From a bacterium (GTDB lineage: Bacteria > Armatimonadota > Fimbriimonadia > Fimbriimonadales > Fimbriimonadaceae): DNA of 64,000 bases. The notes beneath the pieces are model-generated. The model did no database searches. It was not told the origin of the DNA and saw nothing but the letters and a program-made list of their open reading frames with translations. The position numbers and the translations under genes were made by a program. Numbering within the stretch: the first letter of the stretch is position 1; each line of letters begins with the position of its first letter. Shown piece after piece: positions 1-64,000 of this stretch. The stretch spans positions 1,178,001 to 1,242,000 of the forward strand of contig JAIXUN010000002.1 in the NCBI GenBank assembly GCA_027483535.1, read 5' to 3'.

Positions 1-536
1 GGGCAATGGCGGAACTTCCAATCGAACGGGTGGTTTCTTCTGATCTCTCCCGGGCACTCGACACCGGGAAGCAGATTGCCGACGCGGCAAACATCTCCCT
101 CTCCGTCGATGACCGACTCCGAGAACGAAGCTTCGGCGAATGGGAAGGGGAAGATTTTCCAACCATCGCCGAGCGATTCCCGAAAATGGCCGACGAGCAA
201 GGCGTGAGTCGAAATCATGTGAGACCTCCCGGCGGTGAATCTTTCGCCGATGTCTATGCTCGGCTTCAGGAGTTCACGGAGGAGTTGATCTCGCGCAATG
301 AGAACACTGTGATCGCCACTCACGGGGGCACCTGCTCGGTGCTGCTCTCGATTCTCTTAGGCGGCGGGCTCGAACTTTCCAACTCCTTCCGATTCTCGAA
401 TGCGGCAATCACCGAGGTCGAGACGCACTGGAACGGAAAGTTTCGCTTGTTGACCTATAACGATGTGGCTCATCTGAAAGCCTCTGGACCGGACTTGCCC
501 GTTCTCACCGGAACCGCCGATGGAAGCGCTCGTTAA
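1..536 (+). CDS. Histidine phosphatase family protein, 5' end outside window
   Basis: The frame is open from the left edge (first whole codon at 3-5), so the gene begins before the window and the phosphohistidine RHG motif is not visible. What remains fits the phosphoglycerate mutase-like phosphatases: SSDLSRALDTGKQ, the acidic RERSFGEWEG segment, and ATHGGTCSVLLS with the second active-site histidine. The family hydrolyses small phosphate esters in the cytoplasm; the substrate cannot be read from this piece. It overlaps the next gene by 17 bp, so the two are probably co-transcribed. An internal ATG at 6 is unlikely to be the true start because it would remove the catalytic histidine. Confidence 0.88.
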   Translation, partial: AMAELPIERVVSSDLSRALDTGKQIADAANISLSVDDRLRERSFGEWEGEDFPTIAERFPKMADEQGVSRNHVRPPGGESFADVYARLQEFTEELISRNENTVIATHGGTCSVLLSILLGGGLELSNSFRFSNAAITEVETHWNGKFRLLTYNDVAHLKASGPDLPVLTGTADGSAR

Positions 537-1899
537 GCAACTGGAAAAGGTTTCCTCGGTCCTTGCCGATAGGCGAGTGGTGATCGCGGCGATCCTTCTG
601 ATGCTCGCCTCTTTCACGCGAATCGAGTTCGCTTTGTACACCGCTTGGGTAGTCCCGTTCGCCTACGTGATCCTTTTCCGCCCGCTTTTGGAATCTGAGG
701 AAAAGCGGAAGCGTTTCCCAAGGGTCGCTTTCTGGTGGTTGTTTGGGACGACGTTTTGCCACACCACCTGGCTCGGTCAGTTTGTGGGCAAATGGGTGGG
801 GATGGAGCTGCTGGGCATGCTCGCCGTCGCCTTTATTGCATTCGTCTACGGTGGGTGGGCTTGGGTGGCGGCTAAGTTCAGCGTCAAGGCGGTGGAGAAG
901 GGTTGGGACTGGCTGGTGCCGATACTCTTCACGCTGCAAGAGGTTGGTCGGACCTACTTTCCGACCATCAATTTCCCTTGGACCTTCGCCTCGGATCCCC
1001 TCATTGTTTATCCACTTGTGGTTCAACACGCGGCTTGGGTGGGAGCTTTTGGCGTCTCGCTTGGCATCTATGCGTTCGGGATGGGTCTTGCCAATCCTCG
1101 TCGACCCCAAGCGTTGGGATTGCTCGGTGTCCCAGTTGTGTTTTTGGTGATCTCGATCGCAACTTATCTGCTGCCCCTTCCGCCAAAGGTCGGGATGAAA
1201 GTCGCGGCTGGGCAGCTTGGTCTGGACTCGGCATTCACCGAACCGGGAGTGTTTGATCTGACCCTTCCGGTGAAGGTGCGCGAACTCCAAGCCAAAGCAG
1301 AAGATGCGCAAGCCGATGTGCTGCTGATGCCGGAGGGGATGATCGACATTGGCGAGATGCCCCCGAACCCGAACTTTCCGATCAAAACGGATTACGCCAC
1401 GATCTTTGGAGGTCGCCGAGGTTTCAAGCCTCGATACCAGTCGGCATTCATTTTCGATGGGTCCCGATGGCAGGTGTACGACAAAGTGCGTCTGGTCGCC
1501 TTTGGAGAATTTGTCCCGTTCCGAGACGTACTCCCTTATCCGAAAGGGTTCTCTCTGCCATCTGGCGACCTGTCTCCAAATCCGGTGCAGGCCCAGGTTC
1601 GACTCAATGGCTCCGTCTTTGGACCGATGATCTGCTTTGAGACGCTTTTCCCCGACATCGCTCTTCGACACCGATTGGCGGGGGCGAAGTGGTTTGCGGT
1701 GATGTCCGTAGACGACTGGTACGCCGGAACGGCAGGGGTCGATTGGCTCGCCGCTTCTTGCCGGTGGCGAGCGATCGAGAATCGGTTGCCTGTTGTGCGA
1801 GCAACGCCCCTCGGAAAGACTTGCCATATCAACGCTCGGGGCGAGATTTTCGCCGAGCTGCCCGTACGAGGAACCGACGTTCTCGTCGTGGACCTCTAG
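520..1899 (+). CDS. lnt: Apolipoprotein N-acyltransferase
   Basis: Inner-membrane enzyme that N-acylates the terminal cysteine of diacylglyceryl-lipoproteins, the last step of lipoprotein maturation in diderms. About 220 N-terminal residues are strongly hydrophobic with several membrane segments, followed by a nitrilase-type domain. The catalytic triad is visible: Glu272 in LLMPEGM, Lys322 in YDKVRLVAFGEFVPFR and Cys372 in PMICFE. The 459-residue length is slightly short for Lnt (about 500). The start ATG lies inside the preceding gene (17 bp overlap). Its presence implies an outer membrane and agrees with the lipoprotein encoded at 46.7-48.6 kb. Confidence 0.93.
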   Translation: MEALVKQLEKVSSVLADRRVVIAAILLMLASFTRIEFALYTAWVVPFAYVILFRPLLESEEKRKRFPRVAFWWLFGTTFCHTTWLGQFVGKWVGMELLGMLAVAFIAFVYGGWAWVAAKFSVKAVEKGWDWLVPILFTLQEVGRTYFPTINFPWTFASDPLIVYPLVVQHAAWVGAFGVSLGIYAFGMGLANPRRPQALGLLGVPVVFLVISIATYLLPLPPKVGMKVAAGQLGLDSAFTEPGVFDLTLPVKVRELQAKAEDAQADVLLMPEGMIDIGEMPPNPNFPIKTDYATIFGGRRGFKPRYQSAFIFDGSRWQVYDKVRLVAFGEFVPFRDVLPYPKGFSLPSGDLSPNPVQAQVRLNGSVFGPMICFETLFPDIALRHRLAGAKWFAVMSVDDWYAGTAGVDWLAASCRWRAIENRLPVVRATPLGKTCHINARGEIFAELPVRGTDVLVVDL

Positions 1900-2050
1900 G
1901 TAGGCATGGGGTTAGAACTGACCGAATTGGTGAGGAGTCTGAGAAGGGTATTTCTCCTCAAAGGGCCCTTAGAACCTACATCCTAGGTTCAAACCGCACG
2001 TACTCTCATCGAGACGAGTCGTTATTGTCATAATTGAAACAGTAGGTCAT

Positions 2051-2257
2051 ATGGTGAGATCCGTTGTACGTTCCGCTTTACCTGTGCTTTGGATACTTGC
2101 CTTTAATGCCATCGGGAGCATGATCGGTCTCCTCTGGGGATCCACAGGATTAATCCTAGGAATGACCGCCGGAATGATGCTCGGCGCGGCTACTCTTCCT
2201 TTTGCCGTCCTTTTCGCGAGAATTCCCCAAACCGGACGGCAATCACAGACCGACTGA
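2051..2257 (+). CDS. Small hydrophobic membrane protein
   Basis: A 68-residue protein with two hydrophobic stretches (about residues 10-32 and 35-57, rich in Gly, Met and Leu) and a short polar tail. No family is recognised. The ATG at 2051 is the only sensible start; upstream 1900-2050 shows no other convincing gene. It is separate from lnt by about 150 bp. The possibility that it is a spurious ORF remains, but the composition is typical of a real two-helix membrane protein. Confidence 0.55.
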   Translation: MVRSVVRSALPVLWILAFNAIGSMIGLLWGSTGLILGMTAGMMLGAATLPFAVLFARIPQTGRQSQTD

Positions 2258-2271
2258 CGAAAAGATCTCTG

Positions 2272-2277
2272 TATAAT
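2272..2277 (+). promoter_or_regulatory. Putative -10 box (TATAAT) before the winged-helix gene
   Basis: A perfect TATAAT lies 24 bp before the ATG at 2301. No good -35 hexamer is seen at the usual spacing, so this is only a candidate sigma-70 promoter element. Confidence 0.4.
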
Positions 2278-2300
2278 CGGCTATTGATAATTTTCCGAAC

Positions 2301-2948
2301 ATGAATCGCCCGTATCCGGAACAAATCGAACTGCTCGAGTTGAACCTAGACCAGATAAGAGTTCTATCGTCGTCGGCTTGCTCAGAAGTGTTCTCGGCGT
2401 TCTCAGCGATCGAGCCGCTTTCTGCCCGTGAAGTGGGGAAAGAGGTCGGTCGTAGCGCGGCGGCGGTTCATGAACACGTCGACAAACTCTTGGACGTGGG
2501 TCTGATTGTTCCGGTGGAGACCAGAAAGCGCCGATCCCGGGTTGAAACCCTCTATGTGCACAAAGGCTTGATCACCCGCTTCGTGATTGCGAGGCAGAAT
2601 CGGGAAGCTCTCGAGGCGTACGCCGATCGATTCAAGGCCCAAATGAGACTCGCCGAACGACAATTCGCGTCTGCGATGGAAGCCGCGTCGGTCGACAAGT
2701 CCATTGTGGACTTCCTCGCCTACAAGTGGGTCACAGGTTATCTGGATAAGGCGAGCGCGCTACGCCTCAAAGAAGCCATCAATCAGATTCAGGCTCTCAT
2801 GGAAGAGTCTCGTACAACCGAGCCCTCTGTTCGAGAAGAGGGTGAGTACGTTCGCGTGATCTTCAGTTCGCTTCTTTTGCCCGTGGTTCATGAAAGCCGA
2901 AAGCGGTCCAATTCCTCGGCAGACACCGAACAAGATTTGGGCGAGTAG
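2301..2948 (+). CDS. Winged helix-turn-helix transcriptional regulator
   Basis: A 215-residue protein whose N-terminal 90 residues fit an ArsR/TrmB-like winged helix: an SACSEVFSAFSAIEPLSARE helix, then SAAAVHEHVDKLLDVGLIV as probable recognition helix, then a basic RKRRSRVETLYV wing. The remainder is alpha-helical and probably mediates dimerisation. No metal-binding cysteine cluster is evident. It stands alone between a small membrane gene and a convergent hydrolase gene (3 bp from that gene's stop), so its target is unknown. Confidence 0.75.
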   Translation: MNRPYPEQIELLELNLDQIRVLSSSACSEVFSAFSAIEPLSAREVGKEVGRSAAAVHEHVDKLLDVGLIVPVETRKRRSRVETLYVHKGLITRFVIARQNREALEAYADRFKAQMRLAERQFASAMEAASVDKSIVDFLAYKWVTGYLDKASALRLKEAINQIQALMEESRTTEPSVREEGEYVRVIFSSLLLPVVHESRKRSNSSADTEQDLGE

Positions 2949-2951
2949 AAC

Positions 2952-4076
2952 CTATCCGCCCGGATTCGCAAGGAGACGCCTAGCCTCCGAAACCTTGCCC
3001 GCAAAGAGTGCTTTGGAGGCTTTCTCCAATAGTTCTTCGTCAACTTCTCTCGATTTGCGCAGTCGGTAGAGACGGAGCGGAACGTCTAGGTCGGCGGCTT
3101 TGTACGGGAACCTGGGATCGATCCGCTTTCGAGCCCTTTGCGTTTCGATGAGGTCGCGCATTCCGAATTCAACGGAGGGCTCGATTTGGGTCCCTTCCTG
3201 CCAGTCGTTCCAAGTGGCGACTTGTATCGCCGGACCGCCGGTTTTGATCGCCCAATCGAGAGTTTTTCGGTAGGTGGCACCGCTGTCATCGGCAAGGTCT
3301 GGATATCCCGTTTGCCCGCCTTCTTCGTACCAATCGACGAATCGGGGGAACGCGACCGGAATGCGAACCGGCCATCCCTTTGATCGCTCCGCAAATCCCT
3401 CGTTGAACTTCAAGCCTTGGCTCGGGATCGGCCAATCGTAGCCGCCAGAGGCAAAGTCGTGAGTCTTATGGAGGGTGATGAGATGGTAATCCCCGGCACC
3501 TTTGCGAAAGGCGGCCCACTCGGCGGGACCAAATTGCTGGGGTCCGAAAACCATGATTGCGGGCTTGCCATCTAACTTCCAGAAGTTGCTCTTCGGAAAC
3601 CACTCCTTTCGAAGAAACGCCCCAACTTCCTCCGCCACCGTTTTGACTTCACCGCTCTGAAGCAGGTTTTGCCCGAGAGCGTGCTTCACGGTTTGGTCCT
3701 CATAAACCACCGAGATCTTCAGTCCCGCCCGGGTGGCGACATCAAAAAGGAGCTTCGTTCTTGCGTGAATAATGCCGTAGTCGAACCAAGGACGCGTTCC
3801 GTACCAGTCGGCAAGCACGCCATCGAACCCCGCGTATTTCATCCAAAGGATCTGCAGTTCGACCACCTCGGGGTCGATGGAATCGTACGCGCCGATGAGG
3901 GGTCGATAGTGGCTCGCAACACGCTCGTTCTTGCGGAGGTCTTCTGCCTTCTGGTTCATTTTCCAGTGCCAGCCAAGATCTGTTGGGCTTGCCTCGAACC
4001 AAGGCATCACGTGGATCAGCAGGTCGGGCCGACCCTGAGGAAGGATCGTCGCGAAGGCAACCTCTGTAAGAATCAT
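2952..4076 (-). CDS. Glycoside hydrolase family 71/99-like protein
   Basis: About 374 residues with features of the GH71/GH99-like endo-mannosidase/glucanase fold: HVMPWFEA near the N-terminus, GFDGVLADWYG, KISVVYEDQT, and ATWNDWQEGT, the signature tryptophan/glutamate loop (Glu about residue 294). It may act on alpha-linked glycans, but bacterial members of this group are mostly uncharacterised. I chose the ATG at 4076 (MILTEV...); an upstream in-frame ATG at 4118 adds 14 residues without family resemblance. No clear signal peptide is visible. The C-terminus carries a helical, lysine-rich extension. Confidence 0.75.
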   Translation of the reverse strand: MILTEVAFATILPQGRPDLLIHVMPWFEASPTDLGWHWKMNQKAEDLRKNERVASHYRPLIGAYDSIDPEVVELQILWMKYAGFDGVLADWYGTRPWFDYGIIHARTKLLFDVATRAGLKISVVYEDQTVKHALGQNLLQSGEVKTVAEEVGAFLRKEWFPKSNFWKLDGKPAIMVFGPQQFGPAEWAAFRKGAGDYHLITLHKTHDFASGGYDWPIPSQGLKFNEGFAERSKGWPVRIPVAFPRFVDWYEEGGQTGYPDLADDSGATYRKTLDWAIKTGGPAIQVATWNDWQEGTQIEPSVEFGMRDLIETQRARKRIDPRFPYKAADLDVPLRLYRLRKSREVDEELLEKASKALFAGKVSEARRLLANPGG

Positions 4077-4145
4077 GCTGGTAGTGTACGACTCATGCCG
4101 CGCGAAGATCGTGATCACGGTCTCGCGCTTGAGCAGGGAAACCTC

Positions 4146-4529
4146 ATGCGATCACCCGACCCCGAATTGCTCCCCGAGAGTTGGGACTACGTTTCCATTC
4201 AAGACGTGAGCGGTGTGTCTGGCTTAGCCAGTCACGCTTTGGCTGTGGTTTATGAACCAGAGGGCGTGACCGTGGTGCTCCCATCGTCGGTCCAGACCCC
4301 GCCGGGGAGTCTGCGCGAGGGGCCCTTCGCCGCGATTCGCTTGAACCTTCAGACATCGCTTCAAGAGGCCGGGATCACTGCCAAGATTGCCCAGTCCTGG
4401 GCGGAAAAAGGAATCCCTTGCAACGTGTTGGCTGGGTTTCATCATGACGTTTTCTTATGCCCTTGGGATCGAAGGGAAGAGGCGTTTGAACTCATTCGGC
4501 AGATGACCTTTCCAACTCACCCTGCTTGA
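4146..4529 (+). CDS. ACT domain-containing protein
   Basis: A 127-residue protein resembling the small DUF2241/ACT_7 group: DYVSIQDVSG at the start, FAAIRLNLQTSLQEAGITAK in the middle and IPCNVLAGFHHDVFLCPWDR near the end. ACT domains bind small ligands, often amino acids; no partner domain is present. The frame is open far upstream, but family resemblance begins right after the ATG at 4146, which follows an AGGGAAA ribosome-site-like stretch. A decayed copy of its C-terminus lies at 4768-4886, just before the intact tRNA-Ser. Confidence 0.8.
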   Translation: MRSPDPELLPESWDYVSIQDVSGVSGLASHALAVVYEPEGVTVVLPSSVQTPPGSLREGPFAAIRLNLQTSLQEAGITAKIAQSWAEKGIPCNVLAGFHHDVFLCPWDRREEAFELIRQMTFPTHPA

Positions 4530-4558
4530 AACGGAGTGATTAGGCCAAAATTGAGGTT

Positions 4559-4574
4559 CGTTTCGATCGAAACG
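4559..4574. repeat. Perfect 16-bp palindrome upstream of the tRNA-Ser fragment
   Basis: CGTTTCGATCGAAACG is its own reverse complement. It lies within about 21 extra bases present before the truncated tRNA copy but absent at the same place before the intact tRNA (compare 4540-4583 with 4897-4919). It could be an operator or a small insertion; nothing else identifies it. Confidence 0.5.
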
Positions 4575-4582
4575 TTCATCGC

Positions 4583-4651
4583 GGGTAGGTGGCAGAGTGG
4601 TCGATTGCGGCGGTCTTGAAGACCGTTGAGGCGAAAGTTTTCGGGGGTTCG
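4583..4651 (+). pseudogene. 3'-truncated tRNA-Ser (UGA) copy
   Basis: These 69 bases match the intact tRNA-Ser at 4919-4987 with two substitutions, covering acceptor 5' strand, D arm, anticodon arm (TGA anticodon retained), variable arm and the 5' half of the T arm. At GGGTTCG (4645-4651) the sequence switches to a dispersed repeat that itself begins with GGGTTCG, so the 3' acceptor strand and CCA are lost. It cannot fold as a functional tRNA. Confidence 0.85.
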
Positions 4652-4719
4652 CAGGTGGCCTGCGCGGCGTCAGCAAGCGCACCCACCGAAGCGTAGCGCC
4701 GTACCTCCCTTTCATTCCC
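4645..4719 (+). repeat. Structured repeat, copy 1 (joined to truncated tRNA)
   Basis: It begins GGGTTCGCAGG, then has a stem-forming arm, the conserved core GGCGTCAGCAAGCG, the opposite arm, and GAAGCGTAGCGCC followed by a pyrimidine-rich tail. The arms TGCGC/GCGCA, extended by GGTGG/CCACC, can pair around the conserved core. Copy 3 at 5053-5146 has different arm sequences that also pair, which supports a selected secondary structure. Confidence 0.65.
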
Positions 4720-4722
4720 TCA

Positions 4723-4766
4723 GGATGGTGCGGACTCTCCCGGGTTCGCAGGTTGCGTTCGCGGAC
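4723..4766 (+). repeat. Structured repeat, copy 2 (truncated)
   Basis: GGATGGTG, about ten bases, TCTCCCGGGTTCGCAGG and the first arm GTTCGCGG match the beginning of copy 3. The repeat then stops and runs directly into a decayed fragment of the ACT-domain gene. Confidence 0.6.
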
Positions 4767-4767
4767 T

Positions 4768-4886
4768 GGTATCTCTGCAACACACATACCTAATTGCACG
4801 TCGTCGTTTTTCTCTATCCCTGGTATCGAAGGGCGTAGGCTCTCATACTTGTTCGAGAGGTGTCCTTCACTCCAGCCCCTGCGTGA
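4768..4886 (+). pseudogene. Decayed C-terminal fragment of the ACT-domain gene
   Basis: Read with one frame change, this stretch gives GIS-CN followed by HVVVFLYPWYRRA*ALILVREVS. That aligns with the end of the intact ACT-domain gene at 4146-4529 (HHDVFLCPWDRREEAFELIRQMT). An in-frame stop and the frame change show it is non-functional. As with the intact gene, TTAGGCCAAAAT and a tRNA-Ser sequence follow it, so gene end plus tRNA form a duplicated unit. Confidence 0.75.
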
Positions 4887-4918
4887 ACCGCACCATTTAG
4901 GCCAAAATAAAGAGTCGC

Positions 4919-5006
4919 GGGTAGGTGGCAGAGTGGTCGATTGCGGCGGTCTTGAAAACCGTTGAGGCGAAAGTTTCCGGGGGTTCGAATCCCTCCCTGC
5001 CCGCCA
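4919..5006 (+). tRNA. tRNA-Ser, anticodon UGA
   Basis: The sequence folds as a class II tRNA. The acceptor GGGTAGG (4919-4925) pairs with CCTGCCC (4996-5002, one G-T pair), with discriminator G5003 and encoded CCA at 5004-5006. The anticodon TGA is at 4953-4955 in the loop CTTGAAA, followed by a long variable arm typical of serine tRNAs. The T arm is GGGGG-TTCGAAT-CCCTC. It decodes UCA and other UCN codons. It is the only complete RNA gene found in the window and is followed at once by a hairpin terminator. Confidence 0.96.
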
Positions 5007-5045
5007 AATAAAATGGGGTGCCGCTGGCACCCCATTTTATTTGGC
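5003..5045. terminator. Long perfect hairpin after tRNA-Ser
   Basis: Bases 5003-5022 pair perfectly with 5026-5045 (20 bp, loop GCT). The outer stem is A-rich on the left and T-rich on the right around a GGGGTGCC/GGCACCCC core, so it can serve as an intrinsic terminator in either direction. The 5' arm begins at the tRNA discriminator and includes the encoded CCA, so the terminator stem and tRNA end compete for the same bases. Confidence 0.8.
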
Positions 5046-5052
5046 AGGTCGC

Positions 5053-5146
5053 GGATGGTGAGAAGTCTCCTGGGTTCGCAGGAAGCGTTCGCGGCGTCAG
5101 CAAGCGAACCTTCAGAAGCGTAGCGCCATCCCTGCCTTCTTTCCCG
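5053..5146 (+). repeat. Structured repeat, copy 3 (most complete)
   Basis: It contains GGATGGTG, TCTCCTGGGTTCGCAGG, arm GAAG-C-GTTCGC, core GGCGTCAGCAA, arm GCGAAC-CTTC, then AGAAGCGTAGCGCC and a CCTGCCTTCTTTCCC tail. The arms pair with each other and differ from copy 1 by matched changes on both sides. Between this repeat and the pseudopilin gene start at 5274 nothing else is recognisable. Confidence 0.65.
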
Positions 5147-5273
5147 TCGTGGTGTTAGTTGTCTTCCGAGCAAACTCCCCGACCCGTCGAAATCGACAAA
5201 TCCTGCAATAACTTCCAGCGACCGCTAAGGATTTGTTAAGGCCATGGACGAAGGGCTTCGTTCACGCTAATCT

Positions 5274-6017
5274 GTGATCGTGCGTAGAGCCTTCACCCTT
5301 ATTGAATTGCTTGTGGTCATCGCAATCATCGCGATCCTAGCGGCGGTGCTTTTCCCGGTTTTTGCCCAAGCGAAGGCTGCGGCAAAAAAGACGGCTTGTC
5401 TGACCAACCAGCGACAACTCGGCATCGGACTCCAGATGTACATCTCGGAGAACGACGATCAGGTGTTCTTTTTTGCCCATGACGTCGACCCTTCTCGGGC
5501 GAGACCGCTCACTCCATACGGAGCGACCCGGGAGAACCGGTGGTGGAATCAGATTCAGCCCTACGTGAAGAATCGAGACATCCTCCGTTCTCCCTCAGAT
5601 TCGGAGGCGAAGCCCCACCCGCTGGAGAACGGTTTGAACGGCAATCCGCTGGTTCCGCGATCTTACGTTGCCAACCGTGCCGCCGAGGGTTTGAACTACT
5701 CCGCGGTGGACGAGGTTTCCACCATCGTCATCGTTACGATCAAGAACGGTATGTACGACGATAGCTGGTACGAGCCGCCCAAGAACCTGTATCCGAAGAC
5801 GGCAACCACTCCGCCCGTGCTCAACATGGACATTCAAAACGGTGGCGTCAACAACACATTTTTCGACGGTCATGCCAAGTGGTTCGCCAAAGGAAAGCTC
5901 ATGTCTGACCCTTGCGGGTTGCCCTATTCCGGCGTGCAGTTGATGCGTCAGTATCCGATTCCGCAAACCCCGGGTCGACCCGATCGGACTCCTTGGCACG
6001 CCAACTGTCCCAACTGA
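5274..6017 (+). CDS. Prepilin-type N-terminal cleavage/methylation protein (pseudopilin)
   Basis: The N-terminus has a class III signal: basic VRR, then [17 protein letters not shown] with cleavage expected before Phe and Glu at mature position 5. [23 protein letters not shown] spine helix follows, and then a soluble domain with FFDGHAKWF near the end, typical of the large H-X9-DG/DUF1559-like families of Planctomycetes and Armatimonadota. It is probably processed by a prepilin peptidase and placed in the inner membrane or a pilus-like fibre. The start is GTG at 5274 or 5280. It has no pilus assembly neighbours. Confidence 0.88.
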
Positions 6018-6030
6018 GCCGAGCCCAATT

Positions 6031-6054
6031 CCCCCGCTTGCATAAATGCGGGGG
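6031..6054. terminator. GC-rich hairpin after the pseudopilin gene
   Basis: CCCCCGC (6031-6037) pairs with GCGGGGG (6048-6054) across a 10-base loop, 13 bp after the stop codon. No T tract follows on the plus strand, so it may be an RNA-stabilising hairpin rather than a strong terminator. Confidence 0.45.
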
Positions 6055-6113
6055 AAAACGCACAATAACCGTTCAAGGTCACGGCAAGTGACTGTCACAA
6101 GGGAGTGAACGGA

Positions 6114-6572
6114 ATGATCATGTGTGGACCCGTTGAACAACAGTTGGAGAAGTATCTTCACGATCACATTCCGATCAGCCAGGCCCTTGGTCTCAAGGTG
6201 CTGGTTGCAGGGCCCGAGCGCGTCCTACTCTCGGCTCCGCTTGCGCCAAACATCAACCACCGCAACACGGCATTCGGAGGGAGCATCGCCGCAGTGGCCA
6301 CGCTGGCAGGCTGGACCTGGCTCCACGTGATGCTGCGCGAACGAAGCAGCTTGCCGAGAGTCGTTATCCGTTCGAGCAAGATCGACTACCTTCTGCCGAT
6401 CGACGAAGATTTCACCGCCGAACTACGGCCGCCCAACGACGAGGCGTACGAGAGGTTCATTGAATCCCTTGATCGACGTGGCTCTGGGCGCCTTTCGTTG
6501 ACCGTCGAGGTCATCTGTCGTGGTGAAGTAGCCGCCACTTTGGAAGGCGAGTTCGTTGCGATTGCGACATAA
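6114..6572 (+). CDS. YiiD C-terminal-like thioesterase domain protein
   Basis: About 152 residues with the hotdog-fold features of the YiiD_C group: ISQALGLKVLVAGPERVLLSAPL, then NINHRNTAFGGSIAAVATLAGW (the N-terminal end of the central helix), then RSSKIDYLLPIDEDFTAE. This group is predicted to hydrolyse acyl thioesters; no substrate is known. GTG 6105, ATG 6114 and ATG 6120 are possible starts. AAGGGA at 6099-6104 is best spaced for ATG 6114. The biotin carrier gene accB begins seven bases after its stop, suggesting a link with fatty-acid metabolism. Confidence 0.75.
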   Translation: MIMCGPVEQQLEKYLHDHIPISQALGLKVLVAGPERVLLSAPLAPNINHRNTAFGGSIAAVATLAGWTWLHVMLRERSSLPRVVIRSSKIDYLLPIDEDFTAELRPPNDEAYERFIESLDRRGSGRLSLTVEVICRGEVAATLEGEFVAIAT

Positions 6573-6579
6573 TGACACC

Positions 6580-7032
6580 GTGTCGGATACGCACGAGCAG
6601 TTGGATCAGTTAGGTGACCTGATGGCCGAGTACGGCCTGAAGGAGGCTACGTGGAAGAAAGATGGGCTGTCCATCACCTTGCGTAAGACCATTCCCGCCC
6701 CCATGGTCGCCTCTTCCGTGGCAGTCGCGCCGGGAGATGTTGCTCTGGCCGCCGATGTTGAGGAATACGAAGCCCCGGCAGAACCGGCCGCACCGAAGGG
6801 GACGCCGATCACCAGCCCAATGACGGGGATTTTCTACTCCGCAGCTAGCCCGTCCACCCCTCCTTTTGTCAAAGTGGGCGATTCCGTGACGGCAGGTCAG
6901 GTCGTGGGGCTTATCGAGGCCATGAAGGTCTACAGCGATATCGTCTCTCCGCTGAGTGGGACGGTTCTAGCCGTTGCCGCATCGAACGGTCAGATCGTTC
7001 AACCCGGCGAGCCGCTCGTGTTTATTGGCTAA
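6580..7032 (+). CDS. accB: Biotin carboxyl carrier protein of acetyl-CoA carboxylase
   Basis: Carries the biotin used by acetyl-CoA carboxylase to make malonyl-CoA for fatty-acid synthesis. An N-terminal helical segment (LDQLGDLMAEYGLKEATWKKDG) is followed by an Ala/Pro-rich linker and a C-terminal biotinyl domain with TSPMTGIFY and VVGLIEAMKVYSDI; the biotinylated lysine is residue 116 counted from the GTG at 6580. The open frame extends to 6556, but that would overlap the preceding gene and adds no conserved residues. The partner accC does not follow, so the carboxylase genes are split in this genome. Confidence 0.93.
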   Translation: MSDTHEQLDQLGDLMAEYGLKEATWKKDGLSITLRKTIPAPMVASSVAVAPGDVALAADVEEYEAPAEPAAPKGTPITSPMTGIFYSAASPSTPPFVKVGDSVTAGQVVGLIEAMKVYSDIVSPLSGTVLAVAASNGQIVQPGEPLVFIG

Positions 7033-7055
7033 CCAGTTTCGTCGCCTAGATCACC

Positions 7056-7538
7056 GTGGCCAAGAAGTCTGTTAGTTTTCAGTCGCAAGAGTTCTCCGTA
7101 CGATGGGCGTTTCTTGCCCGTTGGACGGCTCGCGAATACTTTTTCCGACTTTGGTGGTGGTTTGCGGCGATCCCCGTTTCGGGGGTGATCCTGCTCGTCG
7201 TCAGTCGTGGTCAAAACCAACTCATGACTGGGCTCGGCATGTTTGGGGTGCTTTGGCCGTTTACCATTCCCGCTCGTGCCGGGTTCATCACCCGCAAGCC
7301 ATCCCGATTCACCTCGAAGCCCCAGATTCTTTCTATCGAGGGCGATCACGGCTACCTGATCCCGTCGGATGGTTCTCAGGGAATGCGATTCCAGTTATCC
7401 AACCTTCGGTCCGTTACCGAGCGCTTCGATGTTGTGGCGCTGGAGATTCAGCATTTTCGATTTGTGTTTGTGCCTACTTTCGCTCTTGCCCCCGATCAGG
7501 TCAAAAAGCTCCGAGCGATTTCGACTCACAGCGAGTAG
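7056..7538 (+). CDS. Hypothetical membrane protein, PH/YcxB-like layout
   Basis: A 160-residue protein starting at GTG 7056. Two adjacent membrane segments occupy roughly residues 30-52 and 56-76. They are followed by a soluble beta-rich part (TSKPQILSIEGDHGYLIP, MRFQLSNLRSVTE, HFRFVFVPTFAL). Two N-terminal helices followed by a short beta domain recalls YcxB-like proteins, but I do not see enough to assign the family. It starts 23 bp after accB and may share its transcript. Confidence 0.65.
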   Translation: MAKKSVSFQSQEFSVRWAFLARWTAREYFFRLWWWFAAIPVSGVILLVVSRGQNQLMTGLGMFGVLWPFTIPARAGFITRKPSRFTSKPQILSIEGDHGYLIPSDGSQGMRFQLSNLRSVTERFDVVALEIQHFRFVFVPTFALAPDQVKKLRAISTHSE

Positions 7539-7783
7539 TTGGACTCCTGGAGAGCCTCGTAAAATTTCCGACTCGTCGGAGATGAACCCAGGTTTATTCG
7601 ACCCGCGACCACGGACAGTCGGTGGACTGCAAAGCACCATCTCTCAACAAAAAGTCGCCTTCAATTAGTTTAGGAAAGAGCGAAAGGTGAAGAGTCTGAA
7701 TATCCCGATCTGGCAAGGAATGCCCAATAAGGCCCAAAACCCAAAGATTCAGGGAGCAACGGAGGGTCGGCAATCGTCGTAGG

Positions 7784-8740
7784 TTGCAGACAGTGGGTTT
7801 CATTCCAGGCTCTCTCCCGTTCTTGAACCCTCAACAAGAGGATATTCGCCAGGCGATTAAGCGATCGCCTGGCGTTTTGTTCGTGAACGCGAAAAGCCGC
7901 CGAGGGGAAGAGTGGTTCGATCACGCCCACGAAACCCTGCGTTCGATGGGCGTTCCCGTTGAACTAGCCCACGCTTTTCGAGAACCGAAAGCGCTCATGA
8001 CAGCCGTTCAGAAGGCAGTCATCGACGGCTATGAAGAGATTTACGTGGGCGGGGGAGACGGCACTTTCGGATCCATCGCAAATCTCGTGGCACGCAAAAA
8101 CGTGACCCTAGGCGTGTTGCCGCTTGGAACGGGCAATGCCTTTGCGCGAGACCTTAAGATTCCAACCGAGGTGGAGGCGGCGTGCAAGATCATTGCCGAA
8201 GGGAAATCCTATAACGTGGATCTTGGTTGGATGGGTGATCGCGCCTTTGTCAACATCGCAACCGTTGGGCTCACGACTCACATTGCCGAGGGGCTGGACG
8301 ATCGCCTGAAGAAGAAGGTTGGCAGGGCGGTGTATCTTGCCAGCGTAGTTCGCGCATTGGCCTTGTTAAGGCCCTTCCGGGCGGAGCTAGAGGTCGACGG
8401 GCAACAGGACGCCTTCGAGGCGATGCAGATCGTGATCGGCAACGGGCGATACCATGCGGGACCGTTTGCGATTGCCCCCGACGCTTGTATTCGAGAAGGG
8501 AAGCTATCGATTTACGCCGTCACGGGTAGAGACAAGGGTGCCTTCCTGAAGTTTGCCTCCCACTTGGCGGTCGGGAAGCATATTGAACTAGACGAAGTTT
8601 ACGGTTATCACGGCGTGAAGGGTCGGTTGGCGACCTATCCCCAACAAAGGATGGTGGTCGACGGCGAGATCGTTGGGAAGACTCCCATTGAATTCCGCGC
8701 CGACCCTCACGCTATTCGTGTGTTTGCACCCGCGCCCTAG
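7784..8740 (+). CDS. Diacylglycerol/lipid kinase family protein (YegS/BmrU-like)
   Basis: Lipid kinase with the DAGK catalytic domain: VLFVNAKSRRGEE (first strand), YVGGGDGTFGSIAN (nucleotide-binding GGGDGT), LGVLPLGTGNAFARDL, then the C-terminal half with MVVDGEIVGKTPIEF. It phosphorylates diacylglycerol or a related lipid at the membrane. The open frame begins at TTG 7784 (318 residues), but a hairpin plus T run at 7847-7879 sits inside the first 32 codons and family similarity begins at VLFVNAK. TTG 7877 (287 residues) is therefore an attractive alternative start. Product secure, start not. Confidence 0.87.
   Translation: MQTVGFIPGSLPFLNPQQEDIRQAIKRSPGVLFVNAKSRRGEEWFDHAHETLRSMGVPVELAHAFREPKALMTAVQKAVIDGYEEIYVGGGDGTFGSIANLVARKNVTLGVLPLGTGNAFARDLKIPTEVEAACKIIAEGKSYNVDLGWMGDRAFVNIATVGLTTHIAEGLDDRLKKKVGRAVYLASVVRALALLRPFRAELEVDGQQDAFEAMQIVIGNGRYHAGPFAIAPDACIREGKLSIYAVTGRDKGAFLKFASHLAVGKHIELDEVYGYHGVKGRLATYPQQRMVVDGEIVGKTPIEFRADPHAIRVFAPAP
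7847..7879 (+). terminator. Terminator-like hairpin at the 5' end of the lipid kinase ORF
   Basis: CGCCAGGCGA (7847-7856) pairs perfectly with TCGCCTGGCG (7865-7874) around an 8-base loop and is followed by TTTTGTT. It would terminate transcription from the accB side, act as an attenuator, or mark that translation of the kinase really starts just after it. Confidence 0.55.
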
Positions 8741-8744
8741 GGGC

Positions 8745-11222
8745 TTACTTCCACCGATTGTCCCAGAAACCGGCGGTTGCAACGCCTTCAATCCCCTTTG
8801 TGAGCGATGTCGCTCCAATGACCATAAAGTCAGGAAAAGCGGCACCCGGAGTGAAGATCGCCACACGATCGGAGAACATGGCTCCCCGAGTGCCAGTGGG
8901 GGCAATCACCGCAACCGAACCGATATCCGAGTCCTTGCGCTTCGTGATCGCAAATACGGCGAGGTCGGTTCCCTCGTACTTCGCACCGCGAACCATCGCC
9001 GAGCCTGCCTGCACCGAAAGAGGCATGCCATCGATGAGTTTTGACCAAGCCGAGTTTGTATCTGGACGCCCGTAAAGAAGAACGTTTCGATCCTTGAACT
9101 TCGCCGGATCAAAAGCCGTGTCTGGGATCACCAAGAACTGTCCGTTGCCTCGGTAGAGGAACTGTTCGTGATCAAAGCGCGCCTTCGATCTTGACCAATC
9201 CTTCATTTCGGAATCTCCTCCTGTGCCGTACACCAAGATCAGTTGATTTTTGAAAATGTCCTTGAATCCGCCCGAGCGGAGTGAGTTCTTCTCCGCGGCA
9301 GGCACGGCGCTATCGGATGCCATCCACTTGTCGCCTTTTCTCACCAGATGGATGGCAGCTTCGGGCGAGGACGGTCGGAGGACCACAACTGCTTGACCAT
9401 CGATGTTCACCGTGACCTTTTCTCTCTCTTCCTTGGGGGCCGCCAGTGCCACGAGCGAGAGATCGAGCGCCTCGACGTTTGTAGTAGTGAGTTCGAAAGT
9501 GCGATCGAGTGGGCGAACCTTGCCCTTCACCCGAGAAAAGCTAAACGGCTCGACCTGCTGCTGAACCGTAGCCCATGCATGCTTTCCGCTAACGCCTGGG
9601 CTCGCCGTTGTGAAGTCGATCTCCTTTGTTTCCTCGGGGAGCGGGCGCTGAGTTCTTGCGAACAGGTTGAAGATGCCGGAGTAGTCCACGCAGTCAGAAC
9701 CCGGTTCCGGATCGGTGTCGTACCAGTGACCCCCGCCGGGCTGCTCGAACCAGTAAAGCGCCGGATGACCCTTGAGCTCTTCTCGCATGCGGCGCGGCTC
9801 TGAAACGGGAACGGTCTCATCGGCGTCGCCATGCAGGGCAAAAATAGCTAGGCGGTTGTAGTTGCCCTTGAGTCTAAGCGTGTCGCTGGGGGACTTTGCT
9901 CGGTTGAAGACTTTCCCAAGTTCGGTATCGGTGGGGAAGCGACCCCCGCCTCCGTAAGTGTCGAAAGAAATCCAACCTGCGCAGGGTGCGATCGCGGCAA
10001 AGCGGTCGGAGAATTGGGCTCCGATTTGCCACGTTCCGTGACCACCCATCGAGTGCCCCGTCAGGTAAGTCCGGCGTGGATCGGTTTGGAAGAGATTCGA
10101 AGCATGGTCCAAAACCTCCATCGCGTCTAATCGGCCGACTTCCTCCCAATCGAAGCCGTAGGGCCGTCGATTGGTGGGGGCGATGATATGTCCCCACGTT
10201 TTAGGACCGTATGCTCCCGCTTGACCAATCCCCTCTACGGAAGCTCCGTGGAGGCTGAGAAAGAGGGCCTGCCCGGTTGCCGGGGATGTGGATGGCTGAA
10301 CGCCGTAATACTGAACGGACCCGTCGATCTTGCTGAGGAAAGTGCGCTTGTGGGTGTCTCGTGGAGACTTGATCGCGATCTCGAAAATTTCGGTCTTCTT
10401 TGCCTGGCCTTTGAATTCGTAGGTGAGCGTCAACTTGGTCGACTTAGTGCCCGGCTTCATCATGAAGGGCACCTTCACGATTGCGCCAGACTCCACGGGG
10501 CCGCCCTTGGTGGTCAGCTTCCCACCGTCGGTGGACGTGATGATCGTCACACTCTCCGCATCCTTTGCGCCAAGGTTCGCGATAGGGATTGCCGCCCACA
10601 CGGGTTTGGTTTCTCCCTTGATCCAGTCGGGGAAAGTGACATCTGCTCCGCGTGCGATCTCGTGGTTTGGATCGTTTGAATCGGGAAGCGTGATCACGGG
10701 CTTGAGCGATCCGCGAGCGGTATAGAAGAAGAATCGGTTGAGGCCCTTTCGAAGCTTGACCGGGTAGAAGAAAGCTCCGGTGGAGTAAACGTCGCCCGCG
10801 TGAGGCTCTCCGTTGACGTAGAACATGTTCGCGCCCGTCGCAGAGACCTTTACTAGCTGCTCGGTTGCAGATTCATACTCAGCGTAGTAGATGGAGCCCT
10901 GAAAGCCCCTGCCGCTGAATCCCTTGAACTCCTTGGCATCCACCTTCGCGGCTTCGATGCGATCGATTCCGGCACTCTTTAAAAATTCCTCGCCCCGCAA
11001 AGAACTCTTGCGACCGTACTCGGCTTCGATCAACTTTGCCTCAACCGCATTTGTCCGAATCGGCGAGCGACCGCCACCGGTTGCAGAGGTGAGGATCCAC
11101 CCTTCCGCTAAGGGAACGTCTTTTTCTTGGGCAAGCGCCAGAGAAGGGAGCAAACCTACGAAACCAATGATCGTAAATGCAGAAAACCGGAGTGGCTTAC
11201 GCAAGAAGGGCATGGGAAACAT
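8745..11222 (-). CDS. Secreted alpha/beta hydrolase (prolyl oligopeptidase/esterase-like)
   Basis: About 825 residues. A Sec signal peptide (hydrophobic FSAFTIIGFVGLLPSLALAQ) is followed by an N-terminal beta region and a central alpha/beta hydrolase domain. The probable triad is Ser391 in TGHSMGGHG, Asp468 in HGDADETVP and His499 in PGGGHWYDT. A long C-terminal region of unknown role follows (about residues 530-825). It resembles the prolyl oligopeptidase-like or carbohydrate-esterase hydrolases of soil bacteria; the substrate is not evident. The start at 11222 gives a clean signal peptide, while the frame upstream to 11441 lies inside the tricorn-like gene. It is 42 bp downstream of that gene, so the two are probably one operon. 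Confidence 0.82.
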   Translation of the reverse strand: MFPMPFLRKPLRFSAFTIIGFVGLLPSLALAQEKDVPLAEGWILTSATGGGRSPIRTNAVEAKLIEAEYGRKSSLRGEEFLKSAGIDRIEAAKVDAKEFKGFSGRGFQGSIYYAEYESATEQLVKVSATGANMFYVNGEPHAGDVYSTGAFFYPVKLRKGLNRFFFYTARGSLKPVITLPDSNDPNHEIARGADVTFPDWIKGETKPVWAAIPIANLGAKDAESVTIITSTDGGKLTTKGGPVESGAIVKVPFMMKPGTKSTKLTLTYEFKGQAKKTEIFEIAIKSPRDTHKRTFLSKIDGSVQYYGVQPSTSPATGQALFLSLHGASVEGIGQAGAYGPKTWGHIIAPTNRRPYGFDWEEVGRLDAMEVLDHASNLFQTDPRRTYLTGHSMGGHGTWQIGAQFSDRFAAIAPCAGWISFDTYGGGGRFPTDTELGKVFNRAKSPSDTLRLKGNYNRLAIFALHGDADETVPVSEPRRMREELKGHPALYWFEQPGGGHWYDTDPEPGSDCVDYSGIFNLFARTQRPLPEETKEIDFTTASPGVSGKHAWATVQQQVEPFSFSRVKGKVRPLDRTFELTTTNVEALDLSLVALAAPKEEREKVTVNIDGQAVVVLRPSSPEAAIHLVRKGDKWMASDSAVPAAEKNSLRSGGFKDIFKNQLILVYGTGGDSEMKDWSRSKARFDHEQFLYRGNGQFLVIPDTAFDPAKFKDRNVLLYGRPDTNSAWSKLIDGMPLSVQAGSAMVRGAKYEGTDLAVFAITKRKDSDIGSVAVIAPTGTRGAMFSDRVAIFTPGAAFPDFMVIGATSLTKGIEGVATAGFWDNRWK

Positions 11223-11263
11223 CTTAATCAGTTCCCATGCCCTTATGGTTGCTAAACGCGTCT

Positions 11264-14200
11264 CTACTGACCTACTTTTGGAAAAGGAGGGTGAGTGACG
11301 GGTTTCACCGGGTTCTTCTTGGCCTCGGCTAACGCCAGTTCGATAGCCTTGTCCAGTTGGGAGTCGATCCCTTGGAGCGCCTTTGCCGGATCCTGGTCGA
11401 CCTCGACGGTCGGCGTGGCACCGTACCCTTCGATGATCCACTTTTGCTTCTCGAAGTCGAACGCCGCGTAGTTGGGGACGTACACCACACCCCCGTCTTT
11501 GAGGCGGTATCCACCGCCCGAGCCGACTTCGCCTCCGCCCGTTCGCTTACCAACAACCGGACCAAGACCAAGCTTCTTCCAGGCTTCAATCACCAACTCT
11601 CCGTCGGAGAAGTTGTATTCGTTGCACAGGGCGACCTTGGCACCTCGAAGCGCCCAGTTTTCTCTGCGCCACGATTCGCCTCGTCGGGGTTGGAAGTGGA
11701 ACAGCGGCTTGATGTTGAGTTGATCGAGGAGGATGGAGGAGATATAACCACCGCCATTTCCACGGAAGTCAAAGACCACCGCTTCCTTGTCGAGTTCGCT
11801 CATGATCTGTCCGGTCCATTGCTTCTGACCGGTTTCCACCATGTCTCCAACATAGACATAGCCAACTTTTCCGCCTGTTTTTGCCTTCACATATTCGCCT
11901 CGTTGACGAACGTGGTCGGCGAGTCGAAGGGCCCTCTCGTTGGCGATCGGCTCAACGGCAACGGTGCGTGCACCCTCTAGAGAAGGCTTAGAGTTGACGG
12001 TGAGGAGAATGGTTTGACCCACCGTTCCCACTAGTAAGGATCGGTAGTCTTGCTTTGGATCGATCGCCCTGCCGTTGATGGCAAGGATGAAATCTCCTTC
12101 TTTCACGCCGATGGTGGGATCGCCCAATGGCGATGCCTCGGCAAAGGTCATGGATGGCCCACGGAGAATGCGGTCGATCTTGATTCCGCGTTCAGCAGGC
12201 GAGGCATCGATACCAAGGAGACCAATCGGCCTTGGAGTTGGACCAGGGGTGAACGATCCGCCGCCCCCAACGTAGGCATGTCCGCAGCGAAGTTCACTCA
12301 CGAGGTCCTTCTGGAGTCGAGTCAGGTCTGACCGATCTCCGATGTGGGCGAGTTGCGGTTCGTACTTCTTCCAAATGGCGTTCCAGTCCGTGCCGTGCAT
12401 GCCCGGGTCGTAGAAGAAATCGCGTGAGACTCGCCAAGTTTCGCGGAAAATCTGTTGCCACTCTTTCTTGGGATCGACCGAAAGGGAGTAGCCCGTTAGC
12501 CGAACCGGCTTTGCCGGAATTGGACCAGGAACAAGAGGACCCACTGCCAACCCCGCTGGGGACTGGAGCAGGATGGACGATCCGTCGGCAGACAGCTCGA
12601 AATTACCGATTCCGCTGGCGATTTCAATGACATCCTTCTTTTTCAAGCCGATGCTAAGGACTCGCAAACTAGGGATGCCGAACTCTTCCTGCTCAGAAAC
12701 AATGAGGCGATCACCCACCCACTTCATCGCACCGCTGTACCGGCCTGTTGGGACGGGAACGTCTACCCACCGCTCTTCGAGCGATTCTAAGTCGTAAACA
12801 AACGGCTCATCCTTCTTCGGGTCGGAAGGCTTTTCTTCCTTTTTCTCCTCTTTGACGGGCTCTTCCACGTTTTCAGGAAGGAAAGGCGACTTAGCGGCTC
12901 TATCGAGCGCGAACAGGGTTAGCCGAGCGGTTTTGTCGAAGGAGAATTTTTGCGTGGTCGCCGGGTTACCGTAAACGGTGAAATCCCGGTCGGCGGCGAT
13001 GAGCAGCCACTTGCCATCTGGGCTGAACGCCCCGCCCGCCCCGAAGTAGCCGGGCCGAGTGAGGTACTTGACCTTCTTCTGGTCAAGGTCGATCAGACCG
13101 ACGGTGGTGGTGAAAGCGCCGGTGAGACCATTGAAGACAAGGAGCTTTCCGTTCGGGCTAAAGGCGAGCCCGGTGGGGAACACGTCGTAAGATCCGGCGA
13201 ACGGGTGCGTGTGCACCAGATCCATGGCACCGGTAGCGGCATCGATGAGGTGAATCCTTTGCTCTCGGTCCGAGACCGCGATTCGCTTGGAATCGGCGCT
13301 AAACACGATTTCGCCGGGGTTGCCGCCGAAACCTTTCGTGATTTGCTTTGCCGCACCTGACCCATCGGCAGGGATGGACCACAGTTCGTACTCGCCCGAT
13401 CGATCCGAGAAGAAGACAACGTTCCGACCATCAGGTGACCACTTCGGAAGGATGGCTCGAGAGCCGCTTTCCCCTTCGAGAACCCGCATCGCGCCTTTGT
13501 CGAGCGGCAGACTCACGATTTGCCCCCGACTCTCGATCACGATTCTCTTCGCGGTCGGACCAAGATTCCCACCACCGAGACCGGCCGCGAGGGGAACCAT
13601 CTGCTCGCGCGAATGAATGCGATCGCTGAGTAAGTTCAACCGAACCGGAAGTGTGGCGTTCGTGGACGGATCAAAAATGCTGATGAACGGACCCGCTTCA
13701 AAGATCACCCGCTTACCGTCCGAATCAGGGTAGCGAACGGGGTGAGTGGTGTTCTTGGTGATTTGCGTTGCTTTGCCGTTTGCCGTGTCGTATTTGAAGA
13801 GATTCAGCTGACCGGCCCGCTCGCTCACTGCGAAAAGGTCTGATCCGCACCAGACGGGCATGGTGTCGATCGCGGGACCGTTGGTGAGTTTTCGGAACCC
13901 GCCCTTCAGGTCGGCGAGCCAGATTTGGTCGGCTCCACCCGCTTCGTAACGGAACCAGTTGGCCCATTCCATGCTCACCGGAACGTACGCCACCTGCCCT
14001 TTTGCGCTGATCGACGCGAACTCGGCTCGCGGAAGGGCGAGACGTTGGACCTGTCCCCCGGTTGCGGGGACTTGGTAAAGCTGGGCGAAGTTCTGAGGAT
14101 CGGCAGTTGGCTTTCTAAAGAGGATGTTCTTGCCGTCTGGAGTCCATCCCTGAATGTTCTCGACTCCAAGCTCCCAAGTGAGTCGCTTGGGCTCTCCGCC

Positions 14201-14470
14201 CTCGACATCCATCACGTAGACCTGGGCCGTGCCGTCGTACTGACCAACGAATGCAACCTGCTTGCCGTCCGGCGAAAATCGGGCGGAGGTTTCAAGTCCC
14301 GCGTCGCGTGTGAGCCGGGAGGCGGTGGCAGACTTTAGGTTTCCAAGCCACAAATCTCCTTCGCATGTGAACACCACGGATTCACCGTGAATGGTCGGTC
14401 GAGTGAAGATGCCTTTTTGGTCGAGACCCGTTTGCGCAGCCAGCAAAACAACTAGGGGCAGAATTGCCAT
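11264..14470 (-). CDS. Tricorn-type protease (S41 family with WD40-like propellers and PDZ)
   Basis: A 1068-residue protein: short signal peptide, then beta-propeller repeats (ARFSPDGKQVAFVG, WSPDGRNVVFFSDRSGEYEL, AFSPNGKLLVF, GAFSPDGKWLLIA), a lysine/glutamate-rich insertion, a second propeller portion, a PDZ-like segment (GVKEGDFILAINGRAID) and the S41 core. The catalytic serine lies in RGNGGGYISS, and GKRTGGGEVGSGGGY lies in the C-terminal part. Archaeal tricorn degrades oligopeptides; bacterial homologues are secreted or membrane-anchored peptidases. ATG 14470 gives the hydrophobic leader MAILPLVVLLAAQ; the ORF continues to 14521 without support. Confidence 0.9.
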   Translation of the reverse strand: MAILPLVVLLAAQTGLDQKGIFTRPTIHGESVVFTCEGDLWLGNLKSATASRLTRDAGLETSARFSPDGKQVAFVGQYDGTAQVYVMDVEGGEPKRLTWELGVENIQGWTPDGKNILFRKPTADPQNFAQLYQVPATGGQVQRLALPRAEFASISAKGQVAYVPVSMEWANWFRYEAGGADQIWLADLKGGFRKLTNGPAIDTMPVWCGSDLFAVSERAGQLNLFKYDTANGKATQITKNTTHPVRYPDSDGKRVIFEAGPFISIFDPSTNATLPVRLNLLSDRIHSREQMVPLAAGLGGGNLGPTAKRIVIESRGQIVSLPLDKGAMRVLEGESGSRAILPKWSPDGRNVVFFSDRSGEYELWSIPADGSGAAKQITKGFGGNPGEIVFSADSKRIAVSDREQRIHLIDAATGAMDLVHTHPFAGSYDVFPTGLAFSPNGKLLVFNGLTGAFTTTVGLIDLDQKKVKYLTRPGYFGAGGAFSPDGKWLLIAADRDFTVYGNPATTQKFSFDKTARLTLFALDRAAKSPFLPENVEEPVKEEKKEEKPSDPKKDEPFVYDLESLEERWVDVPVPTGRYSGAMKWVGDRLIVSEQEEFGIPSLRVLSIGLKKKDVIEIASGIGNFELSADGSSILLQSPAGLAVGPLVPGPIPAKPVRLTGYSLSVDPKKEWQQIFRETWRVSRDFFYDPGMHGTDWNAIWKKYEPQLAHIGDRSDLTRLQKDLVSELRCGHAYVGGGGSFTPGPTPRPIGLLGIDASPAERGIKIDRILRGPSMTFAEASPLGDPTIGVKEGDFILAINGRAIDPKQDYRSLLVGTVGQTILLTVNSKPSLEGARTVAVEPIANERALRLADHVRQRGEYVKAKTGGKVGYVYVGDMVETGQKQWTGQIMSELDKEAVVFDFRGNGGGYISSILLDQLNIKPLFHFQPRRGESWRRENWALRGAKVALCNEYNFSDGELVIEAWKKLGLGPVVGKRTGGGEVGSGGGYRLKDGGVVYVPNYAAFDFEKQKWIIEGYGATPTVEVDQDPAKALQGIDSQLDKAIELALAEAKKNPVKPVTHPPFPKVGQ

Positions 14471-14593
14471 GTCGCTAATGTTACTATCCTGCGAACGCTC
14501 TGGGGTGGCTCCTACCAACAAGCTGAACAGGGAGTTCTCATTCGATTTTTCAACCTCAAAATCTTTGCGATGCCTGCCAACTGATATATATGT

Positions 14594-16465
14594 ATGGATT
14601 TATCAGTGCCGTCTCCCCAGAACCGCCGGCGAATCCAGCGGTTCACTGTTGCAGAAGCGGAAGCCAAGGTCGGGAAAACCTTTACGATCATTCTTGGGCT
14701 CCATGCCGCCGCCTCTTTTCTGCTGGCCTTTTGGTACGGAACCTTCGCGGAAGCGATCCTGATCGGCTTGCCCGCCTGGCTGGTTCCCGCGTTTTTGATT
14801 AAGAAATCACCGAACGCAACCGTCACCAAAGCTTCGGTTGGCGCCGCACTGATGATCTATTCGGGCCTTTATGTTCACCAGGCCCGAGGCATGACCGAGC
14901 TCCACTTTCACGTCTTTGCCTCTATGGCGTTCTTGCTCGCCTATCGCGATTGGAGAGCGGTATTGGCAGCAGCGGTGACGATTGCCGTACACCACGTTTC
15001 CTTTGCTTGGCTGAGTTATGCCGGAGCGCCCGTCTTCATTTACAGCACCAAGGCTTCCTATCTACTTCTGACCGTGGTGCACGCGCTCTTCGTTGTTTTC
15101 GAAGCGGCGGTGCTGATCATGATGAGTATCAGTGGCCGGAAGGAGTGGGTCTATGCAGAAGACATGGGTCGCATTGGTGCCGCTCTTCGCGGCATGTCTT
15201 CCGAGACGCTCGACAAGCACATGCCTCAGTCGGACAACAAGGTTCTTGACTACGTCCTGAATCACCTAATCGACCGGCTCAATAACAACTTGAGCCTCGG
15301 CGATCAGGTTCGGGCAGGGGGCGTTGCCATTGAAGAATCAGCAACGGTTCTCCTTGAGAATGTTTCCACTCTGGAAGACAAGACTGGAAAGCTTGCGGAT
15401 TCCGCCCGCCTCAACCGATCGCTTGCCGATGAGCAGGCCGAGAACGTTCGCCAGCTTCACTCCACGTTTTCCGATCTCGTGGGCAGGCTCGGCGCGGTAA
15501 GCGCAAGCAGTTCTGAGCAGCAAGCTCAAGTCGGCGAGGCACAAGACTCCTTGGAGCACGTGAGGAGCGCGAGCGGAACCACCTTCGAGCTGATCAGCAC
15601 CGCCGACAAGCAGACCGCAGAGGCGCAAGCCAAAACGCAGACAACCTTGGTGGAACTTGCCGAACGGCTTTCGACCACGTCCGAAACGGTCGGATCGCTC
15701 ACCTCCCTCGCCAGCGAGATTCACGGCTTTGTCACGGTGATCGAAGAGATCGCCGAACAAACCAACCTACTCGCGTTGAACGCGGCCATCGAAGCGGCAA
15801 GGGCTGGAGAATCTGGCCGAGGCTTTGCCGTTGTCGCAGACGAAGTTCGCAAGCTTGCCGAACGCTCTGCTGAATCCAGCCGAGAGGTTTCTCAGATCGT
15901 TCAGCGAATGATCGCCCAAATCAACGCTTCTACCGCCACCATCGAAGGTGGAAAGAACGACGTTGGACTCAAGTCTCGAACCGAGACGGCGATGAAAGAG
16001 TTCGTCTCGATCCTTACCGACCTCCGCGGTCGATTCACCGAAGTGAAGTCCGGATCAGGCGAAGTTCAGGCCGCCGTAGAGCAACTAACGGCGGTGATTC
16101 AAGGCATCCATCAGGCGGCGTCCTCCAACTTGGAACTCACCCTTGGTCTGGATGGGCTTTCGGCTCAGGCCCAACAAAGCCTTGCCGAAACCACTGAGTT
16201 GGCGGCTAAGTTTGAGCGAAGTGCCGACGAAACGGTTCATTTGACTCACGAAGCGCTGGAAAGCCTTAAGGAACTCGCCGAAGTAGGTGTCAAAACCGAG
16301 CGGACGGTCGAAGAAGTGCGAGAGTCGATCGACACTCAACAGGCCGATCTTAAGGGTCTTAAGCAAGGCTTTGAATACGCACTGCACCAAGACCAGGAAG
16401 AGCGAAATGCATCGCTTTCTGTGGTCGCTGGGAACGGTTCTGGTAGCTACAAGTCCGCCGCATGA
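14594..16465 (+). CDS. Methyl-accepting chemotaxis protein with polytopic membrane sensor
   Basis: A 623-residue chemoreceptor. The first ~190 residues form about six membrane helices with [19 protein letters not shown] and [12 protein letters not shown], a histidine-containing membrane sensor seen in other bacterial receptors, in place of a periplasmic ligand domain. A long coiled coil follows, with the signalling tip [23 protein letters not shown] and [16 protein letters not shown] (about residues 380-430). No Che genes are nearby, so it must signal to a pathway encoded elsewhere. It overlaps the next gene by 4 bp (ATGA). Confidence 0.92.
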
Positions 16466-17046
16466 AGATCGCCGCGCTTGTCGGAGTTTGGATTCTGGGG
16501 ACGGGTTTCGCGTTCTGGAACTTCTCTGGGAAGTACCTCACCCCGGTTCGTGTCGATCGGCCCCTTAAGCCGATCGGCATCCAGCCGTCTCCCGTGCTGG
16601 AGAATCTTCTTCTTGGCGCGGATGGCGTGCCCGTGGTGGTGAACTTCTGGAATCCGGACTGCGCCTGCTCCAAGTTTAACGAGCCTCACGTGGCCGATTT
16701 GGTCAAGCGGTTCCGGCCGAAGGGCGTTCGGTTTGTCACCGTGGTGACGGGTAGCGAGGGCGAGGCTGAAAAGGTCGCTTCAGATGCTCTTTCGCGCGGG
16801 GTTCCGGGTCGGATTGTGGTGGACGGCGGAGAGATTGTCCGCGAACTCGATATCCTCGCCGCCCCGGCGGCGGTGGTCTTCGATGCCTCCGGTAAAGCCG
16901 TTTATCGCGGAGGCTACAACGCGGCTCGGTTTTGCGACGACGAGGAAACCGCGTATGTGGCAAAGACGCTCGATGCGTTGACGAGTGGTCAGGCCGCGAA
17001 TCTACCGAATCTGCCGTTCTACGGCTGCAGTCACGCTATTCGGTAG
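16462..17046 (+). CDS. Thioredoxin-fold protein (DUF6436/redoxin-like)
   Basis: A 194-residue protein with one N-terminal membrane anchor ([16 protein letters not shown]) and a thioredoxin-like domain. [17 protein letters not shown] carries a C-x-C active site instead of C-x2-[15 protein letters not shown] follows, and [24 protein letters not shown] contains the cis-proline region. It probably faces the periplasm as a thiol-disulfide or redox protein. The ATG overlaps the chemoreceptor stop by 4 bp, so translation is probably coupled; a redox role in that receptor's signalling is possible but only inferred. Confidence 0.75.
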
Positions 17047-17575
17047 GGTCGACTAACTCGATTCCCGCCTGCCGATAAAACTCTCTCCAAACCGTGGCGT
17101 CGTTAAATCCAAGATTTCTCTCCAGCCGATTTAGAGCTCTATGCTCCTCTCGCGTAATCACAACGCCTAGGCAGAATCGGTCCAAGAATGTCCGAATGGC
17201 CTCTTTTGCATTTTGCCCAACAAATTCTGGGTTAGAAACGAGTTTGCTTTTCATGCGGGCTCGCTCGAAAGGATGTTCGAGACAAATTTCATCTATCTGC
17301 GACTCTTCATATGCCTTCAGGGCAGATTGAGACCAAATCTGCTTCTTGGAATACTTCCCACGGACCTCCGAAAATGCCCATAGGGTTCTGTCAATAAGAT
17401 CTTTTATCAAAACTTTTGCATTGTCGAAATCGCTTTCGACGTTAGGACTAACCTTCGAAGTGTTGCTTAACTCGTGATATCTCGAAACGAGGAAAACTAT
17501 CGCGTTGACACATTCGGCTTTCTCATTATCAACCGAACTTGGATTGTTGCGATTTCGTCTGGTTTCTGTACTCAT
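17036..17575 (-). CDS. Hypothetical protein, unrecognised
   Basis: A 179-residue, mostly helical, soluble protein with no family I recognise. Base composition and codon use are visibly more AT-rich than its neighbours. It runs convergently into the thioredoxin-fold gene, sharing 11 bp at the 3' ends. A short Asn/Arg-rich N-terminus precedes helices such as ECVNAIVFLVSRYHEL. It may be a recently acquired gene. The ATG near 17575 is the only reasonable start. Confidence 0.6.
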   Translation of the reverse strand: MSTETRRNRNNPSSVDNEKAECVNAIVFLVSRYHELSNTSKVSPNVESDFDNAKVLIKDLIDRTLWAFSEVRGKYSKKQIWSQSALKAYEESQIDEICLEHPFERARMKSKLVSNPEFVGQNAKEAIRTFLDRFCLGVVITREEHRALNRLERNLGFNDATVWREFYRQAGIELVDPTE

Positions 17576-17778
17576 TTCTCGATCGTACCACTATCAACGA
17601 TCATCTGCGAAGTCGGGCAAGCATCTTCAAACCTTGGAAAGATATCGAAAGTGTCAATAGCAATCTGTATCGGCTTAACTCTTCCACAACGAGCCGCGCC
17701 CCCACCAAAGGACTGTCATAGCCGAAGTCATCCAACTGAAACCTCTTCTGAGGAGAATACGACCGACTTCTAAAGACC

Positions 17779-18360
17779 ATGGAAACCGCAGCGCATTTTA
17801 GGAAAGATCGGGCAGTCACGCTCACCGAGGTCTTGATCGTAGTAGCCATTTTGGTGATCCTCGCCGCCATCGCCCAACCCCTCATTGGGGCCGCTAAGGA
17901 AGCGGCGTTGATCAGCAAGACGGAAAGCAATCTACGCCAGGTCGCGATGGAGACGAATCTCTACGCGGCAGATCATGACGGAACAGGGAAGTATTGCGAC
18001 AGTTACTGTATGGGTCTCCCTCCAATGCCATCCTTTGAACGGATCAAGAGTCAGGACCTGCTTCGTCCACCGCGAGCGCCCCATCCAATGTCTCCCATGG
18101 CAGGGCAGGTGTACTTCGCCCTGTTTACCGACCCGTATCTTGACGGTCAGGAGTTGAAGTGGCGTGACTATGCGATCAAGTTCGAAGATCGTGCTGTGCT
18201 GTATTGCGATCCTTTTAACAATCCTCCCAACCTTCCGCTTACTGCAGGTGACTTTATCGTCCGCAGAGTCATCGGCATCAACGTAGGCTTATCCCTGGTT
18301 CGCATTCGCGATAAGGGCGGATGGGCAGAACGCTTATGGTGGGCGGAGCATCAAAAGTAG
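17779..18360 (+). CDS. Prepilin-type protein with atypical cleavage site
   Basis: 193 residues. The N-terminus METAAHFRKDRA-VTLTEVLIVVAILVILAAIAQPL has the class III prepilin pattern (Glu at mature position 5, then a hydrophobic helix). It has Val instead of Phe/Met after the presumed cleavage and Ala before it. A helical spine with SKTESNLRQVAMETNLYAADHDG precedes a short soluble domain with four cysteines. It is probably an inner-membrane pseudopilin. ATG 17779 is the only start upstream of the signal. The preceding 200 bp holds no recognisable feature. Confidence 0.75.
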   Translation: METAAHFRKDRAVTLTEVLIVVAILVILAAIAQPLIGAAKEAALISKTESNLRQVAMETNLYAADHDGTGKYCDSYCMGLPPMPSFERIKSQDLLRPPRAPHPMSPMAGQVYFALFTDPYLDGQELKWRDYAIKFEDRAVLYCDPFNNPPNLPLTAGDFIVRRVIGINVGLSLVRIRDKGGWAERLWWAEHQK

Positions 18361-18429
18361 AGATGAGTTAGATGCCCACTGAGTCGCCATTTAAACCGGT
18401 TCTTGGTTCGGTTGAAAGGTAGAGAAGCT

Positions 18430-19005
18430 ATGGAACAGCGTCGAAAAATCCTCTTGGCAACCTTTCTTACCGTTGGAGCGGTTGTATCGGTGGTCTTCCT
18501 GTTGTTGCCACCAAAATCGCTCGTTCAGTCCTCGCGCGATTTCATGCAAGCGGGCACTTCCGGCGATGTGCGCGCCATCGTAGCTTCGGTCTCCGAAGAT
18601 GACTTAGAGGCTTGCCGACTCACGCGCGAGCAATGGACCAAGATTGCAGGTCAGGTGATCGTTCCCGTTACCACACAGTGGCGCGCGGAAAAACTGGTTC
18701 TGGAATCCTTGTACAACCAAAAAACAATGGGACTCGCCTACTATCAGATGGAGAACGGTGCGGGCAAGCAAGTGCAACTAGGTATGCCCGCTTTCGCGAC
18801 GGGAGAGCGTCCCATCACCACCGTTTCCTATTGGTTAGCGGCAGCTTTCATCCTGGAGGGTGCGGCCCGATCGAAGCCGGACACTTCGCCTCGACCGGAT
18901 TTGGTCTATCGAAAGGCGGGCTACCAGGCACTGCGAACGAAGCTCAAAGAGCTCGGGTTCACGGGCTACATGGAACTCGATGGGAAGTTTGTTGAGGCTC
19001 CCTGA
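18430..19005 (+). CDS. Hypothetical membrane-anchored protein
   Basis: A 191-residue protein beginning at ATG 18430 after AGAGAAG. One N-terminal membrane helix (ILLATFLTVGAVVSVVFLLL) is followed by a soluble domain with no recognised family. An upstream in-frame start at 18403 adds nine unneeded residues. It lies 69 bp downstream of the atypical pseudopilin in the same direction and may be its partner. Confidence 0.6.
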   Translation: MEQRRKILLATFLTVGAVVSVVFLLLPPKSLVQSSRDFMQAGTSGDVRAIVASVSEDDLEACRLTREQWTKIAGQVIVPVTTQWRAEKLVLESLYNQKTMGLAYYQMENGAGKQVQLGMPAFATGERPITTVSYWLAAAFILEGAARSKPDTSPRPDLVYRKAGYQALRTKLKELGFTGYMELDGKFVEAP

Positions 19006-19040
19006 ACCTATTGAACTCGGCAGGTATGCCGTGGAGATAG

Positions 19041-19805
19041 TCACTCCTGGCTCCATTTCCGAAGCTTCAGTAGGTCATCCGCATTGAACAAATCCACTCC
19101 GGCCGACTTCTGCACCGACCAGATGGCGGGAAGATCGGGTGTGCCCCAGAATCGCAACAGCCGACCCTGATCGTGCACCCTCTTCGCCAATGCATTTAGC
19201 TTCGCGGTGTTCTCCACGCTAAATTCGCCGCTTCCTAGCCACTTAAAGTTGCTGAGCCAGGCATCACTCACCCACGGCATCGTCACAGGATCGATGGACG
19301 GTTCGCGGTCGAGATCGGCAGGACGACCGTCGAGCCCGGCGTAGCTTCCTCGATCCGCCAGGATCGCATCAACGGGCCTGTCGCCACTGATGACGAACCG
19401 GACCTTCGTCTTCGGGCTATTGAGAACGTAAAACTCGGACAGTTCTTTTTTGAACTGCTCGTAGCAAGCGGCCCCGTTTGTTTTGATGTCTATGAGCACC
19501 CAGAACGTGCCGGAGTAGCCGGGATAGGCTCCACCGCCAGAGTTTGCCACTCGATCGGCGAGTGGTTTGAGATACATGTCCCGTAGGTTGCGCTCTGGCT
19601 TCACATCCTTCAGATCGTGCGCCACCAGCAATCGACCACCGACCAGAAAAACGTCGGCTTCCACGCTCACCATGCCCGCATCCAGGGCGTCCAACAATGG
19701 GCGCGATCGGTTGTAATCGTTGTGCGAATGCCCGCCCCTCACCACCATCGAGGGCGTCTGCGTGGGGGTAAGAATTGCCAAACCAAGTGCGACAAGCGAC
19801 ATCAA
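19041..19805 (-). CDS. Glycerophosphodiester phosphodiesterase / PI-PLC-like (AIM6-type) protein
   Basis: 254 residues with a signal peptide (VALGLAILTPTQT) and a TIM-barrel phosphodiesterase layout. It has GGHSHNDYNRSRPLLDALDAG with the first catalytic histidine, VSVEADVFL and LLVAHDLKDV with acidic and second histidine positions, and RFWGTPD near the end. This matches secreted members of the PLC-like/GDPD superfamily related to AIM6. It probably cleaves phosphodiesters in the periplasm or outside. The start may be the first or second Met. Confidence 0.8.
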   Translation of the reverse strand: MMSLVALGLAILTPTQTPSMVVRGGHSHNDYNRSRPLLDALDAGMVSVEADVFLVGGRLLVAHDLKDVKPERNLRDMYLKPLADRVANSGGGAYPGYSGTFWVLIDIKTNGAACYEQFKKELSEFYVLNSPKTKVRFVISGDRPVDAILADRGSYAGLDGRPADLDREPSIDPVTMPWVSDAWLSNFKWLGSGEFSVENTAKLNALAKRVHDQGRLLRFWGTPDLPAIWSVQKSAGVDLFNADDLLKLRKWSQE

Positions 19806-19846
19806 CCGCAGTGTAAACCGTGAAAGTTAAGAGACTTGACCAAGAG

Positions 19847-21082
19847 TCAAGATTCAGGAGAGTCCAGCTCTTGCCCCTTTGTCTCCGGGGCGATTCGGGT
19901 GGTGAGGAAGCCGAGGATCGCCAGAATTCCGGCGAACCACAGGATCTGCCCGACCCCGTAGGCTTGAATCCTCGCGCCCAGGAAGGAGGGCACGGGAATG
20001 GAAAATACTCGACCGACGTTGTACGCCATTCCCGCTCCCGTTGCTCGAACCGCTTGCGGAAATAGCTCGGGGAAGTAGAGCCCAAATCCGGCGCTCATTC
20101 CGATGGTAAAGAAGGAGACGAGCGGCAAAACCAGATACAGCGAGGCGAGAGAAGTGGCGGTGAACTTCACTACTACCAGCACCAAGGGAACCGCCGCAAA
20201 GAAAAGCCCAAAGGCGTTTCTTCGACCGATGCGTTCGCACAACTGAGGGAAGAGAAGCACCCCTGCCAGGGTGCCAATGTGCAAGATCATGGTCGCGTTG
20301 CTTACTTGAGCCCGCACCGCAGTGGCCTCGGCTCCCGGCATGAGGTCTTTGACGATGTTGGGGAGCCAGAAGGGGAAGAGTCCGGCGATGGTGATGCCTA
20401 ACAAGCCAAGCGCCATCGCCACGATGGTGTTGCGCCTTAGTTTGGGATCGGTGAAAAGCGATTGGATCGGGGTGGCCTGAGCGGGCACGGTTGAAACCTG
20501 ACCCTCGCCCGCCTTCATGCGAATGAGGAAGCAGATGAGCGCGGGCGCTACGCCCACCACAAACATCCACCGCCAACTGGTCCCGGCAAGGGCGAGATTG
20601 GCAAGGCTGCCAAGAATTGGACCGAATGCGGCCGCGGTTTGAAGGATCGCGGCGGCTTTGGCTCGGAACCCGTTGGGGACCGTCTCGGCAACCAACGCCG
20701 CCCCTGCCGCCCACTCTCCGCCGATCCCGAGCGCGGTGAGGAACCTGGCGATCAGCACCTGATCTGGGGTTTGGCAGAGCGCGGTGAGACCCGTGAATCC
20801 GCAGTACAGCAGGATGGTGAGAATCAGCGTTTGGGTTCGACCCCATCTGTCGGCAAGGATGCCGAAGACGAATCCTCCAAGCGCCCACCCCGCCAGGAAC
20901 CAGCTTTGGATGCGACCCTCAATCGGGGCGAAGTCTTTGACGTCCACTCCGGGGAGCATCTCCGTGAGCATCGCGGTTTTTGTGAACGCGAAGAGGCTCG
21001 CGTCCATGACGTCGAACACCCACCCCAGCCATGCGACCAGCAGCACGAGCTTTTGATGCTTGGTGAGATCGCGCAATCGCAT
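19847..21082 (-). CDS. MFS transporter, aromatic-acid/sugar-acid symporter-like
   Basis: 411 residues with twelve predicted membrane helices. WLGWVFDVMDASLFAF is in helix 1, the MFS motif GILADRWGRTQTLIL lies between helices 2 and 3, and ARFLTALGIGGEWAAGAALVAETVP is in helices 4-5. The pattern is close to the carboxylate/aromatic acid:H+ symporter and SP branches. Substrate unknown. It is minus strand and upstream of the AIM6-like gene with a 41-bp gap, so the two may be co-transcribed. Confidence 0.85.
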   Translation of the reverse strand: MRLRDLTKHQKLVLLVAWLGWVFDVMDASLFAFTKTAMLTEMLPGVDVKDFAPIEGRIQSWFLAGWALGGFVFGILADRWGRTQTLILTILLYCGFTGLTALCQTPDQVLIARFLTALGIGGEWAAGAALVAETVPNGFRAKAAAILQTAAAFGPILGSLANLALAGTSWRWMFVVGVAPALICFLIRMKAGEGQVSTVPAQATPIQSLFTDPKLRRNTIVAMALGLLGITIAGLFPFWLPNIVKDLMPGAEATAVRAQVSNATMILHIGTLAGVLLFPQLCERIGRRNAFGLFFAAVPLVLVVVKFTATSLASLYLVLPLVSFFTIGMSAGFGLYFPELFPQAVRATGAGMAYNVGRVFSIPVPSFLGARIQAYGVGQILWFAGILAILGFLTTRIAPETKGQELDSPES

Positions 21083-21299
21083 GACGCGCTTATTCTGTCA
21101 CGAGTGTTTGGGATGGGCAAATGCCCGTGTTAGGAGGAACCCCTGGTCTATGATTTTTGTTACCCTCAAATGAGGAAAGCGAACGATTCCGACCCTTTTG
21201 TTAAAAAGAACCCAATTCTCCTGAACGGCAGGGGTTTTCTTTCGTCCCTATTGACGGCGTGTCGCGTGCTGTTGCGGCTATCGAGCCGCTTGGAGCCGG

Positions 21300-22085
21300 A
21301 TGCAGAAACTCTTAGCTCAATATCGCGCAAGGTTGCCGTTCCACTCACAATGTCCTAGGTGTCAGGAGACTTACGCCCAGGGACACGATCGATGCACGCG
21401 CTGCGGGTTTCGGTTGCTCATAGAACCACGTTTATTCAGATCGGCTCGGGTAATAGTCGCTTGGGCATATGTGGTTCCGCCAGCACTGTTTATCTTTTCC
21501 TTAAACTGGGCATTGCTAGCCTTTGCGCTCTACGAATTCAAGAGTCATTACGGAATCAGGTTGTGGGTTAACATGCCTGCAATGGTCGATCTGGCCCTCC
21601 CACCGCTCATCTCGTTGGGCGCCCTTAGTCTCCTTTTGCCAACCTGGTACGCGGTAATCCTTAAGGCCGTAAACACCAAAGTTAGAACGAGAAAGCAAGT
21701 GCAGAATCCGGCTTGCGAATGCTCGATCTGCCGATGTGCGTTCAAAAAGCGAGATAAGTTTTGCACCGTGTGCGGCAACCGATTAAAGGCCCAGCCAAAG
21801 CGTGCTCGGCGAACTCGAAACTTAGCTCTCCTGGTGGCTTTCTTTTGTAGTCTGCCACTATCGGCGATGTTCTTCCCCTGGGTAATTGCCTTCTGTATAC
21901 ACCCTGAAGGTTTCTTAAATCCTGGGGCTCCGCATCGTGAAGTCACAAACCCGTTCTTTGAGGAGTGCCTGTGGTGGCTCTCCGGGGTACTCACGGTCAT
22001 GCTGTTCCAATCGTTCTATTTCTACGCGATCTTTCTTCGAGAGACCGACGAACCTGTCTTGACTCGACCCCTCAAATCCGCCTAA
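21300..22085 (+). CDS. Membrane protein with two zinc ribbons
   Basis: 261 residues. Zinc ribbon 1 is near the N-terminus (CPRCQETYAQGHDRCTRCG) and zinc ribbon 2 in the middle (CSICRCAFKKRDKFCTVCG). Both have the spacing C-x2-C-x10-C-x2-C. Two hydrophobic helices lie between them and two after, so both ribbons are probably on the cytoplasmic side. It lies 67 bp upstream of the radical SAM gene and uses the same ribbon architecture as the array at 24399-27405, so it probably belongs to the same locus. No function is known. Confidence 0.75.
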   Translation: MQKLLAQYRARLPFHSQCPRCQETYAQGHDRCTRCGFRLLIEPRLFRSARVIVAWAYVVPPALFIFSLNWALLAFALYEFKSHYGIRLWVNMPAMVDLALPPLISLGALSLLLPTWYAVILKAVNTKVRTRKQVQNPACECSICRCAFKKRDKFCTVCGNRLKAQPKRARRTRNLALLVAFFCSLPLSAMFFPWVIAFCIHPEGFLNPGAPHREVTNPFFEECLWWLSGVLTVMLFQSFYFYAIFLRETDEPVLTRPLKSA

Positions 22086-22152
22086 CCGAAATGCAACCGG
22101 AACCGACCACCCTTTCGTTCGGTTCCTTTAGAATGTTCCCAACGGCGTCCAA

Positions 22153-23700
22153 ATGTCCTTATCTCCCCGACCCTACACCATAGAAGAGTACACGCGGACG
22201 GTTTGCCCCCTCTGCGCCGCCGAAGCGCCGCTCACCAGTGCTGACGAGACGTTCATCGACGGAATGCTTGTTTCGCACGGAGGCTCCATTTGGATGCGCC
22301 GATGGTGCCCCAAGCACGGGGCGACCGAATCGATCTACGAAGAGGACGCCGACCTTTGGCGAAGTCGAAACGGATGGCAAACGCCGACTTTGGAGATCAT
22401 TCCAGATCGACCGAACGGTGCCAGAAGCTTCCCGGCGGGATACCGCGAGGGACTGCCCGCCTCGCACGGACAGCACACCTGCATCCTGCTCCTCAACGTC
22501 ACTGAGAACTGCAACTACAGTTGCCCCACCTGCTACGCCACCGCGTTGCCGCCGGGCGCAGAGCAGGTGACCTACCCAACTCGGGAGGAGGTGCTGCATA
22601 CGCTGGACACCATGATTGCACGAGAGAAGGGAAGAGTGAACGTGGTGATGATCTCCGGCGGGGAACCGACCGTCCGCAAGGATATCGAGAGTCTGCTGGA
22701 AGATATCTTCACCCGCTCGATTACCCGGGTGATGTTGAACACCAACGGTCGACGCCTTGCAAAAGACGACCGTTTCTTAGACTTCCTCAAGAAACATCGA
22801 GACAAGGTAGAGGTGTATCTCCAGTTCGATGGCGTGACTGCCGAGCCGTACAAGACCCTTCGGGGGGAAGACGTTCTGGAGGAAAAACTCACCGTCCTGA
22901 ATCGACTATCTGGGGCGGGCATTTTCACAACCCTGGTGGTGACCGTTGCAGAAGGGGTGAACGAGGATCAACTCGGGGAGATCGCCAAACTCGGAATGGA
23001 CACCCCTTACTGCGCGGGTCTCGCCCTTCAGCCGGTTTTCGGATCGGGGCGCAACAGTGGCGTGAACGGACAAACGCGAATTACTCCCACGGGCGTCGTT
23101 CGCCGACTGGAACAGCAACTTTCAGATCGATTCGCCGCGGCGGATTTCATCCCGCTTCCGTGTTCTCATAAAGACTGCTGCGACATCGGCTACTTCATTC
23201 GCACCGACTCCGGATGGCGGTCTTTGGTGCAACTCATTGGTCGAGACGAACTGAAGAATTGGATCCATTTGGTTTCGAACACGATCTCGTTCGAAAATGC
23301 GGGTGACGCCGTGAAGTCGTTGGTGAAACAGGGCACGCTCCAAAGAGTGTTCTCTGAACAGCAACGCTCCAGCGCGATCGCTCTTGCCAAAGACCTGCTC
23401 ACCATGTGCGAGTGCGTGCCTGGAGTCACCGAATTTCTGCTGCCGAAGCAACGCGCGGCAAGAATCGAGGAACTCGCTAAACGCACTTTTCGGGTGACGG
23501 TGAAGATGTTCATGGACGCCCACACCTTTCACGAGGCGCGGATTCGGCAATGTTGTGTGCACGTGGGGACCTTCGAGGAAGACCCTAGAAGGCACTCCTT
23601 CTGCTGGCGATGGATGTTCAGCGACGCCACCGATTTTCCGGGCTCAGCGAATGCGGCAAGATTCGCTGCGAAGGGAACGCCGCTTAAGGTGGTGCCATAG
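22153..23700 (+). CDS. Radical SAM enzyme of the MJ0619/Tes type
   Basis: 515 residues. The N-terminal Cys pairs TVCPLCAAE (Cys18, Cys21) and RRWCPKHG (Cys52) form a rubredoxin-like knuckle. QHTCILLLNVTENCNYSCPTCYA then carries the radical SAM cluster cysteines 120, 124 and 127, followed by MISGGEPT (168-173) for SAM binding. Extra cysteines in CSHKDCCD, MCECVPG and RQCCVHVGTF suggest auxiliary Fe-S clusters. This arrangement is that of COG1964 proteins, which include archaeal tetraether synthase Tes and bacterial enzymes proposed to join lipid tails. Here it probably acts on membrane lipids; that is inference. Three bp separate it from the Lgt-like gene. Confidence 0.85.
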   Translation: MSLSPRPYTIEEYTRTVCPLCAAEAPLTSADETFIDGMLVSHGGSIWMRRWCPKHGATESIYEEDADLWRSRNGWQTPTLEIIPDRPNGARSFPAGYREGLPASHGQHTCILLLNVTENCNYSCPTCYATALPPGAEQVTYPTREEVLHTLDTMIAREKGRVNVVMISGGEPTVRKDIESLLEDIFTRSITRVMLNTNGRRLAKDDRFLDFLKKHRDKVEVYLQFDGVTAEPYKTLRGEDVLEEKLTVLNRLSGAGIFTTLVVTVAEGVNEDQLGEIAKLGMDTPYCAGLALQPVFGSGRNSGVNGQTRITPTGVVRRLEQQLSDRFAAADFIPLPCSHKDCCDIGYFIRTDSGWRSLVQLIGRDELKNWIHLVSNTISFENAGDAVKSLVKQGTLQRVFSEQQRSSAIALAKDLLTMCECVPGVTEFLLPKQRAARIEELAKRTFRVTVKMFMDAHTFHEARIRQCCVHVGTFEEDPRRHSFCWRWMFSDATDFPGSANAARFAAKGTPLKVVP

Positions 23701-23703
23701 ACC

Positions 23704-24402
23704 ATGTCCGGCGGAGCCCTTTTAACGGCTGGGGAAGCGTTCACGGCACTGGGCTATTTGGTGGGGGCGCTGGTTTTCTACATCGCTGCCAAAGAGCGCA
23801 AACTCGCCACCGACGGGATGCAGACGCTTGCTTTGGTCGGCTTTGCGGCGGGGATTCTTGGGGCGAAGGTCACCCAATATGTCTTTTCGGGCGGGGAAGG
23901 CGGAAGTCTCCTTGCTAGTGGTCGGGCTCTGCTTGGAGGCGTGGTTTTCGGGTGGCTCGGCGTTGAGATCGCCAAACGCCGGATGGGAATTCGTCGATCC
24001 ACCGGAGACCTTTTCGCTTTGGCGCTTCCGGCCGGAGAGGCGGTGGGTCGAATTGGATGCTTCCTCAATCCGTGCTGCATCGGCACCAAATGCGATCTCC
24101 CCTGGGCGGTGAATCAGGTTGGTGAGCTTCGGCATCCGGTGCAGCTCTATTCGGCGGCAGTGTCGGCCGTGTTGTTCGCTTTTCTGTGGATCAGGCGGAA
24201 GTCGTTTCCGCAAGAAGGCGACCTTTTTCGGCTATACCTGGTGCTTTTCGGCCTCTCGCGGTTTGGGTTGGAATTCTTGCGAGACGGCAAGCCCGTCTGG
24301 CTTGGGCTCTCAATGATGCAGTTGTTCTGTCTGGAACTGGTCGTCAGCGCGGTGATCTGGCAGATGGTGCGGAATCGGCGACTGCGACAGGAGGCGGTGT
24401 GA
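23704..24402 (+). CDS. Prolipoprotein diacylglyceryl transferase-like protein
   Basis: 232 residues with about seven membrane helices. Lgt hallmarks are present: GRIGCFLNPCC matches the Lgt signature GRxGNFxN with substitutions, RHPVQLYSA matches the RHPxQLYE region, and LSRFGLEFLRDG matches the C-terminal arginine motif. The altered signature and short length suggest a paralogue of true Lgt that may handle a different diacylglyceryl donor or acceptor. It follows the radical SAM gene by 3 bp and overlaps the first zinc-ribbon gene (GTGA), so all three are probably translated from one mRNA. Confidence 0.82.
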   Translation: MSGGALLTAGEAFTALGYLVGALVFYIAAKERKLATDGMQTLALVGFAAGILGAKVTQYVFSGGEGGSLLASGRALLGGVVFGWLGVEIAKRRMGIRRSTGDLFALALPAGEAVGRIGCFLNPCCIGTKCDLPWAVNQVGELRHPVQLYSAAVSAVLFAFLWIRRKSFPQEGDLFRLYLVLFGLSRFGLEFLRDGKPVWLGLSMMQLFCLELVVSAVIWQMVRNRRLRQEAV

Positions 24403-24668
24403 CGCGGTGTCCAAAATGTGGATGCGAGGAAGATTACAAGAGATCGACGTGCCCGAAATGTGGCTACATCCCACGACTCGGCAACATTTCCTCTCTCTGG
24501 AACTCGTGGATCCTCCTATGGATTTCATTTCCCGTAAGTGCTCTGATTGCATTCATTTATTGTTACATCGCGAATATTGATCTTCTTTGGGTGTTGGTTG
24601 TGCCATCTCTAATTGGTTTTTGCATACTACGACTCCGGTCGGTGGTTGGACATCGCGAGGTTGAGTGA
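24399..24668 (+). CDS. Zinc-ribbon small membrane protein, array member 1
   Basis: 89 residues starting at GTG 24399, overlapping the Lgt-like stop (GTGA). Ribbon CPKCGCEEDYKRSTCPKCG has cysteines at residues 4, 7, 18 and 21. Two hydrophobic helices follow (SWILLWISFPVSALIAFIY and LLWVLVVPSLIGFCIL), and then a short basic tail. The start is fixed by the ribbon and the overlap; the frame upstream to 24186 lies inside the Lgt-like gene. Function unknown. Confidence 0.8.
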   Translation: MTRCPKCGCEEDYKRSTCPKCGYIPRLGNISSLWNSWILLWISFPVSALIAFIYCYIANIDLLWVLVVPSLIGFCILRLRSVVGHREVE

Positions 24669-24740
24669 TGAATAGTAGGGTGAAGGCTATAGGACGTCGT
24701 GGTCTGGAAAGAATGCGACTACTCCGTGGAGGGAAGAAAA

Positions 24741-25112
24741 GTGAGCCGAGGTAGGTGCCCTAACTGTGGATTCTCTGAGTATAACGCCCGCTCAGTTTGT
24801 CCTAACTGCGGCTATACCGACACCCAAGAGAATACTCGCACCCCCCTTTGGCTTCGACTGGGAGTTGGTCTCATCACTTTCCTCATGGGTGCGTTTGGTT
24901 CGTGCGTGATTTCTCTAGCATTTGCAAATATGATTGGGAAATTCTTCATGCCCGTCATGGTTCTGGGCGGTGTGGCGATCGCCATAGTTGTAGATTTCGT
25001 TCTAGTTAATCTCCGAACGTACAAACCGGTTTTGCCGGATAACGACATCCGATTGGCTCCGCCGGAAGATCGAAATCAACGCGCTCCTAAACGGGAAGGA
25101 GCGGACGAGTGA
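24741..25112 (+). CDS. Zinc-ribbon small membrane protein, array member 2
   Basis: 123 residues from GTG 24741, preceded by GGAGGG at good spacing. Ribbon CPNCGFSEYNARSVCPNCG, then two helices (LGVGLITFLMGAFGSCVISL and FMPVMVLGGVAIAIVVDFVL), then a cytoplasmic tail ending VLPDNDIRLAPPEDR plus charged residues. The tail is nearly identical in DNA to that of the next member, showing a recent duplication. The stop overlaps the next start by 4 bp. Confidence 0.82.
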   Translation: MSRGRCPNCGFSEYNARSVCPNCGYTDTQENTRTPLWLRLGVGLITFLMGAFGSCVISLAFANMIGKFFMPVMVLGGVAIAIVVDFVLVNLRTYKPVLPDNDIRLAPPEDRNQRAPKREGADE

Positions 25113-25477
25113 GCCGGGAGAAGTGTCCAAACTGCGGCTACAACGGTCCCTACAAGCGCGCAGTGTGTCCTAACTGCGGCTTTGGTTCCAGCCAAGACCT
25201 CTACAAACTCCCTCTTTGGCTCAGGTTGATCTTAGGAACCTTTATGTTCGGAATCGGTGCCTTTGGAACTTGCCTGGCGTGCATCCCGTTCGTCTCTAAT
25301 TTGGGACCATTTTTCTTGCCCGGTATCGTTATAGGCGGAGGTTTGATTGCATATGGGGCCGACCGTACATTGTTTCTTTTTCGTCCGCCAAAGCGTGTCC
25401 TTCCGGATAACGATATCCGATTGGCTCCGCCGGAGGACCGACGAGACAGTGACTCTAATGCAAAGGGAGACAAATGA
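25109..25477 (+). CDS. Zinc-ribbon small membrane protein, array member 3
   Basis: 122 residues, GTG start coupled to member 2 by GTGA. Ribbon CPNCGYNGPYKRAVCPNCG, helices LRLILGTFMFGIGAFGTCLA and FFLPGIVIGGGLIAYGA, and tail VLPDNDIRLAPPEDRR shared with member 2. Both end in acidic and basic residues. It is the closest paralogue of member 2. The next start overlaps by 4 bp (ATGA). Confidence 0.82.
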   Translation: MSREKCPNCGYNGPYKRAVCPNCGFGSSQDLYKLPLWLRLILGTFMFGIGAFGTCLACIPFVSNLGPFFLPGIVIGGGLIAYGADRTLFLFRPPKRVLPDNDIRLAPPEDRRDSDSNAKGDK

Positions 25478-25812
25478 GCCATTGTTATCACTGCAAAACT
25501 CCCGTTGGGTTGGATACTCTCCGATGCCCAAACTGTGGGATAAAACTTCGGAGTTCTCGATCTGAGATCTATAAGATTATTCTGGGAGTGATCTTCCTTG
25601 AATTGTTTTCGTGTGGAGTGGTTGGCTGTGGCTGTGATGTCATGAATTCACTATCAATGGATCCAGAAGACCTGCATTTCCGAGCCCTGTTTCCAGGTTT
25701 AACCATCCTGCTCACACTTGTTGTGGTTGCCTGGCACGCACTTGGAGAGTATCGAATTCGTAGGTGCCAATACATTACTGAGAACATGTCCAAACAAGAG
25801 GTAGAGGAATGA
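25474..25812 (+). CDS. Zinc-ribbon small membrane protein, array member 4
   Basis: 112 residues, ATG coupled to member 3 by ATGA. The ribbon CYHCKTPVGLDTLRCPNCG (cysteines 4, 7, 18, 21) is followed by a basic stretch, then helix IILGVIFLELFSCGVVGCGC with three further cysteines, an acidic loop, a second helix (LFPGLTILLTLVVVAWHAL) and a Lys/Glu tail. It is the most divergent member; the extra cysteines in the first helix are not seen in others. Coupled to member 5 by ATGA. Confidence 0.8.
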   Translation: MSHCYHCKTPVGLDTLRCPNCGIKLRSSRSEIYKIILGVIFLELFSCGVVGCGCDVMNSLSMDPEDLHFRALFPGLTILLTLVVVAWHALGEYRIRRCQYITENMSKQEVEE

Positions 25813-26204
25813 CTTGTCCTAACTGCGGTGCTCAAGTTTCATACATCCGATCTCAATGCCAGAATTGCAGCAGATTGGAGTTGGCAAAGGGGAACCCGCC
25901 GTCTGGATGCGCACGGGCCGTTGTCGCAGTTTTCCTGTTCGGAACAGGTTTTATTACCACTGCGGTGCTCCTATACGCGGGACTTGATACGTTCAACAAT
26001 CTCCTCTTGGGTCTTTCAATCGCAGTGGGGGTGACTCTGATGGTTTTTGTCGATACGATTTGGATGCGGTCCTGGAACTCTCGTTCCACATTTGGAAAGA
26101 GGTTGTCTCGCAAGTTGGTTAGCAACGATAAACTCGCATCCGAGACCGAGACCGAGACCGAGGCCGCTGAAGCGAACCCAGCTAAAGAAGAGGTTGTTGT
26201 ATGA
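25809..26204 (+). CDS. Zinc-ribbon small membrane protein, array member 5
   Basis: 131 residues. Ribbon MTCPNCGAQVSYIRSQCQNCS (Cys 3, 6, 17, 20), linker with NPPSGCARA, two helices (VVAVFLFGTGFITTAVLLYAG and LLLGLSIAVGVTLMVFV) and a long cytoplasmic tail containing a Glu-Thr repeat from GAGACC triplet pairs. NPPSGCAR also occurs in member 6, so they are sister copies. It starts and ends in ATGA overlaps. Confidence 0.82.
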   Translation: MTCPNCGAQVSYIRSQCQNCSRLELAKGNPPSGCARAVVAVFLFGTGFITTAVLLYAGLDTFNNLLLGLSIAVGVTLMVFVDTIWMRSWNSRSTFGKRLSRKLVSNDKLASETETETEAAEANPAKEEVVV

Positions 26205-26605
26205 CTTGCCCAAATTGCGGATTTGTTCACGACTACGTTCGCGGCCGATGCCCTAAATGCGGGCTACAAAACATCCCCGATGGGAAGCCTCCTTCGGGCT
26301 GCGCTCGCATTGGAATGGGTTGCTTTTTCTTTCCCATTGGTGCAATTGGCTCGTGCATCGCACTCTCTTCGACCCCGGGGCCTTGGTCCGGATTTGTCCT
26401 CATTGGCTCGCTTGTCGGCGGGATACTTGCCGTTTGGGCGGCCGATAACTATGTTTTTTTCAAGGCAGAAAAAAATGCCAAGGCCAAAGAATTACAACTC
26501 GAAGCTATCCGCAAAGAGAGAGAGCGGATGGACGGATTAGGGTCTCAGGCACCTGCTGGCGACAAGAATGATCAATCTCCACCTGAGGGGGCTGACAATC
26601 CTTAA
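26201..26605 (+). CDS. Zinc-ribbon small membrane protein, array member 6
   Basis: 134 residues. Ribbon MTCPNCGFVHDYVRGRCPKCG, then GKPPSGCARIG, helices GCFFFPIGAIGSCIALSS and FVLIGSLVGGILAVWAAD, and then a charged, probably coiled-coil tail (KAEKNAKAKELQLEAIRKERE) and an acidic end. It has the longest tail of the set. The ATG is coupled to member 5. A 48-bp gap with a vestigial GTGAGCCGGGA start-like sequence separates it from member 7. Confidence 0.82.
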   Translation: MTCPNCGFVHDYVRGRCPKCGLQNIPDGKPPSGCARIGMGCFFFPIGAIGSCIALSSTPGPWSGFVLIGSLVGGILAVWAADNYVFFKAEKNAKAKELQLEAIRKERERMDGLGSQAPAGDKNDQSPPEGADNP

Positions 26606-26653
26606 ACAACTTGAGGGAGTAATGGTGAGCCGGGATAAGGAAGTGAGGCAAAC

Positions 26654-26941
26654 ATGACCTGCCCGAAATGTGGATTTACCCACCAATACGTTCGCGAAAC
26701 TTGCCCACGCTGCGGAGCCAGTGATGCGTACGAGGAGTATCCGCCTTCAAGGAGAACCAGGATCGCCGTCGGTTGCTTCGTATTCGCTCTGGGCTTTAGT
26801 GGCGCACGTTCCATCCTTTTCGGCGAGCCGGGAGAAACTGCCTTATCGGTACTTACTGGAATCATCGTTGGCTCCCTGTGCGCTTTTGGATTCGATAAAT
26901 TCCTTTGCGGACCCTCGGCGCGCAAAAGGAAACGACCCTGA
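26654..26941 (+). CDS. Zinc-ribbon small membrane protein, array member 7
   Basis: 95 residues. Ribbon MTCPKCGFTHQYVRETCPRCG, linker YPPSRRTR, helices IAVGCFVFALGFSGARSILF and ALSVLTGIIVGSLCAFGF, and a short basic end (RKRKRP). Its ribbon is most like those of members 6 and 8. It is preceded by AAGGAAG-type purines. After its stop, about 100 bp without a convincing gene leads to the next member. Confidence 0.78.
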   Translation: MTCPKCGFTHQYVRETCPRCGASDAYEEYPPSRRTRIAVGCFVFALGFSGARSILFGEPGETALSVLTGIIVGSLCAFGFDKFLCGPSARKRKRP

Positions 26942-27039
26942 AACGAAATGCGTTCAGATGAGCACGGATGGTCAAGCGTCCCCTAGGGAGACCAAGTCGA
27001 AGCAGAACGAATTGTAGTGAAAAGGAGAAGAGGATAAAC

Positions 27040-27405
27040 ATGACCTGCCCGAACTGCGGATTTGTGCACGAATACGTCCGGGATCGGTGTCCACAGTGCG
27101 GGCTGTCTGGCTCAATGGAAACGACAAAACCCTCCGATGGCGCCCGGTTCGCGGTTGGATGCACGGTCTTTCCGCTTGGGTTCTTCGGATCCTGCCTGCT
27201 CTTGTCGAACTTCGCGGTTCCTTACCGTATCGGGGTTTCCGTGGGATGGATCGTTGGGACCCTTATTGTTTGGAAGGTGGATCAAGTCTTTGTGAGGAAG
27301 TTCTTAGAAAAGCGGCGGGCTCGCCTTGAATCGAAACTCCGAAAACCCACGCCCGGTCCCGAGCAGAACTCTCGTCCTAACGAGCAAAATCCGGGAGACG
27401 CATGA
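27040..27405 (+). CDS. Zinc-ribbon small membrane protein, array member 8 by count
   Basis: 121 residues from ATG 27040, preceded by AAAAGGAGAAGAGG. Ribbon MTCPNCGFVHEYVRDRCPQCG is almost the same as member 6. Two helices follow (GCTVFPLGFFGSCLLLSNFAV and IGVSVGWIVGTLIVWKV) and then a basic tail. In this numbering positions 1-7 end at 26941 and this is the last ribbon protein of the run. The frame upstream to 26968 adds nothing conserved. It is coupled to the next gene by ATGA. Confidence 0.82.
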   Translation: MTCPNCGFVHEYVRDRCPQCGLSGSMETTKPSDGARFAVGCTVFPLGFFGSCLLLSNFAVPYRIGVSVGWIVGTLIVWKVDQVFVRKFLEKRRARLESKLRKPTPGPEQNSRPNEQNPGDA

Positions 27406-27704
27406 GCAAAAAAGGACGAGAAGTTCCCTTCTTGGAAGAACAGATGGAAGTTGAAACTCCTAAAGATGCCGGTCAGAAGGATGCTTGGGAGAGTCTCGCC
27501 TTTCAGTTCTGCAAAATAGCGACCTTCGCGCTGGTCTTCCAGAAGTACACATTCTTCGCCGCGACGGTTCTTGCCGCGCTCACCTATTGGTATGTCTTTT
27601 TGCGCGGAGTCAAAACCACTCGCTGCGTGCTCAAAAAGCCGCTCATAGTTGCCATTTTTTGGACGCTCATCGCCCCGATCGCGGCCTACTTCACTTTTCG
27701 TTAG
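27402..27704 (+). CDS. Hypothetical two-helix membrane protein after the zinc-ribbon array
   Basis: 100 residues, with ATG overlapping the last ribbon gene by 4 bp. It has no zinc ribbon. An acidic N-terminal cytoplasmic part is followed by two hydrophobic segments (TFFAATVLAALTYWYVFL and LIVAIFWTLIAPIAAYFTF). It is translationally coupled to the array and therefore probably part of the same system. Family not recognised. Confidence 0.7.
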   Translation: MSKKGREVPFLEEQMEVETPKDAGQKDAWESLAFQFCKIATFALVFQKYTFFAATVLAALTYWYVFLRGVKTTRCVLKKPLIVAIFWTLIAPIAAYFTFR

Positions 27705-27753
27705 AGGCCAGAACGTCACCGCACGTAGCAAACATTGACAACCCCGCTGGAGA

Positions 27754-28089
27754 ATGGACGAGATCAAAGACCTCGAAAACAACGGCTCGGACGAGCCGGT
27801 TAGTAATTACCAACGTGAAGCACCTGCACCCGAAGCTTCGGGCGAGCATCGGTGGCGAAAACCTGTCCGGGACTCCCTCATTCTGTTCCCGGCGGTGTTT
27901 ATCGCGTTTATTCTTAGCACGGCAATCACCGTTCCCTTATATGGCTTGGTAGAGCAGGTTCTCGGTGACTTGGGAATTCTCCTTGTGACTCTGCTGTGGC
28001 CAGCGGCGTTCCTGCTCACGATATCGATGGTTTACCGCCTGTTCCGATCCGATTCCTTCCAGATTCGAAAGCAGAAGAACCCTCGATGA
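27754..28089 (+). CDS. Hypothetical two-helix membrane protein, end of array operon
   Basis: 111 residues with a Shine-Dalgarno-like GGAGA just before the ATG. An acidic N-terminal 35 residues is followed by two helices (SLILFPAVFIAFILSTAITVPL and LGILLVTLLWPAAFLLTISMVY) and a basic tail. It has no zinc ribbon and no recognised family. It is the last plus-strand gene before convergent gcvT and probably the end of the transcription unit. Confidence 0.68.
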   Translation: MDEIKDLENNGSDEPVSNYQREAPAPEASGEHRWRKPVRDSLILFPAVFIAFILSTAITVPLYGLVEQVLGDLGILLVTLLWPAAFLLTISMVYRLFRSDSFQIRKQKNPR

Positions 28090-28115
28090 AGCGCAAGGTG
28101 GGTCTTTCGCAGAAA

Positions 28116-29213
28116 CTACTTCGCTCGCTTGTAGAACCGCTTGCTCACCACGGTCGCCGACTCTCGCTTGCCGCGCATGTCCACCTCGACCTCCGTGCCA
28201 AGAGCAACATCCGCCGCGATGTAGGCAAAGCCGATTCCACACTCCAGCACCGGAGAAACCACGCCGCTGGTGACGTACCCAATCTCCCGATCACCCAAAA
28301 AGACCTTCGCATCGGGAAGAAGCAATCGCTTCATGGGCAACTTGATTCCCTGCAGTTTGTGAGAGGTTCCGTTGGCGCGGTGCTTGTTGATGATCTCCGA
28401 CCCGTTGAACGGCTTCGTTTTGCCGATCACCCAGCCCAGTCCGGCAGCGATTGGAGAAAGCTCGTCGTTGAGTTCGTGACCGTAAAGCGGCAGACCCGCC
28501 TCCACGCGCAGAGTGTCGCGCGACCCGAGTCCACAGGGGACAACTCCCGCTCCCGCGAGTGCATTCCATAGAGCCGAGGCGTGCTCGTTGGCGCAGATCA
28601 CTTCAAATCCGTCTTCTCCGGTGTATCCAGATCGAGCCGCGAGAACGGGAATGCCGAAAATCTTGGTTTCAACCAAGCCAAAAGCTGGTGCGTTTCGAAT
28701 CCCCTCGGCATCGTCGGCATGATTCGCCAGGAGTTCGGAAGCGGTAGGACCCTGGACCGCGATCATGGCGGTGTCGCCCGTCTCGTCGGAGATGGTGACG
28801 CCCTCCGCATTGTTCTCGTTGAGCCAGGCAACATCCTTTGCGTGGTTGGAAGCGTTCACAACCAAGAAAAAGTGATCTTCGGTCACTCGGTAGACAATGA
28901 TGTCGTCCACCAGCCCACCCGTCTTGTTCGGAAGCAGCGAGTATTGCCCCTTGCCGTTCACAAGGACCGAAACATCGTTGGTGGTGACGCGCTCCAGAAA
29001 AGCGAGAACCTGGTCCCCCTTTAACCGGAGTCGAGCCATGTGCGACACATCGAACATGCCTGCTCCGTTTCGAACCGCCTGCGCTTCTTGAATGACGCCC
29101 GTGTACTGGACTGGCATCTCGAATCCCGCAAAGGGAACAATTCGGGCCCCGAACTTCACGTGGTCGTCAAACAGAATCGTTCGTGCGTTCGTCGTTGCGG
29201 GCTCGGTTGCCAT
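28116..29213 (-). CDS. gcvT: Glycine cleavage system T protein (aminomethyltransferase)
   Basis: 365 residues, full length for GcvT. It transfers the methylene group from aminomethyl-lipoyl H protein to tetrahydrofolate, releasing ammonia. Visible family landmarks are PFAGFEMPVQYTGVIQEAQAVR, GMFDVSHMARLRLKG, TNDVSVLVNGKGQYSLL, RSGYTGEDGFEV, GLGSRDTLRVEAGLPLYGHEL and IGYVTSGVVSPVLECGIGFAYI. The other glycine cleavage genes are not in the window. It is oriented towards the zinc-ribbon operon, 26 bp from its last gene. Confidence 0.95.
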   Translation of the reverse strand: MATEPATTNARTILFDDHVKFGARIVPFAGFEMPVQYTGVIQEAQAVRNGAGMFDVSHMARLRLKGDQVLAFLERVTTNDVSVLVNGKGQYSLLPNKTGGLVDDIIVYRVTEDHFFLVVNASNHAKDVAWLNENNAEGVTISDETGDTAMIAVQGPTASELLANHADDAEGIRNAPAFGLVETKIFGIPVLAARSGYTGEDGFEVICANEHASALWNALAGAGVVPCGLGSRDTLRVEAGLPLYGHELNDELSPIAAGLGWVIGKTKPFNGSEIINKHRANGTSHKLQGIKLPMKRLLLPDAKVFLGDREIGYVTSGVVSPVLECGIGFAYIAADVALGTEVEVDMRGKRESATVVSKRFYKRAK

Positions 29214-29467
29214 ATTGAAAGAAAGATTACCGGGTTGTCCTTCCGAGTCGCGTGAGATTGCGACGGGGAACGGCGCAAAGGATTATGCTTATAACACTTG
29301 CGTGTTTTTGGGGCAACTCCAAGGGGGCTGAAGCGTCAGAATCTCGCGAGCACCCAAAATGCGTTCGGAACTTCGAAGTCGGTCGGAAAAATCGGGTCGG
29401 TAAACTCTCCGCACGCGAGAGATCAGACATCCGTCCTTTCCGCATTGCGCACGCTCTTTCAAATACC

Positions 29468-30832
29468 ATGATCGCCTGTCCTAACTGCTCAACGCAAAAC
29501 ACGCTCGACAGCCTCTTCTGCCGACGTTGCGGTGCCGGTTTCAGCGAGGATTTGCTGAAAGAGGAGCAAGCCAAGCTTGAGGCCTCCGTTGCCAAAGGCA
29601 TGGATCTCCTGCATGACGGGGAAGTCTCGGAGGCATTCGTTATTGCCGAGGCGTCCATCCTTACCAACCCGGCTTATCCGCTTGGATACGCGCTCAAGGG
29701 AATGGTGCATGAGAAGCGTGGCGAACTTGCCCAGGCTCTGGATTGCTACGAGACGGTTGTTTCGCTCAACCCAGATTCGGCCATCGACCGCATCAAATTG
29801 AACCAACTTCGGACGGTTATTCAGAACCGAGCCAACCAGACTCCCGAACCCGATCGCAAGACGGCGGGAGTGATCGCCGTTGCCTCGGTGATTCTCTTCG
29901 CGGGAATCGGATGGGGGATTATCGAGCTTTCTAAAGCCGGAAAGTCGGAGCAGGTGTCCACGACCGCGGGTGATCGATTTGCCCAAAACGGGGGCATGGA
30001 TTCTTCCGGATTAGGTGCTAATCCGGGCGTCAACCAACCGCCTCAAAACGGCGTCGACCCAGCGGGCAAGGTCCCGAATCCTGCCGCCGCTCAGGGCAAC
30101 AATCAGCCCAACCCGGGAGACGTGCCTGCGGTTAGAAACGGCGAACCAAATCGAGGCTCGAACGAGCGAACGGGTTTTCCGGGCTCTGTTCCTAGGCCAA
30201 CCATCGAGGGCGAACTGCCGCCCGCAGAAGTGAAGATCACGGGCGATATTGGGCCGGGGTCTAATTCGAATCAAGGCGGTGGTTCTCGCGGCTCTAACCA
30301 AGGGTTTGGCAATCAAGGATCTGGCAACCAAGGCGGAGGCCAAACCAAGCCCCCGGTTGAAAATCCTGGGAAAGGTGGTCGAGACGCCGACCCCGAACCG
30401 GACATCAACCAGAAGTCGCGCAAAGATCCAGGCCGAATCGAGATTGTCCCCAGCGCGGGACAGAACACGGGTCCGGCACTCCCTGGTGGTGGCGCGGTAG
30501 TGCCCGATCGCGATCCTGATCCAAACACCGGCGATGGTCGAGGTCAAGAGAACTATCGCCGAATCGGGGATCAACAATATCAGTCGGGCAATTTAGAAAA
30601 CGCGGCAAAGAGCTACGAGCAAGCCCTAGCAGGCGGCGGTGATCGCGCCTCAATCTCCATGAGGCTCGGCGATGTCTACAAGCGACTGCGACGAAACGCC
30701 GATGCCGCAAACGCCTACCGAGGCGCAATTGAAGCTTACGAAGATCGACTGAAGAGAGGCGTGGGCGATGCCGACCAAACCAAGCAGACCCTTTCCCGGC
30801 TTCGTAGCTCGCTCAAGAGCGTGGGTGGCTAG
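29468..30832 (+). CDS. Zinc-ribbon / TPR membrane protein with low-complexity linker
   Basis: 454 residues from ATG 29468. The N-terminal ribbon MIACPNCSTQNTLDSLFCRRCG has the same C-x2-C-x10-C-x2-C spacing as the array upstream. TPR helices follow at about 30-110 (GYALKGMVHEKRGELAQALDCYETVVSLNP in pieces), then one membrane helix (AGVIAVASVILFAGIGWGIIEL), then a ~230-residue Gly/Asn/Pro-rich linker and a second TPR pair at the C-terminus (YQSGNLENAAKSYEQAL). The ribbon is probably cytoplasmic and the C-terminal TPRs periplasmic. The open frame to 29252 is not credible as coding. It leads a three-gene operon. Confidence 0.8.
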   Translation: MIACPNCSTQNTLDSLFCRRCGAGFSEDLLKEEQAKLEASVAKGMDLLHDGEVSEAFVIAEASILTNPAYPLGYALKGMVHEKRGELAQALDCYETVVSLNPDSAIDRIKLNQLRTVIQNRANQTPEPDRKTAGVIAVASVILFAGIGWGIIELSKAGKSEQVSTTAGDRFAQNGGMDSSGLGANPGVNQPPQNGVDPAGKVPNPAAAQGNNQPNPGDVPAVRNGEPNRGSNERTGFPGSVPRPTIEGELPPAEVKITGDIGPGSNSNQGGGSRGSNQGFGNQGSGNQGGGQTKPPVENPGKGGRDADPEPDINQKSRKDPGRIEIVPSAGQNTGPALPGGGAVVPDRDPDPNTGDGRGQENYRRIGDQQYQSGNLENAAKSYEQALAGGGDRASISMRLGDVYKRLRRNADAANAYRGAIEAYEDRLKRGVGDADQTKQTLSRLRSSLKSVGG

Positions 30833-30835
30833 CTT

Positions 30836-32344
30836 TTGAAAACCCGCGTTGGCAAATGGGTATCGGTCTTAGGACTCTGCGCGCTCGCGGCTATTTCGAG
30901 CGCGGCCAGACCTCGTCTGCTCATTGTCCAAGGCAAGGGTCTAGAAGCTGATCCGCCCCTAAACGTCACCATGGACGTTGCGCAGTTTCTAGACGAACAG
31001 GCGCGAGTGATGGCGGTGATCTACGGTCCCATCGATCCCGTTTTTCGAGCCGCCCAGAACGAGGGTCTGCTCAAAGACATTCCTGTTAAGCCAGACCTTG
31101 AGGCGGCTAAGAAAGTCGCCAAGGTGCTCCAGGCCGATTACGTTCTTTGGGTGGATGTCGAGGAAAAGTCGGAGCGGTTCCTTTCGGTTCACAAGCTCTA
31201 CAAAGGTGGCAAGGAAGTTTGGGCGAGCCAGTCGGAGCTCTCGGTGAAGGTCAAGAACCAATCCGACCGGATCAACGCCATTCAGTCTCTGGGGCGCACC
31301 ATTGCTACTGCACTAGAGTACGAACCTTTGAAGGAGTTGCCCTCTCTTGGCAAGGCATCCCCCAACGAAGCGCTGCCCGGCCAGCAGCCGATTAAACCCG
31401 TTGAAGGACCAGCCACGAATCCGACGGTGCCGGTCAACGAGTTGGTGGCTCAGGCGGAGCGATTTATCGAGGAAGGCAACTACCGAGCGGCGCTCCTTAC
31501 TTTGCGCGAAGCGGTGGACGTCGATCCGACCAGCGCCAAGGCGCGAGTCGCCCTCATTCGGCTTTACTCAAAAATGGGTCGACCCGCTTTGGCGATGCAA
31601 ACCGCCATGTCGGCTGCGGGAATTGTGAAGGACCCGGGCATGATGGTCGAAGTCGCCCGAGCCTTTGCCCTTGGCGGAAAGTACAACGAAGCAAGATCGC
31701 TTTTGAACGATGCCCTCATGCTCGCCCCGGATTCGGAGGAGATTCGAATTGCAATGGCGGAGCTTCTCATGGCAGAAGCCAATCCTGTCCAGGCTCTCGA
31801 TCATTTAAACGCGGCGGCGAAATCGGGCAAGAACGCGAGCGCTTTCGCGATGCGTGCTCTTTGTCGCGGATTGCTCGGAGGGGCGGACGGGGCCAAGCTC
31901 GACTACGCAAAATCGGTAGAACTCAGCGCCGAAGCTCCCAAACTCACGTACGAACGAGCCATGGCCATTCTCGACCGCGCGCTGGGCGGGGAAGGCGACC
32001 TCCTGCGAGGGCTTTTCCAGCGAGGAATTGTGCGCCGAGATTCTGTGGAAGTGAAAGACACCCTTGCCGCGCAGGAGCGATTTGCTCAGGCAACCCTTGC
32101 CATTGTTGAGGGGTGGGACAGAGCGGGTCGATACAACACTTCGCACGATCAACGAGTTCTGGCACTAAACTTGCTCCTTCAGTGTCTTACAGAATTCCGC
32201 ACTTACCTCGGAAGTGGTGACGAGCAAGATTTGGTCAATGCTCGATTAACCCTCGGAGAGGCACTTCGAGAATTGTCCGAAGCGAAGGCGGGGTTCGAGA
32301 AGGAACTCAGTGGCACTCAAGGAAGTAATTCAGCTCGCGTTTAG
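30836..32344 (+). CDS. Secreted TPR-repeat protein
   Basis: 502 residues from TTG 30836, only 3 bp after the preceding stop. A signal peptide (VSVLGLCALAAISSAARP) leads into an N-terminal domain resembling a periplasmic nucleotide-free alpha/beta fold (VLQADYVLWVDVEE), and then TPRs from about residue 200 (YRAALLTLREAVDVDPTSAKARVALIRLYSKMG; NEARSLLNDALMLAP). It is probably a periplasmic scaffold working with the preceding zinc-ribbon/TPR protein. The exact role is unknown. It overlaps the next gene by 35 bp. Confidence 0.78.
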   Translation: MKTRVGKWVSVLGLCALAAISSAARPRLLIVQGKGLEADPPLNVTMDVAQFLDEQARVMAVIYGPIDPVFRAAQNEGLLKDIPVKPDLEAAKKVAKVLQADYVLWVDVEEKSERFLSVHKLYKGGKEVWASQSELSVKVKNQSDRINAIQSLGRTIATALEYEPLKELPSLGKASPNEALPGQQPIKPVEGPATNPTVPVNELVAQAERFIEEGNYRAALLTLREAVDVDPTSAKARVALIRLYSKMGRPALAMQTAMSAAGIVKDPGMMVEVARAFALGGKYNEARSLLNDALMLAPDSEEIRIAMAELLMAEANPVQALDHLNAAAKSGKNASAFAMRALCRGLLGGADGAKLDYAKSVELSAEAPKLTYERAMAILDRALGGEGDLLRGLFQRGIVRRDSVEVKDTLAAQERFAQATLAIVEGWDRAGRYNTSHDQRVLALNLLLQCLTEFRTYLGSGDEQDLVNARLTLGEALRELSEAKAGFEKELSGTQGSNSARV

Positions 32345-32939
32345 TTTTCTGCTTGCGGCTGCAGGCTCCTATCTAGCAACGCTTCTCATCGTCCGATTAT
32401 TGAAGGGTCGCATGTCGGTGCCGATTCCTGTCTATAACGCGCGAGTTCGCTTCTCTTCGGGACAGTCCATGTACCGAAGTCGATTCTTGGAGGCCGGTTC
32501 GGATCGGTGGTCTTTCGCGGCGCCGATGTCGAGAGACGCTTACGTGCCGATCACCCTTGGCACCAAGCTGATTGTTGAAACCTACTCCGAGCGGGGGAAG
32601 ATCTTGTTTGAGACCACCGTGATCGGAAGGTCTCGCGAGCAAGGGTCGATCGAGGTTTCCGTGCCGACCAAGTTTCAAGTCGTCGATCGCCGAACGGGTG
32701 CTAAAAGGTGGTCAGGCGGGGAAGGCGAAGTGTGCATCGATGACTTTACGGCTGATGTTATCGATCGCTCTCAAACCGGAATTGCGGTTCGACTGCGCAA
32801 CCCAGATCTTCAACCGAAGGACGTGAATCAAGAGATCACGGTTCGATTCCCGGGCAATGAAGTGCGGCTCGGGAGGGTGATCGAAGCGTTCCGCGCTCAG
32901 GGTTCAACAACGGTCCGAATCGCCTTCCAGGGTAACTAA
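32310..32939 (+). CDS. YcgR/PilZ-like membrane-anchored protein
   Basis: 209 residues from GTG 32310 inside the previous gene. One N-terminal helix (LAFSFLLAAAGSYLATLLIV) is followed by a beta-rich domain resembling the YcgR N-terminal (PilZN) region: YVPITLGTKLIVETYSERGKILFETTVIG, EGSIEVSVPTKFQVVDRRTG in part, then a PilZ-like C-terminal half (FTADVIDRSQTGIAVRL). The c-di-GMP-binding RxxxR and D/NxSxxG motifs are not well kept, although DRSQTG is suggestive, so c-di-GMP binding is uncertain. Confidence 0.65.
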   Translation: MALKEVIQLAFSFLLAAAGSYLATLLIVRLLKGRMSVPIPVYNARVRFSSGQSMYRSRFLEAGSDRWSFAAPMSRDAYVPITLGTKLIVETYSERGKILFETTVIGRSREQGSIEVSVPTKFQVVDRRTGAKRWSGGEGEVCIDDFTADVIDRSQTGIAVRLRNPDLQPKDVNQEITVRFPGNEVRLGRVIEAFRAQGSTTVRIAFQGN

Positions 32940-32989
32940 TATCCGTCATCGAACTCTTTCGAACCCCGAAAAGAGTGTTACAGTTAGGC

Positions 32990-34762
32990 ATGGTAGTGTC
33001 ACGCGTCACTTGCTTGGCATCTTTGCTGCTTGTAAGCGGAATGGGAATGGTTTCGGCCCAGTCGCCGTTGCCTCCCGGTGGCAAGGTCATCCCTGGGTTT
33101 GAACTTGATAAGTGGTCCGCTTCTGGCGAGCCGCTCGTTCAGTGTTCTAGACAACCCGGACGCATCGAGTTCCGCGTCGTGAGTCGAGGAAAGAACGCCT
33201 ACGATGCGACTCTGCAATCGCCTCCTATTCCTTTTGCGCTTCGAAAAGGGGACCGTGTTGTCCTTGCCGTAGAAACCTCCAAATCGGCCCCGCTCGACGC
33301 TCTTGCGGGCGTGAACGTTTATCTTGAGAAGGCTCAAGGGGAGTGGGAGGGATTCGGTTCTTCGGAGTGGGTGATCGGCGCGAAACCTACCGACCGGTTT
33401 GTAACCATCGAAGCTCCGAGAGATATCCCCGCGGGCTTCGTCAAGTACTCCGTTCATTTAGCCGGGGCGATTCAGACCTCTGCGCTAGCCAATGCCCGCG
33501 TGGTGGTCTATCCACGTGAACTTACCGACTTCAAACCGCCGTTCAACGTCATCTCCTATCCCGGAGAAGAAGCAAACGCCGCTTGGCGGAAGGAGGCGGA
33601 GGCTCGTATTGATAAGATTCGCAAAGGACGTCTCACGATTAAAGTGGTCGACAGCGCGGGTCAACCCGTCCCCTCTGCAAAGCTGGAGGTGAAACAGAAG
33701 CGACTTGGCTTTGAAATCGGCTCCTTTATCGAAGAACCGCTCTTGGAAAAAAGCGCCGATGGCGATCGTTACCGTGCGGTGTTCTCTGAGCTCTTCAACA
33801 AGGTCACGGTGCCGATGTACTGGGCCGATTGGGGCTGGGCATCGCCCGAAAAACGCAAGCAGTACCTGGACTATTGCGACTACTTCCAGAAAGCCGGAGT
33901 GCCGATGAAGGGGCACCTGATCATTTACCCCGGATGGCAGTTTCTCCCTGAATCTGCGAGACAGCTAAAGGACAAACCCGCCGAACTGAGGAGGCTCTTC
34001 GATGCACACGTGGTCGAAAAACTAAACGAGGTCCGCAAATACAACTTCGTGAGTTGGGACGTCACCAATGAGCTGCGGGACCTGCCGGATCTGTTCCCGA
34101 TCCTTGGGTTCGATTACTTTGCCGACCTCTTTAAACAGGCGAAACAGCTGACAAAAGGCGATGCAAAGCCACCTCGCCTCTACATCAATGAGAACTCGAT
34201 TGTCGAGAGCGGGGGAGCTACCGAGGCGAACCAGACTCTGTACGAATCTCAGATTCGTGAACTCATGTCGAAGGGTGCTCCCATCGAAGGCATCGGTATT
34301 CAAGGGCACTTCGGAGAGCGGGTGACCGGACCGGAAACTCTCTGGAAGATTATCGATCGATTCGCGAAGTTCGGAGTTCCGATCCAGATCACCGAATTCG
34401 ATGTGAACACACTTGATGAGGAAGGGCACGGTCGTTACTTTGAGGACTTCTACACGGCAATGTTTGCTCACCCTTCCGTCACCGGAGTGACCATGTGGGG
34501 TTTCTGGGAGCAGTCAATGTGGGTACCGAACGGCGCGTTGTTCAAGAAGGACTGGCGAGAAAAGCCTGCCGCGGCGGCGTTAAGGAAACTCATCAAGAGA
34601 TGGCAGACCAACTTTAGTGGAAAGACCAATCCTACGGGTGAAGCCTCGTTCCGAGCGTTTAAGGGAACCCTAACCGTCGCTGTAACGGTGGCAACAAAGA
34701 AGGAGACCTTTGAGGTGGAACTTAGTGGAACAACGCAAGAAGTGACTCTCCGGCTGAAGTAG
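32990..34762 (+). CDS. Secreted endo-1,4-beta-xylanase, GH10
   Basis: About 590 residues from ATG 32990. Signal peptide (TCLASLLLVSGMGMVSAQ), N-terminal carbohydrate-binding-like domain (about 30-185), a short beta segment, then a GH10 TIM barrel. The acid/base Glu361 lies in SWDVTNELRD and the nucleophile Glu469 in IQITEFDVN; GVPMKGHLIIYPGWQ corresponds to the substrate-binding loop. It hydrolyses xylan or related beta-glucans outside the cell. The helix-to-strand order is canonical. A short beta domain follows the barrel at the C-terminus. Confidence 0.9.
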   Translation: MVVSRVTCLASLLLVSGMGMVSAQSPLPPGGKVIPGFELDKWSASGEPLVQCSRQPGRIEFRVVSRGKNAYDATLQSPPIPFALRKGDRVVLAVETSKSAPLDALAGVNVYLEKAQGEWEGFGSSEWVIGAKPTDRFVTIEAPRDIPAGFVKYSVHLAGAIQTSALANARVVVYPRELTDFKPPFNVISYPGEEANAAWRKEAEARIDKIRKGRLTIKVVDSAGQPVPSAKLEVKQKRLGFEIGSFIEEPLLEKSADGDRYRAVFSELFNKVTVPMYWADWGWASPEKRKQYLDYCDYFQKAGVPMKGHLIIYPGWQFLPESARQLKDKPAELRRLFDAHVVEKLNEVRKYNFVSWDVTNELRDLPDLFPILGFDYFADLFKQAKQLTKGDAKPPRLYINENSIVESGGATEANQTLYESQIRELMSKGAPIEGIGIQGHFGERVTGPETLWKIIDRFAKFGVPIQITEFDVNTLDEEGHGRYFEDFYTAMFAHPSVTGVTMWGFWEQSMWVPNGALFKKDWREKPAAAALRKLIKRWQTNFSGKTNPTGEASFRAFKGTLTVAVTVATKKETFEVELSGTTQEVTLRLK

Positions 34763-34775
34763 TTGCCGGAGACGG

Positions 34776-34807
34776 GTTGCCTCGAGAACTTGGGCGAACG
34801 AGGCAAC
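34776..34807. terminator. Possible hairpin after the xylanase gene
   Basis: GTTGCCTCG pairs with CGAGGCAAC (9 bp, 14-base loop), 14 bp after the stop. It lacks a T run, so terminator function is uncertain. The rest of the gap to 34941 shows nothing recognisable. Confidence 0.4.
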
Positions 34808-34940
34808 ACCGTCAAACCGATCTATCTTTTATGATTTCTGCGGTTTTGTTTCCGGAGGATGCGTTCCATCTAATTCGACGTATCTTGTACAAGATCGGTT
34901 ACCAAAACCTACAAAAATTTGCAATCGTTTAGGAAAAGCC

Positions 34941-36482
34941 CTATTCCAGCGGTCCGCTTGCGATCCGGACGTCGGTGGCGGCACCTTTCTTGATCGACCC
35001 AAAGAGGTCCTCATCACCGGTGATTCGTGCCCCCTCGTACGTGTAAGCCGCGAATGCTTCTTCCAGCGATATGTTTTCAGCGGGGGAGAATGCTTCCGGA
35101 CGGCTGACGGCGGTTCGAATACCGTCGCGAGGGTCGCCGGGCACAATCGGTCGATCCGAGTTGAACGATAGGGGGATACCCGCATCGATCACGGAACGAG
35201 ATCGTTTCAGCACCGCCGTTCGTTCTGGACCGAGTTGCCGTAGGTAGGCGTGGCCGAATCGCAGGAGGAACTCGGGCTGGAAGTTGAGGAAGAATCCGCA
35301 TTTCGCGATCCTTGCAATCTGCTCATCGCTGAGCAGCATCGCGTGCTCGAGTCGGTGGTCGGAGGGTGCATCGGTGGATTCAAAGGCGTCTAGAACCAGA
35401 TCGACCGCGTAGTCGCCGATCGCGTGGATCGCCACCGGGTATCCCGCTTTGGCGGCGGTTAAGGTCATCTCTTTCAGGCGTTCTGGCTTGTAGATGAGTT
35501 GCCCGGAAACCTCGGCGGTGAGGGCGACCCCTCCGCGCGAGAGGATCGGCCCATTTGCGGGAGCCCCCGTGTACGACCCATAAATCGCGGCGGTGGCAGA
35601 GGCTATCGCACCATCGGCAAAAATTTTGATCCCCGAAATGCGGTTGCGATCGGGGTTGGCGGTCTTTGCCTCCCATTCGCGAAGACGGTCAACTCCGATT
35701 CCTTTGGGACCGAAAACTTCCTTCCACTGAACGTAAAGTCTTGTCCGAATCGGGTTGCCCTTGGCGGCGGCGATCTCGTACGCCTCTAGCTCACGCTCCA
35801 GGTGGAATCGACCCGTCATCATGTCGCAGGCGGCACCGATCCCAAGGTCTGCCATCGCGTGACCCGCTCGCAGAATTGCCTCCACCATTTCGTCCAGCGT
35901 GGGCAGGGGAACGGCAGCCGAAACCACTTCCAAAGCGATCTCGAGCAGTACCCCGTTTGGGGCACCTGAGGCATCGCGAACAAACACCCCACCTGAAGGA
36001 TCAGGAGACGACGCAGATATGCCCGCTTCCTCCAGCGCGGCGCTGTTACACGCCCCGGCATGACCGTTGGAGTGTCTCAACAGAATCGGGCGCGTCGCAG
36101 AGACTTTATCGAGGTCAAACCGGGTGAGATGCTCGCCGTTCGGCAGCCGATTCTGGTCGTACTGAACCGCCAAAAGCCACCCATCGGGTTGCTCCTTGTG
36201 GCGGGTGGCGAGGGCATCCAGAACATCATTGACGGAAGAGAGGCCGGTGAGATCGAGTTTGAGCAGATCGAGACCGGTTGGAAGGATGTGGCAGTGAGCG
36301 TCTACAAACTTTGGCAACAGATACTTGCCCGCTAAGTCGTGGTCGCACGCATCTCCGGCTGCGAAGGGGAGAGGGTCGGAGGTGAAGATGCCCGCCTCAA
36401 CCGATATTCGGAATCGGCCCTCTTTGCCGACCAGTTGAAAGTTTCCGTAACTGCCGTCATTCAGCGCAAAAGGGGAGTTCAT
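34941..36482 (-). CDS. YtcJ-like amidohydrolase
   Basis: 513 residues from ATG 36482 (the frame runs on to 36854 through the neighbouring gene). Metal-dependent amidohydrolase fold: KFVDAHCHILPTGLDL carries the first HxH, GIKIFADGAIASATAAIYG the carboxylated-lysine region, PVAIHAIGDYAVDLVLDAF the second histidine pair, HRLEHAMLLSDEQIARI, and LSFNSDRPIVPGDPRDGI the final aspartate. It belongs to the YtcJ/NfdA amidohydrolase branch; the substrate is unknown. It is probably cytoplasmic. It overlaps the upstream small membrane gene by 4 bp. Confidence 0.88.
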   Translation of the reverse strand: MNSPFALNDGSYGNFQLVGKEGRFRISVEAGIFTSDPLPFAAGDACDHDLAGKYLLPKFVDAHCHILPTGLDLLKLDLTGLSSVNDVLDALATRHKEQPDGWLLAVQYDQNRLPNGEHLTRFDLDKVSATRPILLRHSNGHAGACNSAALEEAGISASSPDPSGGVFVRDASGAPNGVLLEIALEVVSAAVPLPTLDEMVEAILRAGHAMADLGIGAACDMMTGRFHLERELEAYEIAAAKGNPIRTRLYVQWKEVFGPKGIGVDRLREWEAKTANPDRNRISGIKIFADGAIASATAAIYGSYTGAPANGPILSRGGVALTAEVSGQLIYKPERLKEMTLTAAKAGYPVAIHAIGDYAVDLVLDAFESTDAPSDHRLEHAMLLSDEQIARIAKCGFFLNFQPEFLLRFGHAYLRQLGPERTAVLKRSRSVIDAGIPLSFNSDRPIVPGDPRDGIRTAVSRPEAFSPAENISLEEAFAAYTYEGARITGDEDLFGSIKKGAATDVRIASGPLE

Positions 36483-36754
36483 GAGTTCTTGGAATCCTTG
36501 CCAGAAGGTTGGGAAGATGAATTCTTTGCTTTCTTCGCGTCGGCGAAGCTCAGTGAGAGCCCGGTCCAGAAGAGGCAGATGAAGATGGCGAAAAGTGCCA
36601 TCCAGCCTCGACCAAACAGCCATAGCGCCGCCGCGATTGCGATGAGCGTGGTGAAGCCGATCGCCTTTAGGTTGCGAGGCTTCTGCACCGCCAATAGCGA
36701 GATCACGCCGAAGGCGAGCAGCAGGACAACCATTTGGATGGGCTTGCCCGGCAT
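36479..36754 (-). CDS. Small membrane protein upstream of the amidohydrolase
   Basis: 91 residues with three hydrophobic segments (MVVLLLAFGVISLLAV, AIGFTTLIAIAAALWLFG, MALFAIFICLFWTGLSL) and a polar Lys/Ser tail. It starts just after the aldo/keto reductase-like stop (2 bp) and overlaps the amidohydrolase by 4 bp, so the three genes form one operon. No family recognised. Confidence 0.68.
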   Translation of the reverse strand: MPGKPIQMVVLLLAFGVISLLAVQKPRNLKAIGFTTLIAIAAALWLFGRGWMALFAIFICLFWTGLSLSFADAKKAKNSSSQPSGKDSKNS

Positions 36755-36756
36755 GA

Positions 36757-37653
36757 CTACACGGTAAGCGGCGTTTGCCTAACTTGCGGGGCAGCCGCCA
36801 GGTTGGCTTCGGCGAAACGTGCAATCGCCGCTGGGTCTGATAACGCGGCCGCATAGGCCGCTTCGACTTCTGCGTATTCAGACGGCACGGTTAGGCTCCC
36901 GGCGGCAATCGCCAAGTCGATTTCAGTTGTAGAAGAAACGCCGACAAGAGTCGGGTGAACTTGGCTCGCCTTCGCCAGAGCCAACTGAGCAACCGGAACC
37001 CCGTCAATCGCCTCATTAAGCGGAGTCGATGCAAACGGAGCAATCTCCGTAAACACGTTTTTCTTATCCCATCGAAGGGGGCGAGTAGTGACGATGCCTA
37101 CCCGTCTTTCTTGGGCGAGAGGGGCCAAGTTGTCGTAGGCTCGGTTCTCCAGAGGGTTTTTGGGAAGGAGGATCGTTTCGAAGGCGTCATGAAACTGCCA
37201 AACGCCTAGGATTGCCATAGGAGGACCTTCTGGATACAACCCGATGAACCGCACATTGCCTTCTTGCTTCGCAGACTCTAAGGCCGAAAGCGCCCCGTTG
37301 ATCTGATACTCCTCTAACCCTCGTCGAATCTTGAGGAAGTAGAAGTCGATGTATTCGCGCCCAATCGAAGAAAGGGTTTCGATGAGGTGGGCCTGAACCA
37401 GGTCCATGGCATGGTCCTCCTCCGTGGCGTTCTCGATTCGTGGACCGCCGATGGTCATGAGCGTTGCCGAGGTGCCACGCATGCAACCGCCCCAAAGCGC
37501 AGGTTGACTGGTGATATCCAGCGGAACGTTTTGTGCAACCGCATGATCCACCAGGTCCTTCGCCGATTCGGCGAATCCACCGTTCGGAACAGAAAGGCTC
37601 AGCCAGATGGGTGGGAAGACCGCGTTGGTTCGACCAAGAACAGGTTGCGTCAC
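36757..37653 (-). CDS. Aldo/keto reductase-like protein with degraded active site
   Basis: 298 residues with the overall AKR barrel order (start VLGRTNA, EYIDFYFLKI, GNVRFIGLYPEG, RRVGIVTTRPL, ALAKASQVHPTLVGVSSTTEIDLA). The AKR catalytic tetrad Asp-Tyr-Lys-His appears largely lost: the Asp/Tyr region reads LDITSQPALWGG and the lysine and histidine positions carry other residues. It may be a non-enzymatic family member or bind a different cofactor. First gene of an operon with the small membrane protein and the amidohydrolase. Confidence 0.72.
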   Translation of the reverse strand: MTQPVLGRTNAVFPPIWLSLSVPNGGFAESAKDLVDHAVAQNVPLDITSQPALWGGCMRGTSATLMTIGGPRIENATEEDHAMDLVQAHLIETLSSIGREYIDFYFLKIRRGLEEYQINGALSALESAKQEGNVRFIGLYPEGPPMAILGVWQFHDAFETILLPKNPLENRAYDNLAPLAQERRVGIVTTRPLRWDKKNVFTEIAPFASTPLNEAIDGVPVAQLALAKASQVHPTLVGVSSTTEIDLAIAAGSLTVPSEYAEVEAAYAAALSDPAAIARFAEANLAAAPQVRQTPLTV

Positions 37654-37707
37654 ACCTTCAATCTACCTACCAAAGGCGACAGTCGTTTTAGAAAGGGAAG
37701 TGGTGAT

Positions 37708-39135
37708 TCAGGGAGTCCGCTTGACGTTGAGGTTTGCCTCGCGCCCCGCTTTGTCCATGACATAGACCTCTACTTCCTGGTCGCCGATCTTATCGAACCA
37801 GTCCGCGGCTCGAAACTTGAGCACTGTGGGCAGCTCTTTTTCTTGAACGTGCGTGAAAAAGTTTGGTTTGCCGTCTTTCCAGCCTCCGTACACCCGAATT
37901 CCTGCCGGAGCGGTGATGACAATCTCACCTGCGGTGCGTTGAATGGTGGGACCGGGAAGGGAAGGCGCAAGCGGACCATCTGCCTGGAAAAACGGGTGAT
38001 AGCTGAGCCGAGTAGCGAAGAATGGATCCCAGGTGGTGCGCGGTGCAGGAGGATCGCTGAACGGCGAAATCTCTGTGTCCCCGGCAGGTTCCACGGCCAG
38101 GAAGCATCGATTGATGTGGTCGAACCCGCGCGACATCACGCAGTTGGGATCGTTGGTATGGGGAAGTCCGAAGGTGTGGCCGAGTTCGTGGATCATCGCC
38201 CCGTAGGTGGTGGCCGCGTTCGCCCACGCCGATTTACGATACGCGCTGTCATCGAATCGGTCGACCCCGTTCACCTCCATCTTGTCTGTAAATGCCTTGC
38301 TGACCTCGGCAATGGACCTTGGCCAGTACCGCATGCCCAGCGTTCCGAACATCGCCAGCGATCCTCCGCCCAGCGCGGTATGCCCCCCCGCTCGCTTGGT
38401 TGCCGGGTCGTACTTGGCGAATCCGTTGAGGCAGAGCAGTTTGGTGTTTTCGAAGACGAAGTCTTTGTTCAGCAGACCGTAAGCCTCTCCCCAAAAGGCG
38501 TTCATGTCCTTCTTTCGAAGTTCGGCGCCGTCTTGATCAAGCGTGATGAATCGAACTAAAGGTTCTCCGTTTGGATCCTCTTCCACGTTGAAGGTTTTAT
38601 AGCCAAAGCCGGATCGCTGCATGGCATCGGCGGTGAACGCCTGCAGGAGTCGTACTGCGGTGCGCGTTCGAGTCTCGATGGCTTCTTTCGAGTCTTCGCC
38701 TTGGAAACCTTCAAAGGTTGGCTGCTCGTCTCTTGCCACCAGGTACACGCAGGTCACCTTGTAGGCGGTTTTCATCGGAACGTAGTCGATGCGGGATTTC
38801 ACGGTGCGGCTGCCGATCTTGGCAACGATCATTTGCTTGCCCGGTTGCAGCGCCACCACACCCAGGAACTTGCCGTTCACGACGGGGAATCGATTGCCGG
38901 GAAGGGCGGGACCTTTCGGACTTCGGTCGGTGCCGAGGACAACCGTATCGCCCGGAGCATGCCCTTCGACGATCACCCACGGGTTTCGTACCACGCTGCC
39001 GGCTTCGGGTCGGACGATGTCGAACGAGGGGGTTTGGGATGGGATCGGGTCCGCTTGTGCTTGTCCCTGGAGTCCTAGGAGCCCCGTAAGGACGGTGGCA
39101 CCCAGCCCTAAAACGCGAAGATCGCTCGCTCGCAT
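37708..39135 (-). CDS. Secreted metzincin-type zinc metalloprotease
   Basis: 475 residues from ATG 39135. Signal peptide (LRVLGLGATVLTGLLGLQGQAQA), an N-terminal beta domain (FDIVRPEAGSVVRNPWVIVEG), then a zincin domain with HELGHTFGLPHT (His316, Glu317, His320, His326) followed by VMSRGFDH as a probable Met-turn. A C-terminal jacalin-like or beta domain completes the protein. The layout resembles putative peptidase families near M66/M98. It probably degrades external protein. A duplicate of the start of this gene survives at 40003-40085. Confidence 0.84.
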   Translation of the reverse strand: MRASDLRVLGLGATVLTGLLGLQGQAQADPIPSQTPSFDIVRPEAGSVVRNPWVIVEGHAPGDTVVLGTDRSPKGPALPGNRFPVVNGKFLGVVALQPGKQMIVAKIGSRTVKSRIDYVPMKTAYKVTCVYLVARDEQPTFEGFQGEDSKEAIETRTRTAVRLLQAFTADAMQRSGFGYKTFNVEEDPNGEPLVRFITLDQDGAELRKKDMNAFWGEAYGLLNKDFVFENTKLLCLNGFAKYDPATKRAGGHTALGGGSLAMFGTLGMRYWPRSIAEVSKAFTDKMEVNGVDRFDDSAYRKSAWANAATTYGAMIHELGHTFGLPHTNDPNCVMSRGFDHINRCFLAVEPAGDTEISPFSDPPAPRTTWDPFFATRLSYHPFFQADGPLAPSLPGPTIQRTAGEIVITAPAGIRVYGGWKDGKPNFFTHVQEKELPTVLKFRAADWFDKIGDQEVEVYVMDKAGREANLNVKRTP

Positions 39136-39275
39136 ACTCCTCACTCTACCAAAACCACGAAATCTTGAGTTGTTGATAAAAATCTGTTTACAATCAGGAG
39201 CAGAGGTTGAAAGATTCATGGCTTTACGAACAGAGAATTGAATCGGTTCTGATTCGGACTCAATGAGGAAGGTAA

Positions 39276-39824
39276 TTGTACGAAAAAATGAGCACGACTG
39301 ATGGGATCAAGCTTGTAAAAAAGGTGTTTGCTCAGCGCCTTATGGCACTTGAGTTTAGCAAGGAAGGCAAAGTCTTTGTCTGCAAGCGTGACGGATGGGA
39401 GGTCGTGGCATGGATTGAGCTTCTGGGGCAAAAGTCGCCCGGGCTAATCGATTGCTATGTGGGTATTCACTCTGAACCGATGATGAAGCGGATGGGGGTC
39501 TATTTTCCGCACGTGAAAAAATATAACTGCCTAATTGAAACTAGCGCCAAACTTTATGACTACTGGCGAGTTCAAGATGGAAAACCAACAATCGGTCTCG
39601 GAGATTATCCATGTGTTCTTACCTTAGAGGATGGGCAGGCATACCTCGAGAAAATTAACCATATCTTTTTTGATGAAGCCGTCCCTGCGATGCTTTCTTT
39701 CAATAGTGAGGCTGAAATTATAGACCGAGTAAGCGCAGGCCCGCGTCCATTCTCGTCTTTTTATCCAGAGCAGAAATGGAAAGCAATGGTCGAGTTGTAT
39801 CATAGCAAACTGCGGGAGACTTGA
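39276..39824 (+). CDS. Hypothetical protein, AT-rich
   Basis: About 180 residues with no recognised family. The sequence is more AT-rich than its surroundings and lies between the metalloprotease gene and an IS remnant, so it may have been brought in with the rearrangement. TTG 39276 and ATG 39288 are possible starts: AGGAAGG at 39266-39272 is too close for the first and somewhat far for the second. It has no signal peptide or membrane helix. Confidence 0.55.
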   Translation: MYEKMSTTDGIKLVKKVFAQRLMALEFSKEGKVFVCKRDGWEVVAWIELLGQKSPGLIDCYVGIHSEPMMKRMGVYFPHVKKYNCLIETSAKLYDYWRVQDGKPTIGLGDYPCVLTLEDGQAYLEKINHIFFDEAVPAMLSFNSEAEIIDRVSAGPRPFSSFYPEQKWKAMVELYHSKLRET

Positions 39825-39844
39825 TCTTTTCTGAATCTTTACCG

Positions 39845-39998
39845 ATTCCGTACGAACGAGCGCCTCCGGCCATGCTCGCTCCACCCTCGATTCCCTGAAG
39901 AACCTTCACGATCTGCTCCTCGCTGTATCTCTTGCTGCTCATATTTGCTTCCAATATCCTACAGAACAACACTGGTCAATTTAAGGGGAACTGGTCAG
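39845..39998 (-). mobile_element. IS3-type transposase OrfA remnant with one end
   Basis: Reading on the minus strand from ATG 39942: MSSKRYSEEQIVKVLQGIEGG then ARSYGIG. This matches the N-terminus of IS3-family OrfA (KR[FY][ST]EEQI...G...YGI) and then loses similarity by about 39845. Upstream of it (39982-39997) lies TGACCAGTTCCCCTTAA on the minus strand, a plausible terminal inverted-repeat end. No OrfB or second end is found, so the element is a fragment. Confidence 0.7.
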
Positions 39999-40002
39999 GT
40001 CG

Positions 40003-40085
40003 GCTTGTGCTTGTCCCTGGAGTCCTAGGAGCCCGGTGAGGACGGATGCGCCCAGTCCTAAAACGCGAAGATCGCTCGCTCGCAT
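40003..40085 (-). pseudogene. Duplicated 5' fragment of the metalloprotease gene
   Basis: From ATG 40085 the minus strand reads MRASDLRVLGLGAS then TGLLGLQGQAQ, the signal peptide of the metalloprotease at 39135. About 100 bp including bases upstream of the start (to about 40100) match 39050-39150 with few differences. The copy is cut by the IS3 remnant end near 39998, so the rest of that gene copy is gone. Confidence 0.85.
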
Positions 40086-40160
40086 ACCCCTCACTCTACC
40101 AAGAGAGACGTCGGGATGGTTTCAAGGTTTGGTACGGTTAGATTTGGAAGGACGTGCTAA

Positions 40161-40661
40161 GTGAAGTACTACACGGAGAAACAAGCCCAGAGGAATGGGA
40201 TTCTTCCCAAAGGAGAGTTGCCTGCGGAGATCGACCGGAACAGGAAAGTTCTCCAGGACTACCGGCTGGAAGACACTCTTGGAGCGCGGCATCACGCCAC
40301 GCGATTTGTCACTTCGACGATGAAGAATGGGGCGATCCTCTTCATCGCAAACTCGTTCATCTGGCCTTCGTACACCAATCAGGGCTTGGCAAAGTTGCTT
40401 TGGGGTTTAGACAAAGTCTCGGGCAAAGACAAGAAAGCTCGAACCAAGCGCGTATGCAACGTCGTAACGTTCGATAAGGGCGAGCGGGACCTGCTGCAAG
40501 CGTTCCTCGGAATGGCCTTGATAAGTTGCTGGGAGACCTATCTGTTATCGCCGGATGGTGAGCTCGTATGGTTTTTCTCACACGACGACTTTTTCAACGT
40601 GAGCTATAAGGGGTCGCGTCCGGAGATCGAGAAGTTCTTCGCCGAATATGATGTGTTCTAA
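40161..40661 (+). CDS. Hypothetical protein
   Basis: 166 residues starting at GTG 40161. Soluble, with no signal peptide and no family recognised. The C-terminal half has LAKLLWGLDKV, LLSPDGELVWFFSHDDFFNVSYKG and an acidic end. It is located next to the protease/IS scar. It may be an immunity- or DUF-like small protein, but that is not supported by any motif I can name. Confidence 0.6.
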   Translation: MKYYTEKQAQRNGILPKGELPAEIDRNRKVLQDYRLEDTLGARHHATRFVTSTMKNGAILFIANSFIWPSYTNQGLAKLLWGLDKVSGKDKKARTKRVCNVVTFDKGERDLLQAFLGMALISCWETYLLSPDGELVWFFSHDDFFNVSYKGSRPEIEKFFAEYDVF

Positions 40662-40749
40662 GTGCTAACCACCTTTGTCCTGCCACTCACGCTCTTTGTG
40701 AGCCCCATTTCTTGGTGATCGTGACAATTTTATAGAGCCTCCGGGATAA

Positions 40750-40791
40750 ATTCCCCTCCTCGGAGGGGTGGCCTGTAAGGCCGGGGTGGTC
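40750..40791 (+). repeat. REP-like repeat, copy A
   Basis: ATTCCCCTCC..GGAGGGGTGGCC...GGCCGGGGTGGTC: a GC-rich unit with two internal short palindromes (CCCCTC/GAGGGG and GGCC/GGCC). It is the inverted partner of copy B, about 80 bp away. Confidence 0.65.
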
Positions 40792-40871
40792 TCCGGAAAA
40801 CGCACGTGACACAAGAGTTTTGTTCGAGCAAGTCGCCGACACTTATACACGTTGAGGAAATCAGTTTTTTT

Positions 40872-40912
40872 GACCACCCCGCCCCGTTGGGGCACCCCTC
40901 CATAGAGGGGAA
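40872..40912 (-). repeat. REP-like repeat, copy B (inverted)
   Basis: On the minus strand this reads ATTCCCCTCTATGGAGGGGTGCC...GGGGCGGGGTGGTC, the same unit as copy A in opposite orientation. Together they bracket 40792-40871, which holds no recognisable gene, in the intergenic space between a hypothetical gene and the prenyltransferase gene. Confidence 0.65.
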
Positions 40913-40943
40913 TGAAACGGGACTCGCCATCCTGCCAACCGCC

Positions 40944-41849
40944 TCAGCGAACCAACTGATCGACCAGGGCAAACACAAATAGACCCAGCGAGATGAACCC
41001 GTTGAGCGTGAAGAAAGCCAGGTTGACTTTCGACAAATCATCCGCCTTCACCAGACTCTGTTCGTACGCCAACATCGCCGCCGCATAAACCACGCCGACC
41101 ACCATCCAGATACCGCCGCCGACCGAGGCGACCGCCGCTCCAAAAAGAACAATCGCCAGCACGTGCGATGTCCGGCTTACCATCAGCGCGCGTGCTTTCC
41201 CGAGCGTTTGAGGAAGAGAGCGCAGCCCTTTCTCACTATCGAACTCCTCGTCTTGGAGGGCGTAAATGATGTCAAACCCGGCGGTCCAAAACATCACCGC
41301 AAAGGTTGCCCAACCGATCACCGGATGGAGGGCTCCGGTGACCGCGATCCAAGCCGCAGCCGGGGCGATTCCGAGTCCGAGCCCCAATACGAAGTGACAA
41401 AGTGGCGTGAACCGTTTGGTGAGCGAATAACCGAGCGTAACAAGCAGCGCCACCGGAGAGAGGGCAAACGCGAGAGGGTTCAACATCGCGGCGGCAAAGA
41501 TGAATAGTCCGCAAGAGGCGAAGAAGAACAGGTTCACCTGCTTCAAAGAGAGCAACCCCGCCGGGATCGCTCGCATCTTAGTGCGAGGATTCAGCGCGTC
41601 GATGTCGCGATCAGCGATCCGGTTGTAAGCCATGGCCGCGCTACGACAAGTGACCATAGCAAGGAGGATCCAGCCGAAGGTCGCCCAGCCCGGCCAGGCA
41701 ATGCCTAGCTTCGCCTTGGACGCCCACATCATGCCGATGAGCGCAAACGGAAGGGCAAAAATCGAGTGCTCGAACTTGATCATCTCCAGATAGGTGGAGA
41801 CCGCTTTCCACCCTCTCACCGGGGCGGGGCTCGATTCGATTGTTGCCAT
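40944..41849 (-). CDS. UbiA-family polyprenyltransferase
   Basis: About 301 residues, mostly membrane helices. The two Asp-rich motifs of UbiA prenyltransferases are visible: NRIADRDIDALN and ALQDEEFDSEKGLRSLP. It transfers a polyprenyl chain to an aromatic acceptor in quinone synthesis. It is close to the MqnP/4-hydroxybenzoate octaprenyltransferase branch, which serves futalosine-route menaquinone synthesis, but which quinone applies here cannot be told from this gene. ATG 41849 is preferred over the ORF start at 41873. Confidence 0.88.
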   Translation of the reverse strand: MATIESSPAPVRGWKAVSTYLEMIKFEHSIFALPFALIGMMWASKAKLGIAWPGWATFGWILLAMVTCRSAAMAYNRIADRDIDALNPRTKMRAIPAGLLSLKQVNLFFFASCGLFIFAAAMLNPLAFALSPVALLVTLGYSLTKRFTPLCHFVLGLGLGIAPAAAWIAVTGALHPVIGWATFAVMFWTAGFDIIYALQDEEFDSEKGLRSLPQTLGKARALMVSRTSHVLAIVLFGAAVASVGGGIWMVVGVVYAAAMLAYEQSLVKADDLSKVNLAFFTLNGFISLGLFVFALVDQLVR

Positions 41850-41891
41850 CACCTTAAGTTTACGGAAAAACAAGTTCCCGAAGTTCAGCGA

Positions 41892-43121
41892 CTACTTTCG
41901 GGCTGCTTGTTGGAGGTGGGCTTCCAGCCGATCGATGGCGTTCGGAAGTTGCCAACGCGCCAAAGCGTCTTTGCGTGCCGAATGTGCCAAGTCGGTACGA
42001 AGGGAGTCGTTCTCCGCGATTTTTGCAAGTGACGCACCAAGCGCCTTTGCGTCGCGTTCGGAAAGGAACCCAGTGGCACCGTCCAGCACCGTCTCCCGAA
42101 GCCCCCCTTCGCAAACGCCCACCACTGGAACGCCACACGCCGCCGCTTCGATAGAAACGTAGCCGAACGGCTCTAACTTAGGAACGTAAATCACCGCCGT
42201 CGCGCCTTGATAAGCCTGCACCAGACCCTCGTCATCCACCAATTCATGAACGTGCAACATGACGTCCAACCGGTCCGCAAGGGCGACCATGCTCTGCTTG
42301 AAATCAGGGTTCACGTAAGGGGCGATCCAGTGGAGCGGAAGTGGGTTCGGACCCGATTCCGCAACGGCTTGAACGGCTAGCAAAGGGTCTTTGGATGGCA
42401 CCAAGGCTCCTACCGATAGGTAGTACCGCTCATCTGGCTTGCCAGAGGGTCGGAATTTCTCTGTATCCACCCCCAGGTAGCAGGTCGTAGAGTTGATCCC
42501 ATAGGCCCGCCGGACGCTCTCCTGGCTGTAGCGCGAGTTCACAAGAATGGTGTCGAATGCGGCAGCGTTGTCGTGCTCCTCGCGGGCGAGTTTGCGGGTG
42601 GCGGCGATATCCCACGCGGCTCGGAGTTTGGCTTGGGGAGATCGTGCCCTGCGTGAGGCGAGTCCCGTCCACGGAAGTTCGGGGTCGGCTTCGTAGAGGG
42701 CACGATTCGGCTCTTGCAGGTACAGCACCTTGGGTAGTTCTGCAGAAACGGTCCTGCCAATGAACGGCGCGTGATAGTGCCTGCACGTATTGGCAAAGAG
42801 CAGGTCTACGCCGGCTAAGGCGATCTGCTCGCCGCAAACGGTGCTGTGAGCGAGCATTGCCTTCATTTGCGCCGAGGAGCGCAAGAGGTGTCGCAGCACT
42901 CGGCCCACATACCCTTGCCCCCCGACCTCCATCGCCAGTTCGACAATCTGGGTATCGCCAAAACCGTCCGGGTTCATCCAGTCCGGCGAAGGGACGGGCG
43001 GGTGCCAAAACTTCAGTCGATGCCCACGAGCCACCAAGCCCTCGGCGTGGTCGAACAACGCTCGGCGAGCCCCGCCCGTTGGGAGGTTCCACCAAACCGC
43101 GATGTCCAGCCGTTTTGCCAT
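41892..43121 (-). CDS. GT4-type glycosyltransferase
   Basis: 409 residues from ATG 43121. Two Rossmann-like halves: N-terminal IAVWWNLPTGGARRALFDHAEGLVARGH, and C-terminal LSVGALVPSKDPLLAVQAVA and PKLEPFGYVSIEAAACGVPVVGVCEGGLRETV, the GT4 nucleotide-sugar loop with the EPFGYVSIEAAACG acid motif. It probably builds a surface glycan. Related to the genes at 43169 and 44392; this one and the 44392 gene share the GG(A)RRAL/GGALRAL start. Confidence 0.87.
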   Translation of the reverse strand: MAKRLDIAVWWNLPTGGARRALFDHAEGLVARGHRLKFWHPPVPSPDWMNPDGFGDTQIVELAMEVGGQGYVGRVLRHLLRSSAQMKAMLAHSTVCGEQIALAGVDLLFANTCRHYHAPFIGRTVSAELPKVLYLQEPNRALYEADPELPWTGLASRRARSPQAKLRAAWDIAATRKLAREEHDNAAAFDTILVNSRYSQESVRRAYGINSTTCYLGVDTEKFRPSGKPDERYYLSVGALVPSKDPLLAVQAVAESGPNPLPLHWIAPYVNPDFKQSMVALADRLDVMLHVHELVDDEGLVQAYQGATAVIYVPKLEPFGYVSIEAAACGVPVVGVCEGGLRETVLDGATGFLSERDAKALGASLAKIAENDSLRTDLAHSARKDALARWQLPNAIDRLEAHLQQAARK

Positions 43122-43168
43122 TGAATAACCGATAGGCAGTTTATCGCGGTTATAATGCCGACGGTTCC

Positions 43169-44413
43169 ATGAGCACCCGCGATCTCTCATCTGCGCGCGA
43201 TCTTCGCCCGGCTGTCGATGTCCGGGTCCTTCAAACGCTCACAGGGAGTCAAGAAAGAGGCATCGGGCGATACACCCTTAACCTCATCAAAGATCTCGTC
43301 GAGTACGGAGACTTGGAGCCACTTCCGATCACCCGAACCGGAAAAAAGCTCCCGACGGAGATCGCCGAACTGGACCTTGACGAGGTCTCCGTCGATGGTC
43401 GCATGTGGATGGATCGTCCGCCCGTTTGGTGGCGCAACATTCCGAAGATTCGCTCCAACGCGAGCCTTTTGCGCAAGCACTTTGGCGCACTTCGAGATCA
43501 GCAGGAGGCACTGTTAACCGCCGCGTTAGAAGACCGGCAGGTGGATCTCGTTCATTTTCCTTCGGGAGTCGATCTGGGCAGCTACCCTTGGTACGCCGGA
43601 GACCTTCCGGTGGTCACCACCTTTCTAGACGCGATTGTGCTCCGCTACCGGGAGTTCTTTTTCGACCGCATGGATGTGTGGCATCAAGACCACTACCTAG
43701 AACAGCTCGAGAACCTGAAAAGTGCGGATGCCATCATCGCCATTAGCCATTCGGCGCGAGAAGATTGCATTCAATACGCCGGGGTGAACCCGAACAAGGT
43801 GTATGTGGCCTACCCGTCGGTGTCGCCTTGGTACGCGCATCCACGGCCGATCGCGGCGATCAAGAAATGGTCTAAAGCGTTGCCGTACTTCCTCTTCAAC
43901 TCGGTTGCCGACCCTCACAAGAACGCCTCACGCGTGGTCGAGGCTTTCGCAAAGGCCGACCTGGAGGAGTGTTTATTGGTGATGGTCACGCCGACAAAGG
44001 GTCCGGAAGCTGAGATTCTGCGTGGCGTTATCGAACGATGCAACCTGGGTAAACGGGCGATCATGACGGGCTGGGTGGACGAAGACGACCTGATCGCGCT
44101 CTACCAAAACGCGATTGCGCTGGTCAGCCCTTCGCTTATCGAGGGGTTTGGTCTTCCGGTAGCTCAGGCGATGACGGCGGGGACTCCGGTTATCACGAGC
44201 AATCGCTACGCCCAAGCGGAGATTTCAAAGGGAGCGGCGGTCCAAATCGATCCGGAATCGGTCGACGAAATCGCCTGGGCTTTCACCACGCTTTACGACG
44301 ATCTTGATCTGCGGGTGAAACTCGCGGAGGCAGGAAGAGCCCGGTCGACTTCATTCACCCCACAAGCTCAGGCCGAAAAAGTGCTCGGTGTCTATCGAAC
44401 CGTGGTCGGATGA
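43169..44413 (+). CDS. GT4-type glycosyltransferase (mannosyltransferase-like)
   Basis: 414 residues. N-terminal DVRVLQTLTGSQERGIGRYTLNLIKDL, then a middle FHFPSGVDLG-type acceptor region, and C-terminal FNSVADPHKNASRVVEAFAKA and LVSPSLIEGFGLPVAQAMTAGTPVITS with the EGFGLPVAQAM motif. It is divergent from 41892 (48 bp apart) and convergent with the 44392 gene (22 bp shared at the 3' ends). It probably acts in the same glycan pathway. Confidence 0.87.
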   Translation: MSTRDLSSARDLRPAVDVRVLQTLTGSQERGIGRYTLNLIKDLVEYGDLEPLPITRTGKKLPTEIAELDLDEVSVDGRMWMDRPPVWWRNIPKIRSNASLLRKHFGALRDQQEALLTAALEDRQVDLVHFPSGVDLGSYPWYAGDLPVVTTFLDAIVLRYREFFFDRMDVWHQDHYLEQLENLKSADAIIAISHSAREDCIQYAGVNPNKVYVAYPSVSPWYAHPRPIAAIKKWSKALPYFLFNSVADPHKNASRVVEAFAKADLEECLLVMVTPTKGPEAEILRGVIERCNLGKRAIMTGWVDEDDLIALYQNAIALVSPSLIEGFGLPVAQAMTAGTPVITSNRYAQAEISKGAAVQIDPESVDEIAWAFTTLYDDLDLRVKLAEAGRARSTSFTPQAQAEKVLGVYRTVVG

Positions 44414-45660
44414 ACCAAGTCGTTGAGATGAGACTGGAACCGCTCATCCGCTTCCTTTAGTGACCATTTGGAAAGGGCGATCTCGCGACCCTTCGCGACC
44501 ATCCGGTAACGGAGTTCGGAATCGGTGAGCAGCAGGTGAAGTCTTTCGGCGAGGGATTCAGGAGAGTTCTCGGCGAGCAGCCCAGTGACCCCGTCGATAA
44601 CGGTCTCCCTGCATCCACCTTCGGCAACGGCCACAACCGGAATCTCTCGAAGATTGGCCTCGATGGGAACAAAGCCAAACGGCTCCAGTTGGGGTGCGTA
44701 GAGCACCGCCTCGCAGTCGCTGAGAATTTCGGTAAGGGCCCCGTCCGAGGGCAAGTGATCGACTTGGAATTCCACGCCAAGCTCTTTCGCTAAGGCGGTC
44801 ATCTCGCGTCCGTAGTCGTCGTAGACAAAGTTCGCAACCCACCGGAGTCCTAGCCGCATTCTGTGCCGACTCTCCAAATGGGCGAGGGCTTCTATGACCA
44901 GGCGGGTGTTCTTGGCGGGCGCAAGAGAGCCTATCGAGACCACATAAGGGTCGCTTTGGGGTTGTGATCCCGCCTTGCGCGGCTGAAATCGGTTGGAATC
45001 GACTCCAAGATAGCAAACCTTGGCGTCCACTCCGTACGCCTTCAATACCGACTCGCGTGAGAAGAAAGAGTTCACCAGAACACGGTCGTACGCCCGGATG
45101 GATTCGGTCTCCAGCGCGCCCCAGTTTCTTTGCGACCCAAAGTCGATTGCAGATCGCATTCGAGCGGGAAAAGACCTTGGACCCTTCCTGAGCCGGGGAG
45201 AGATCCACCTTTGACCATCCGGACCTGCCTCGAAAACAAGCCGAGTCGGTTCTTGCAGGTAGAGCAGAGCAGGGATGTTTGCTCCCAGCTTCTTCAACTC
45301 AAACGCCACCGAGGGCGGGGCAAGAAAGAGGGAAGAAGAGGCGATCACAACGTCAAATCCGCCGTTGGAAATCTTCTCAGCCGCAACCGCTCCGGCCTTC
45401 CAAGCTTTGTCGACCAAATCGCGCTCGCGCCTTATCTGACCAAGCACCCGGCTGAGATAAGACGATCCTTCTTGAACCACTTCGATCTTGGGCGAGGTGA
45501 TTTCATGAGGGACCCCCAAGTCGGCCAATTCGTCTCGCTCAAATCGAGGTGGACCGAACGAAACCACCTCATGGCCCGCTCGAATCAGTCCGGCAACTTG
45601 GTTGGAAAGGGCTCGAAGAGCGCCTCCAAAGTACAAGTTGTAATAAACGGCAACTCGCAC
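44392..45660 (-). CDS. GT4-type glycosyltransferase
   Basis: 422 residues from GTG 45660, with its first codon one base after the TAA of the FkbM-like gene. Starts VRVAVYYNLYFGGALRALSNQVAGLIRAGH and ends with APQLEPFGFVPIEANLREIPVVAVAEGGCRETV, the GT4 donor loop. The frame to 45711 lies inside the neighbouring gene. Its 3' end overlaps the convergent glycosyltransferase by 22 bp. Confidence 0.86.
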   Translation of the reverse strand: MRVAVYYNLYFGGALRALSNQVAGLIRAGHEVVSFGPPRFERDELADLGVPHEITSPKIEVVQEGSSYLSRVLGQIRRERDLVDKAWKAGAVAAEKISNGGFDVVIASSSLFLAPPSVAFELKKLGANIPALLYLQEPTRLVFEAGPDGQRWISPRLRKGPRSFPARMRSAIDFGSQRNWGALETESIRAYDRVLVNSFFSRESVLKAYGVDAKVCYLGVDSNRFQPRKAGSQPQSDPYVVSIGSLAPAKNTRLVIEALAHLESRHRMRLGLRWVANFVYDDYGREMTALAKELGVEFQVDHLPSDGALTEILSDCEAVLYAPQLEPFGFVPIEANLREIPVVAVAEGGCRETVIDGVTGLLAENSPESLAERLHLLLTDSELRYRMVAKGREIALSKWSLKEADERFQSHLNDLVHPTTVR

Positions 45661-45661
45661 G

Positions 45662-46657
45662 TTATGTCTGTTCCCATCGCCTGTCGTCCAACAAGTTTCC
45701 GTCCGCGTCAATGTAATCCCGGAAAGGACGTTGCACCTTCAGCAGGAGGTCATCCACCCGAGCGTCTGCAATCGCTTTTCGTTGATCTTCTCGGCGGCGT
45801 AGATAGGTGAGTTCAAAGTCCTTGCCGCGACTCTCTTTATGCTGAACATCCGTGAAAGCCTGAGCCGGGCTACCAGTGGGGAGGTCGCCCGCGACATCTT
45901 CCCGAACAAAGAAGGCATCGTGATGGAACCTGCTTCCGCAAACAAGTCGATAACCTTTGGCCTTTCCGAGCCGGACCATGGCCGACAACGAAGCGCCGTA
46001 CGCCAGATTCGATCCGTGAAACTTGGTGCGATCAAAATCGGGGGAGTAGGGAATAGACAGGTCCAAGTAGGGTCCAAAAAGGCTCTGATACTCAATGCAG
46101 ACCACCCAAGGCTTCACCACTGTTAGGGCTTCCCAAAGGTAGTAGTCCACTCCGTCGACATCGATCACCATTAAGCCTGGGTCGCAGGGCAAGTTGGCAA
46201 AAAGCGAGTTTATGTTTTCGGCGGTGACGAACGACTGGCGGAACTCAATGTCGTGGGTGTCTTGGAGTCGGCTCTCTTGCAGGAAGTCTTGGGCATCCGG
46301 TGCGGGGTCCACGATCACGCCGCGCCAGAAGTCTTTTTCTAGGAGATACCGGGTGGATGATTCGCGATAGTCTTGAACGCCAAACTCGACGAAGAATTTG
46401 GGAGCGCTCGGGAGTCGCTTGAAAATCGCTTGAAGGATTCCGTCCTGATCGAACTGGGAATAGACGCGGTATCCCGCCTCTTGAGGATCTACGACCGGGT
46501 TGGTGCGGCGAGCCTCCTCGATCTGAACACCCATCGCAAACCGAGACTCTTCCTGCGCGATCCGCTCCAAGCGGTCGAACCGAGCATTGAAATACGGCTG
46601 ACCAACAGCTATCACTCGACCCGCGAGTTTGTCGACCAACCGTTTGACGATGCTCAT
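45662..46657 (-). CDS. FkbM-like methyltransferase or glycan-modifying protein
   Basis: 331 residues. SQFDQDGILQAIFKRL, FFVEFGVQDYRESSTRYLLEKDFWRGVIVDPAP and GLMVIDVDGVDYYLWEALTVVKPWVVCIEYQS match the FkbM-type domain associated with SAM-dependent methylation of surface polysaccharides. Glycine-rich methyltransferase motif I is only partly kept (VEFGVQDY). It is one base away from the downstream GT4 gene, so co-expressed. C-terminal lysine/arginine-rich helix. Confidence 0.72.
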   Translation of the reverse strand: MSIVKRLVDKLAGRVIAVGQPYFNARFDRLERIAQEESRFAMGVQIEEARRTNPVVDPQEAGYRVYSQFDQDGILQAIFKRLPSAPKFFVEFGVQDYRESSTRYLLEKDFWRGVIVDPAPDAQDFLQESRLQDTHDIEFRQSFVTAENINSLFANLPCDPGLMVIDVDGVDYYLWEALTVVKPWVVCIEYQSLFGPYLDLSIPYSPDFDRTKFHGSNLAYGASLSAMVRLGKAKGYRLVCGSRFHHDAFFVREDVAGDLPTGSPAQAFTDVQHKESRGKDFELTYLRRREDQRKAIADARVDDLLLKVQRPFRDYIDADGNLLDDRRWEQT

Positions 46658-46690
46658 GACTTTAAGAGTAGACCAAACGGTTTGTTTGGC

Positions 46691-48577
46691 CTATTGATTG
46701 GCCCTGATCTCCAGGTCCACGGTGTTCTTTCCAACCCGCAAGCCCCTCAGCCGAATGCTCTTCCATTCCGGTGGAAGATGGGCTCGGTAACTAAGAACGC
46801 CGCGCTTCACCGGGAGAGCAACTTTCGTGTGTCCAGGTTGAAGAGTTTCATCGAATCGTAGCCCTGCAAATCCGTAGAGCACCGTGCTCAGGGCTCCCGC
46901 CGCCCCGGTGTAAAAGTAGGTGCGAGGTCGAACGCGCTTTTCGGAGAAGACCATTTGCGCGCCTTTGGTGAACGGCTCCCAAGACTCTCGCCAGGTGGAA
47001 TACGCCTTTTCGGTTTCGCCAAGGCGAGCGTAAATGGTCGCGTGGACGGAATCGCTCATGGCGGGGCCGTTCTTGATCACCTTCGGGGCAAAGCGATCGA
47101 TCATCACCTTGGCTTGTTCCTCCGCAGGAGGGAATTGAAGCGGGAACACGGTGAGCACCGCCGCTGCTTGCTTGTAGCCACGTTCCTTGTCGTCGTCGTA
47201 GGTGAGGAAAGATCGATTGTCTTTGGGGAGGTAGTAGGCGGGATTCTGTTTGGAGAAAGTCCTTCCGTTCGCCAGCCATTGCAGCAGCACGTTGGTGTAG
47301 AGATCGTTGTCGCCCGTGTGGTTTTCATCGGGCGACATCGTGTTCAGAAACTCCCAGCCGCGAGCGGTTTTCTTGCTTCGCGCGGCGTACATACGAGCCG
47401 CTTCTTTCGCCACGTCGGCAACCTTCTTGGGATCTGCTTGCCCCACCGTCTCGCAAAGGGTGAGCCCCCACAGCACGCTCGCGGTGATGTGAAGTTGGTC
47501 TCGGCTGGGTCCGGGCACGGTCTCTTGACCGGAAATGCTCGATTCCCAAGGGAATCTGAGACCGGGCAGAGGTCCTCCCATAGTGGTTCCGAGTTGGGCG
47601 TTTCTCTTTGCGGCTTCTAGTCGTCCAAGGCGATACTCGGCAACTTCCCGGGCTGCTTCCGGCTCAAAAAGGGCGAGTGCGGGAAGAATCCAAACGTCCA
47701 TGTCCCAAAACTTATGGCCAAAGTAGAGCGAGTTTGTGAGCCCAAAGGGAGCGATAGCCCCTCCACCCGCGCCGGCATCCCTTGGCCCGCCAAAGGCAGA
47801 TCGTAAGTAGAAAAGAGAAGCATTGACAAAAAGGGCGTCTTCCACGGGGCCGTCTATTTCAATGCCGGAACTATTGAGGCTCGAATCAAACGCTGCGCAA
47901 GCCTTTTCAACCGCCTGAGGAGCTATCGGGATGTTGTTGACGGAGAGCGTTCGAAAAAGGGTTTCCCCTTGCGGAAGAGTCACCGACCCGGAGGCTTCAA
48001 TTCCGCGAAGGGTATCGGCTCTCGACCCGGCGATCAACTCGTAAATCCCCTGATTCGATCGGATCAAGAATCCGTTCTGGCCCTTCCATCCTCCACCAAG
48101 TTCGAATGTGACCGCCTTCTTCGCTTTGATGACTTGAAGAACGGCCTCGACGAGTGCCGCGGCTTTCGTTTCTACTCGCACAGCTTCCGATTCGAGTGTT
48201 AAGGACGTTTGTCGGAAGTCTTGCCGGGCGATTGTCGGAATTCCTTGTCGAGGATCTTGAAACTTGATCGAGTCTATAAAGATTGGGTCGGCAAGTTTCT
48301 CTTCGCCTTCTTGCTGGTACCGGCGCCTAAAAAGGTTGCCGATCAGCATGGACTTCTTGTGGTCGATCACCCAACCCAGGTCTCTCGTGGCGACAAACGT
48401 TTGCCCACCCGTCGGCTCCACTTTTGCGACGGTGAGGTCGGTTTCAATGGTGTAGGGACCGATCGCTCGCCAACTTCGTACCGCCTCGCCAGACGGTTTT
48501 GGCGGAGGGGATCCCTCTGACGCCTCATTTCCGCAACCTGATATGAGGACCGAAAGGAGGCAGGTCCAGGCAAACAT
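46691..48577 (-). CDS. GH65-like glycosidase lipoprotein
   Basis: 628 residues from ATG 48577, with a lipoprotein signal (FAWTCLLSVLISGCG, Cys acylation site). The N-terminal beta-sandwich domain is followed by an (alpha/alpha)6 barrel with YFGHKFWDMDVWILPALALFEPEAAREV, the GH65/trehalase/ATH1-like signature, and NHTGDNDLYTNVLLQWLANG. It probably cleaves a glucoside or galactoside at the outer membrane. The frame upstream to 48742 lacks the lipobox context. Its family placement rests on FWDMDVW and general order. Confidence 0.78.
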   Translation of the reverse strand: MFAWTCLLSVLISGCGNEASEGSPPPKPSGEAVRSWRAIGPYTIETDLTVAKVEPTGGQTFVATRDLGWVIDHKKSMLIGNLFRRRYQQEGEEKLADPIFIDSIKFQDPRQGIPTIARQDFRQTSLTLESEAVRVETKAAALVEAVLQVIKAKKAVTFELGGGWKGQNGFLIRSNQGIYELIAGSRADTLRGIEASGSVTLPQGETLFRTLSVNNIPIAPQAVEKACAAFDSSLNSSGIEIDGPVEDALFVNASLFYLRSAFGGPRDAGAGGGAIAPFGLTNSLYFGHKFWDMDVWILPALALFEPEAAREVAEYRLGRLEAAKRNAQLGTTMGGPLPGLRFPWESSISGQETVPGPSRDQLHITASVLWGLTLCETVGQADPKKVADVAKEAARMYAARSKKTARGWEFLNTMSPDENHTGDNDLYTNVLLQWLANGRTFSKQNPAYYLPKDNRSFLTYDDDKERGYKQAAAVLTVFPLQFPPAEEQAKVMIDRFAPKVIKNGPAMSDSVHATIYARLGETEKAYSTWRESWEPFTKGAQMVFSEKRVRPRTYFYTGAAGALSTVLYGFAGLRFDETLQPGHTKVALPVKRGVLSYRAHLPPEWKSIRLRGLRVGKNTVDLEIRANQ

Positions 48578-48867
48578 GCCTGTTTGGACCCCGACCCCCC
48601 ACCGGTTGGCACGAATCTTCCTAATGAATGAATTGTCCCCGCGAGGGATGTTTACGGTCAAAAACAAAAATGCATTCATCTGGATTTCCCGATTTTGGGG
48701 GTCCGATGGGCTTGGAGAGAGGCTCTCGAAAGGGGGCCTCACTTTCTACAGACCGACCATTGTTTCGATGATGGCACGCCTTGAGGGATCTGGCGCATTG
48801 GGCTTGGACCAGATCCATACTTCGGCTAAACTTTCATTCCCGACTCTTGGTTTGTATCGGAGCCGAG

Positions 48868-50826
48868 ATGAGTGCCATGGACGACACCGCTGTTTCCCCT
48901 GCCGCCGGCTTTGATGACCAGAAGCCAAAGGGTGTCAACCCTTGGGTCTTCATTCCTGTCCTCTACTTCCTCCAATCGGTCCCGGTGACGGTGATCCAGG
49001 AAGTCCTGGCCCTCATCTACAAAGATCTCGGTGTCAGCATTGCCGACATCACGCTTTGGACGAGTCTTATAGGTCTCCCTTGGGGTTTGCAAATGCTCCT
49101 TGGTCCAATTGTGGACCTCAGCGACACGAAGCGAAACTGGATTCGCCGTGGTCAGTGGATTCTCACTTTCGCTCTAGCTCTGGCGCCATTTACTCTCGCC
49201 CTTCCGAATGCCTTCCAGATTTCTTTGGTGATCCTGACCGGGGCGGCGTTCGTGAGCGCGATGACCAACGTTGCCATCGACGGGTTCTTTCTGCTCGCGG
49301 TGCCGAACAAAGAAACCCAAGCTGCCTTTAGTGGGGTTCTTTCGACCTTTTACCGCGTTGGTCGCTTGTTCGCCTCAGGTCTCGTTGTCGCGTTAGCGGG
49401 CTTCCTGATGTCTATTCCGTCTCTTTCCGTCACGACGGAAGGGAACGCTTACCTTGGCTTCCTGGACAAGGGGACCAAGGAGATGCGCTACGTGCGCTCT
49501 GCGGTTCTTCGAGTGGAGCAGGGACTCTTCGTAGACGCGAAGGGCAATCCAATGGAGCCGAAGGTCGAAATGCCTCAATCGGCCGACCGAATCGCGATCA
49601 ACGGAGGACTCCTAAAGGCTTACCGAGGACAAGAAGAAATCGCCTCGACCCCTCTGCCTATCTACCAATTCAGACCGGACATTCTGCCTAGCGAAGAACC
49701 AGAAGCGTCTCAAATGGAAAGAGCGGGCGACGTCCTGTACGGCAACGTCCTCGGTGGGGAAGTCAAGCGGAAGATGCCCGCCGCGATTGCGTGGCTGGTT
49801 GCGCTCATCGGCTGTGCCCTTGTTTATGCCTCTGGTGCGGCGTATCTGCGCATCAAGCTTCCAAAGCCGGAAGCAGACACCCTCCCACCGACCGCTGAAC
49901 GTGGAGAGGTTCGCAAGAACGTTCAACGAACCCTCTACGTTCTCGGGTTGTACGTTTTTGGCTACTTCGCCCTCAGTGCGGTCTGGAAGCTGTTGCTCAA
50001 CACGATCGCGGGCAACAACGAGGGGCTCAAGGGTTGGGTGCTCAAGAATCCGGGCGCGTTCTTCAACTTCTCGCCCGATCTTGGAAGCGGACCCGTCTCG
50101 GGTGTTCAAGCCGAGTTCCTTCAGTTGGCGGTTTGTTTGCCAATCGCCATCGTCCTGGTTCGTACAATTCGAAAGTCGATTGCCGGCACACCGATGGGGG
50201 AGGCCTTCATCAGCTATGTGCGACAGCCTGGGATCTGGTCGATCCTTGCCTTCATGCTCTTCTATCGATTCGGCGAGGCGATGGTCGCCAAGATGAGCGT
50301 CCTGTTCCTCAAAGACGATCTTGCAAACGGGGGACTCGCATTCAACAACGAGCAGATCGGTCTCATCAAGAACACGATCGGCCTTTTGGGAATCATCTTT
50401 GGGGGAATCGCTGGGGGCGTCGTGATCTCAAAGATGGGCCTCAAGCGCGCGTTCATTCCGATCGCGATTGCGATGCACCTTCCTATCGCGTTGTACTGGT
50501 ACACGGCAACCCTCACTGGACCGTCGGTTCCGTGGGTGGCGGTTGTGGATTTCATCGACCAATTTGGATATGGGTTTGGCTACGCGGGCTACAGCGTGTA
50601 CATCATGCGTATTGCTCAACGGGGCAATTTCCGCACGAGTCACTACGCCATCGGCACCGGACTCGGTCAAACCTTCATCACCATTGCGGGCATCATCAGC
50701 GGCCCGATTCAACAAAAAGTTGGTTGGGCTGGATTCTTTGGCTTTGCCATGTTGTTTGCCATTCCGGGATTGATCACGCTGTTCTTCATCAAGCACGACG
50801 AGGATCTAAAACCGGCGACTGCCTAG
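48868..50826 (+). CDS. AmpG-like MFS transporter
   Basis: 652 residues from ATG 48868 after a GGAGCCGAG-like site. VNPWVFIPVLYFLQSVPVTVIQEVLALIYKDLG starts the membrane part, VDLSDTKRNWIRRGQWIL follows helix 2, and LNNEQIGLIKNTIGLLGIIFGGIAGG-like sequence lies in the second half. A large loop of about 130 residues between helices 6 and 7 (around 200-330) is unusual. AmpG proteins import anhydro-muropeptides; this gene is followed by a serine hydrolase gene, which fits peptidoglycan recycling but does not prove it. The 290 bp upstream, between divergent genes, holds no other recognisable feature. Confidence 0.82.
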   Translation: MSAMDDTAVSPAAGFDDQKPKGVNPWVFIPVLYFLQSVPVTVIQEVLALIYKDLGVSIADITLWTSLIGLPWGLQMLLGPIVDLSDTKRNWIRRGQWILTFALALAPFTLALPNAFQISLVILTGAAFVSAMTNVAIDGFFLLAVPNKETQAAFSGVLSTFYRVGRLFASGLVVALAGFLMSIPSLSVTTEGNAYLGFLDKGTKEMRYVRSAVLRVEQGLFVDAKGNPMEPKVEMPQSADRIAINGGLLKAYRGQEEIASTPLPIYQFRPDILPSEEPEASQMERAGDVLYGNVLGGEVKRKMPAAIAWLVALIGCALVYASGAAYLRIKLPKPEADTLPPTAERGEVRKNVQRTLYVLGLYVFGYFALSAVWKLLLNTIAGNNEGLKGWVLKNPGAFFNFSPDLGSGPVSGVQAEFLQLAVCLPIAIVLVRTIRKSIAGTPMGEAFISYVRQPGIWSILAFMLFYRFGEAMVAKMSVLFLKDDLANGGLAFNNEQIGLIKNTIGLLGIIFGGIAGGVVISKMGLKRAFIPIAIAMHLPIALYWYTATLTGPSVPWVAVVDFIDQFGYGFGYAGYSVYIMRIAQRGNFRTSHYAIGTGLGQTFITIAGIISGPIQQKVGWAGFFGFAMLFAIPGLITLFFIKHDEDLKPATA

Positions 50827-50972
50827 GACGGGTGAGTTAAGCGGGCCCGTCGAAAGACGCCGTCATTAATGCTAGGATCAGGAACTTGTACATTTGCTGA
50901 AACAAGGTCGAGCGATGACTCGTCCAACGCAACGGTCTGGAGCAGATGTGCTCCGGAAATTGATGTTTTAAG

Positions 50973-52103
50973 ATGCTTACAGAATTACGTGCGGTTGTCC
51001 GACAAGGCATCGACGAAGGGGTCTACCCCGGAGCCACCTGGGCTTATGGGACTCGATCTGATTTCGTGATTGGTGCCGTCGGGAACAAAACATATTGTCC
51101 GGAATCTCTGGAGGTGAAGATTGATTCGATCTTCGATCTCGCCAGCGTTTCCAAGGTGGTTGCGACCACTTCGGCAACGATCCTTCTGGTTCAACAGGAG
51201 AAGATTTCTCTGGACAGTCTGGTTGCAGAATTCATCCCGGAATTCGCTGCCAACGGGAAAGAAAAGATCACCGTCGGACACCTATTGCGGCACGATGCGG
51301 GTTTGATCGCCTTCCGACCTTACCACTTGAAGGTGTCTGAGCCGAGCCAAGTTCGCGCTCAGATCTACGCTGAGTCCCTGACATATACGCCCGAATCGAA
51401 GTCGGTTTACAGCGATCTGTCGATGATTACTCTGGCAGACGTGATCGCAAAAGTGACTGGGCAACAGTTTGAAGTGTTCGTGCAAGAGCACGTCTTTCGC
51501 CCGCTACGAATGACTCGTACGGGTTACTTCCCACTTAGTTCGAGCAGTTCGACCTTTGTTCAGCCGCGAGACCAAGACCGCCAAGAGTGCGTGCCAACCG
51601 AGTCGATTGAGGATTGGCGCAGGAAGCTTTGGGCCGAAAAGAAAATCGAAGCCGTTTCTCCGTTCCGGAGTCGGGAAAGTGAATTCATTCAAGGCGAGGT
51701 TCACGACCCTACCGCGACCGTTCTCGGAGGAGTCGCAGGACATGCCGGGTTGTTTTCCGACGTCACCGATTTGGCGATCTTCGCTCAGTCGCTGCTCGAC
51801 AAAAACAAGTCGCTCTTCGATCCAGAGGTTCTGAAGAACTTCCGCAGCAAGCAAAGGCCGTACTCTTCGCGAGCGCTCGGTTGGGATACCAAATCCCCTG
51901 AAGGATCGTCTGCCGGAAAACTTTTCGGCCCGCTGAGCTTTGGTCACACCGGCTACACCGGAACGTCGATGTGGGTTGATCCCGAGGCAGAAATCTTCGG
52001 CATTCACCTCTCGAACCGCGTGAACCCCACGGCCACGAACACGAAGATCATCGCCTACCGACCCCGGTTTTACGACGCCGTTTTCGAGCTGTTGAAGGGC
52101 TGA
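50973..52103 (+). CDS. Serine hydrolase, beta-lactamase/S12 family
   Basis: 376 residues. Catalytic Ser58 and Lys61 in LASVSKVVAT, the YSD triad (Tyr146, Ser147, Asp148) replacing YxN, and FGHTGYTGTSMW replacing the KTG motif. No signal peptide is seen, so it may be cytoplasmic. It could be an esterase or a DD-peptidase-like enzyme. It follows the AmpG-like transporter by 146 bp; the dgt gene is convergent 3 bp away. Confidence 0.86.
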   Translation: MLTELRAVVRQGIDEGVYPGATWAYGTRSDFVIGAVGNKTYCPESLEVKIDSIFDLASVSKVVATTSATILLVQQEKISLDSLVAEFIPEFAANGKEKITVGHLLRHDAGLIAFRPYHLKVSEPSQVRAQIYAESLTYTPESKSVYSDLSMITLADVIAKVTGQQFEVFVQEHVFRPLRMTRTGYFPLSSSSSTFVQPRDQDRQECVPTESIEDWRRKLWAEKKIEAVSPFRSRESEFIQGEVHDPTATVLGGVAGHAGLFSDVTDLAIFAQSLLDKNKSLFDPEVLKNFRSKQRPYSSRALGWDTKSPEGSSAGKLFGPLSFGHTGYTGTSMWVDPEAEIFGIHLSNRVNPTATNTKIIAYRPRFYDAVFELLKG

Positions 52104-52106
52104 CCC

Positions 52107-53138
52107 TCAGACTTCTCGCCGCCAAACGCTGGGTAGCTTCAGGTCCCGGTAGGTGGAAATCGCGAAACGGTCGGTCATCCCGGCCACGTAATCGACTGAA
52201 CCCTGAACCCCGGAGTACCCATCGGGCAATGCGCCGCCGAACATGAAGTGGTGGAGGAGTTCCTTCACCATGTTCTCGGCCTTTGCGATGTCGGGGTAGA
52301 TCGTGGGATATCGGAGGTACACGTTCTCGAACATCCAATCTTTCAGGCCGTTCATCGCCTCCCGAAGGTGGGTGGAGATGCGAATCTCGGGTCGCCCCGC
52401 CGATTGCTGGATCACATCCTGGACGGTGATACCAACCCTTTCGCTGTAGCGAACACCGAGAACCTCGAACGGTTTTGGAACGCCTTCAATGATCCCCGCC
52501 CGAATCGCATCGTCTAGGTCGTGATTGAGATACGCGATGCGGTCCGAGACTCGAACCACGGCTGCTTCAAGGGTGGAGGTTGGAACCCCATCCGCATCGG
52601 TGAGATCCTTCGGACCTTTCGAGTGCCCGGAGATTCCCGCAAGCACTTCTTGAGAGAGATTGAGCGGCTCCAGAATGCGAACGATACGTAGACTCTGCTC
52701 CCAGTGTCGAAAGCCTTGGACTTCTGGGGCTTCCTCTCCGCCAGATTTGCGGTACTCGGCGATCGCCTCATCGATGGCGCGTTCTCCGGCGTGGCCAAAT
52801 GGCGAATGCCCAACATCGTGACCCAGGGCGATCGCTTCGATCAGGTCCTCGTTCAGTTGAAGTGCTCGGCCGATGGTTCGCGCAATCTGGGCGACCTCCA
52901 AAGTGTGGGTCAGGCGGGTTCGGTAATGATCGCCTTCTGGATCAATAAAGACCTGCGTCTTGTGTTTCAAGCGGCGGAACGCACGCGAATGCAAAATCCT
53001 GTCTCGATCGCGTTGGAAGACCGTTCGAACAGGATCTTGCGATTCATGGGTTTCTCGCCCTGCCGACTCCGCTGCTCTTGCTGCGAACGGAGAGAGTCGT
53101 TCGGCTTCCCATGCCTCAATCTGCTGTCGAACATCCAT
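52107..53138 (-). CDS. dgt: Deoxyguanosinetriphosphate triphosphohydrolase-like protein
   Basis: 343 residues from ATG 53138. HD-domain nucleotidase: FQRDRDRILHSRAFRRLKHKTQVF, DHYRTRLTHTLEVAQIARTIGRAL (first His), ALGHDVGHSPFGHAGE (HD pair), and GHSKGPKDLT with VRVSDRIAYLNHDLDDAI (final Asp). It cleaves dNTPs to nucleosides and triphosphate. Its length matches the short Dgt subfamily without the C-terminal extension. Ten further codons upstream to 53171 are possible but unsupported. Confidence 0.92.
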   Translation of the reverse strand: MDVRQQIEAWEAERLSPFAARAAESAGRETHESQDPVRTVFQRDRDRILHSRAFRRLKHKTQVFIDPEGDHYRTRLTHTLEVAQIARTIGRALQLNEDLIEAIALGHDVGHSPFGHAGERAIDEAIAEYRKSGGEEAPEVQGFRHWEQSLRIVRILEPLNLSQEVLAGISGHSKGPKDLTDADGVPTSTLEAAVVRVSDRIAYLNHDLDDAIRAGIIEGVPKPFEVLGVRYSERVGITVQDVIQQSAGRPEIRISTHLREAMNGLKDWMFENVYLRYPTIYPDIAKAENMVKELLHHFMFGGALPDGYSGVQGSVDYVAGMTDRFAISTYRDLKLPSVWRREV

Positions 53139-53177
53139 ATCCTCAAGGGAAGACGGATGAACCGGCTTCAACGTCGC

Positions 53178-53909
53178 CTACGGATGCTTGTCCGTGGATG
53201 TCGGAGACCATTTTCGATACTTGAAGAGGGTGACGAAGGCCTCCGGCGCGTCCGTCCAGCGAATTTTCTTTCCGGCAGCCTTGGTTCTAGGGGTGTATTC
53301 GATAGGGCGCTCAACGATGCGGTAACCCATTCGAAGCGCCTTTGCGGTGACCTCCGGGCAGAACTCAAACCTCTTGCACTCCAATTCCATCTTTTGCAGA
53401 ATCTCGGTGCGGAAGGCCTTGTAGCAGGTCGCTTCATCCGTCATTGGGGCTCGGAAGAGTGTTCGTACCGAAAGTGCTAGAAGAACGTTGACGATCTTGT
53501 TAGGCAGCGCCATGTCCTTTGGGAGTCCGCGATGGAATCGGCTCCCGTAAACGACCGATTCGTTCCCATCAAGGATCGGCTGAATGAGGTTGGGAATCTG
53601 CTCGGGCGCATACTCGAGGTCTGCGTCCTGAATGATCGTCACGGTGCCGGTGGCGTAAGGAACCGCTTTTCTGATGGCGCTGCCTTTGCCGGTCGGTCGG
53701 TCGTTGTGGAGGACCGTGATTCTATCGCCATATTGCGCCAGGATATCGGGCGTGGCATCGGTGCTCCCGTCGTTAACCACGATAATCTGCGCGTTGATGG
53801 GCAGAGCAAGAAGTCGGTCGACAACCTCCCCGATCGTGTTCGCCTCGTTGAGGGCAGGGACGATAACCGTGACCGCTGCGGTGGTGCCAGGGACAGGGGA
53901 CTCGGTCAT
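53178..53909 (-). CDS. Family 2 glycosyltransferase (dolichol-phosphate mannosyltransferase-like)
   Basis: 243 residues from ATG 53909. GT2 core: AAVTVIVPALNEANTIGEVVDRL, QIIVVNDGSTDATPDIL, GKGSAIRKAVPYATGTVTIIQDADLEYAPEQIP with the metal-binding DADLEY, and C-terminal DEATCYKAFRTEIL. It transfers a sugar, often to polyprenyl phosphate. The frame to 54122 overlaps the divergent DinB gene and is unlikely to be coding. No membrane helix. Confidence 0.87.
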   Translation of the reverse strand: MTESPVPGTTAAVTVIVPALNEANTIGEVVDRLLALPINAQIIVVNDGSTDATPDILAQYGDRITVLHNDRPTGKGSAIRKAVPYATGTVTIIQDADLEYAPEQIPNLIQPILDGNESVVYGSRFHRGLPKDMALPNKIVNVLLALSVRTLFRAPMTDEATCYKAFRTEILQKMELECKRFEFCPEVTAKALRMGYRIVERPIEYTPRTKAAGKKIRWTDAPEAFVTLFKYRKWSPTSTDKHP

Positions 53910-53990
53910 CGTTGTTGCGAGGATACCGCCGTCATGAGTTGGCGCGTTCTTGACGACTGGGATTGGGCGGGCAGGGGTAACTTGCGTTGT

Positions 53991-54467
53991 ATGCGTGCTC
54001 AAGAACACCTCGTCCTTCTCACAACCGACGCCATCGACGATTTGTTCCGAAATGCAGCGGCCCTGCCCGAGGCTCAGTTGACTTGGTCGCCGATGGATCA
54101 GGGGCGAAGTGCTCTTGACCAACTTCAGGAGGTGGCTCAGGCACCGCTCTGGGTGATAAAGGGTCTTGACGACGGGAATCTTGATTTCATGAGTCGGTCC
54201 TATTTCGTGGAGTCGCTTAAGCTTCGACGTGAGTGGACCACTCTAGGCGAGTGCGAGCGTATCTGCCGATTTAATACCGCGCTGCTGTGCGAGAAGATTT
54301 TGGCTTTACCGGACGAGAGGCTCGATGACCTCATCAAGGTCCCGTTCCGCGGTGGACTCGAGGAGAAGATAGGGAAGTTCGCGGCTCGGCACTACTTGAA
54401 CGCGGTGTATCACCTTGGGCAAATCGCTTACATCCAGACCCTTCTGGGCGACAAAGCGATGCACTAG
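53991..54467 (+). CDS. DinB family protein
   Basis: 158 residues from ATG 53991. Four-helix bundle DinB/YfiT-like features: MRAQEHLVLLTTDAIDDLFRNAAALPEAQLTWSP, QLQEVAQAPLWVIKGL, and C-terminal AARHYLNAVYHLGQIAYIQTLLGD with the metal-ligand histidine pair. Possible thiol-dependent metal enzyme; no substrate known. The frame upstream to 53532 lies inside the glycosyltransferase. It is divergent from that gene. Confidence 0.82.
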   Translation: MRAQEHLVLLTTDAIDDLFRNAAALPEAQLTWSPMDQGRSALDQLQEVAQAPLWVIKGLDDGNLDFMSRSYFVESLKLRREWTTLGECERICRFNTALLCEKILALPDERLDDLIKVPFRGGLEEKIGKFAARHYLNAVYHLGQIAYIQTLLGDKAMH

Positions 54468-54497
54468 ATCGGTCAATGACCTCGGGGTGGCAAAGTG

Positions 54498-55415
54498 CTA
54501 CCGGGGTCTCAGCGGCTCTGGTTCTTCGAGATTCCGAAGGTCGGATGGCACGATGCTCAGGTAGTCGCGCAAAGACTTTCTGAGCGCTTGCGGCTGACCA
54601 AAGCCGCACTCTTCGGCGATGTCGTCGACGGGTCTTCGAGTGGTTCGCAGGAGTTCCAAGGCGTTCTCGGTTCGGCACCGATCAACAAACTCCTGGAAGC
54701 CTGATCCGACCGTACTCTTAAAGACTCGGCTGAAGTGATACGGCGAATATCCGGCAATTTTCGCCGCTTCCGGAACGGGCCAGTAGGCGGAAGGATCGGT
54801 GCGGACCTTCTCGGCAATCGATCTTAAAGCGTCGGGAATTCCCTCCGGGATCGGTGCGAGCACGACTCGATCGCGATGGGTGAGCAAAGACTCCACTGCT
54901 TCATACACCACGCTGACCAGTGCCAACTCGACCGATTCTCGTGGTTTTTCCATCGCCGTTTTCATTCGCTCGGCCGCGTCTTCTAAACCGAGCGACAAAG
55001 AACGGCAAGCGGCGGTGCGCGTTTGTTGGAGTTGAGCCGAATATGCGGTCACCCAAACCTCGAGCAGCGGAGTGACCGCATTTGGCCAAAGGAGCATCGT
55101 GGCCGAATGGTCGCCCTTTGCCAAGCGGATCGCGGTTCGCCCGGAACGAAGAAAGTATGCGCTTCTAGGAGCAACAACCTGGGGGTAGGGATTCCCGATT
55201 GTTCGGGCTAGGATCGTTCCTCGCCAGTTGAACGAGATCATGCTTACTCCTGGGGGAAGGCTTACAAACCCGGTTGTTTCGTTTTCAACACGGGTCGCCA
55301 TTCGATAGACCACGAAGTGTTGAAGGAAGTTTGACTCCGCACGACGAAACATCTGGGCAATTGGCCCCCTTTGGAAATCAAGATCCAATGAGATATTGCT
55401 GTTTCCGAACCTCAC
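54498..55415 (-). CDS. AraC family transcriptional regulator
   Basis: 305 residues. N-terminal cupin-like sensor region (about 1-120), then a helical linker, and a C-terminal double helix-turn-helix: PEAAKIAGYSPYHFSRVFKSTVGSGFQEFVDRCRTENALELL and RPVDDIAEECGFGQPQALRKSLRDYLSIVPSDLR. It probably activates a nearby or distant catabolic operon; no target is evident. It is divergent from asd. Confidence 0.87.
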   Translation of the reverse strand: MRFGNSNISLDLDFQRGPIAQMFRRAESNFLQHFVVYRMATRVENETTGFVSLPPGVSMISFNWRGTILARTIGNPYPQVVAPRSAYFLRSGRTAIRLAKGDHSATMLLWPNAVTPLLEVWVTAYSAQLQQTRTAACRSLSLGLEDAAERMKTAMEKPRESVELALVSVVYEAVESLLTHRDRVVLAPIPEGIPDALRSIAEKVRTDPSAYWPVPEAAKIAGYSPYHFSRVFKSTVGSGFQEFVDRCRTENALELLRTTRRPVDDIAEECGFGQPQALRKSLRDYLSIVPSDLRNLEEPEPLRPR

Positions 55416-55528
55416 CGTTGAGAACTCCTACCGCTACCAATACTCTACGATAACAGGTGCGAATTTTGTGAACGAGATCGCAAACTTTAACCTAACTGTC
55501 CGAGGGCTACGGGTACAACCACCTCGGA

Positions 55529-56533
55529 ATGTCTGAACGATCCGTTGCGATTGTCGGTGCCACCGGTGCGGTGGGCCAAGAGTTTCTGAGGCTATTTGAA
55601 GAGCGGAATTTCCCTGTGGGTGACTTAAAACTCCTCGCCAGCGAGCGGTCTGTCGGAAAGAAAATGACCTTTCGAGGGAAGGAGTACGCGGTTGCTCTCG
55701 CCGAGCCTGCCGCGTTCCAGGGTGTGGATGTCGCTTTCTTTTCGGCGGGCGCCTCACGAAGCAAAGAACTGATCCCTCACGCTCTGGAAGCAGGCGCGAT
55801 CGTGCTGGACAACTCTTCTGCGTTTCGAATGGATCCCACCGTTCCGCTTGTCGTGCCCGAAGTGAATCCGGAGCAGGTCGGTAACGCAAAGCTTCTGGCG
55901 GTTGCAAACTGCACGGCGATCATTTTGTGCGTCGCGGTGAAGCCAATCGCCGATCTCGCCCAGATCGATCGCCTCATCGTTTCGACCTACCAAAGTGCCT
56001 CCGGTGGAGGGGCTCAGATGATGGACCTCCTCGAAAAGGAAACCTTGGCGGTTCTGACGGGCGAAGAGATGCCGAGCAGCCCGCTTCAGTATCGATACGC
56101 GTTCAATCTCTTCAGTCACAACACCGCCATTGCCGAAGACGGTTACAACGACGAGGAGCGGAAGGTGATCGCCGAGAGTCGCAAGATCCTTGGCATGCCC
56201 GAGCTGAAAATCAACGTCACGTGCGTTCGTGTTCCTGTTCTGAGAGCCCACACCGAAACGGTCACGGTCGAGTTTGCCGGAAAGGCCCCTTCGATCGAAG
56301 AAGTTCGTGCCGCTCTGGAAATGGCCCCCGGAGTGCGAGTGATCGACGACCGGGAGAACAACCGATTTCCGACTCCTCACGATGCAAGCGGACAAGGCGA
56401 TATCCTCGTTGGTCGGTTGCGCCAAGACGTGAGCAATCCGAATGCGATCAGTATGTTGATCGCAGGCGACCAACTGCTTAAGGGCGCCGCGCTCAATGCG
56501 GTGCAACTCGCCGAACTGGCTCTTGCTCGATAA
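55529..56533 (+). CDS. asd: Aspartate-semialdehyde dehydrogenase
   Basis: 334 residues, full length. It reduces aspartyl phosphate to aspartate semialdehyde, a branch point for lysine, diaminopimelate, methionine and threonine. NADP-binding VAIVGATGAVGQEFLRL, LLASERSVGKKM, ANCTAIILCVAVKP with catalytic Cys, VSTYQSASGGGAQMMDLLEKE and the active-site His in RVPVLRAHTETV. Alone in its direction, followed by a strong terminator. Confidence 0.96.
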   Translation: MSERSVAIVGATGAVGQEFLRLFEERNFPVGDLKLLASERSVGKKMTFRGKEYAVALAEPAAFQGVDVAFFSAGASRSKELIPHALEAGAIVLDNSSAFRMDPTVPLVVPEVNPEQVGNAKLLAVANCTAIILCVAVKPIADLAQIDRLIVSTYQSASGGGAQMMDLLEKETLAVLTGEEMPSSPLQYRYAFNLFSHNTAIAEDGYNDEERKVIAESRKILGMPELKINVTCVRVPVLRAHTETVTVEFAGKAPSIEEVRAALEMAPGVRVIDDRENNRFPTPHDASGQGDILVGRLRQDVSNPNAISMLIAGDQLLKGAALNAVQLAELALAR

Positions 56534-56537
56534 AGGG

Positions 56538-56575
56538 AAAAAACCGGGGTGGTCCACGAACCGCCCCGGTTTTTT
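56538..56575. terminator. Intrinsic terminator between asd and leuB
   Basis: AAACCGGGGTGGT pairs with ACCGCCCCGGTTT around a 6-base loop (CCACGA; one G-T pair) and is followed by a T run. The A-rich left flank makes it work in both directions, suiting the convergent asd and leuB genes. Confidence 0.9.
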
Positions 56576-56584
56576 AGTGCGTGG

Positions 56585-57655
56585 TTAAGCCAGCTTCGCC
56601 GCGATCGCCGAGCCCATCTCGACGGTGGAGATCAGCTTCGTCCCCTTCTCGAAGATATCGGCGGTTCGTAGACCTTCGCCGAGCACCTGCTCCACTGCAG
56701 CCTCAACTCGGTCTGCGTTTACCGAGTCGTTAAAGGTGTAGCGAAGCATCATCGCGCCGGAAAGAATGGCCGCGATCGGGTTGGCTCGACCCTGTCCCGC
56801 GATATCCGGGGCACTTCCGTGGACGGGTTCGTACAAACCGAAAGGTTTGCCATTCCGAGGGTTGCCCAGCGACGCACTGGGAAGAAGCCCGAGGCTGCCC
56901 GTGATCATCGATGCTTCGTCCGAAAGAACGTCTCCGAACATGTTCTCGGTAAGGATCACGTCGAACTGCTTCGGGTCTCGAACCAACTGCATGGCGCAGT
57001 TGTCGATGAGCATATGCGTCACCTTAACGTCTTTATTCGCGCCTGCCATCTCGGTGACAACTTCGCGCCAGAGTCGGCTGGTTTCAAGGACGTTTGCCTT
57101 GTCCACGCTCACGATCTCTCTCTTGCGGGCTCGTGCGATGGAGAAGGCCCGCTCGGTGATTCGCTCAATCTCGCTGCGCGAGTAGATGCAAGTGTCCACG
57201 GCAACGGTTCCATTTTCACGGCGCTCTCGAGGCTCTCCAAAGTAGATTCCCCCCGTCAGTTCGCGAACAACCACCAGATCTATCAGACCGTGATCGCCTT
57301 TGAGCGGGCTCGCGTTGAGGAGCGGGGGCAGGGTTTTGGCGGGTCGGACGTTGGCAAAGAGCTCTAGTTCTCGTCGCAGGGCCAAAAGAGCGCCGATCTC
57401 CGGTCGAAGAGATGGCGGTTGGATGTTGTCGTACTTGGGCCCACCCACGGCTCCCATGAGAATGGCGTCCGCGGTGCGACAAAGGTCGAGCGTTTCGTTA
57501 GGAAGCGGCGTTCCGGTTTTCTCCCAGGCGATCCCGCCTACCAGGGCTTCCTGGAAGTCGTAGTCTCCACCACACGCTTTCAGAACTCGTACCGCTTCTG
57601 CGGTGACTTCAGGGCCAATGCCGTCTCCGGGCAACACTGCAACTTTGAACGCCAT
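56585..57655 (-). CDS. leuB: 3-isopropylmalate dehydrogenase
   Basis: 356 residues from ATG 57655. Third step of leucine synthesis (oxidative decarboxylation of 3-isopropylmalate). [91 protein letters not shown] with catalytic Lys/Tyr neighbours, and [23 protein letters not shown]. The Leu-type [11 protein letters not shown] separates it from isocitrate dehydrogenase. leuC/D are not in the window. Confidence 0.95.
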
Positions 57656-57730
57656 GTTGATTCGGATTATGAAAGAAAAGACGCGTGCTCGCGCGCGAAT
57701 CGTCATAAGTCATGAGCTCTCCGCGAAACG

Positions 57731-59692
57731 GTGACGATAATGATGGCAATGACTTTATGGACGCTCGGAACGGTTACCGGTGCATTTCTAGGCATCGGGG
57801 CAACCACTCCAGCCCCTGCCGAGCGACCGCCTTTTCCCACCGAATTCGGAGTGAACATCCATTTCACACAGCCCGCTCCGGGCGAGATGGACCTTCTGAA
57901 GAAGATGGGCTGTCAGGTTGTTCGAATGGACTTCGCATGGTCAACCATCGAAACCGAAAAAGGGAAGTACAACTTTCGAGCATACGACGGACTGGTTGCC
58001 GAGCTGGAGCGGGCGAAGATTCGGCCCTACTTCATTCTCGATTACGGCAACGCTTACTATCAAAAGGGCGGGTTGACAGATCCCCTCGCTCAAGACGCCT
58101 TCGCTCGATTTGCGGGTGAAGCCGTCAAGCACTTTCGAGGCAAGGGCATCATCTGGGAAATCTGGAACGAACCCAACATCCTCCCCTTTTGGACTCCCAA
58201 GCCAGATGTTCAGGCTTATATCCAACTCGCGAAGAAAACGGTGAGGCAGATTCGAAAAAGCGATCCTTCCGCTTGGGTTGTGGGTCCGGCGACGAGCGGT
58301 TTTGATTGGGAGTTCCTGGAGGCCGTCTTTGCATCGGGGCTTCTGGAAGACTTCGATGCGGTTTCGGTGCATCCGTACCGGCCCGGTTCTCCGGAGAGTG
58401 TGTGGGAGGACTACGCCAAGTTGGATTCGATGATGGAATTCTTTGGGCGTCGGCGCCCGATTCTATCGGGTGAGTGGGGATATTCGACCTTTCGACGCGG
58501 GGTTTCTGAGAAGCGGCAGGCGAGTTATCTCATGCGGATGTGGGCGCTCAACGCAGCCGCGAAAGTTCCGATTTCGATCTTCTACGACTGGCGAGACGAC
58601 GGTCCTAGTGATGACGAAAATGAGCATCGTTTTGGGGTCATCCGGCAGAATTCTGAACCCAAGCCGAGTTTTTCCGCCGCTCAAAGATGGCTGGAGATGA
58701 TGGGGAAGTGGAGAGTCGCGAGGCGCCTAGAAGACGATAAGGGTCGCGTCACCCTTCTTTTGGAATCGAAAACCTCAGACGCACTTTCGACTCTTAGCTG
58801 GGATCCGAATTCTGATGAGCTTCCTGTGCTCAAAGACCAATCTGGAACGGCTGATATTCGGAAGAAGTTTGCCAATTACCTCTCGAACGGAGACGTTCGC
58901 GTTTCCAATCAAGCCGCCGCCATCGCAGGACTCAAAGCCTTTGCGGGCGATTACGCTCCTCGCGTTCAAGCCTCTTATGGCCCCGTGCCTCTTTCTCTTT
59001 GGAAGAAGGGGACTCCGGCTTGGACCATCTTGAACCGTTCTAGCTTGGATGTGAATCTCGTCCAAAAGGATGGAACGCGGGTGGCTATCCCTAAACAATC
59101 GATGGAGATTGCGGGAGGTGAAGCCCCGCCACAACTTGAGGTTCCGGGGAGCAATCTCAGGATCGACTTTGGAAGTGCGGGGGCGTGGGCAACGGTGTAT
59201 CCGGAAAGGCGACCCTGGAATGTTGTTCCGTATGTGGAAAATGCCCCACGCGCGGCACAGTCTCTAGAGTTCCAAAAAGGCTCCGACTTCGAATGGGAGA
59301 TGGTTTGGTCCTACACTTTCGGACAAGGTTGGCAGTATGCCGGGATCGATCCGGCGGACCTCAATATTCCCGAAAGGGCTAAAGCGGCCCTGATTTGGGT
59401 GCGCACAGACGGGTCTGGCAACTACTTACGCTCTAGGTTCATGGACTCGACTCGGCGGGTGTTTCAAGTGAACTTGGGAACGCTCGGTGAGCCGGGCGCC
59501 GTTCCTCGGTGGTTGCCGATCCTGATCCCTCTCGACGGTAAGGAAGTCGCCGCAAGTTGGGGAGGAAACGAGTCCAATCTCGGACCTCGGGGCCCGCTCA
59601 AGTGGGCGCACATGCTGCTCATTGACTCTTTAAACAGGCAAGTTCCCAGGTCGGGAACGGTGAAGATTGGTTCGATTTCCTACCTTTTTTAG
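57731..59692 (+). CDS. Secreted cellulase-like glycoside hydrolase (GH5/GH39-type barrel)
   Basis: 653 residues from GTG 57731. Signal peptide (LWTLGTVTGAFLGIGATTPAPA). TIM barrel: FGVNIHFTQPAPGEMDLLKKMGCQVVRMDFAWSTIE, acid/base Glu in WEIWNEPNILPFWTP and nucleophile in ILSGEWGYSTF. A C-terminal half of about 300 residues with beta-sandwich character follows the barrel. It acts on an external polysaccharide; the exact family is uncertain. Confidence 0.84.
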   Translation: MTIMMAMTLWTLGTVTGAFLGIGATTPAPAERPPFPTEFGVNIHFTQPAPGEMDLLKKMGCQVVRMDFAWSTIETEKGKYNFRAYDGLVAELERAKIRPYFILDYGNAYYQKGGLTDPLAQDAFARFAGEAVKHFRGKGIIWEIWNEPNILPFWTPKPDVQAYIQLAKKTVRQIRKSDPSAWVVGPATSGFDWEFLEAVFASGLLEDFDAVSVHPYRPGSPESVWEDYAKLDSMMEFFGRRRPILSGEWGYSTFRRGVSEKRQASYLMRMWALNAAAKVPISIFYDWRDDGPSDDENEHRFGVIRQNSEPKPSFSAAQRWLEMMGKWRVARRLEDDKGRVTLLLESKTSDALSTLSWDPNSDELPVLKDQSGTADIRKKFANYLSNGDVRVSNQAAAIAGLKAFAGDYAPRVQASYGPVPLSLWKKGTPAWTILNRSSLDVNLVQKDGTRVAIPKQSMEIAGGEAPPQLEVPGSNLRIDFGSAGAWATVYPERRPWNVVPYVENAPRAAQSLEFQKGSDFEWEMVWSYTFGQGWQYAGIDPADLNIPERAKAALIWVRTDGSGNYLRSRFMDSTRRVFQVNLGTLGEPGAVPRWLPILIPLDGKEVAASWGGNESNLGPRGPLKWAHMLLIDSLNRQVPRSGTVKIGSISYLF

Positions 59693-59818
59693 GTTCAAAC
59701 TAGGACCTGAGACCCGCTTCATCGGAGTGTATGAAATGTCACTCGCTCTCACCCGTTAAAGATGTATCCTGCAATAAGGACCCGGGGATTAAAGGGTTCT
59801 AAAACGGAGTGGAGAGAA

Positions 59819-61291
59819 ATGAAGAAATCAAAACTGATTCTTAGTGCTGCAATGATGGCGGTTGGTGCGGTCTCGATGGCGGACCGCGCAGTTGTGGTGG
59901 GCATTAACGACTTTGCGTTTATTCCAAACGCTCGGCTCGCGGGTTGTGAAAACGACGCGAACACGATGAAGAGCTTGTTGCTCAAGAAGGGCTTCAAGGA
60001 AAGCGAGATCGCAACCCTTCTTTCGCGAGCAGCTACCAAAGAGGCAATTCTAGCCGCCCTCGACCGAGCTACCGAACAGGTCAAGTCGGGCGAGCGATTG
60101 GTCATCACCTATTCCTCTCACGGCAGCCAAGCCGGAAACGGTGTCTCGACGCTTCTGACGACGAGCTCGACGGGCCGAGGATTCTCGGGCGACATCACCC
60201 CGCAAGAGATTCGATCCTACATCAACAAAGCCATCGCGAAGAACGTTGCGGTGACCTTGTTGATCGACGCTTGCCACTCGGAAGGCGTTCTAACGAAGAG
60301 CGTCAACCCGGTCAACACCGATGCGAAGAAGCGATTTTATCCGCGAGAGAGCGTTTCCGGTGAAGCAAGCCGATCGGCTAGCTTTGTTGGAGACAAGCTC
60401 GGAGAGGTCGTGACCTTTAACAGTGCGCAAAACCAATCCGCACCCATCGCCTCCAACTCGCAGAACGTTGGAAACGGCGGCCCGCTCTGCGCTCAGTACG
60501 CTGCGGCCAAGTACACCCAGTACGCTTTTGAAACCAACCTTGCCGGCAAGCGACAAGGCGTTTTCACCTACTACCTGAATGACATTCTTGGTAAAGAGAA
60601 GCGAATCACCTGGGCTGAAGTTACCGCCCGAGTGAACGGCTCCGTCTCGGCATGGAGTAAGGACGAGCAGAATCCTGTCTTCATCGGCGCCCCTGGTTAC
60701 GCACTCGAGGGATATGCCTCTCCGCAACAGGCGCAGCAACAAGCTTCTCAGCCTGTCAACGTTTCGGTGCCTACCCTGAACGACCTCTTCAACTTCGACA
60801 ACGTGAACAGCTCTGTCATCGCTGTTCGCTGGAAGGATGAGAACGGCAAGTACCGAGAGAACGGCTCGACCATCAAGATGAAGGGTCAGGGCCAGGACTA
60901 CTCGAAGTTCGAGATTCAAGTGAGTAAGCCGGGCTGGCTCGTCGTTCTCGACCGAGACAGTAAGGACCAGGTTCAGATCATGAACTTTAGCGCTCAATCG
61001 ACCGAGGACGTGACGGCCCTCGCTAGAGTTGCCGCTGGAGCCGTGGTGGTTCTACCGGGTCAACCGCAAGACTACTACGCCTTTAACCAGGAAGGTCCGG
61101 AGCGAATCAAGGCGATCCTCTTCACCAGTGAAGATGCAGCAAGGAGTGCCATCACCAAGATTCGACAGGTACTGAAGGGCAGTAACAACCGAAGTGGGTT
61201 GATCGGTGCTCGCTACGGTGAAGTTGTCCAAGTTGGAACTGCCACTGCCTCGTTCTACACCGCCGACCTGCGATTCCAGGTCGTCAAGTAA
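59819..61291 (+). CDS. Secreted caspase-family (C14) protein
   Basis: 490 residues from ATG 59819, preceded by GGAGAG. Signal peptide (LILSAAMMAVGAVSMA). Caspase-like domain: RAVVVGINDFAFIP, ITYSSHGSQAG with catalytic His101, and TLLIDACHSEGVL with Cys152. A C-terminal extension of about 170 residues (from about 320) contains a DUF4384-like beta domain (IQVSKPGWLVVLDRDSKDQV). This is an orthocaspase-like secreted peptidase or pseudo-enzyme. Same architecture as the partial gene at 62774. It is 27 bp before a hypothetical secreted gene. Confidence 0.86.
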   Translation: MKKSKLILSAAMMAVGAVSMADRAVVVGINDFAFIPNARLAGCENDANTMKSLLLKKGFKESEIATLLSRAATKEAILAALDRATEQVKSGERLVITYSSHGSQAGNGVSTLLTTSSTGRGFSGDITPQEIRSYINKAIAKNVAVTLLIDACHSEGVLTKSVNPVNTDAKKRFYPRESVSGEASRSASFVGDKLGEVVTFNSAQNQSAPIASNSQNVGNGGPLCAQYAAAKYTQYAFETNLAGKRQGVFTYYLNDILGKEKRITWAEVTARVNGSVSAWSKDEQNPVFIGAPGYALEGYASPQQAQQQASQPVNVSVPTLNDLFNFDNVNSSVIAVRWKDENGKYRENGSTIKMKGQGQDYSKFEIQVSKPGWLVVLDRDSKDQVQIMNFSAQSTEDVTALARVAAGAVVVLPGQPQDYYAFNQEGPERIKAILFTSEDAARSAITKIRQVLKGSNNRSGLIGARYGEVVQVGTATASFYTADLRFQVVK

Positions 61292-61318
61292 TCGCAGACC
61301 GAAGGAGAGGAGAACAAC

Positions 61319-62278
61319 ATGTCTGCAACATTCACTACACTCGTCTGCTCCCTCGCCCTCTTGGGCGGGGGGCAAGACCGAAATCTTGTCAACATCCCTG
61401 ATGCCTCGACGAACACCGGAACACCGGAAGCTGATCTCTACACGTTCAGCACCACCTTCCGGCAAACGACCAATGAACTCCTTGGAGAGTGGTCGAAGGA
61501 TCGGAAGATCTTCGGCAATGCGTCCAAGTACCGATTCAAGATCACGGTGGAAAAGGCCAGCCGATCAAGCTGGGACTACTATCAGGCGCAATCTCTCGGT
61601 TATTTCGTGAACATCGAAGTCGACCGAGTGGGTAAGTGGAACGCCTACTCTGAGTCCAACAAGCGACTTGGAGTGACGGGTCGCATGCTCGGCGAAAGAG
61701 TTGCTTCCTACCTGCTGTCGAAAGAACTGGAGCGAGAAGCGGACGCCGTGAGCGACCGAATCGAATCGATTCTGACTTCGAACCGAAAGCCGAATCTCAA
61801 AGTCGCCCAAACGATCGACGGTAAGTTCAAGGAGATCGAGACCGACGTGCTGGCGGGTCCAAAGCCGGTTCAGCTCTTCGTGAAGCCGAACGGGAATGAA
61901 ATATTTGGCCTCACCGTCGTCGAAGTCACGAAGCGAGGCAAGCGATACTTCGCGAACCGAGTGTTCACCCCATTCGATCCGTGGAGATTCCCGAACAACG
62001 AGTCAAAGGATGGCTGGACCCAGATTCCGGTGACCATTGACTACTCGAACCGGAAGAACATGCAGCCCAACGATCAACTGTTCCTATTGGTTCTGGTTGA
62101 AAAAACGGGCACTCGCAGCAATGCGCTGGACCAGCTCCTGCTCGATATCCCGTTCAGTGAGATCAACGAGACGAACATGTCTTTGGATCTCCCTAACCCG
62201 GATAGCTACTGGCTCGCGACCGTGTTTGGCAAGCGTCGGTGGGAAGTGTTCCCGCTCAACGTAGCCATCGCCCGCTAA
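61319..62278 (+). CDS. Hypothetical secreted protein next to the caspase gene
   Basis: 319 residues with a short signal peptide (FTTLVCSLALLGGG). No recognised family. The soluble domain has a beta-rich C-terminus. It follows the caspase-family gene by 27 bp with GAAGGAGAGGAG upstream, so the two are probably co-expressed; it could be a substrate or partner of the peptidase. A strong terminator follows. Confidence 0.68.
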   Translation: MSATFTTLVCSLALLGGGQDRNLVNIPDASTNTGTPEADLYTFSTTFRQTTNELLGEWSKDRKIFGNASKYRFKITVEKASRSSWDYYQAQSLGYFVNIEVDRVGKWNAYSESNKRLGVTGRMLGERVASYLLSKELEREADAVSDRIESILTSNRKPNLKVAQTIDGKFKEIETDVLAGPKPVQLFVKPNGNEIFGLTVVEVTKRGKRYFANRVFTPFDPWRFPNNESKDGWTQIPVTIDYSNRKNMQPNDQLFLLVLVEKTGTRSNALDQLLLDIPFSEINETNMSLDLPNPDSYWLATVFGKRRWEVFPLNVAIAR

Positions 62279-62293
62279 GCGATTGCATCACTC

Positions 62294-62332
62294 TCTCCCC
62301 TGGTTTAAGCCGGGGGAGATCTTTATTTTTTT
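62294..62332 (+). terminator. Intrinsic terminator after the caspase operon
   Basis: TCTCCCCTGG pairs with CCGGGGGAGA (one G-T pair, 6-base loop TTTAAG), followed by TCTTTATTTTTTT. It ends transcription of the two preceding plus-strand genes, and its T run overlaps the stop codon of the convergent membrane gene. Confidence 0.88.
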
Positions 62333-62628
62333 GATCGGGAGAGGGAAGCGTAAAAGAATCCGCACAGGAAGCCTGGAGCCATCAAAGCTCCGGTCATGGA
62401 AGCGACGATGTTGTACGGGTACGGGAAGAGCAACAAGCCCGCCGCCCCGCCAACAAGGACAGCCACTTGGACCCCAATGGTGAGAAGGCATCCGTCGTTC
62501 TCGGCTCGAAAGCGCGTCCCGAGCGATTTAGCGATGAGGGTGAAGGTGATGGAACTTGCTAGCCAAGCAACGAAAACGAATGCGTAGATCGCTGCCGACG
62601 GAATTGGCTGAGTCACCGGATATCGCAT
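62323..62628 (-). CDS. Small membrane protein
   Basis: About 101 residues (ATG 62628; 62649 also possible). Three hydrophobic segments (AAIYAFVFVAWLASSITFTLI, CLLTIGVQVAVLVGGAAGLLLF, ASMTGALMAPGFLCGFFYA) and a basic end. No recognised family. It lies between two caspase-family genes in the opposite direction. Confidence 0.62.
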   Translation of the reverse strand: MRYPVTQPIPSAAIYAFVFVAWLASSITFTLIAKSLGTRFRAENDGCLLTIGVQVAVLVGGAAGLLLFPYPYNIVASMTGALMAPGFLCGFFYASLSRSKK

Positions 62629-62773
62629 ATCAATAGTTTGAATCAACAAAACGGCGATCCGTCGCCATTCGGTCGTTCCTCAGAAAGTTGGATTCAGAGG
62701 GGAGAAAGGCCCTTCAGCCAACTTTGAGGCGAAACGTAGACTGAACGTAAACGTGAGTTCATCAGAGGGATAT

Positions 62774-64000
62774 ATGAAGCGAGGAATTTTTACAGCAGTA
62801 GGCTTGATCACGTTGGTGACTTGTTCAGTTGCCAGCGGAACAAAACGTCTGAAACAGGCCGAGACAGGCAGAAAGATCGCGTTCTTGGTGGGCGTTTCGA
62901 ACTATGGGGGTACGGAAGGTTGCATCAAAGACCTAGCGATGGCTCACTCAGACGCAACAAAGTTGGCCGAGGCTTTGCGGAGCCTAGGCTGGAAGATCTA
63001 TCTTGCCGTAAGTAGCCCTGGCGACAGCAACCAAGTTTCCTTTGCCGCTAAGGAAAGAATTCTCACCCAGCTGAAGGAAATCGCCGACGATTCGAAGGTA
63101 TCCGACACGTTTCTCTTTTACTTCAGCGGTCACGGCATGAACGTTGGGACCGAGGGTTATCTTTGGCCATCCGACGGACGCTTTGAACGCGTTGGGCTGG
63201 ATTGGAAACCCCGCCTAAAAACACTCGTCTCCTTCTCAGAGCTAGAGTCGGTTTTCAAAACCATGAAGTCGACCAAGCGTGTGCTGGTCTCGGATGCTTG
63301 TCGAGAAGAGCGCACCGAAGTGGTTCGCGACGAGCCGGAGCAAAGGACCCTTCGAACATTTGTCGAAGACAAAACCGACATCTCAAAGCTGAACTCTAAA
63401 CTTGGTGAGGTTGTAAGCGCTGATTTTCATATCAGTACGGCGGCGTTGTACTCCTGCATCGTCGGAGAATATAGCTGGGAAACCGAGAACGGTGGCGTCT
63501 ACACGGGGGCTCTTGTGGAGGCGTTGGCGCGCGATGAAGAGTGTGCCGACGCCCGCGGACGCATTACCCCTGCCCTCGTAAAGACCGTCACCGCAAAGAA
63601 AGTTGCGGCGTGGACTCAACAATCTGGCAAGCGCCAAACACCGGAGGCAGTGATCCGAGAGCGAGACCCGATCATTCTTGGAATTCGTAAGTTTCCGAAC
63701 GGGTCTCAGCAGTCTGGAGGGTCTGGGGGATCCTCAGTCCTTGATGGGTACATGACCGCCGGAGCGGTTCTTACTGAAACCGCGCCCAGCTCGACGCCTG
63801 AAGGGACGGAGAACCTGGACGACTCCATAAGCCTGATCAATGGAAGCATCATTGCTCGTACCAATCTGGATCGATGGCACAAGTTGGTTTATCGCCACAA
63901 TCTCCTAGATCGAGATGCGGAGACGGACGAGGAACTAGCGACGTTCGAAGGCGAAACCACTTTGTCTCAGAAGAGCGGCTCCGGTGCTGAAGCTACTTAC
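62774..64000 (+). CDS. Second caspase-family (C14) protein, 3' end outside window
   Basis: The frame is open from ATG 62774 to the right edge (409 codons visible, no stop). The N-terminal hydrophobic segment (IFTAVGLITLVTC) may be a signal or lipoprotein peptide. Caspase domain: IAFLVGVSNYGG, LFYFSGHGMNVG with catalytic His120, VLVSDACREERTE with Cys176. A Gly/Ser-rich linker at about 315-322 leads into a C-terminal region with no recognised family. It resembles the gene at 59819 in layout but is divergent. This gene is not closed in the window. Confidence 0.85.
   Translation, partial: MKRGIFTAVGLITLVTCSVASGTKRLKQAETGRKIAFLVGVSNYGGTEGCIKDLAMAHSDATKLAEALRSLGWKIYLAVSSPGDSNQVSFAAKERILTQLKEIADDSKVSDTFLFYFSGHGMNVGTEGYLWPSDGRFERVGLDWKPRLKTLVSFSELESVFKTMKSTKRVLVSDACREERTEVVRDEPEQRTLRTFVEDKTDISKLNSKLGEVVSADFHISTAALYSCIVGEYSWETENGGVYTGALVEALARDEECADARGRITPALVKTVTAKKVAAWTQQSGKRQTPEAVIRERDPIILGIRKFPNGSQQSGGSGGSSVLDGYMTAGAVLTETAPSSTPEGTENLDDSISLINGSIIARTNLDRWHKLVYRHNLLDRDAETDEELATFEGETTLSQKSGSGAEATY

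Follow-up and report, generated by a model that had tools for sequence, protein, structure and literature searches.

A conserved gene module combining a Tes-like radical SAM enzyme, an Lgt paralogue and small zinc-ribbon membrane proteins in a member of the Armatimonadota

Gene organization

The analyzed window, a DNA stretch of 64,000 nucleotides from a member of the Armatimonadota, carries a run of 12 genes on the forward strand between positions 22153 and 28089. Neighbouring genes are spaced by less than 100 bp throughout, and six junctions are 4-bp overlaps. The first gene (22153-23700) encodes a radical SAM enzyme of the Tes superfamily (rSAM; COG1964, 515 aa) and is followed after 3 bp by the gene of an Lgt-like membrane protein (23704-24402, 232 aa), a paralogue of a separate Lgt of the genome. 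Eight genes for zinc-ribbon proteins with two transmembrane segments (TM1 and TM2) come next: Z1 (24399-24668, 89 aa), which overlaps the Lgt-like gene by 4 bp, Z2 (24699-25112, 137 aa) after a gap of 30 bp, then Z3 (25109-25477, 122 aa), Z4 (25474-25812, 112 aa), Z5 (25809-26204, 131 aa) and Z6 (26201-26605, 134 aa), each overlapping its predecessor by 4 bp, and finally Z7 (26654-26941, 95 aa) and Z8 (27040-27405, 121 aa) after gaps of 48 and 98 bp. The small membrane protein T1 (27402-27704, 100 aa) again overlaps by 4 bp, and T2 (27754-28089, 111 aa), with two transmembrane segments, lies 49 bp further downstream. A longer start of Z8 at 26968 is probably wrong; the ATG at 27040 is preferred because it is preceded by AAGGAG. 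Reading frames and junctions were checked again, and the arrangement of 12 closely spaced and partly overlapping genes given in a preliminary description of the locus was confirmed.

A single promoter-like match was detected, which is weak and below the shuffle expectation. Upstream of rSAM, at a distance of 67 bp, a forward-strand gene (21300-22085) encodes a membrane protein with two zinc ribbons and several transmembrane segments; this gene is not conserved beside the module in other loci. The host is a soil bacterium.

A Tes-like radical SAM enzyme

Pfam matches of rSAM include Radical_SAM (3.6e-21) and the zinc ribbon PF23545 (2e-9). The full-length COG1964 architecture is present: a rubredoxin-type CxxC...CxxH domain (C18/C21/C52/H55), a radical SAM core with the CxxxCxxC SAM cluster (C120/C124/C127) and a C-terminal cluster domain with the CC...FC cysteines (C467/C468/C484). 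The FMDAxxF motif is likewise shared with Tes (GDGT-MAS, MJ0619). The best PDB sequence match is Tes (7TOL/7TOM), covering residues 3-337 and 436-484 (8.9e-40), and in a fold comparison Tes was the sole full-length match (505 columns, TM 0.63), the runner-up aligning over 214 columns. The COG1964/Tes relationship proposed earlier thus extends over the whole protein in both sequence and fold.

Several features nevertheless distinguish rSAM from Tes. In Tes, an N-terminal auxiliary [4Fe-4S] cluster is liganded by C73, C77 and C80 (PMC9433317); these ligands are absent from all rSAMs of group 1, the subtype of the window, and from the three Lgt-linked actinobacterial ones. The labile Met439 and Tyr459, reported to be fully conserved in 1000 archaeal homologues (PMC9433317), are replaced by Lys451 and by Val/Thr/Ser471, respectively. 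Extra cysteines occur in CSHxxCC (C337/C342/C343) and CxC (C419/C421), the score against the Tes model NF045702 is 200 bits, below the cut-off of 450 bits, and the neighbours are an Lgt-like gene (constant) and T1 (usual). Since the rubredoxin-type site and the C-terminal cysteines are kept but the N-terminal cluster is lost and Met439 is a lysine, rSAM is, by these sequence features, Tes-like and not Tes. The exchange of Met439 does not exclude similar chemistry, because the M439A variant of Tes was reported to be still active (PMC9433317).

The best NCBIfam model of rSAM and of its divergent relatives is TrsS (NF045646, radical SAM (seleno)protein), although its 230 bits are below half of the 490-bit cut-off. 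The window gene also differs from TrsS by having no adjoining methyltransferase, a TrsS partner that was deduced in this study and not taken from a curated definition; the window module contains none, and no such family recurs among the neighbours of the other loci. The literature searched for TrsS yielded no more than an entry in a table. A defence function was rejected, as PADLOC returned only a generic viperin radical SAM core.

The Lgt-like protein

The product of the second gene matches PF01790 (2.2e-33) and shows profile-level homology to Lgt (PDB 5AZB, 3.7e-21). Equivalents of E. coli Lgt R143, G154, R239 and E243, among which R143 and R239 form the catalytic Arg pair, are found as R116, G127, R186 and E190, and the HPxQLY motif is retained, so that the identity assigned in the preliminary description is upheld by the kept Lgt core residues. 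The protein differs from Lgt in its score against TIGR00544 (68 bits, cut-off 118.9), in having Leu and Cys at the positions that correspond to E. coli H103 and N146, and in its tie to an rSAM gene. The genome encodes a separate Lgt that passes TIGR00544 (125.8 bits against 118.9), which leaves the window copy free for a special role. This main Lgt is also devoid of H103 and N146, and their loss is therefore a weak test.

Zinc-ribbon proteins and a cysteine in the first membrane segment

All eight Z proteins begin with CxxC-x(10-13)-CxxC followed by a hydrophobic hairpin. Z2 and Z3 share 49% identity, and Z4 is the only copy with its best relative outside the window. The number of ribbon genes per locus varies from 1 to 8, which reflects expansion in particular lineages and no fixed stoichiometry of the module.

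A lipobox-like G-[GAST]-Cys motif is present in TM1 of 27 of the 44 ribbon proteins and in TM2 of none of them (0/44), with 3.1 +/- 1.7 occurrences in shuffled sequences. In ribbon proteins with transmembrane segments encoded elsewhere, sampled from related genomes and leaving out L169, which adjoins T1, it was found in 2/32 (p 7e-7), and held-out loci that had not been used for the definition of the motif contained it in 7/10 cases. In the window, TM1 reads ...GAFGSC in Z2, ...GAFGTC in Z3, ...VVGCGC in Z4, ...FPIGAIGSC in Z6 and ...FPLGFFGSC in Z8. The motif is missing in three of the eight copies, namely Z1, whose TM1 has no GxC, and Z5 and Z7 (GFSGAR), from which the cysteine has gone. The residues following the cysteine are hydrophobic, unlike those of classical lipoproteins, and ribbon proteins of a divergent subtype do not have the motif despite adjoining an Lgt-like gene. 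In actinobacterial loci the ribbon proteins are replaced by small Pro-rich membrane proteins, whose Pro-rich tail bears no metal motif; the mycobacterial and Nonomuraea proteins have a cysteine in another context, GxCTG. The TM1 motif and this replacement argue for an importance of the membrane part and for a possible role of the ribbon proteins as substrates. The lipobox-like TM1 cysteine is a new observation, and it suggests that these proteins may be modified by the adjacent Lgt paralogue and not act as plain adaptors or redox partners.

Conservation of the module

Conservation of the gene order had been named as a check in the preliminary description, and the outcome was positive: the Lgt-like gene adjoins rSAM on its downstream side in all 23 testable group-1 loci. 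A divergent subtype within the Armatimonadota has the order Lgt, ribbon, rSAM, T1 in four loci (L105, L109, L110 and L113) and an interrupted version in L106. The rSAM-Lgt partnership also occurs in Actinomycetota, and a Bacteroidota plasmid encodes rSAM and an Lgt-like protein as a pair with no other members of the set. A third subtype has an ICMT/phospholipid-methyltransferase-like protein inserted between rSAM and Lgt, again a lipid context. No published description of the module was found in the literature searched. Because these partners are found together in distantly related bacteria, the module probably represents an undescribed pathway acting on membrane lipids or in protein lipidation.

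T1, the final gene of the conserved module, encodes two invariant cysteines, C37 (in AFxFCK) and C75 (in RC). Across 291 genomes of the phylum, 32 contain both T1 and rSAM, 4 only T1, 15 only rSAM and 240 neither (Fisher 8e-27). The structure prediction of T1 is poor (pLDDT 64, pTM 0.36). No counterpart of T2 was present in any relative examined, and T2 probably lies outside the conserved module, though in the same gene run. The earlier view of the gene set as one unit applies to rSAM, the Lgt-like gene, the ribbon genes and T1 and probably does not extend to T2.

Possible functions

A lipid- or lipoprotein-modifying function, as already put forward in the preliminary description, is the best guess from sequence comparison, because rSAM is a relative of Tes, the Lgt core is kept and the set is conserved. 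The reading preferred here, to which about even chances are given, is a conserved membrane-lipid or protein-lipidation module in which the Tes-type enzyme alters lipid tails while the Lgt paralogue deals with phosphatidylglycerol and with cysteines in the membrane. The homologies, the kept and lost residues, the conserved partnership and the TM1 motif are observations; substrates, reaction, topology and order of steps are proposals. The cytosolic, membrane-associated rSAM would, like Tes, act on phospholipid hydrocarbon tails by means of a 5'-deoxyadenosyl radical, and its C-terminal Fe-S cluster might hold or relay the carbon radical. The Lgt paralogue would bind phosphatidylglycerol in the membrane and transfer or present its diacylglyceryl part. 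The ribbon proteins would expose their N-terminal metal ribbon to the cytosol, where it could meet rSAM, and place the lipobox-like cysteine towards the distal end of TM1, the site at which cysteines are modified by Lgt enzymes; most likely they would be protein acceptors or carriers of lipid whose genes were multiplied in this lineage by tandem duplication. T1, with its two invariant cysteines, would be a small membrane subunit that the module always requires. It is conceivable, although unlikely in this specific form, that the Lgt paralogue diacylglycerylates the cysteine within the membrane helix of the ribbon proteins and that rSAM then couples the tail of this lipid to a second lipid or tail; the proteins would thereby become fixed in the membrane via a cross-linked, possibly membrane-spanning lipid.

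A less likely alternative, with prospects well below even, is a bacterial membrane-spanning lipid synthase, in which rSAM joins two phospholipid tails (diabolic-acid type), the Lgt-like protein supplies phosphatidylglycerol or remodels it, and the small membrane proteins serve as structural partners without being lipidated. It is favoured by the whole-length homology and fold shared with Tes, by the retained C-terminal CC...FC cluster cysteines and by bacterial Tes and Mss homologues for which coupling of fatty acids has been proposed or shown (PMC8941075; PMC13274423). Mss, the bacterial membrane-spanning lipid synthase, is proposed to share the catalytic architecture of Tes (PMC13274423), and in one data set with 13 Armatimonadota MAGs its homologues were reported for 7 (PMC11868695). 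However, such a synthase leaves the TM1 cysteine motif and the constant Lgt paralogue unexplained. Known Tes and Mss are reported as single enzymes, rSAM conserves neither Met439 and Tyr459 nor the N-cluster ligands, and the genome encodes no Ger/PlsA-type DUF2229 protein, which makes ether analogues unlikely.

The role as adaptors or redox partners assigned to the ribbon proteins in the preliminary description has found no positive evidence and appears improbable: these proteins would link rSAM to the membrane or supply it with electrons in the manner of rubredoxin, and catalysis in the membrane would fall to the Lgt-like protein. Radical SAM enzymes do require electrons, Tes itself bears a rubredoxin-type iron (PMC9433317), and the ribbons weakly match RUBY_RBDX (0.002), zf-ChsH2 (7e-4) and DZR (0.0025). 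All these matches stay below the curated cut-offs and do not tell zinc from iron. The variation from one ribbon gene to eight, the abundance of zinc-ribbon proteins in these genomes and the metal-free Pro-rich tails of the actinobacterial loci speak against such a role; the last of these, together with the TM1 cysteine, points to possible substrates instead.

Peptide modification, for instance a carbon-sulfur link introduced by rSAM at TM1 or T1 cysteines with the Lgt-like protein as a membrane scaffold, is very unlikely: the variable number of small proteins resembles precursor arrays, T1 offers its cysteine pair and the core domain is common to rSAM and radical SAM peptide maturases, but these maturases match over that domain only, no SPASM domain was matched in rSAM, the sole full-length structural match is a lipid enzyme with a hydrophobic tunnel (PMC9433317), and the Lgt catalytic residues are kept.

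Tes homologues exist in many bacteria, and membrane-spanning lipids, whose bacterial sources are under discussion, serve as climate proxies. The module defines an rSAM subfamily by CSHxxCC, a lysine at the Met439 place and the lack of a Tes-type N-cluster, with fixed partners in an Lgt paralogue, T1 and small membrane proteins that carry a cysteine within the membrane. Such a definite subfamily with fixed partners makes the function directly testable. Tes chemistry linked to the lipidation of proteins would amount to a new kind of membrane anchoring.

Two further candidates were rejected. An ether-lipid pathway via Ger/PlsA does not agree with the DUF2229 result. A selenoprotein reading, with TGA as Sec as in TrsS, had been raised for two relatives (L010 and L012), each flagged with one TGA; their rSAM reading frames of 508 and 514 aa are unbroken across all motifs, so that no internal Sec is needed.

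Composition of the gene set

In the 3.77 Mb genome (4 contigs) of this member of the Armatimonadota, kin to Fimbriimonas, twelve co-directional genes occupy positions 22153-28089, overlapping by 4 bp at six junctions and nowhere more than 98 bp apart, bearing out the compact, one-direction gene set of the preliminary description. The first gene encodes a Tes-superfamily radical SAM protein (rSAM; Pfam Radical_SAM and the PF23545 zinc ribbon), and next to it comes a gene for an Lgt-like protein (PF01790, 2.2e-33). They are followed by Z1-Z8, eight small ribbon proteins in which a CxxC...CxxC ribbon at the N-terminus precedes two hydrophobic stretches, and by T1 and T2, small membrane proteins without a ribbon. 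Downstream, 29252-30832 encodes a repeat-containing zinc-ribbon protein with an extended Gly/Asn/Pro-rich stretch, after which comes another repeat protein (30836-32344). No published description of a module of rSAM, Lgt-like, ribbon and T1 proteins was found in the searchable open-access literature.

Conservation within the phylum

Orthologues of rSAM (58-67% identity, full-length or contig-truncated) are present in 14/60 close relatives, and a profile search of 291 genomes of the phylum found rSAM in 25, with 22 further, more divergent cases. Among the loci carrying the rSAM subtype of the window (group 1), an Lgt-like gene lies 3' of rSAM on the same strand in 23/23 with sufficient sequence, the window locus included; the two genes are adjacent, or else one ribbon gene or an inserted pair of genes stands between them. 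T1 is present in 17 of these loci; several of the rest stop at a contig edge, and in one genome (G005) T1 lies at the edge of a separate contig, adjoining a ribbon gene. Strong T1-profile matches were obtained in 36 of the 291 genomes, 32 of which also contain rSAM (Fisher 8e-27). All four exceptions have T1 on short contigs of 6-15 kb; one contig (L197) breaks off inside an rSAM, and two loci (L194, L195) hold more ribbon arrays adjoining T1. None of the compared loci has a counterpart of T2 or of the double-ribbon gene upstream. Conservation of gene order, proposed earlier as a check, is positive but partial: it holds for rSAM with the Lgt-like gene and extends to T1 in 17 loci. In one Abditibacteriaceae relative (L056:10608-12439, the same as L096), the gene pair between rSAM and the Lgt-like gene encodes an AAA_21 ATPase and a DUF4276 (OLD-like) protein, and has the appearance of a defence-type insertion into the operon.

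Components of the module

The best PDB match of rSAM is Tes (GDGT-MAS), the archaeal tetraether lipid synthase (8.9e-40), which is also the sole full-length structural match of its AlphaFold model (pLDDT 76; TM 0.63 over 505 columns). Compared with the ligands of Tes (PMC9433317), rSAM keeps the rubredoxin-type residues C18, C21, C52 and H55, the SAM cluster and the C-terminal CC...FC cysteines, but lacks the three cysteines of the N-terminal auxiliary cluster; Met439 is replaced by Lys and Tyr459 by Val/Thr/Ser, and extra conserved cysteines appear (CSHxxCC, and CxC in most). The curated models score it at 200 bits for Tes (450 required) and 230 bits for the radical SAM (seleno)protein TrsS (490 required). 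The architecture is thus Tes-like and the chemistry likely to be on lipids, yet the protein is neither Tes nor TrsS by curated tests.

The Lgt-like protein aligns with E. coli Lgt (5AZB) at 3.7e-21 in a profile comparison. R143, G154, R239, E243 and HPxQLY are retained, whereas the residues at H103 and N146 are lost; numbering and roles follow studies of E. coli Lgt. This loss is no argument against catalysis, because the separate Lgt of the genome, which passes TIGR00544, also lacks both residues.

For seven of the eight ribbon copies the closest match is another copy inside the window, and the array has therefore expanded locally by tandem duplication; other loci hold one to about six ribbon genes. 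Overall similarity is low, yet a first transmembrane (TM1) pattern, hP-x-G-x-x-G-[GAST]-C, recurs among the proteins and is seen across several families of the phylum. G[GAST]C occurs in TM1 of 27/44 ribbon proteins and in TM2 of 0/44, against 3.1 +/- 1.7 proteins after shuffling of TM1 and 2/32 ribbon-TM proteins from elsewhere in related genomes (p 7e-7), although such p-values exaggerate independence since ribbon proteins share descent. Three loci fetched later carry the motif in 7/10 proteins (counted by eye). It is missing from group-2 ribbon proteins, and 3/8 window copies lack the cysteine. The pattern appears to resemble the lipobox, the site modified by Lgt, and a simple lipoprotein scan picked several ribbon proteins together with ordinary lipoproteins; unlike in the latter, residues past the cysteine remain hydrophobic. 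Tandem zinc-ribbon two-TM proteins with TM1 GGGC and GGSC also lie outside the cluster of another genome (L159, G018:C2:4100-5800), perhaps as a dispersed portion of the array. A separate recurring zinc-ribbon family in Fimbriimonas relatives (L155, L158, L167, L174, L175) has a single C-terminal TM with the pattern WGIYI...GxxRxCG.

Proposed function

Homology, partner conservation and the cysteine pattern are established, and we prefer to read the gene set as a membrane-lipid module, whose reaction, substrates and topology we infer. In such a module rSAM would act on lipid tails, the Lgt paralogue would transfer or present the diacylglyceryl part of phosphatidylglycerol, the ribbon proteins would be acceptors or carriers of lipid, and T1 would be an obligate subunit. 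The main rival is plain synthesis of membrane-spanning lipids: bacterial homologues of Tes and of the membrane-spanning lipid synthase Mss are discussed in terms of fatty-acid coupling (PMC8941075, PMC13274423), and Armatimonadota have been reported to carry homologues of Mss (PMC11868695). A role of the ribbon proteins as adaptors or redox partners, as first suggested, is less likely, and no positive evidence for it was found.

Rearranged and distant versions

The partnership of rSAM and the Lgt-like protein persists despite gene rearrangement. The order in group 2, a divergent subtype, is Lgt-like, ribbon protein, rSAM, T1 (L105, L109, L110, L113), with additional genes in L106; two group-2 genomes have an X-Pro dipeptidyl-peptidase (S15) gene between rSAM and T1 (L106:6947-8779, L107:7166-9166). 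Group 3, a third Armatimonadota subtype (L111:8878-12201, L112, L115), has after rSAM a gene for a four-TM protein, kin of phospholipid/isoprenylcysteine methyltransferases (ICMT/PEMT-like), and then the Lgt-like gene, with a DUF4395-type protein close by. Here rSAM keeps the Tes N-cluster motif GCPYDCGLCPDH, and the C-terminal CC and FC are gone.

Outside the phylum, a Bacteroidota plasmid carries the Lgt-rSAM pair alone, and Nonomuraea gerenzanensis encodes a Pro-rich small membrane protein, an Lgt-like protein and rSAM, together with a T1-like protein in which the two invariant cysteines of T1 are present. Plasmids of Mycobacterium avium (pS2b, L119) and M. branderi (L120) have the order Lgt-like, small, small, rSAM. 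By contrast, the rSAM homologues of Mycolicibacterium vanbaalenii and a haloarchaeon are paired with a methyltransferase. A tree places groups 1 and 2 and three Lgt-linked actinobacterial proteins on the same side of a branch (support 100/99), and Tes, present as two fragments, the methyltransferase-linked proteins and group 3 on the other, a region whose long branches are uncertain. The small membrane proteins of the mycobacterial plasmids end in a conserved GxCTGLNP, which has its counterpart in GICTGINP of Nonomuraea (L118).
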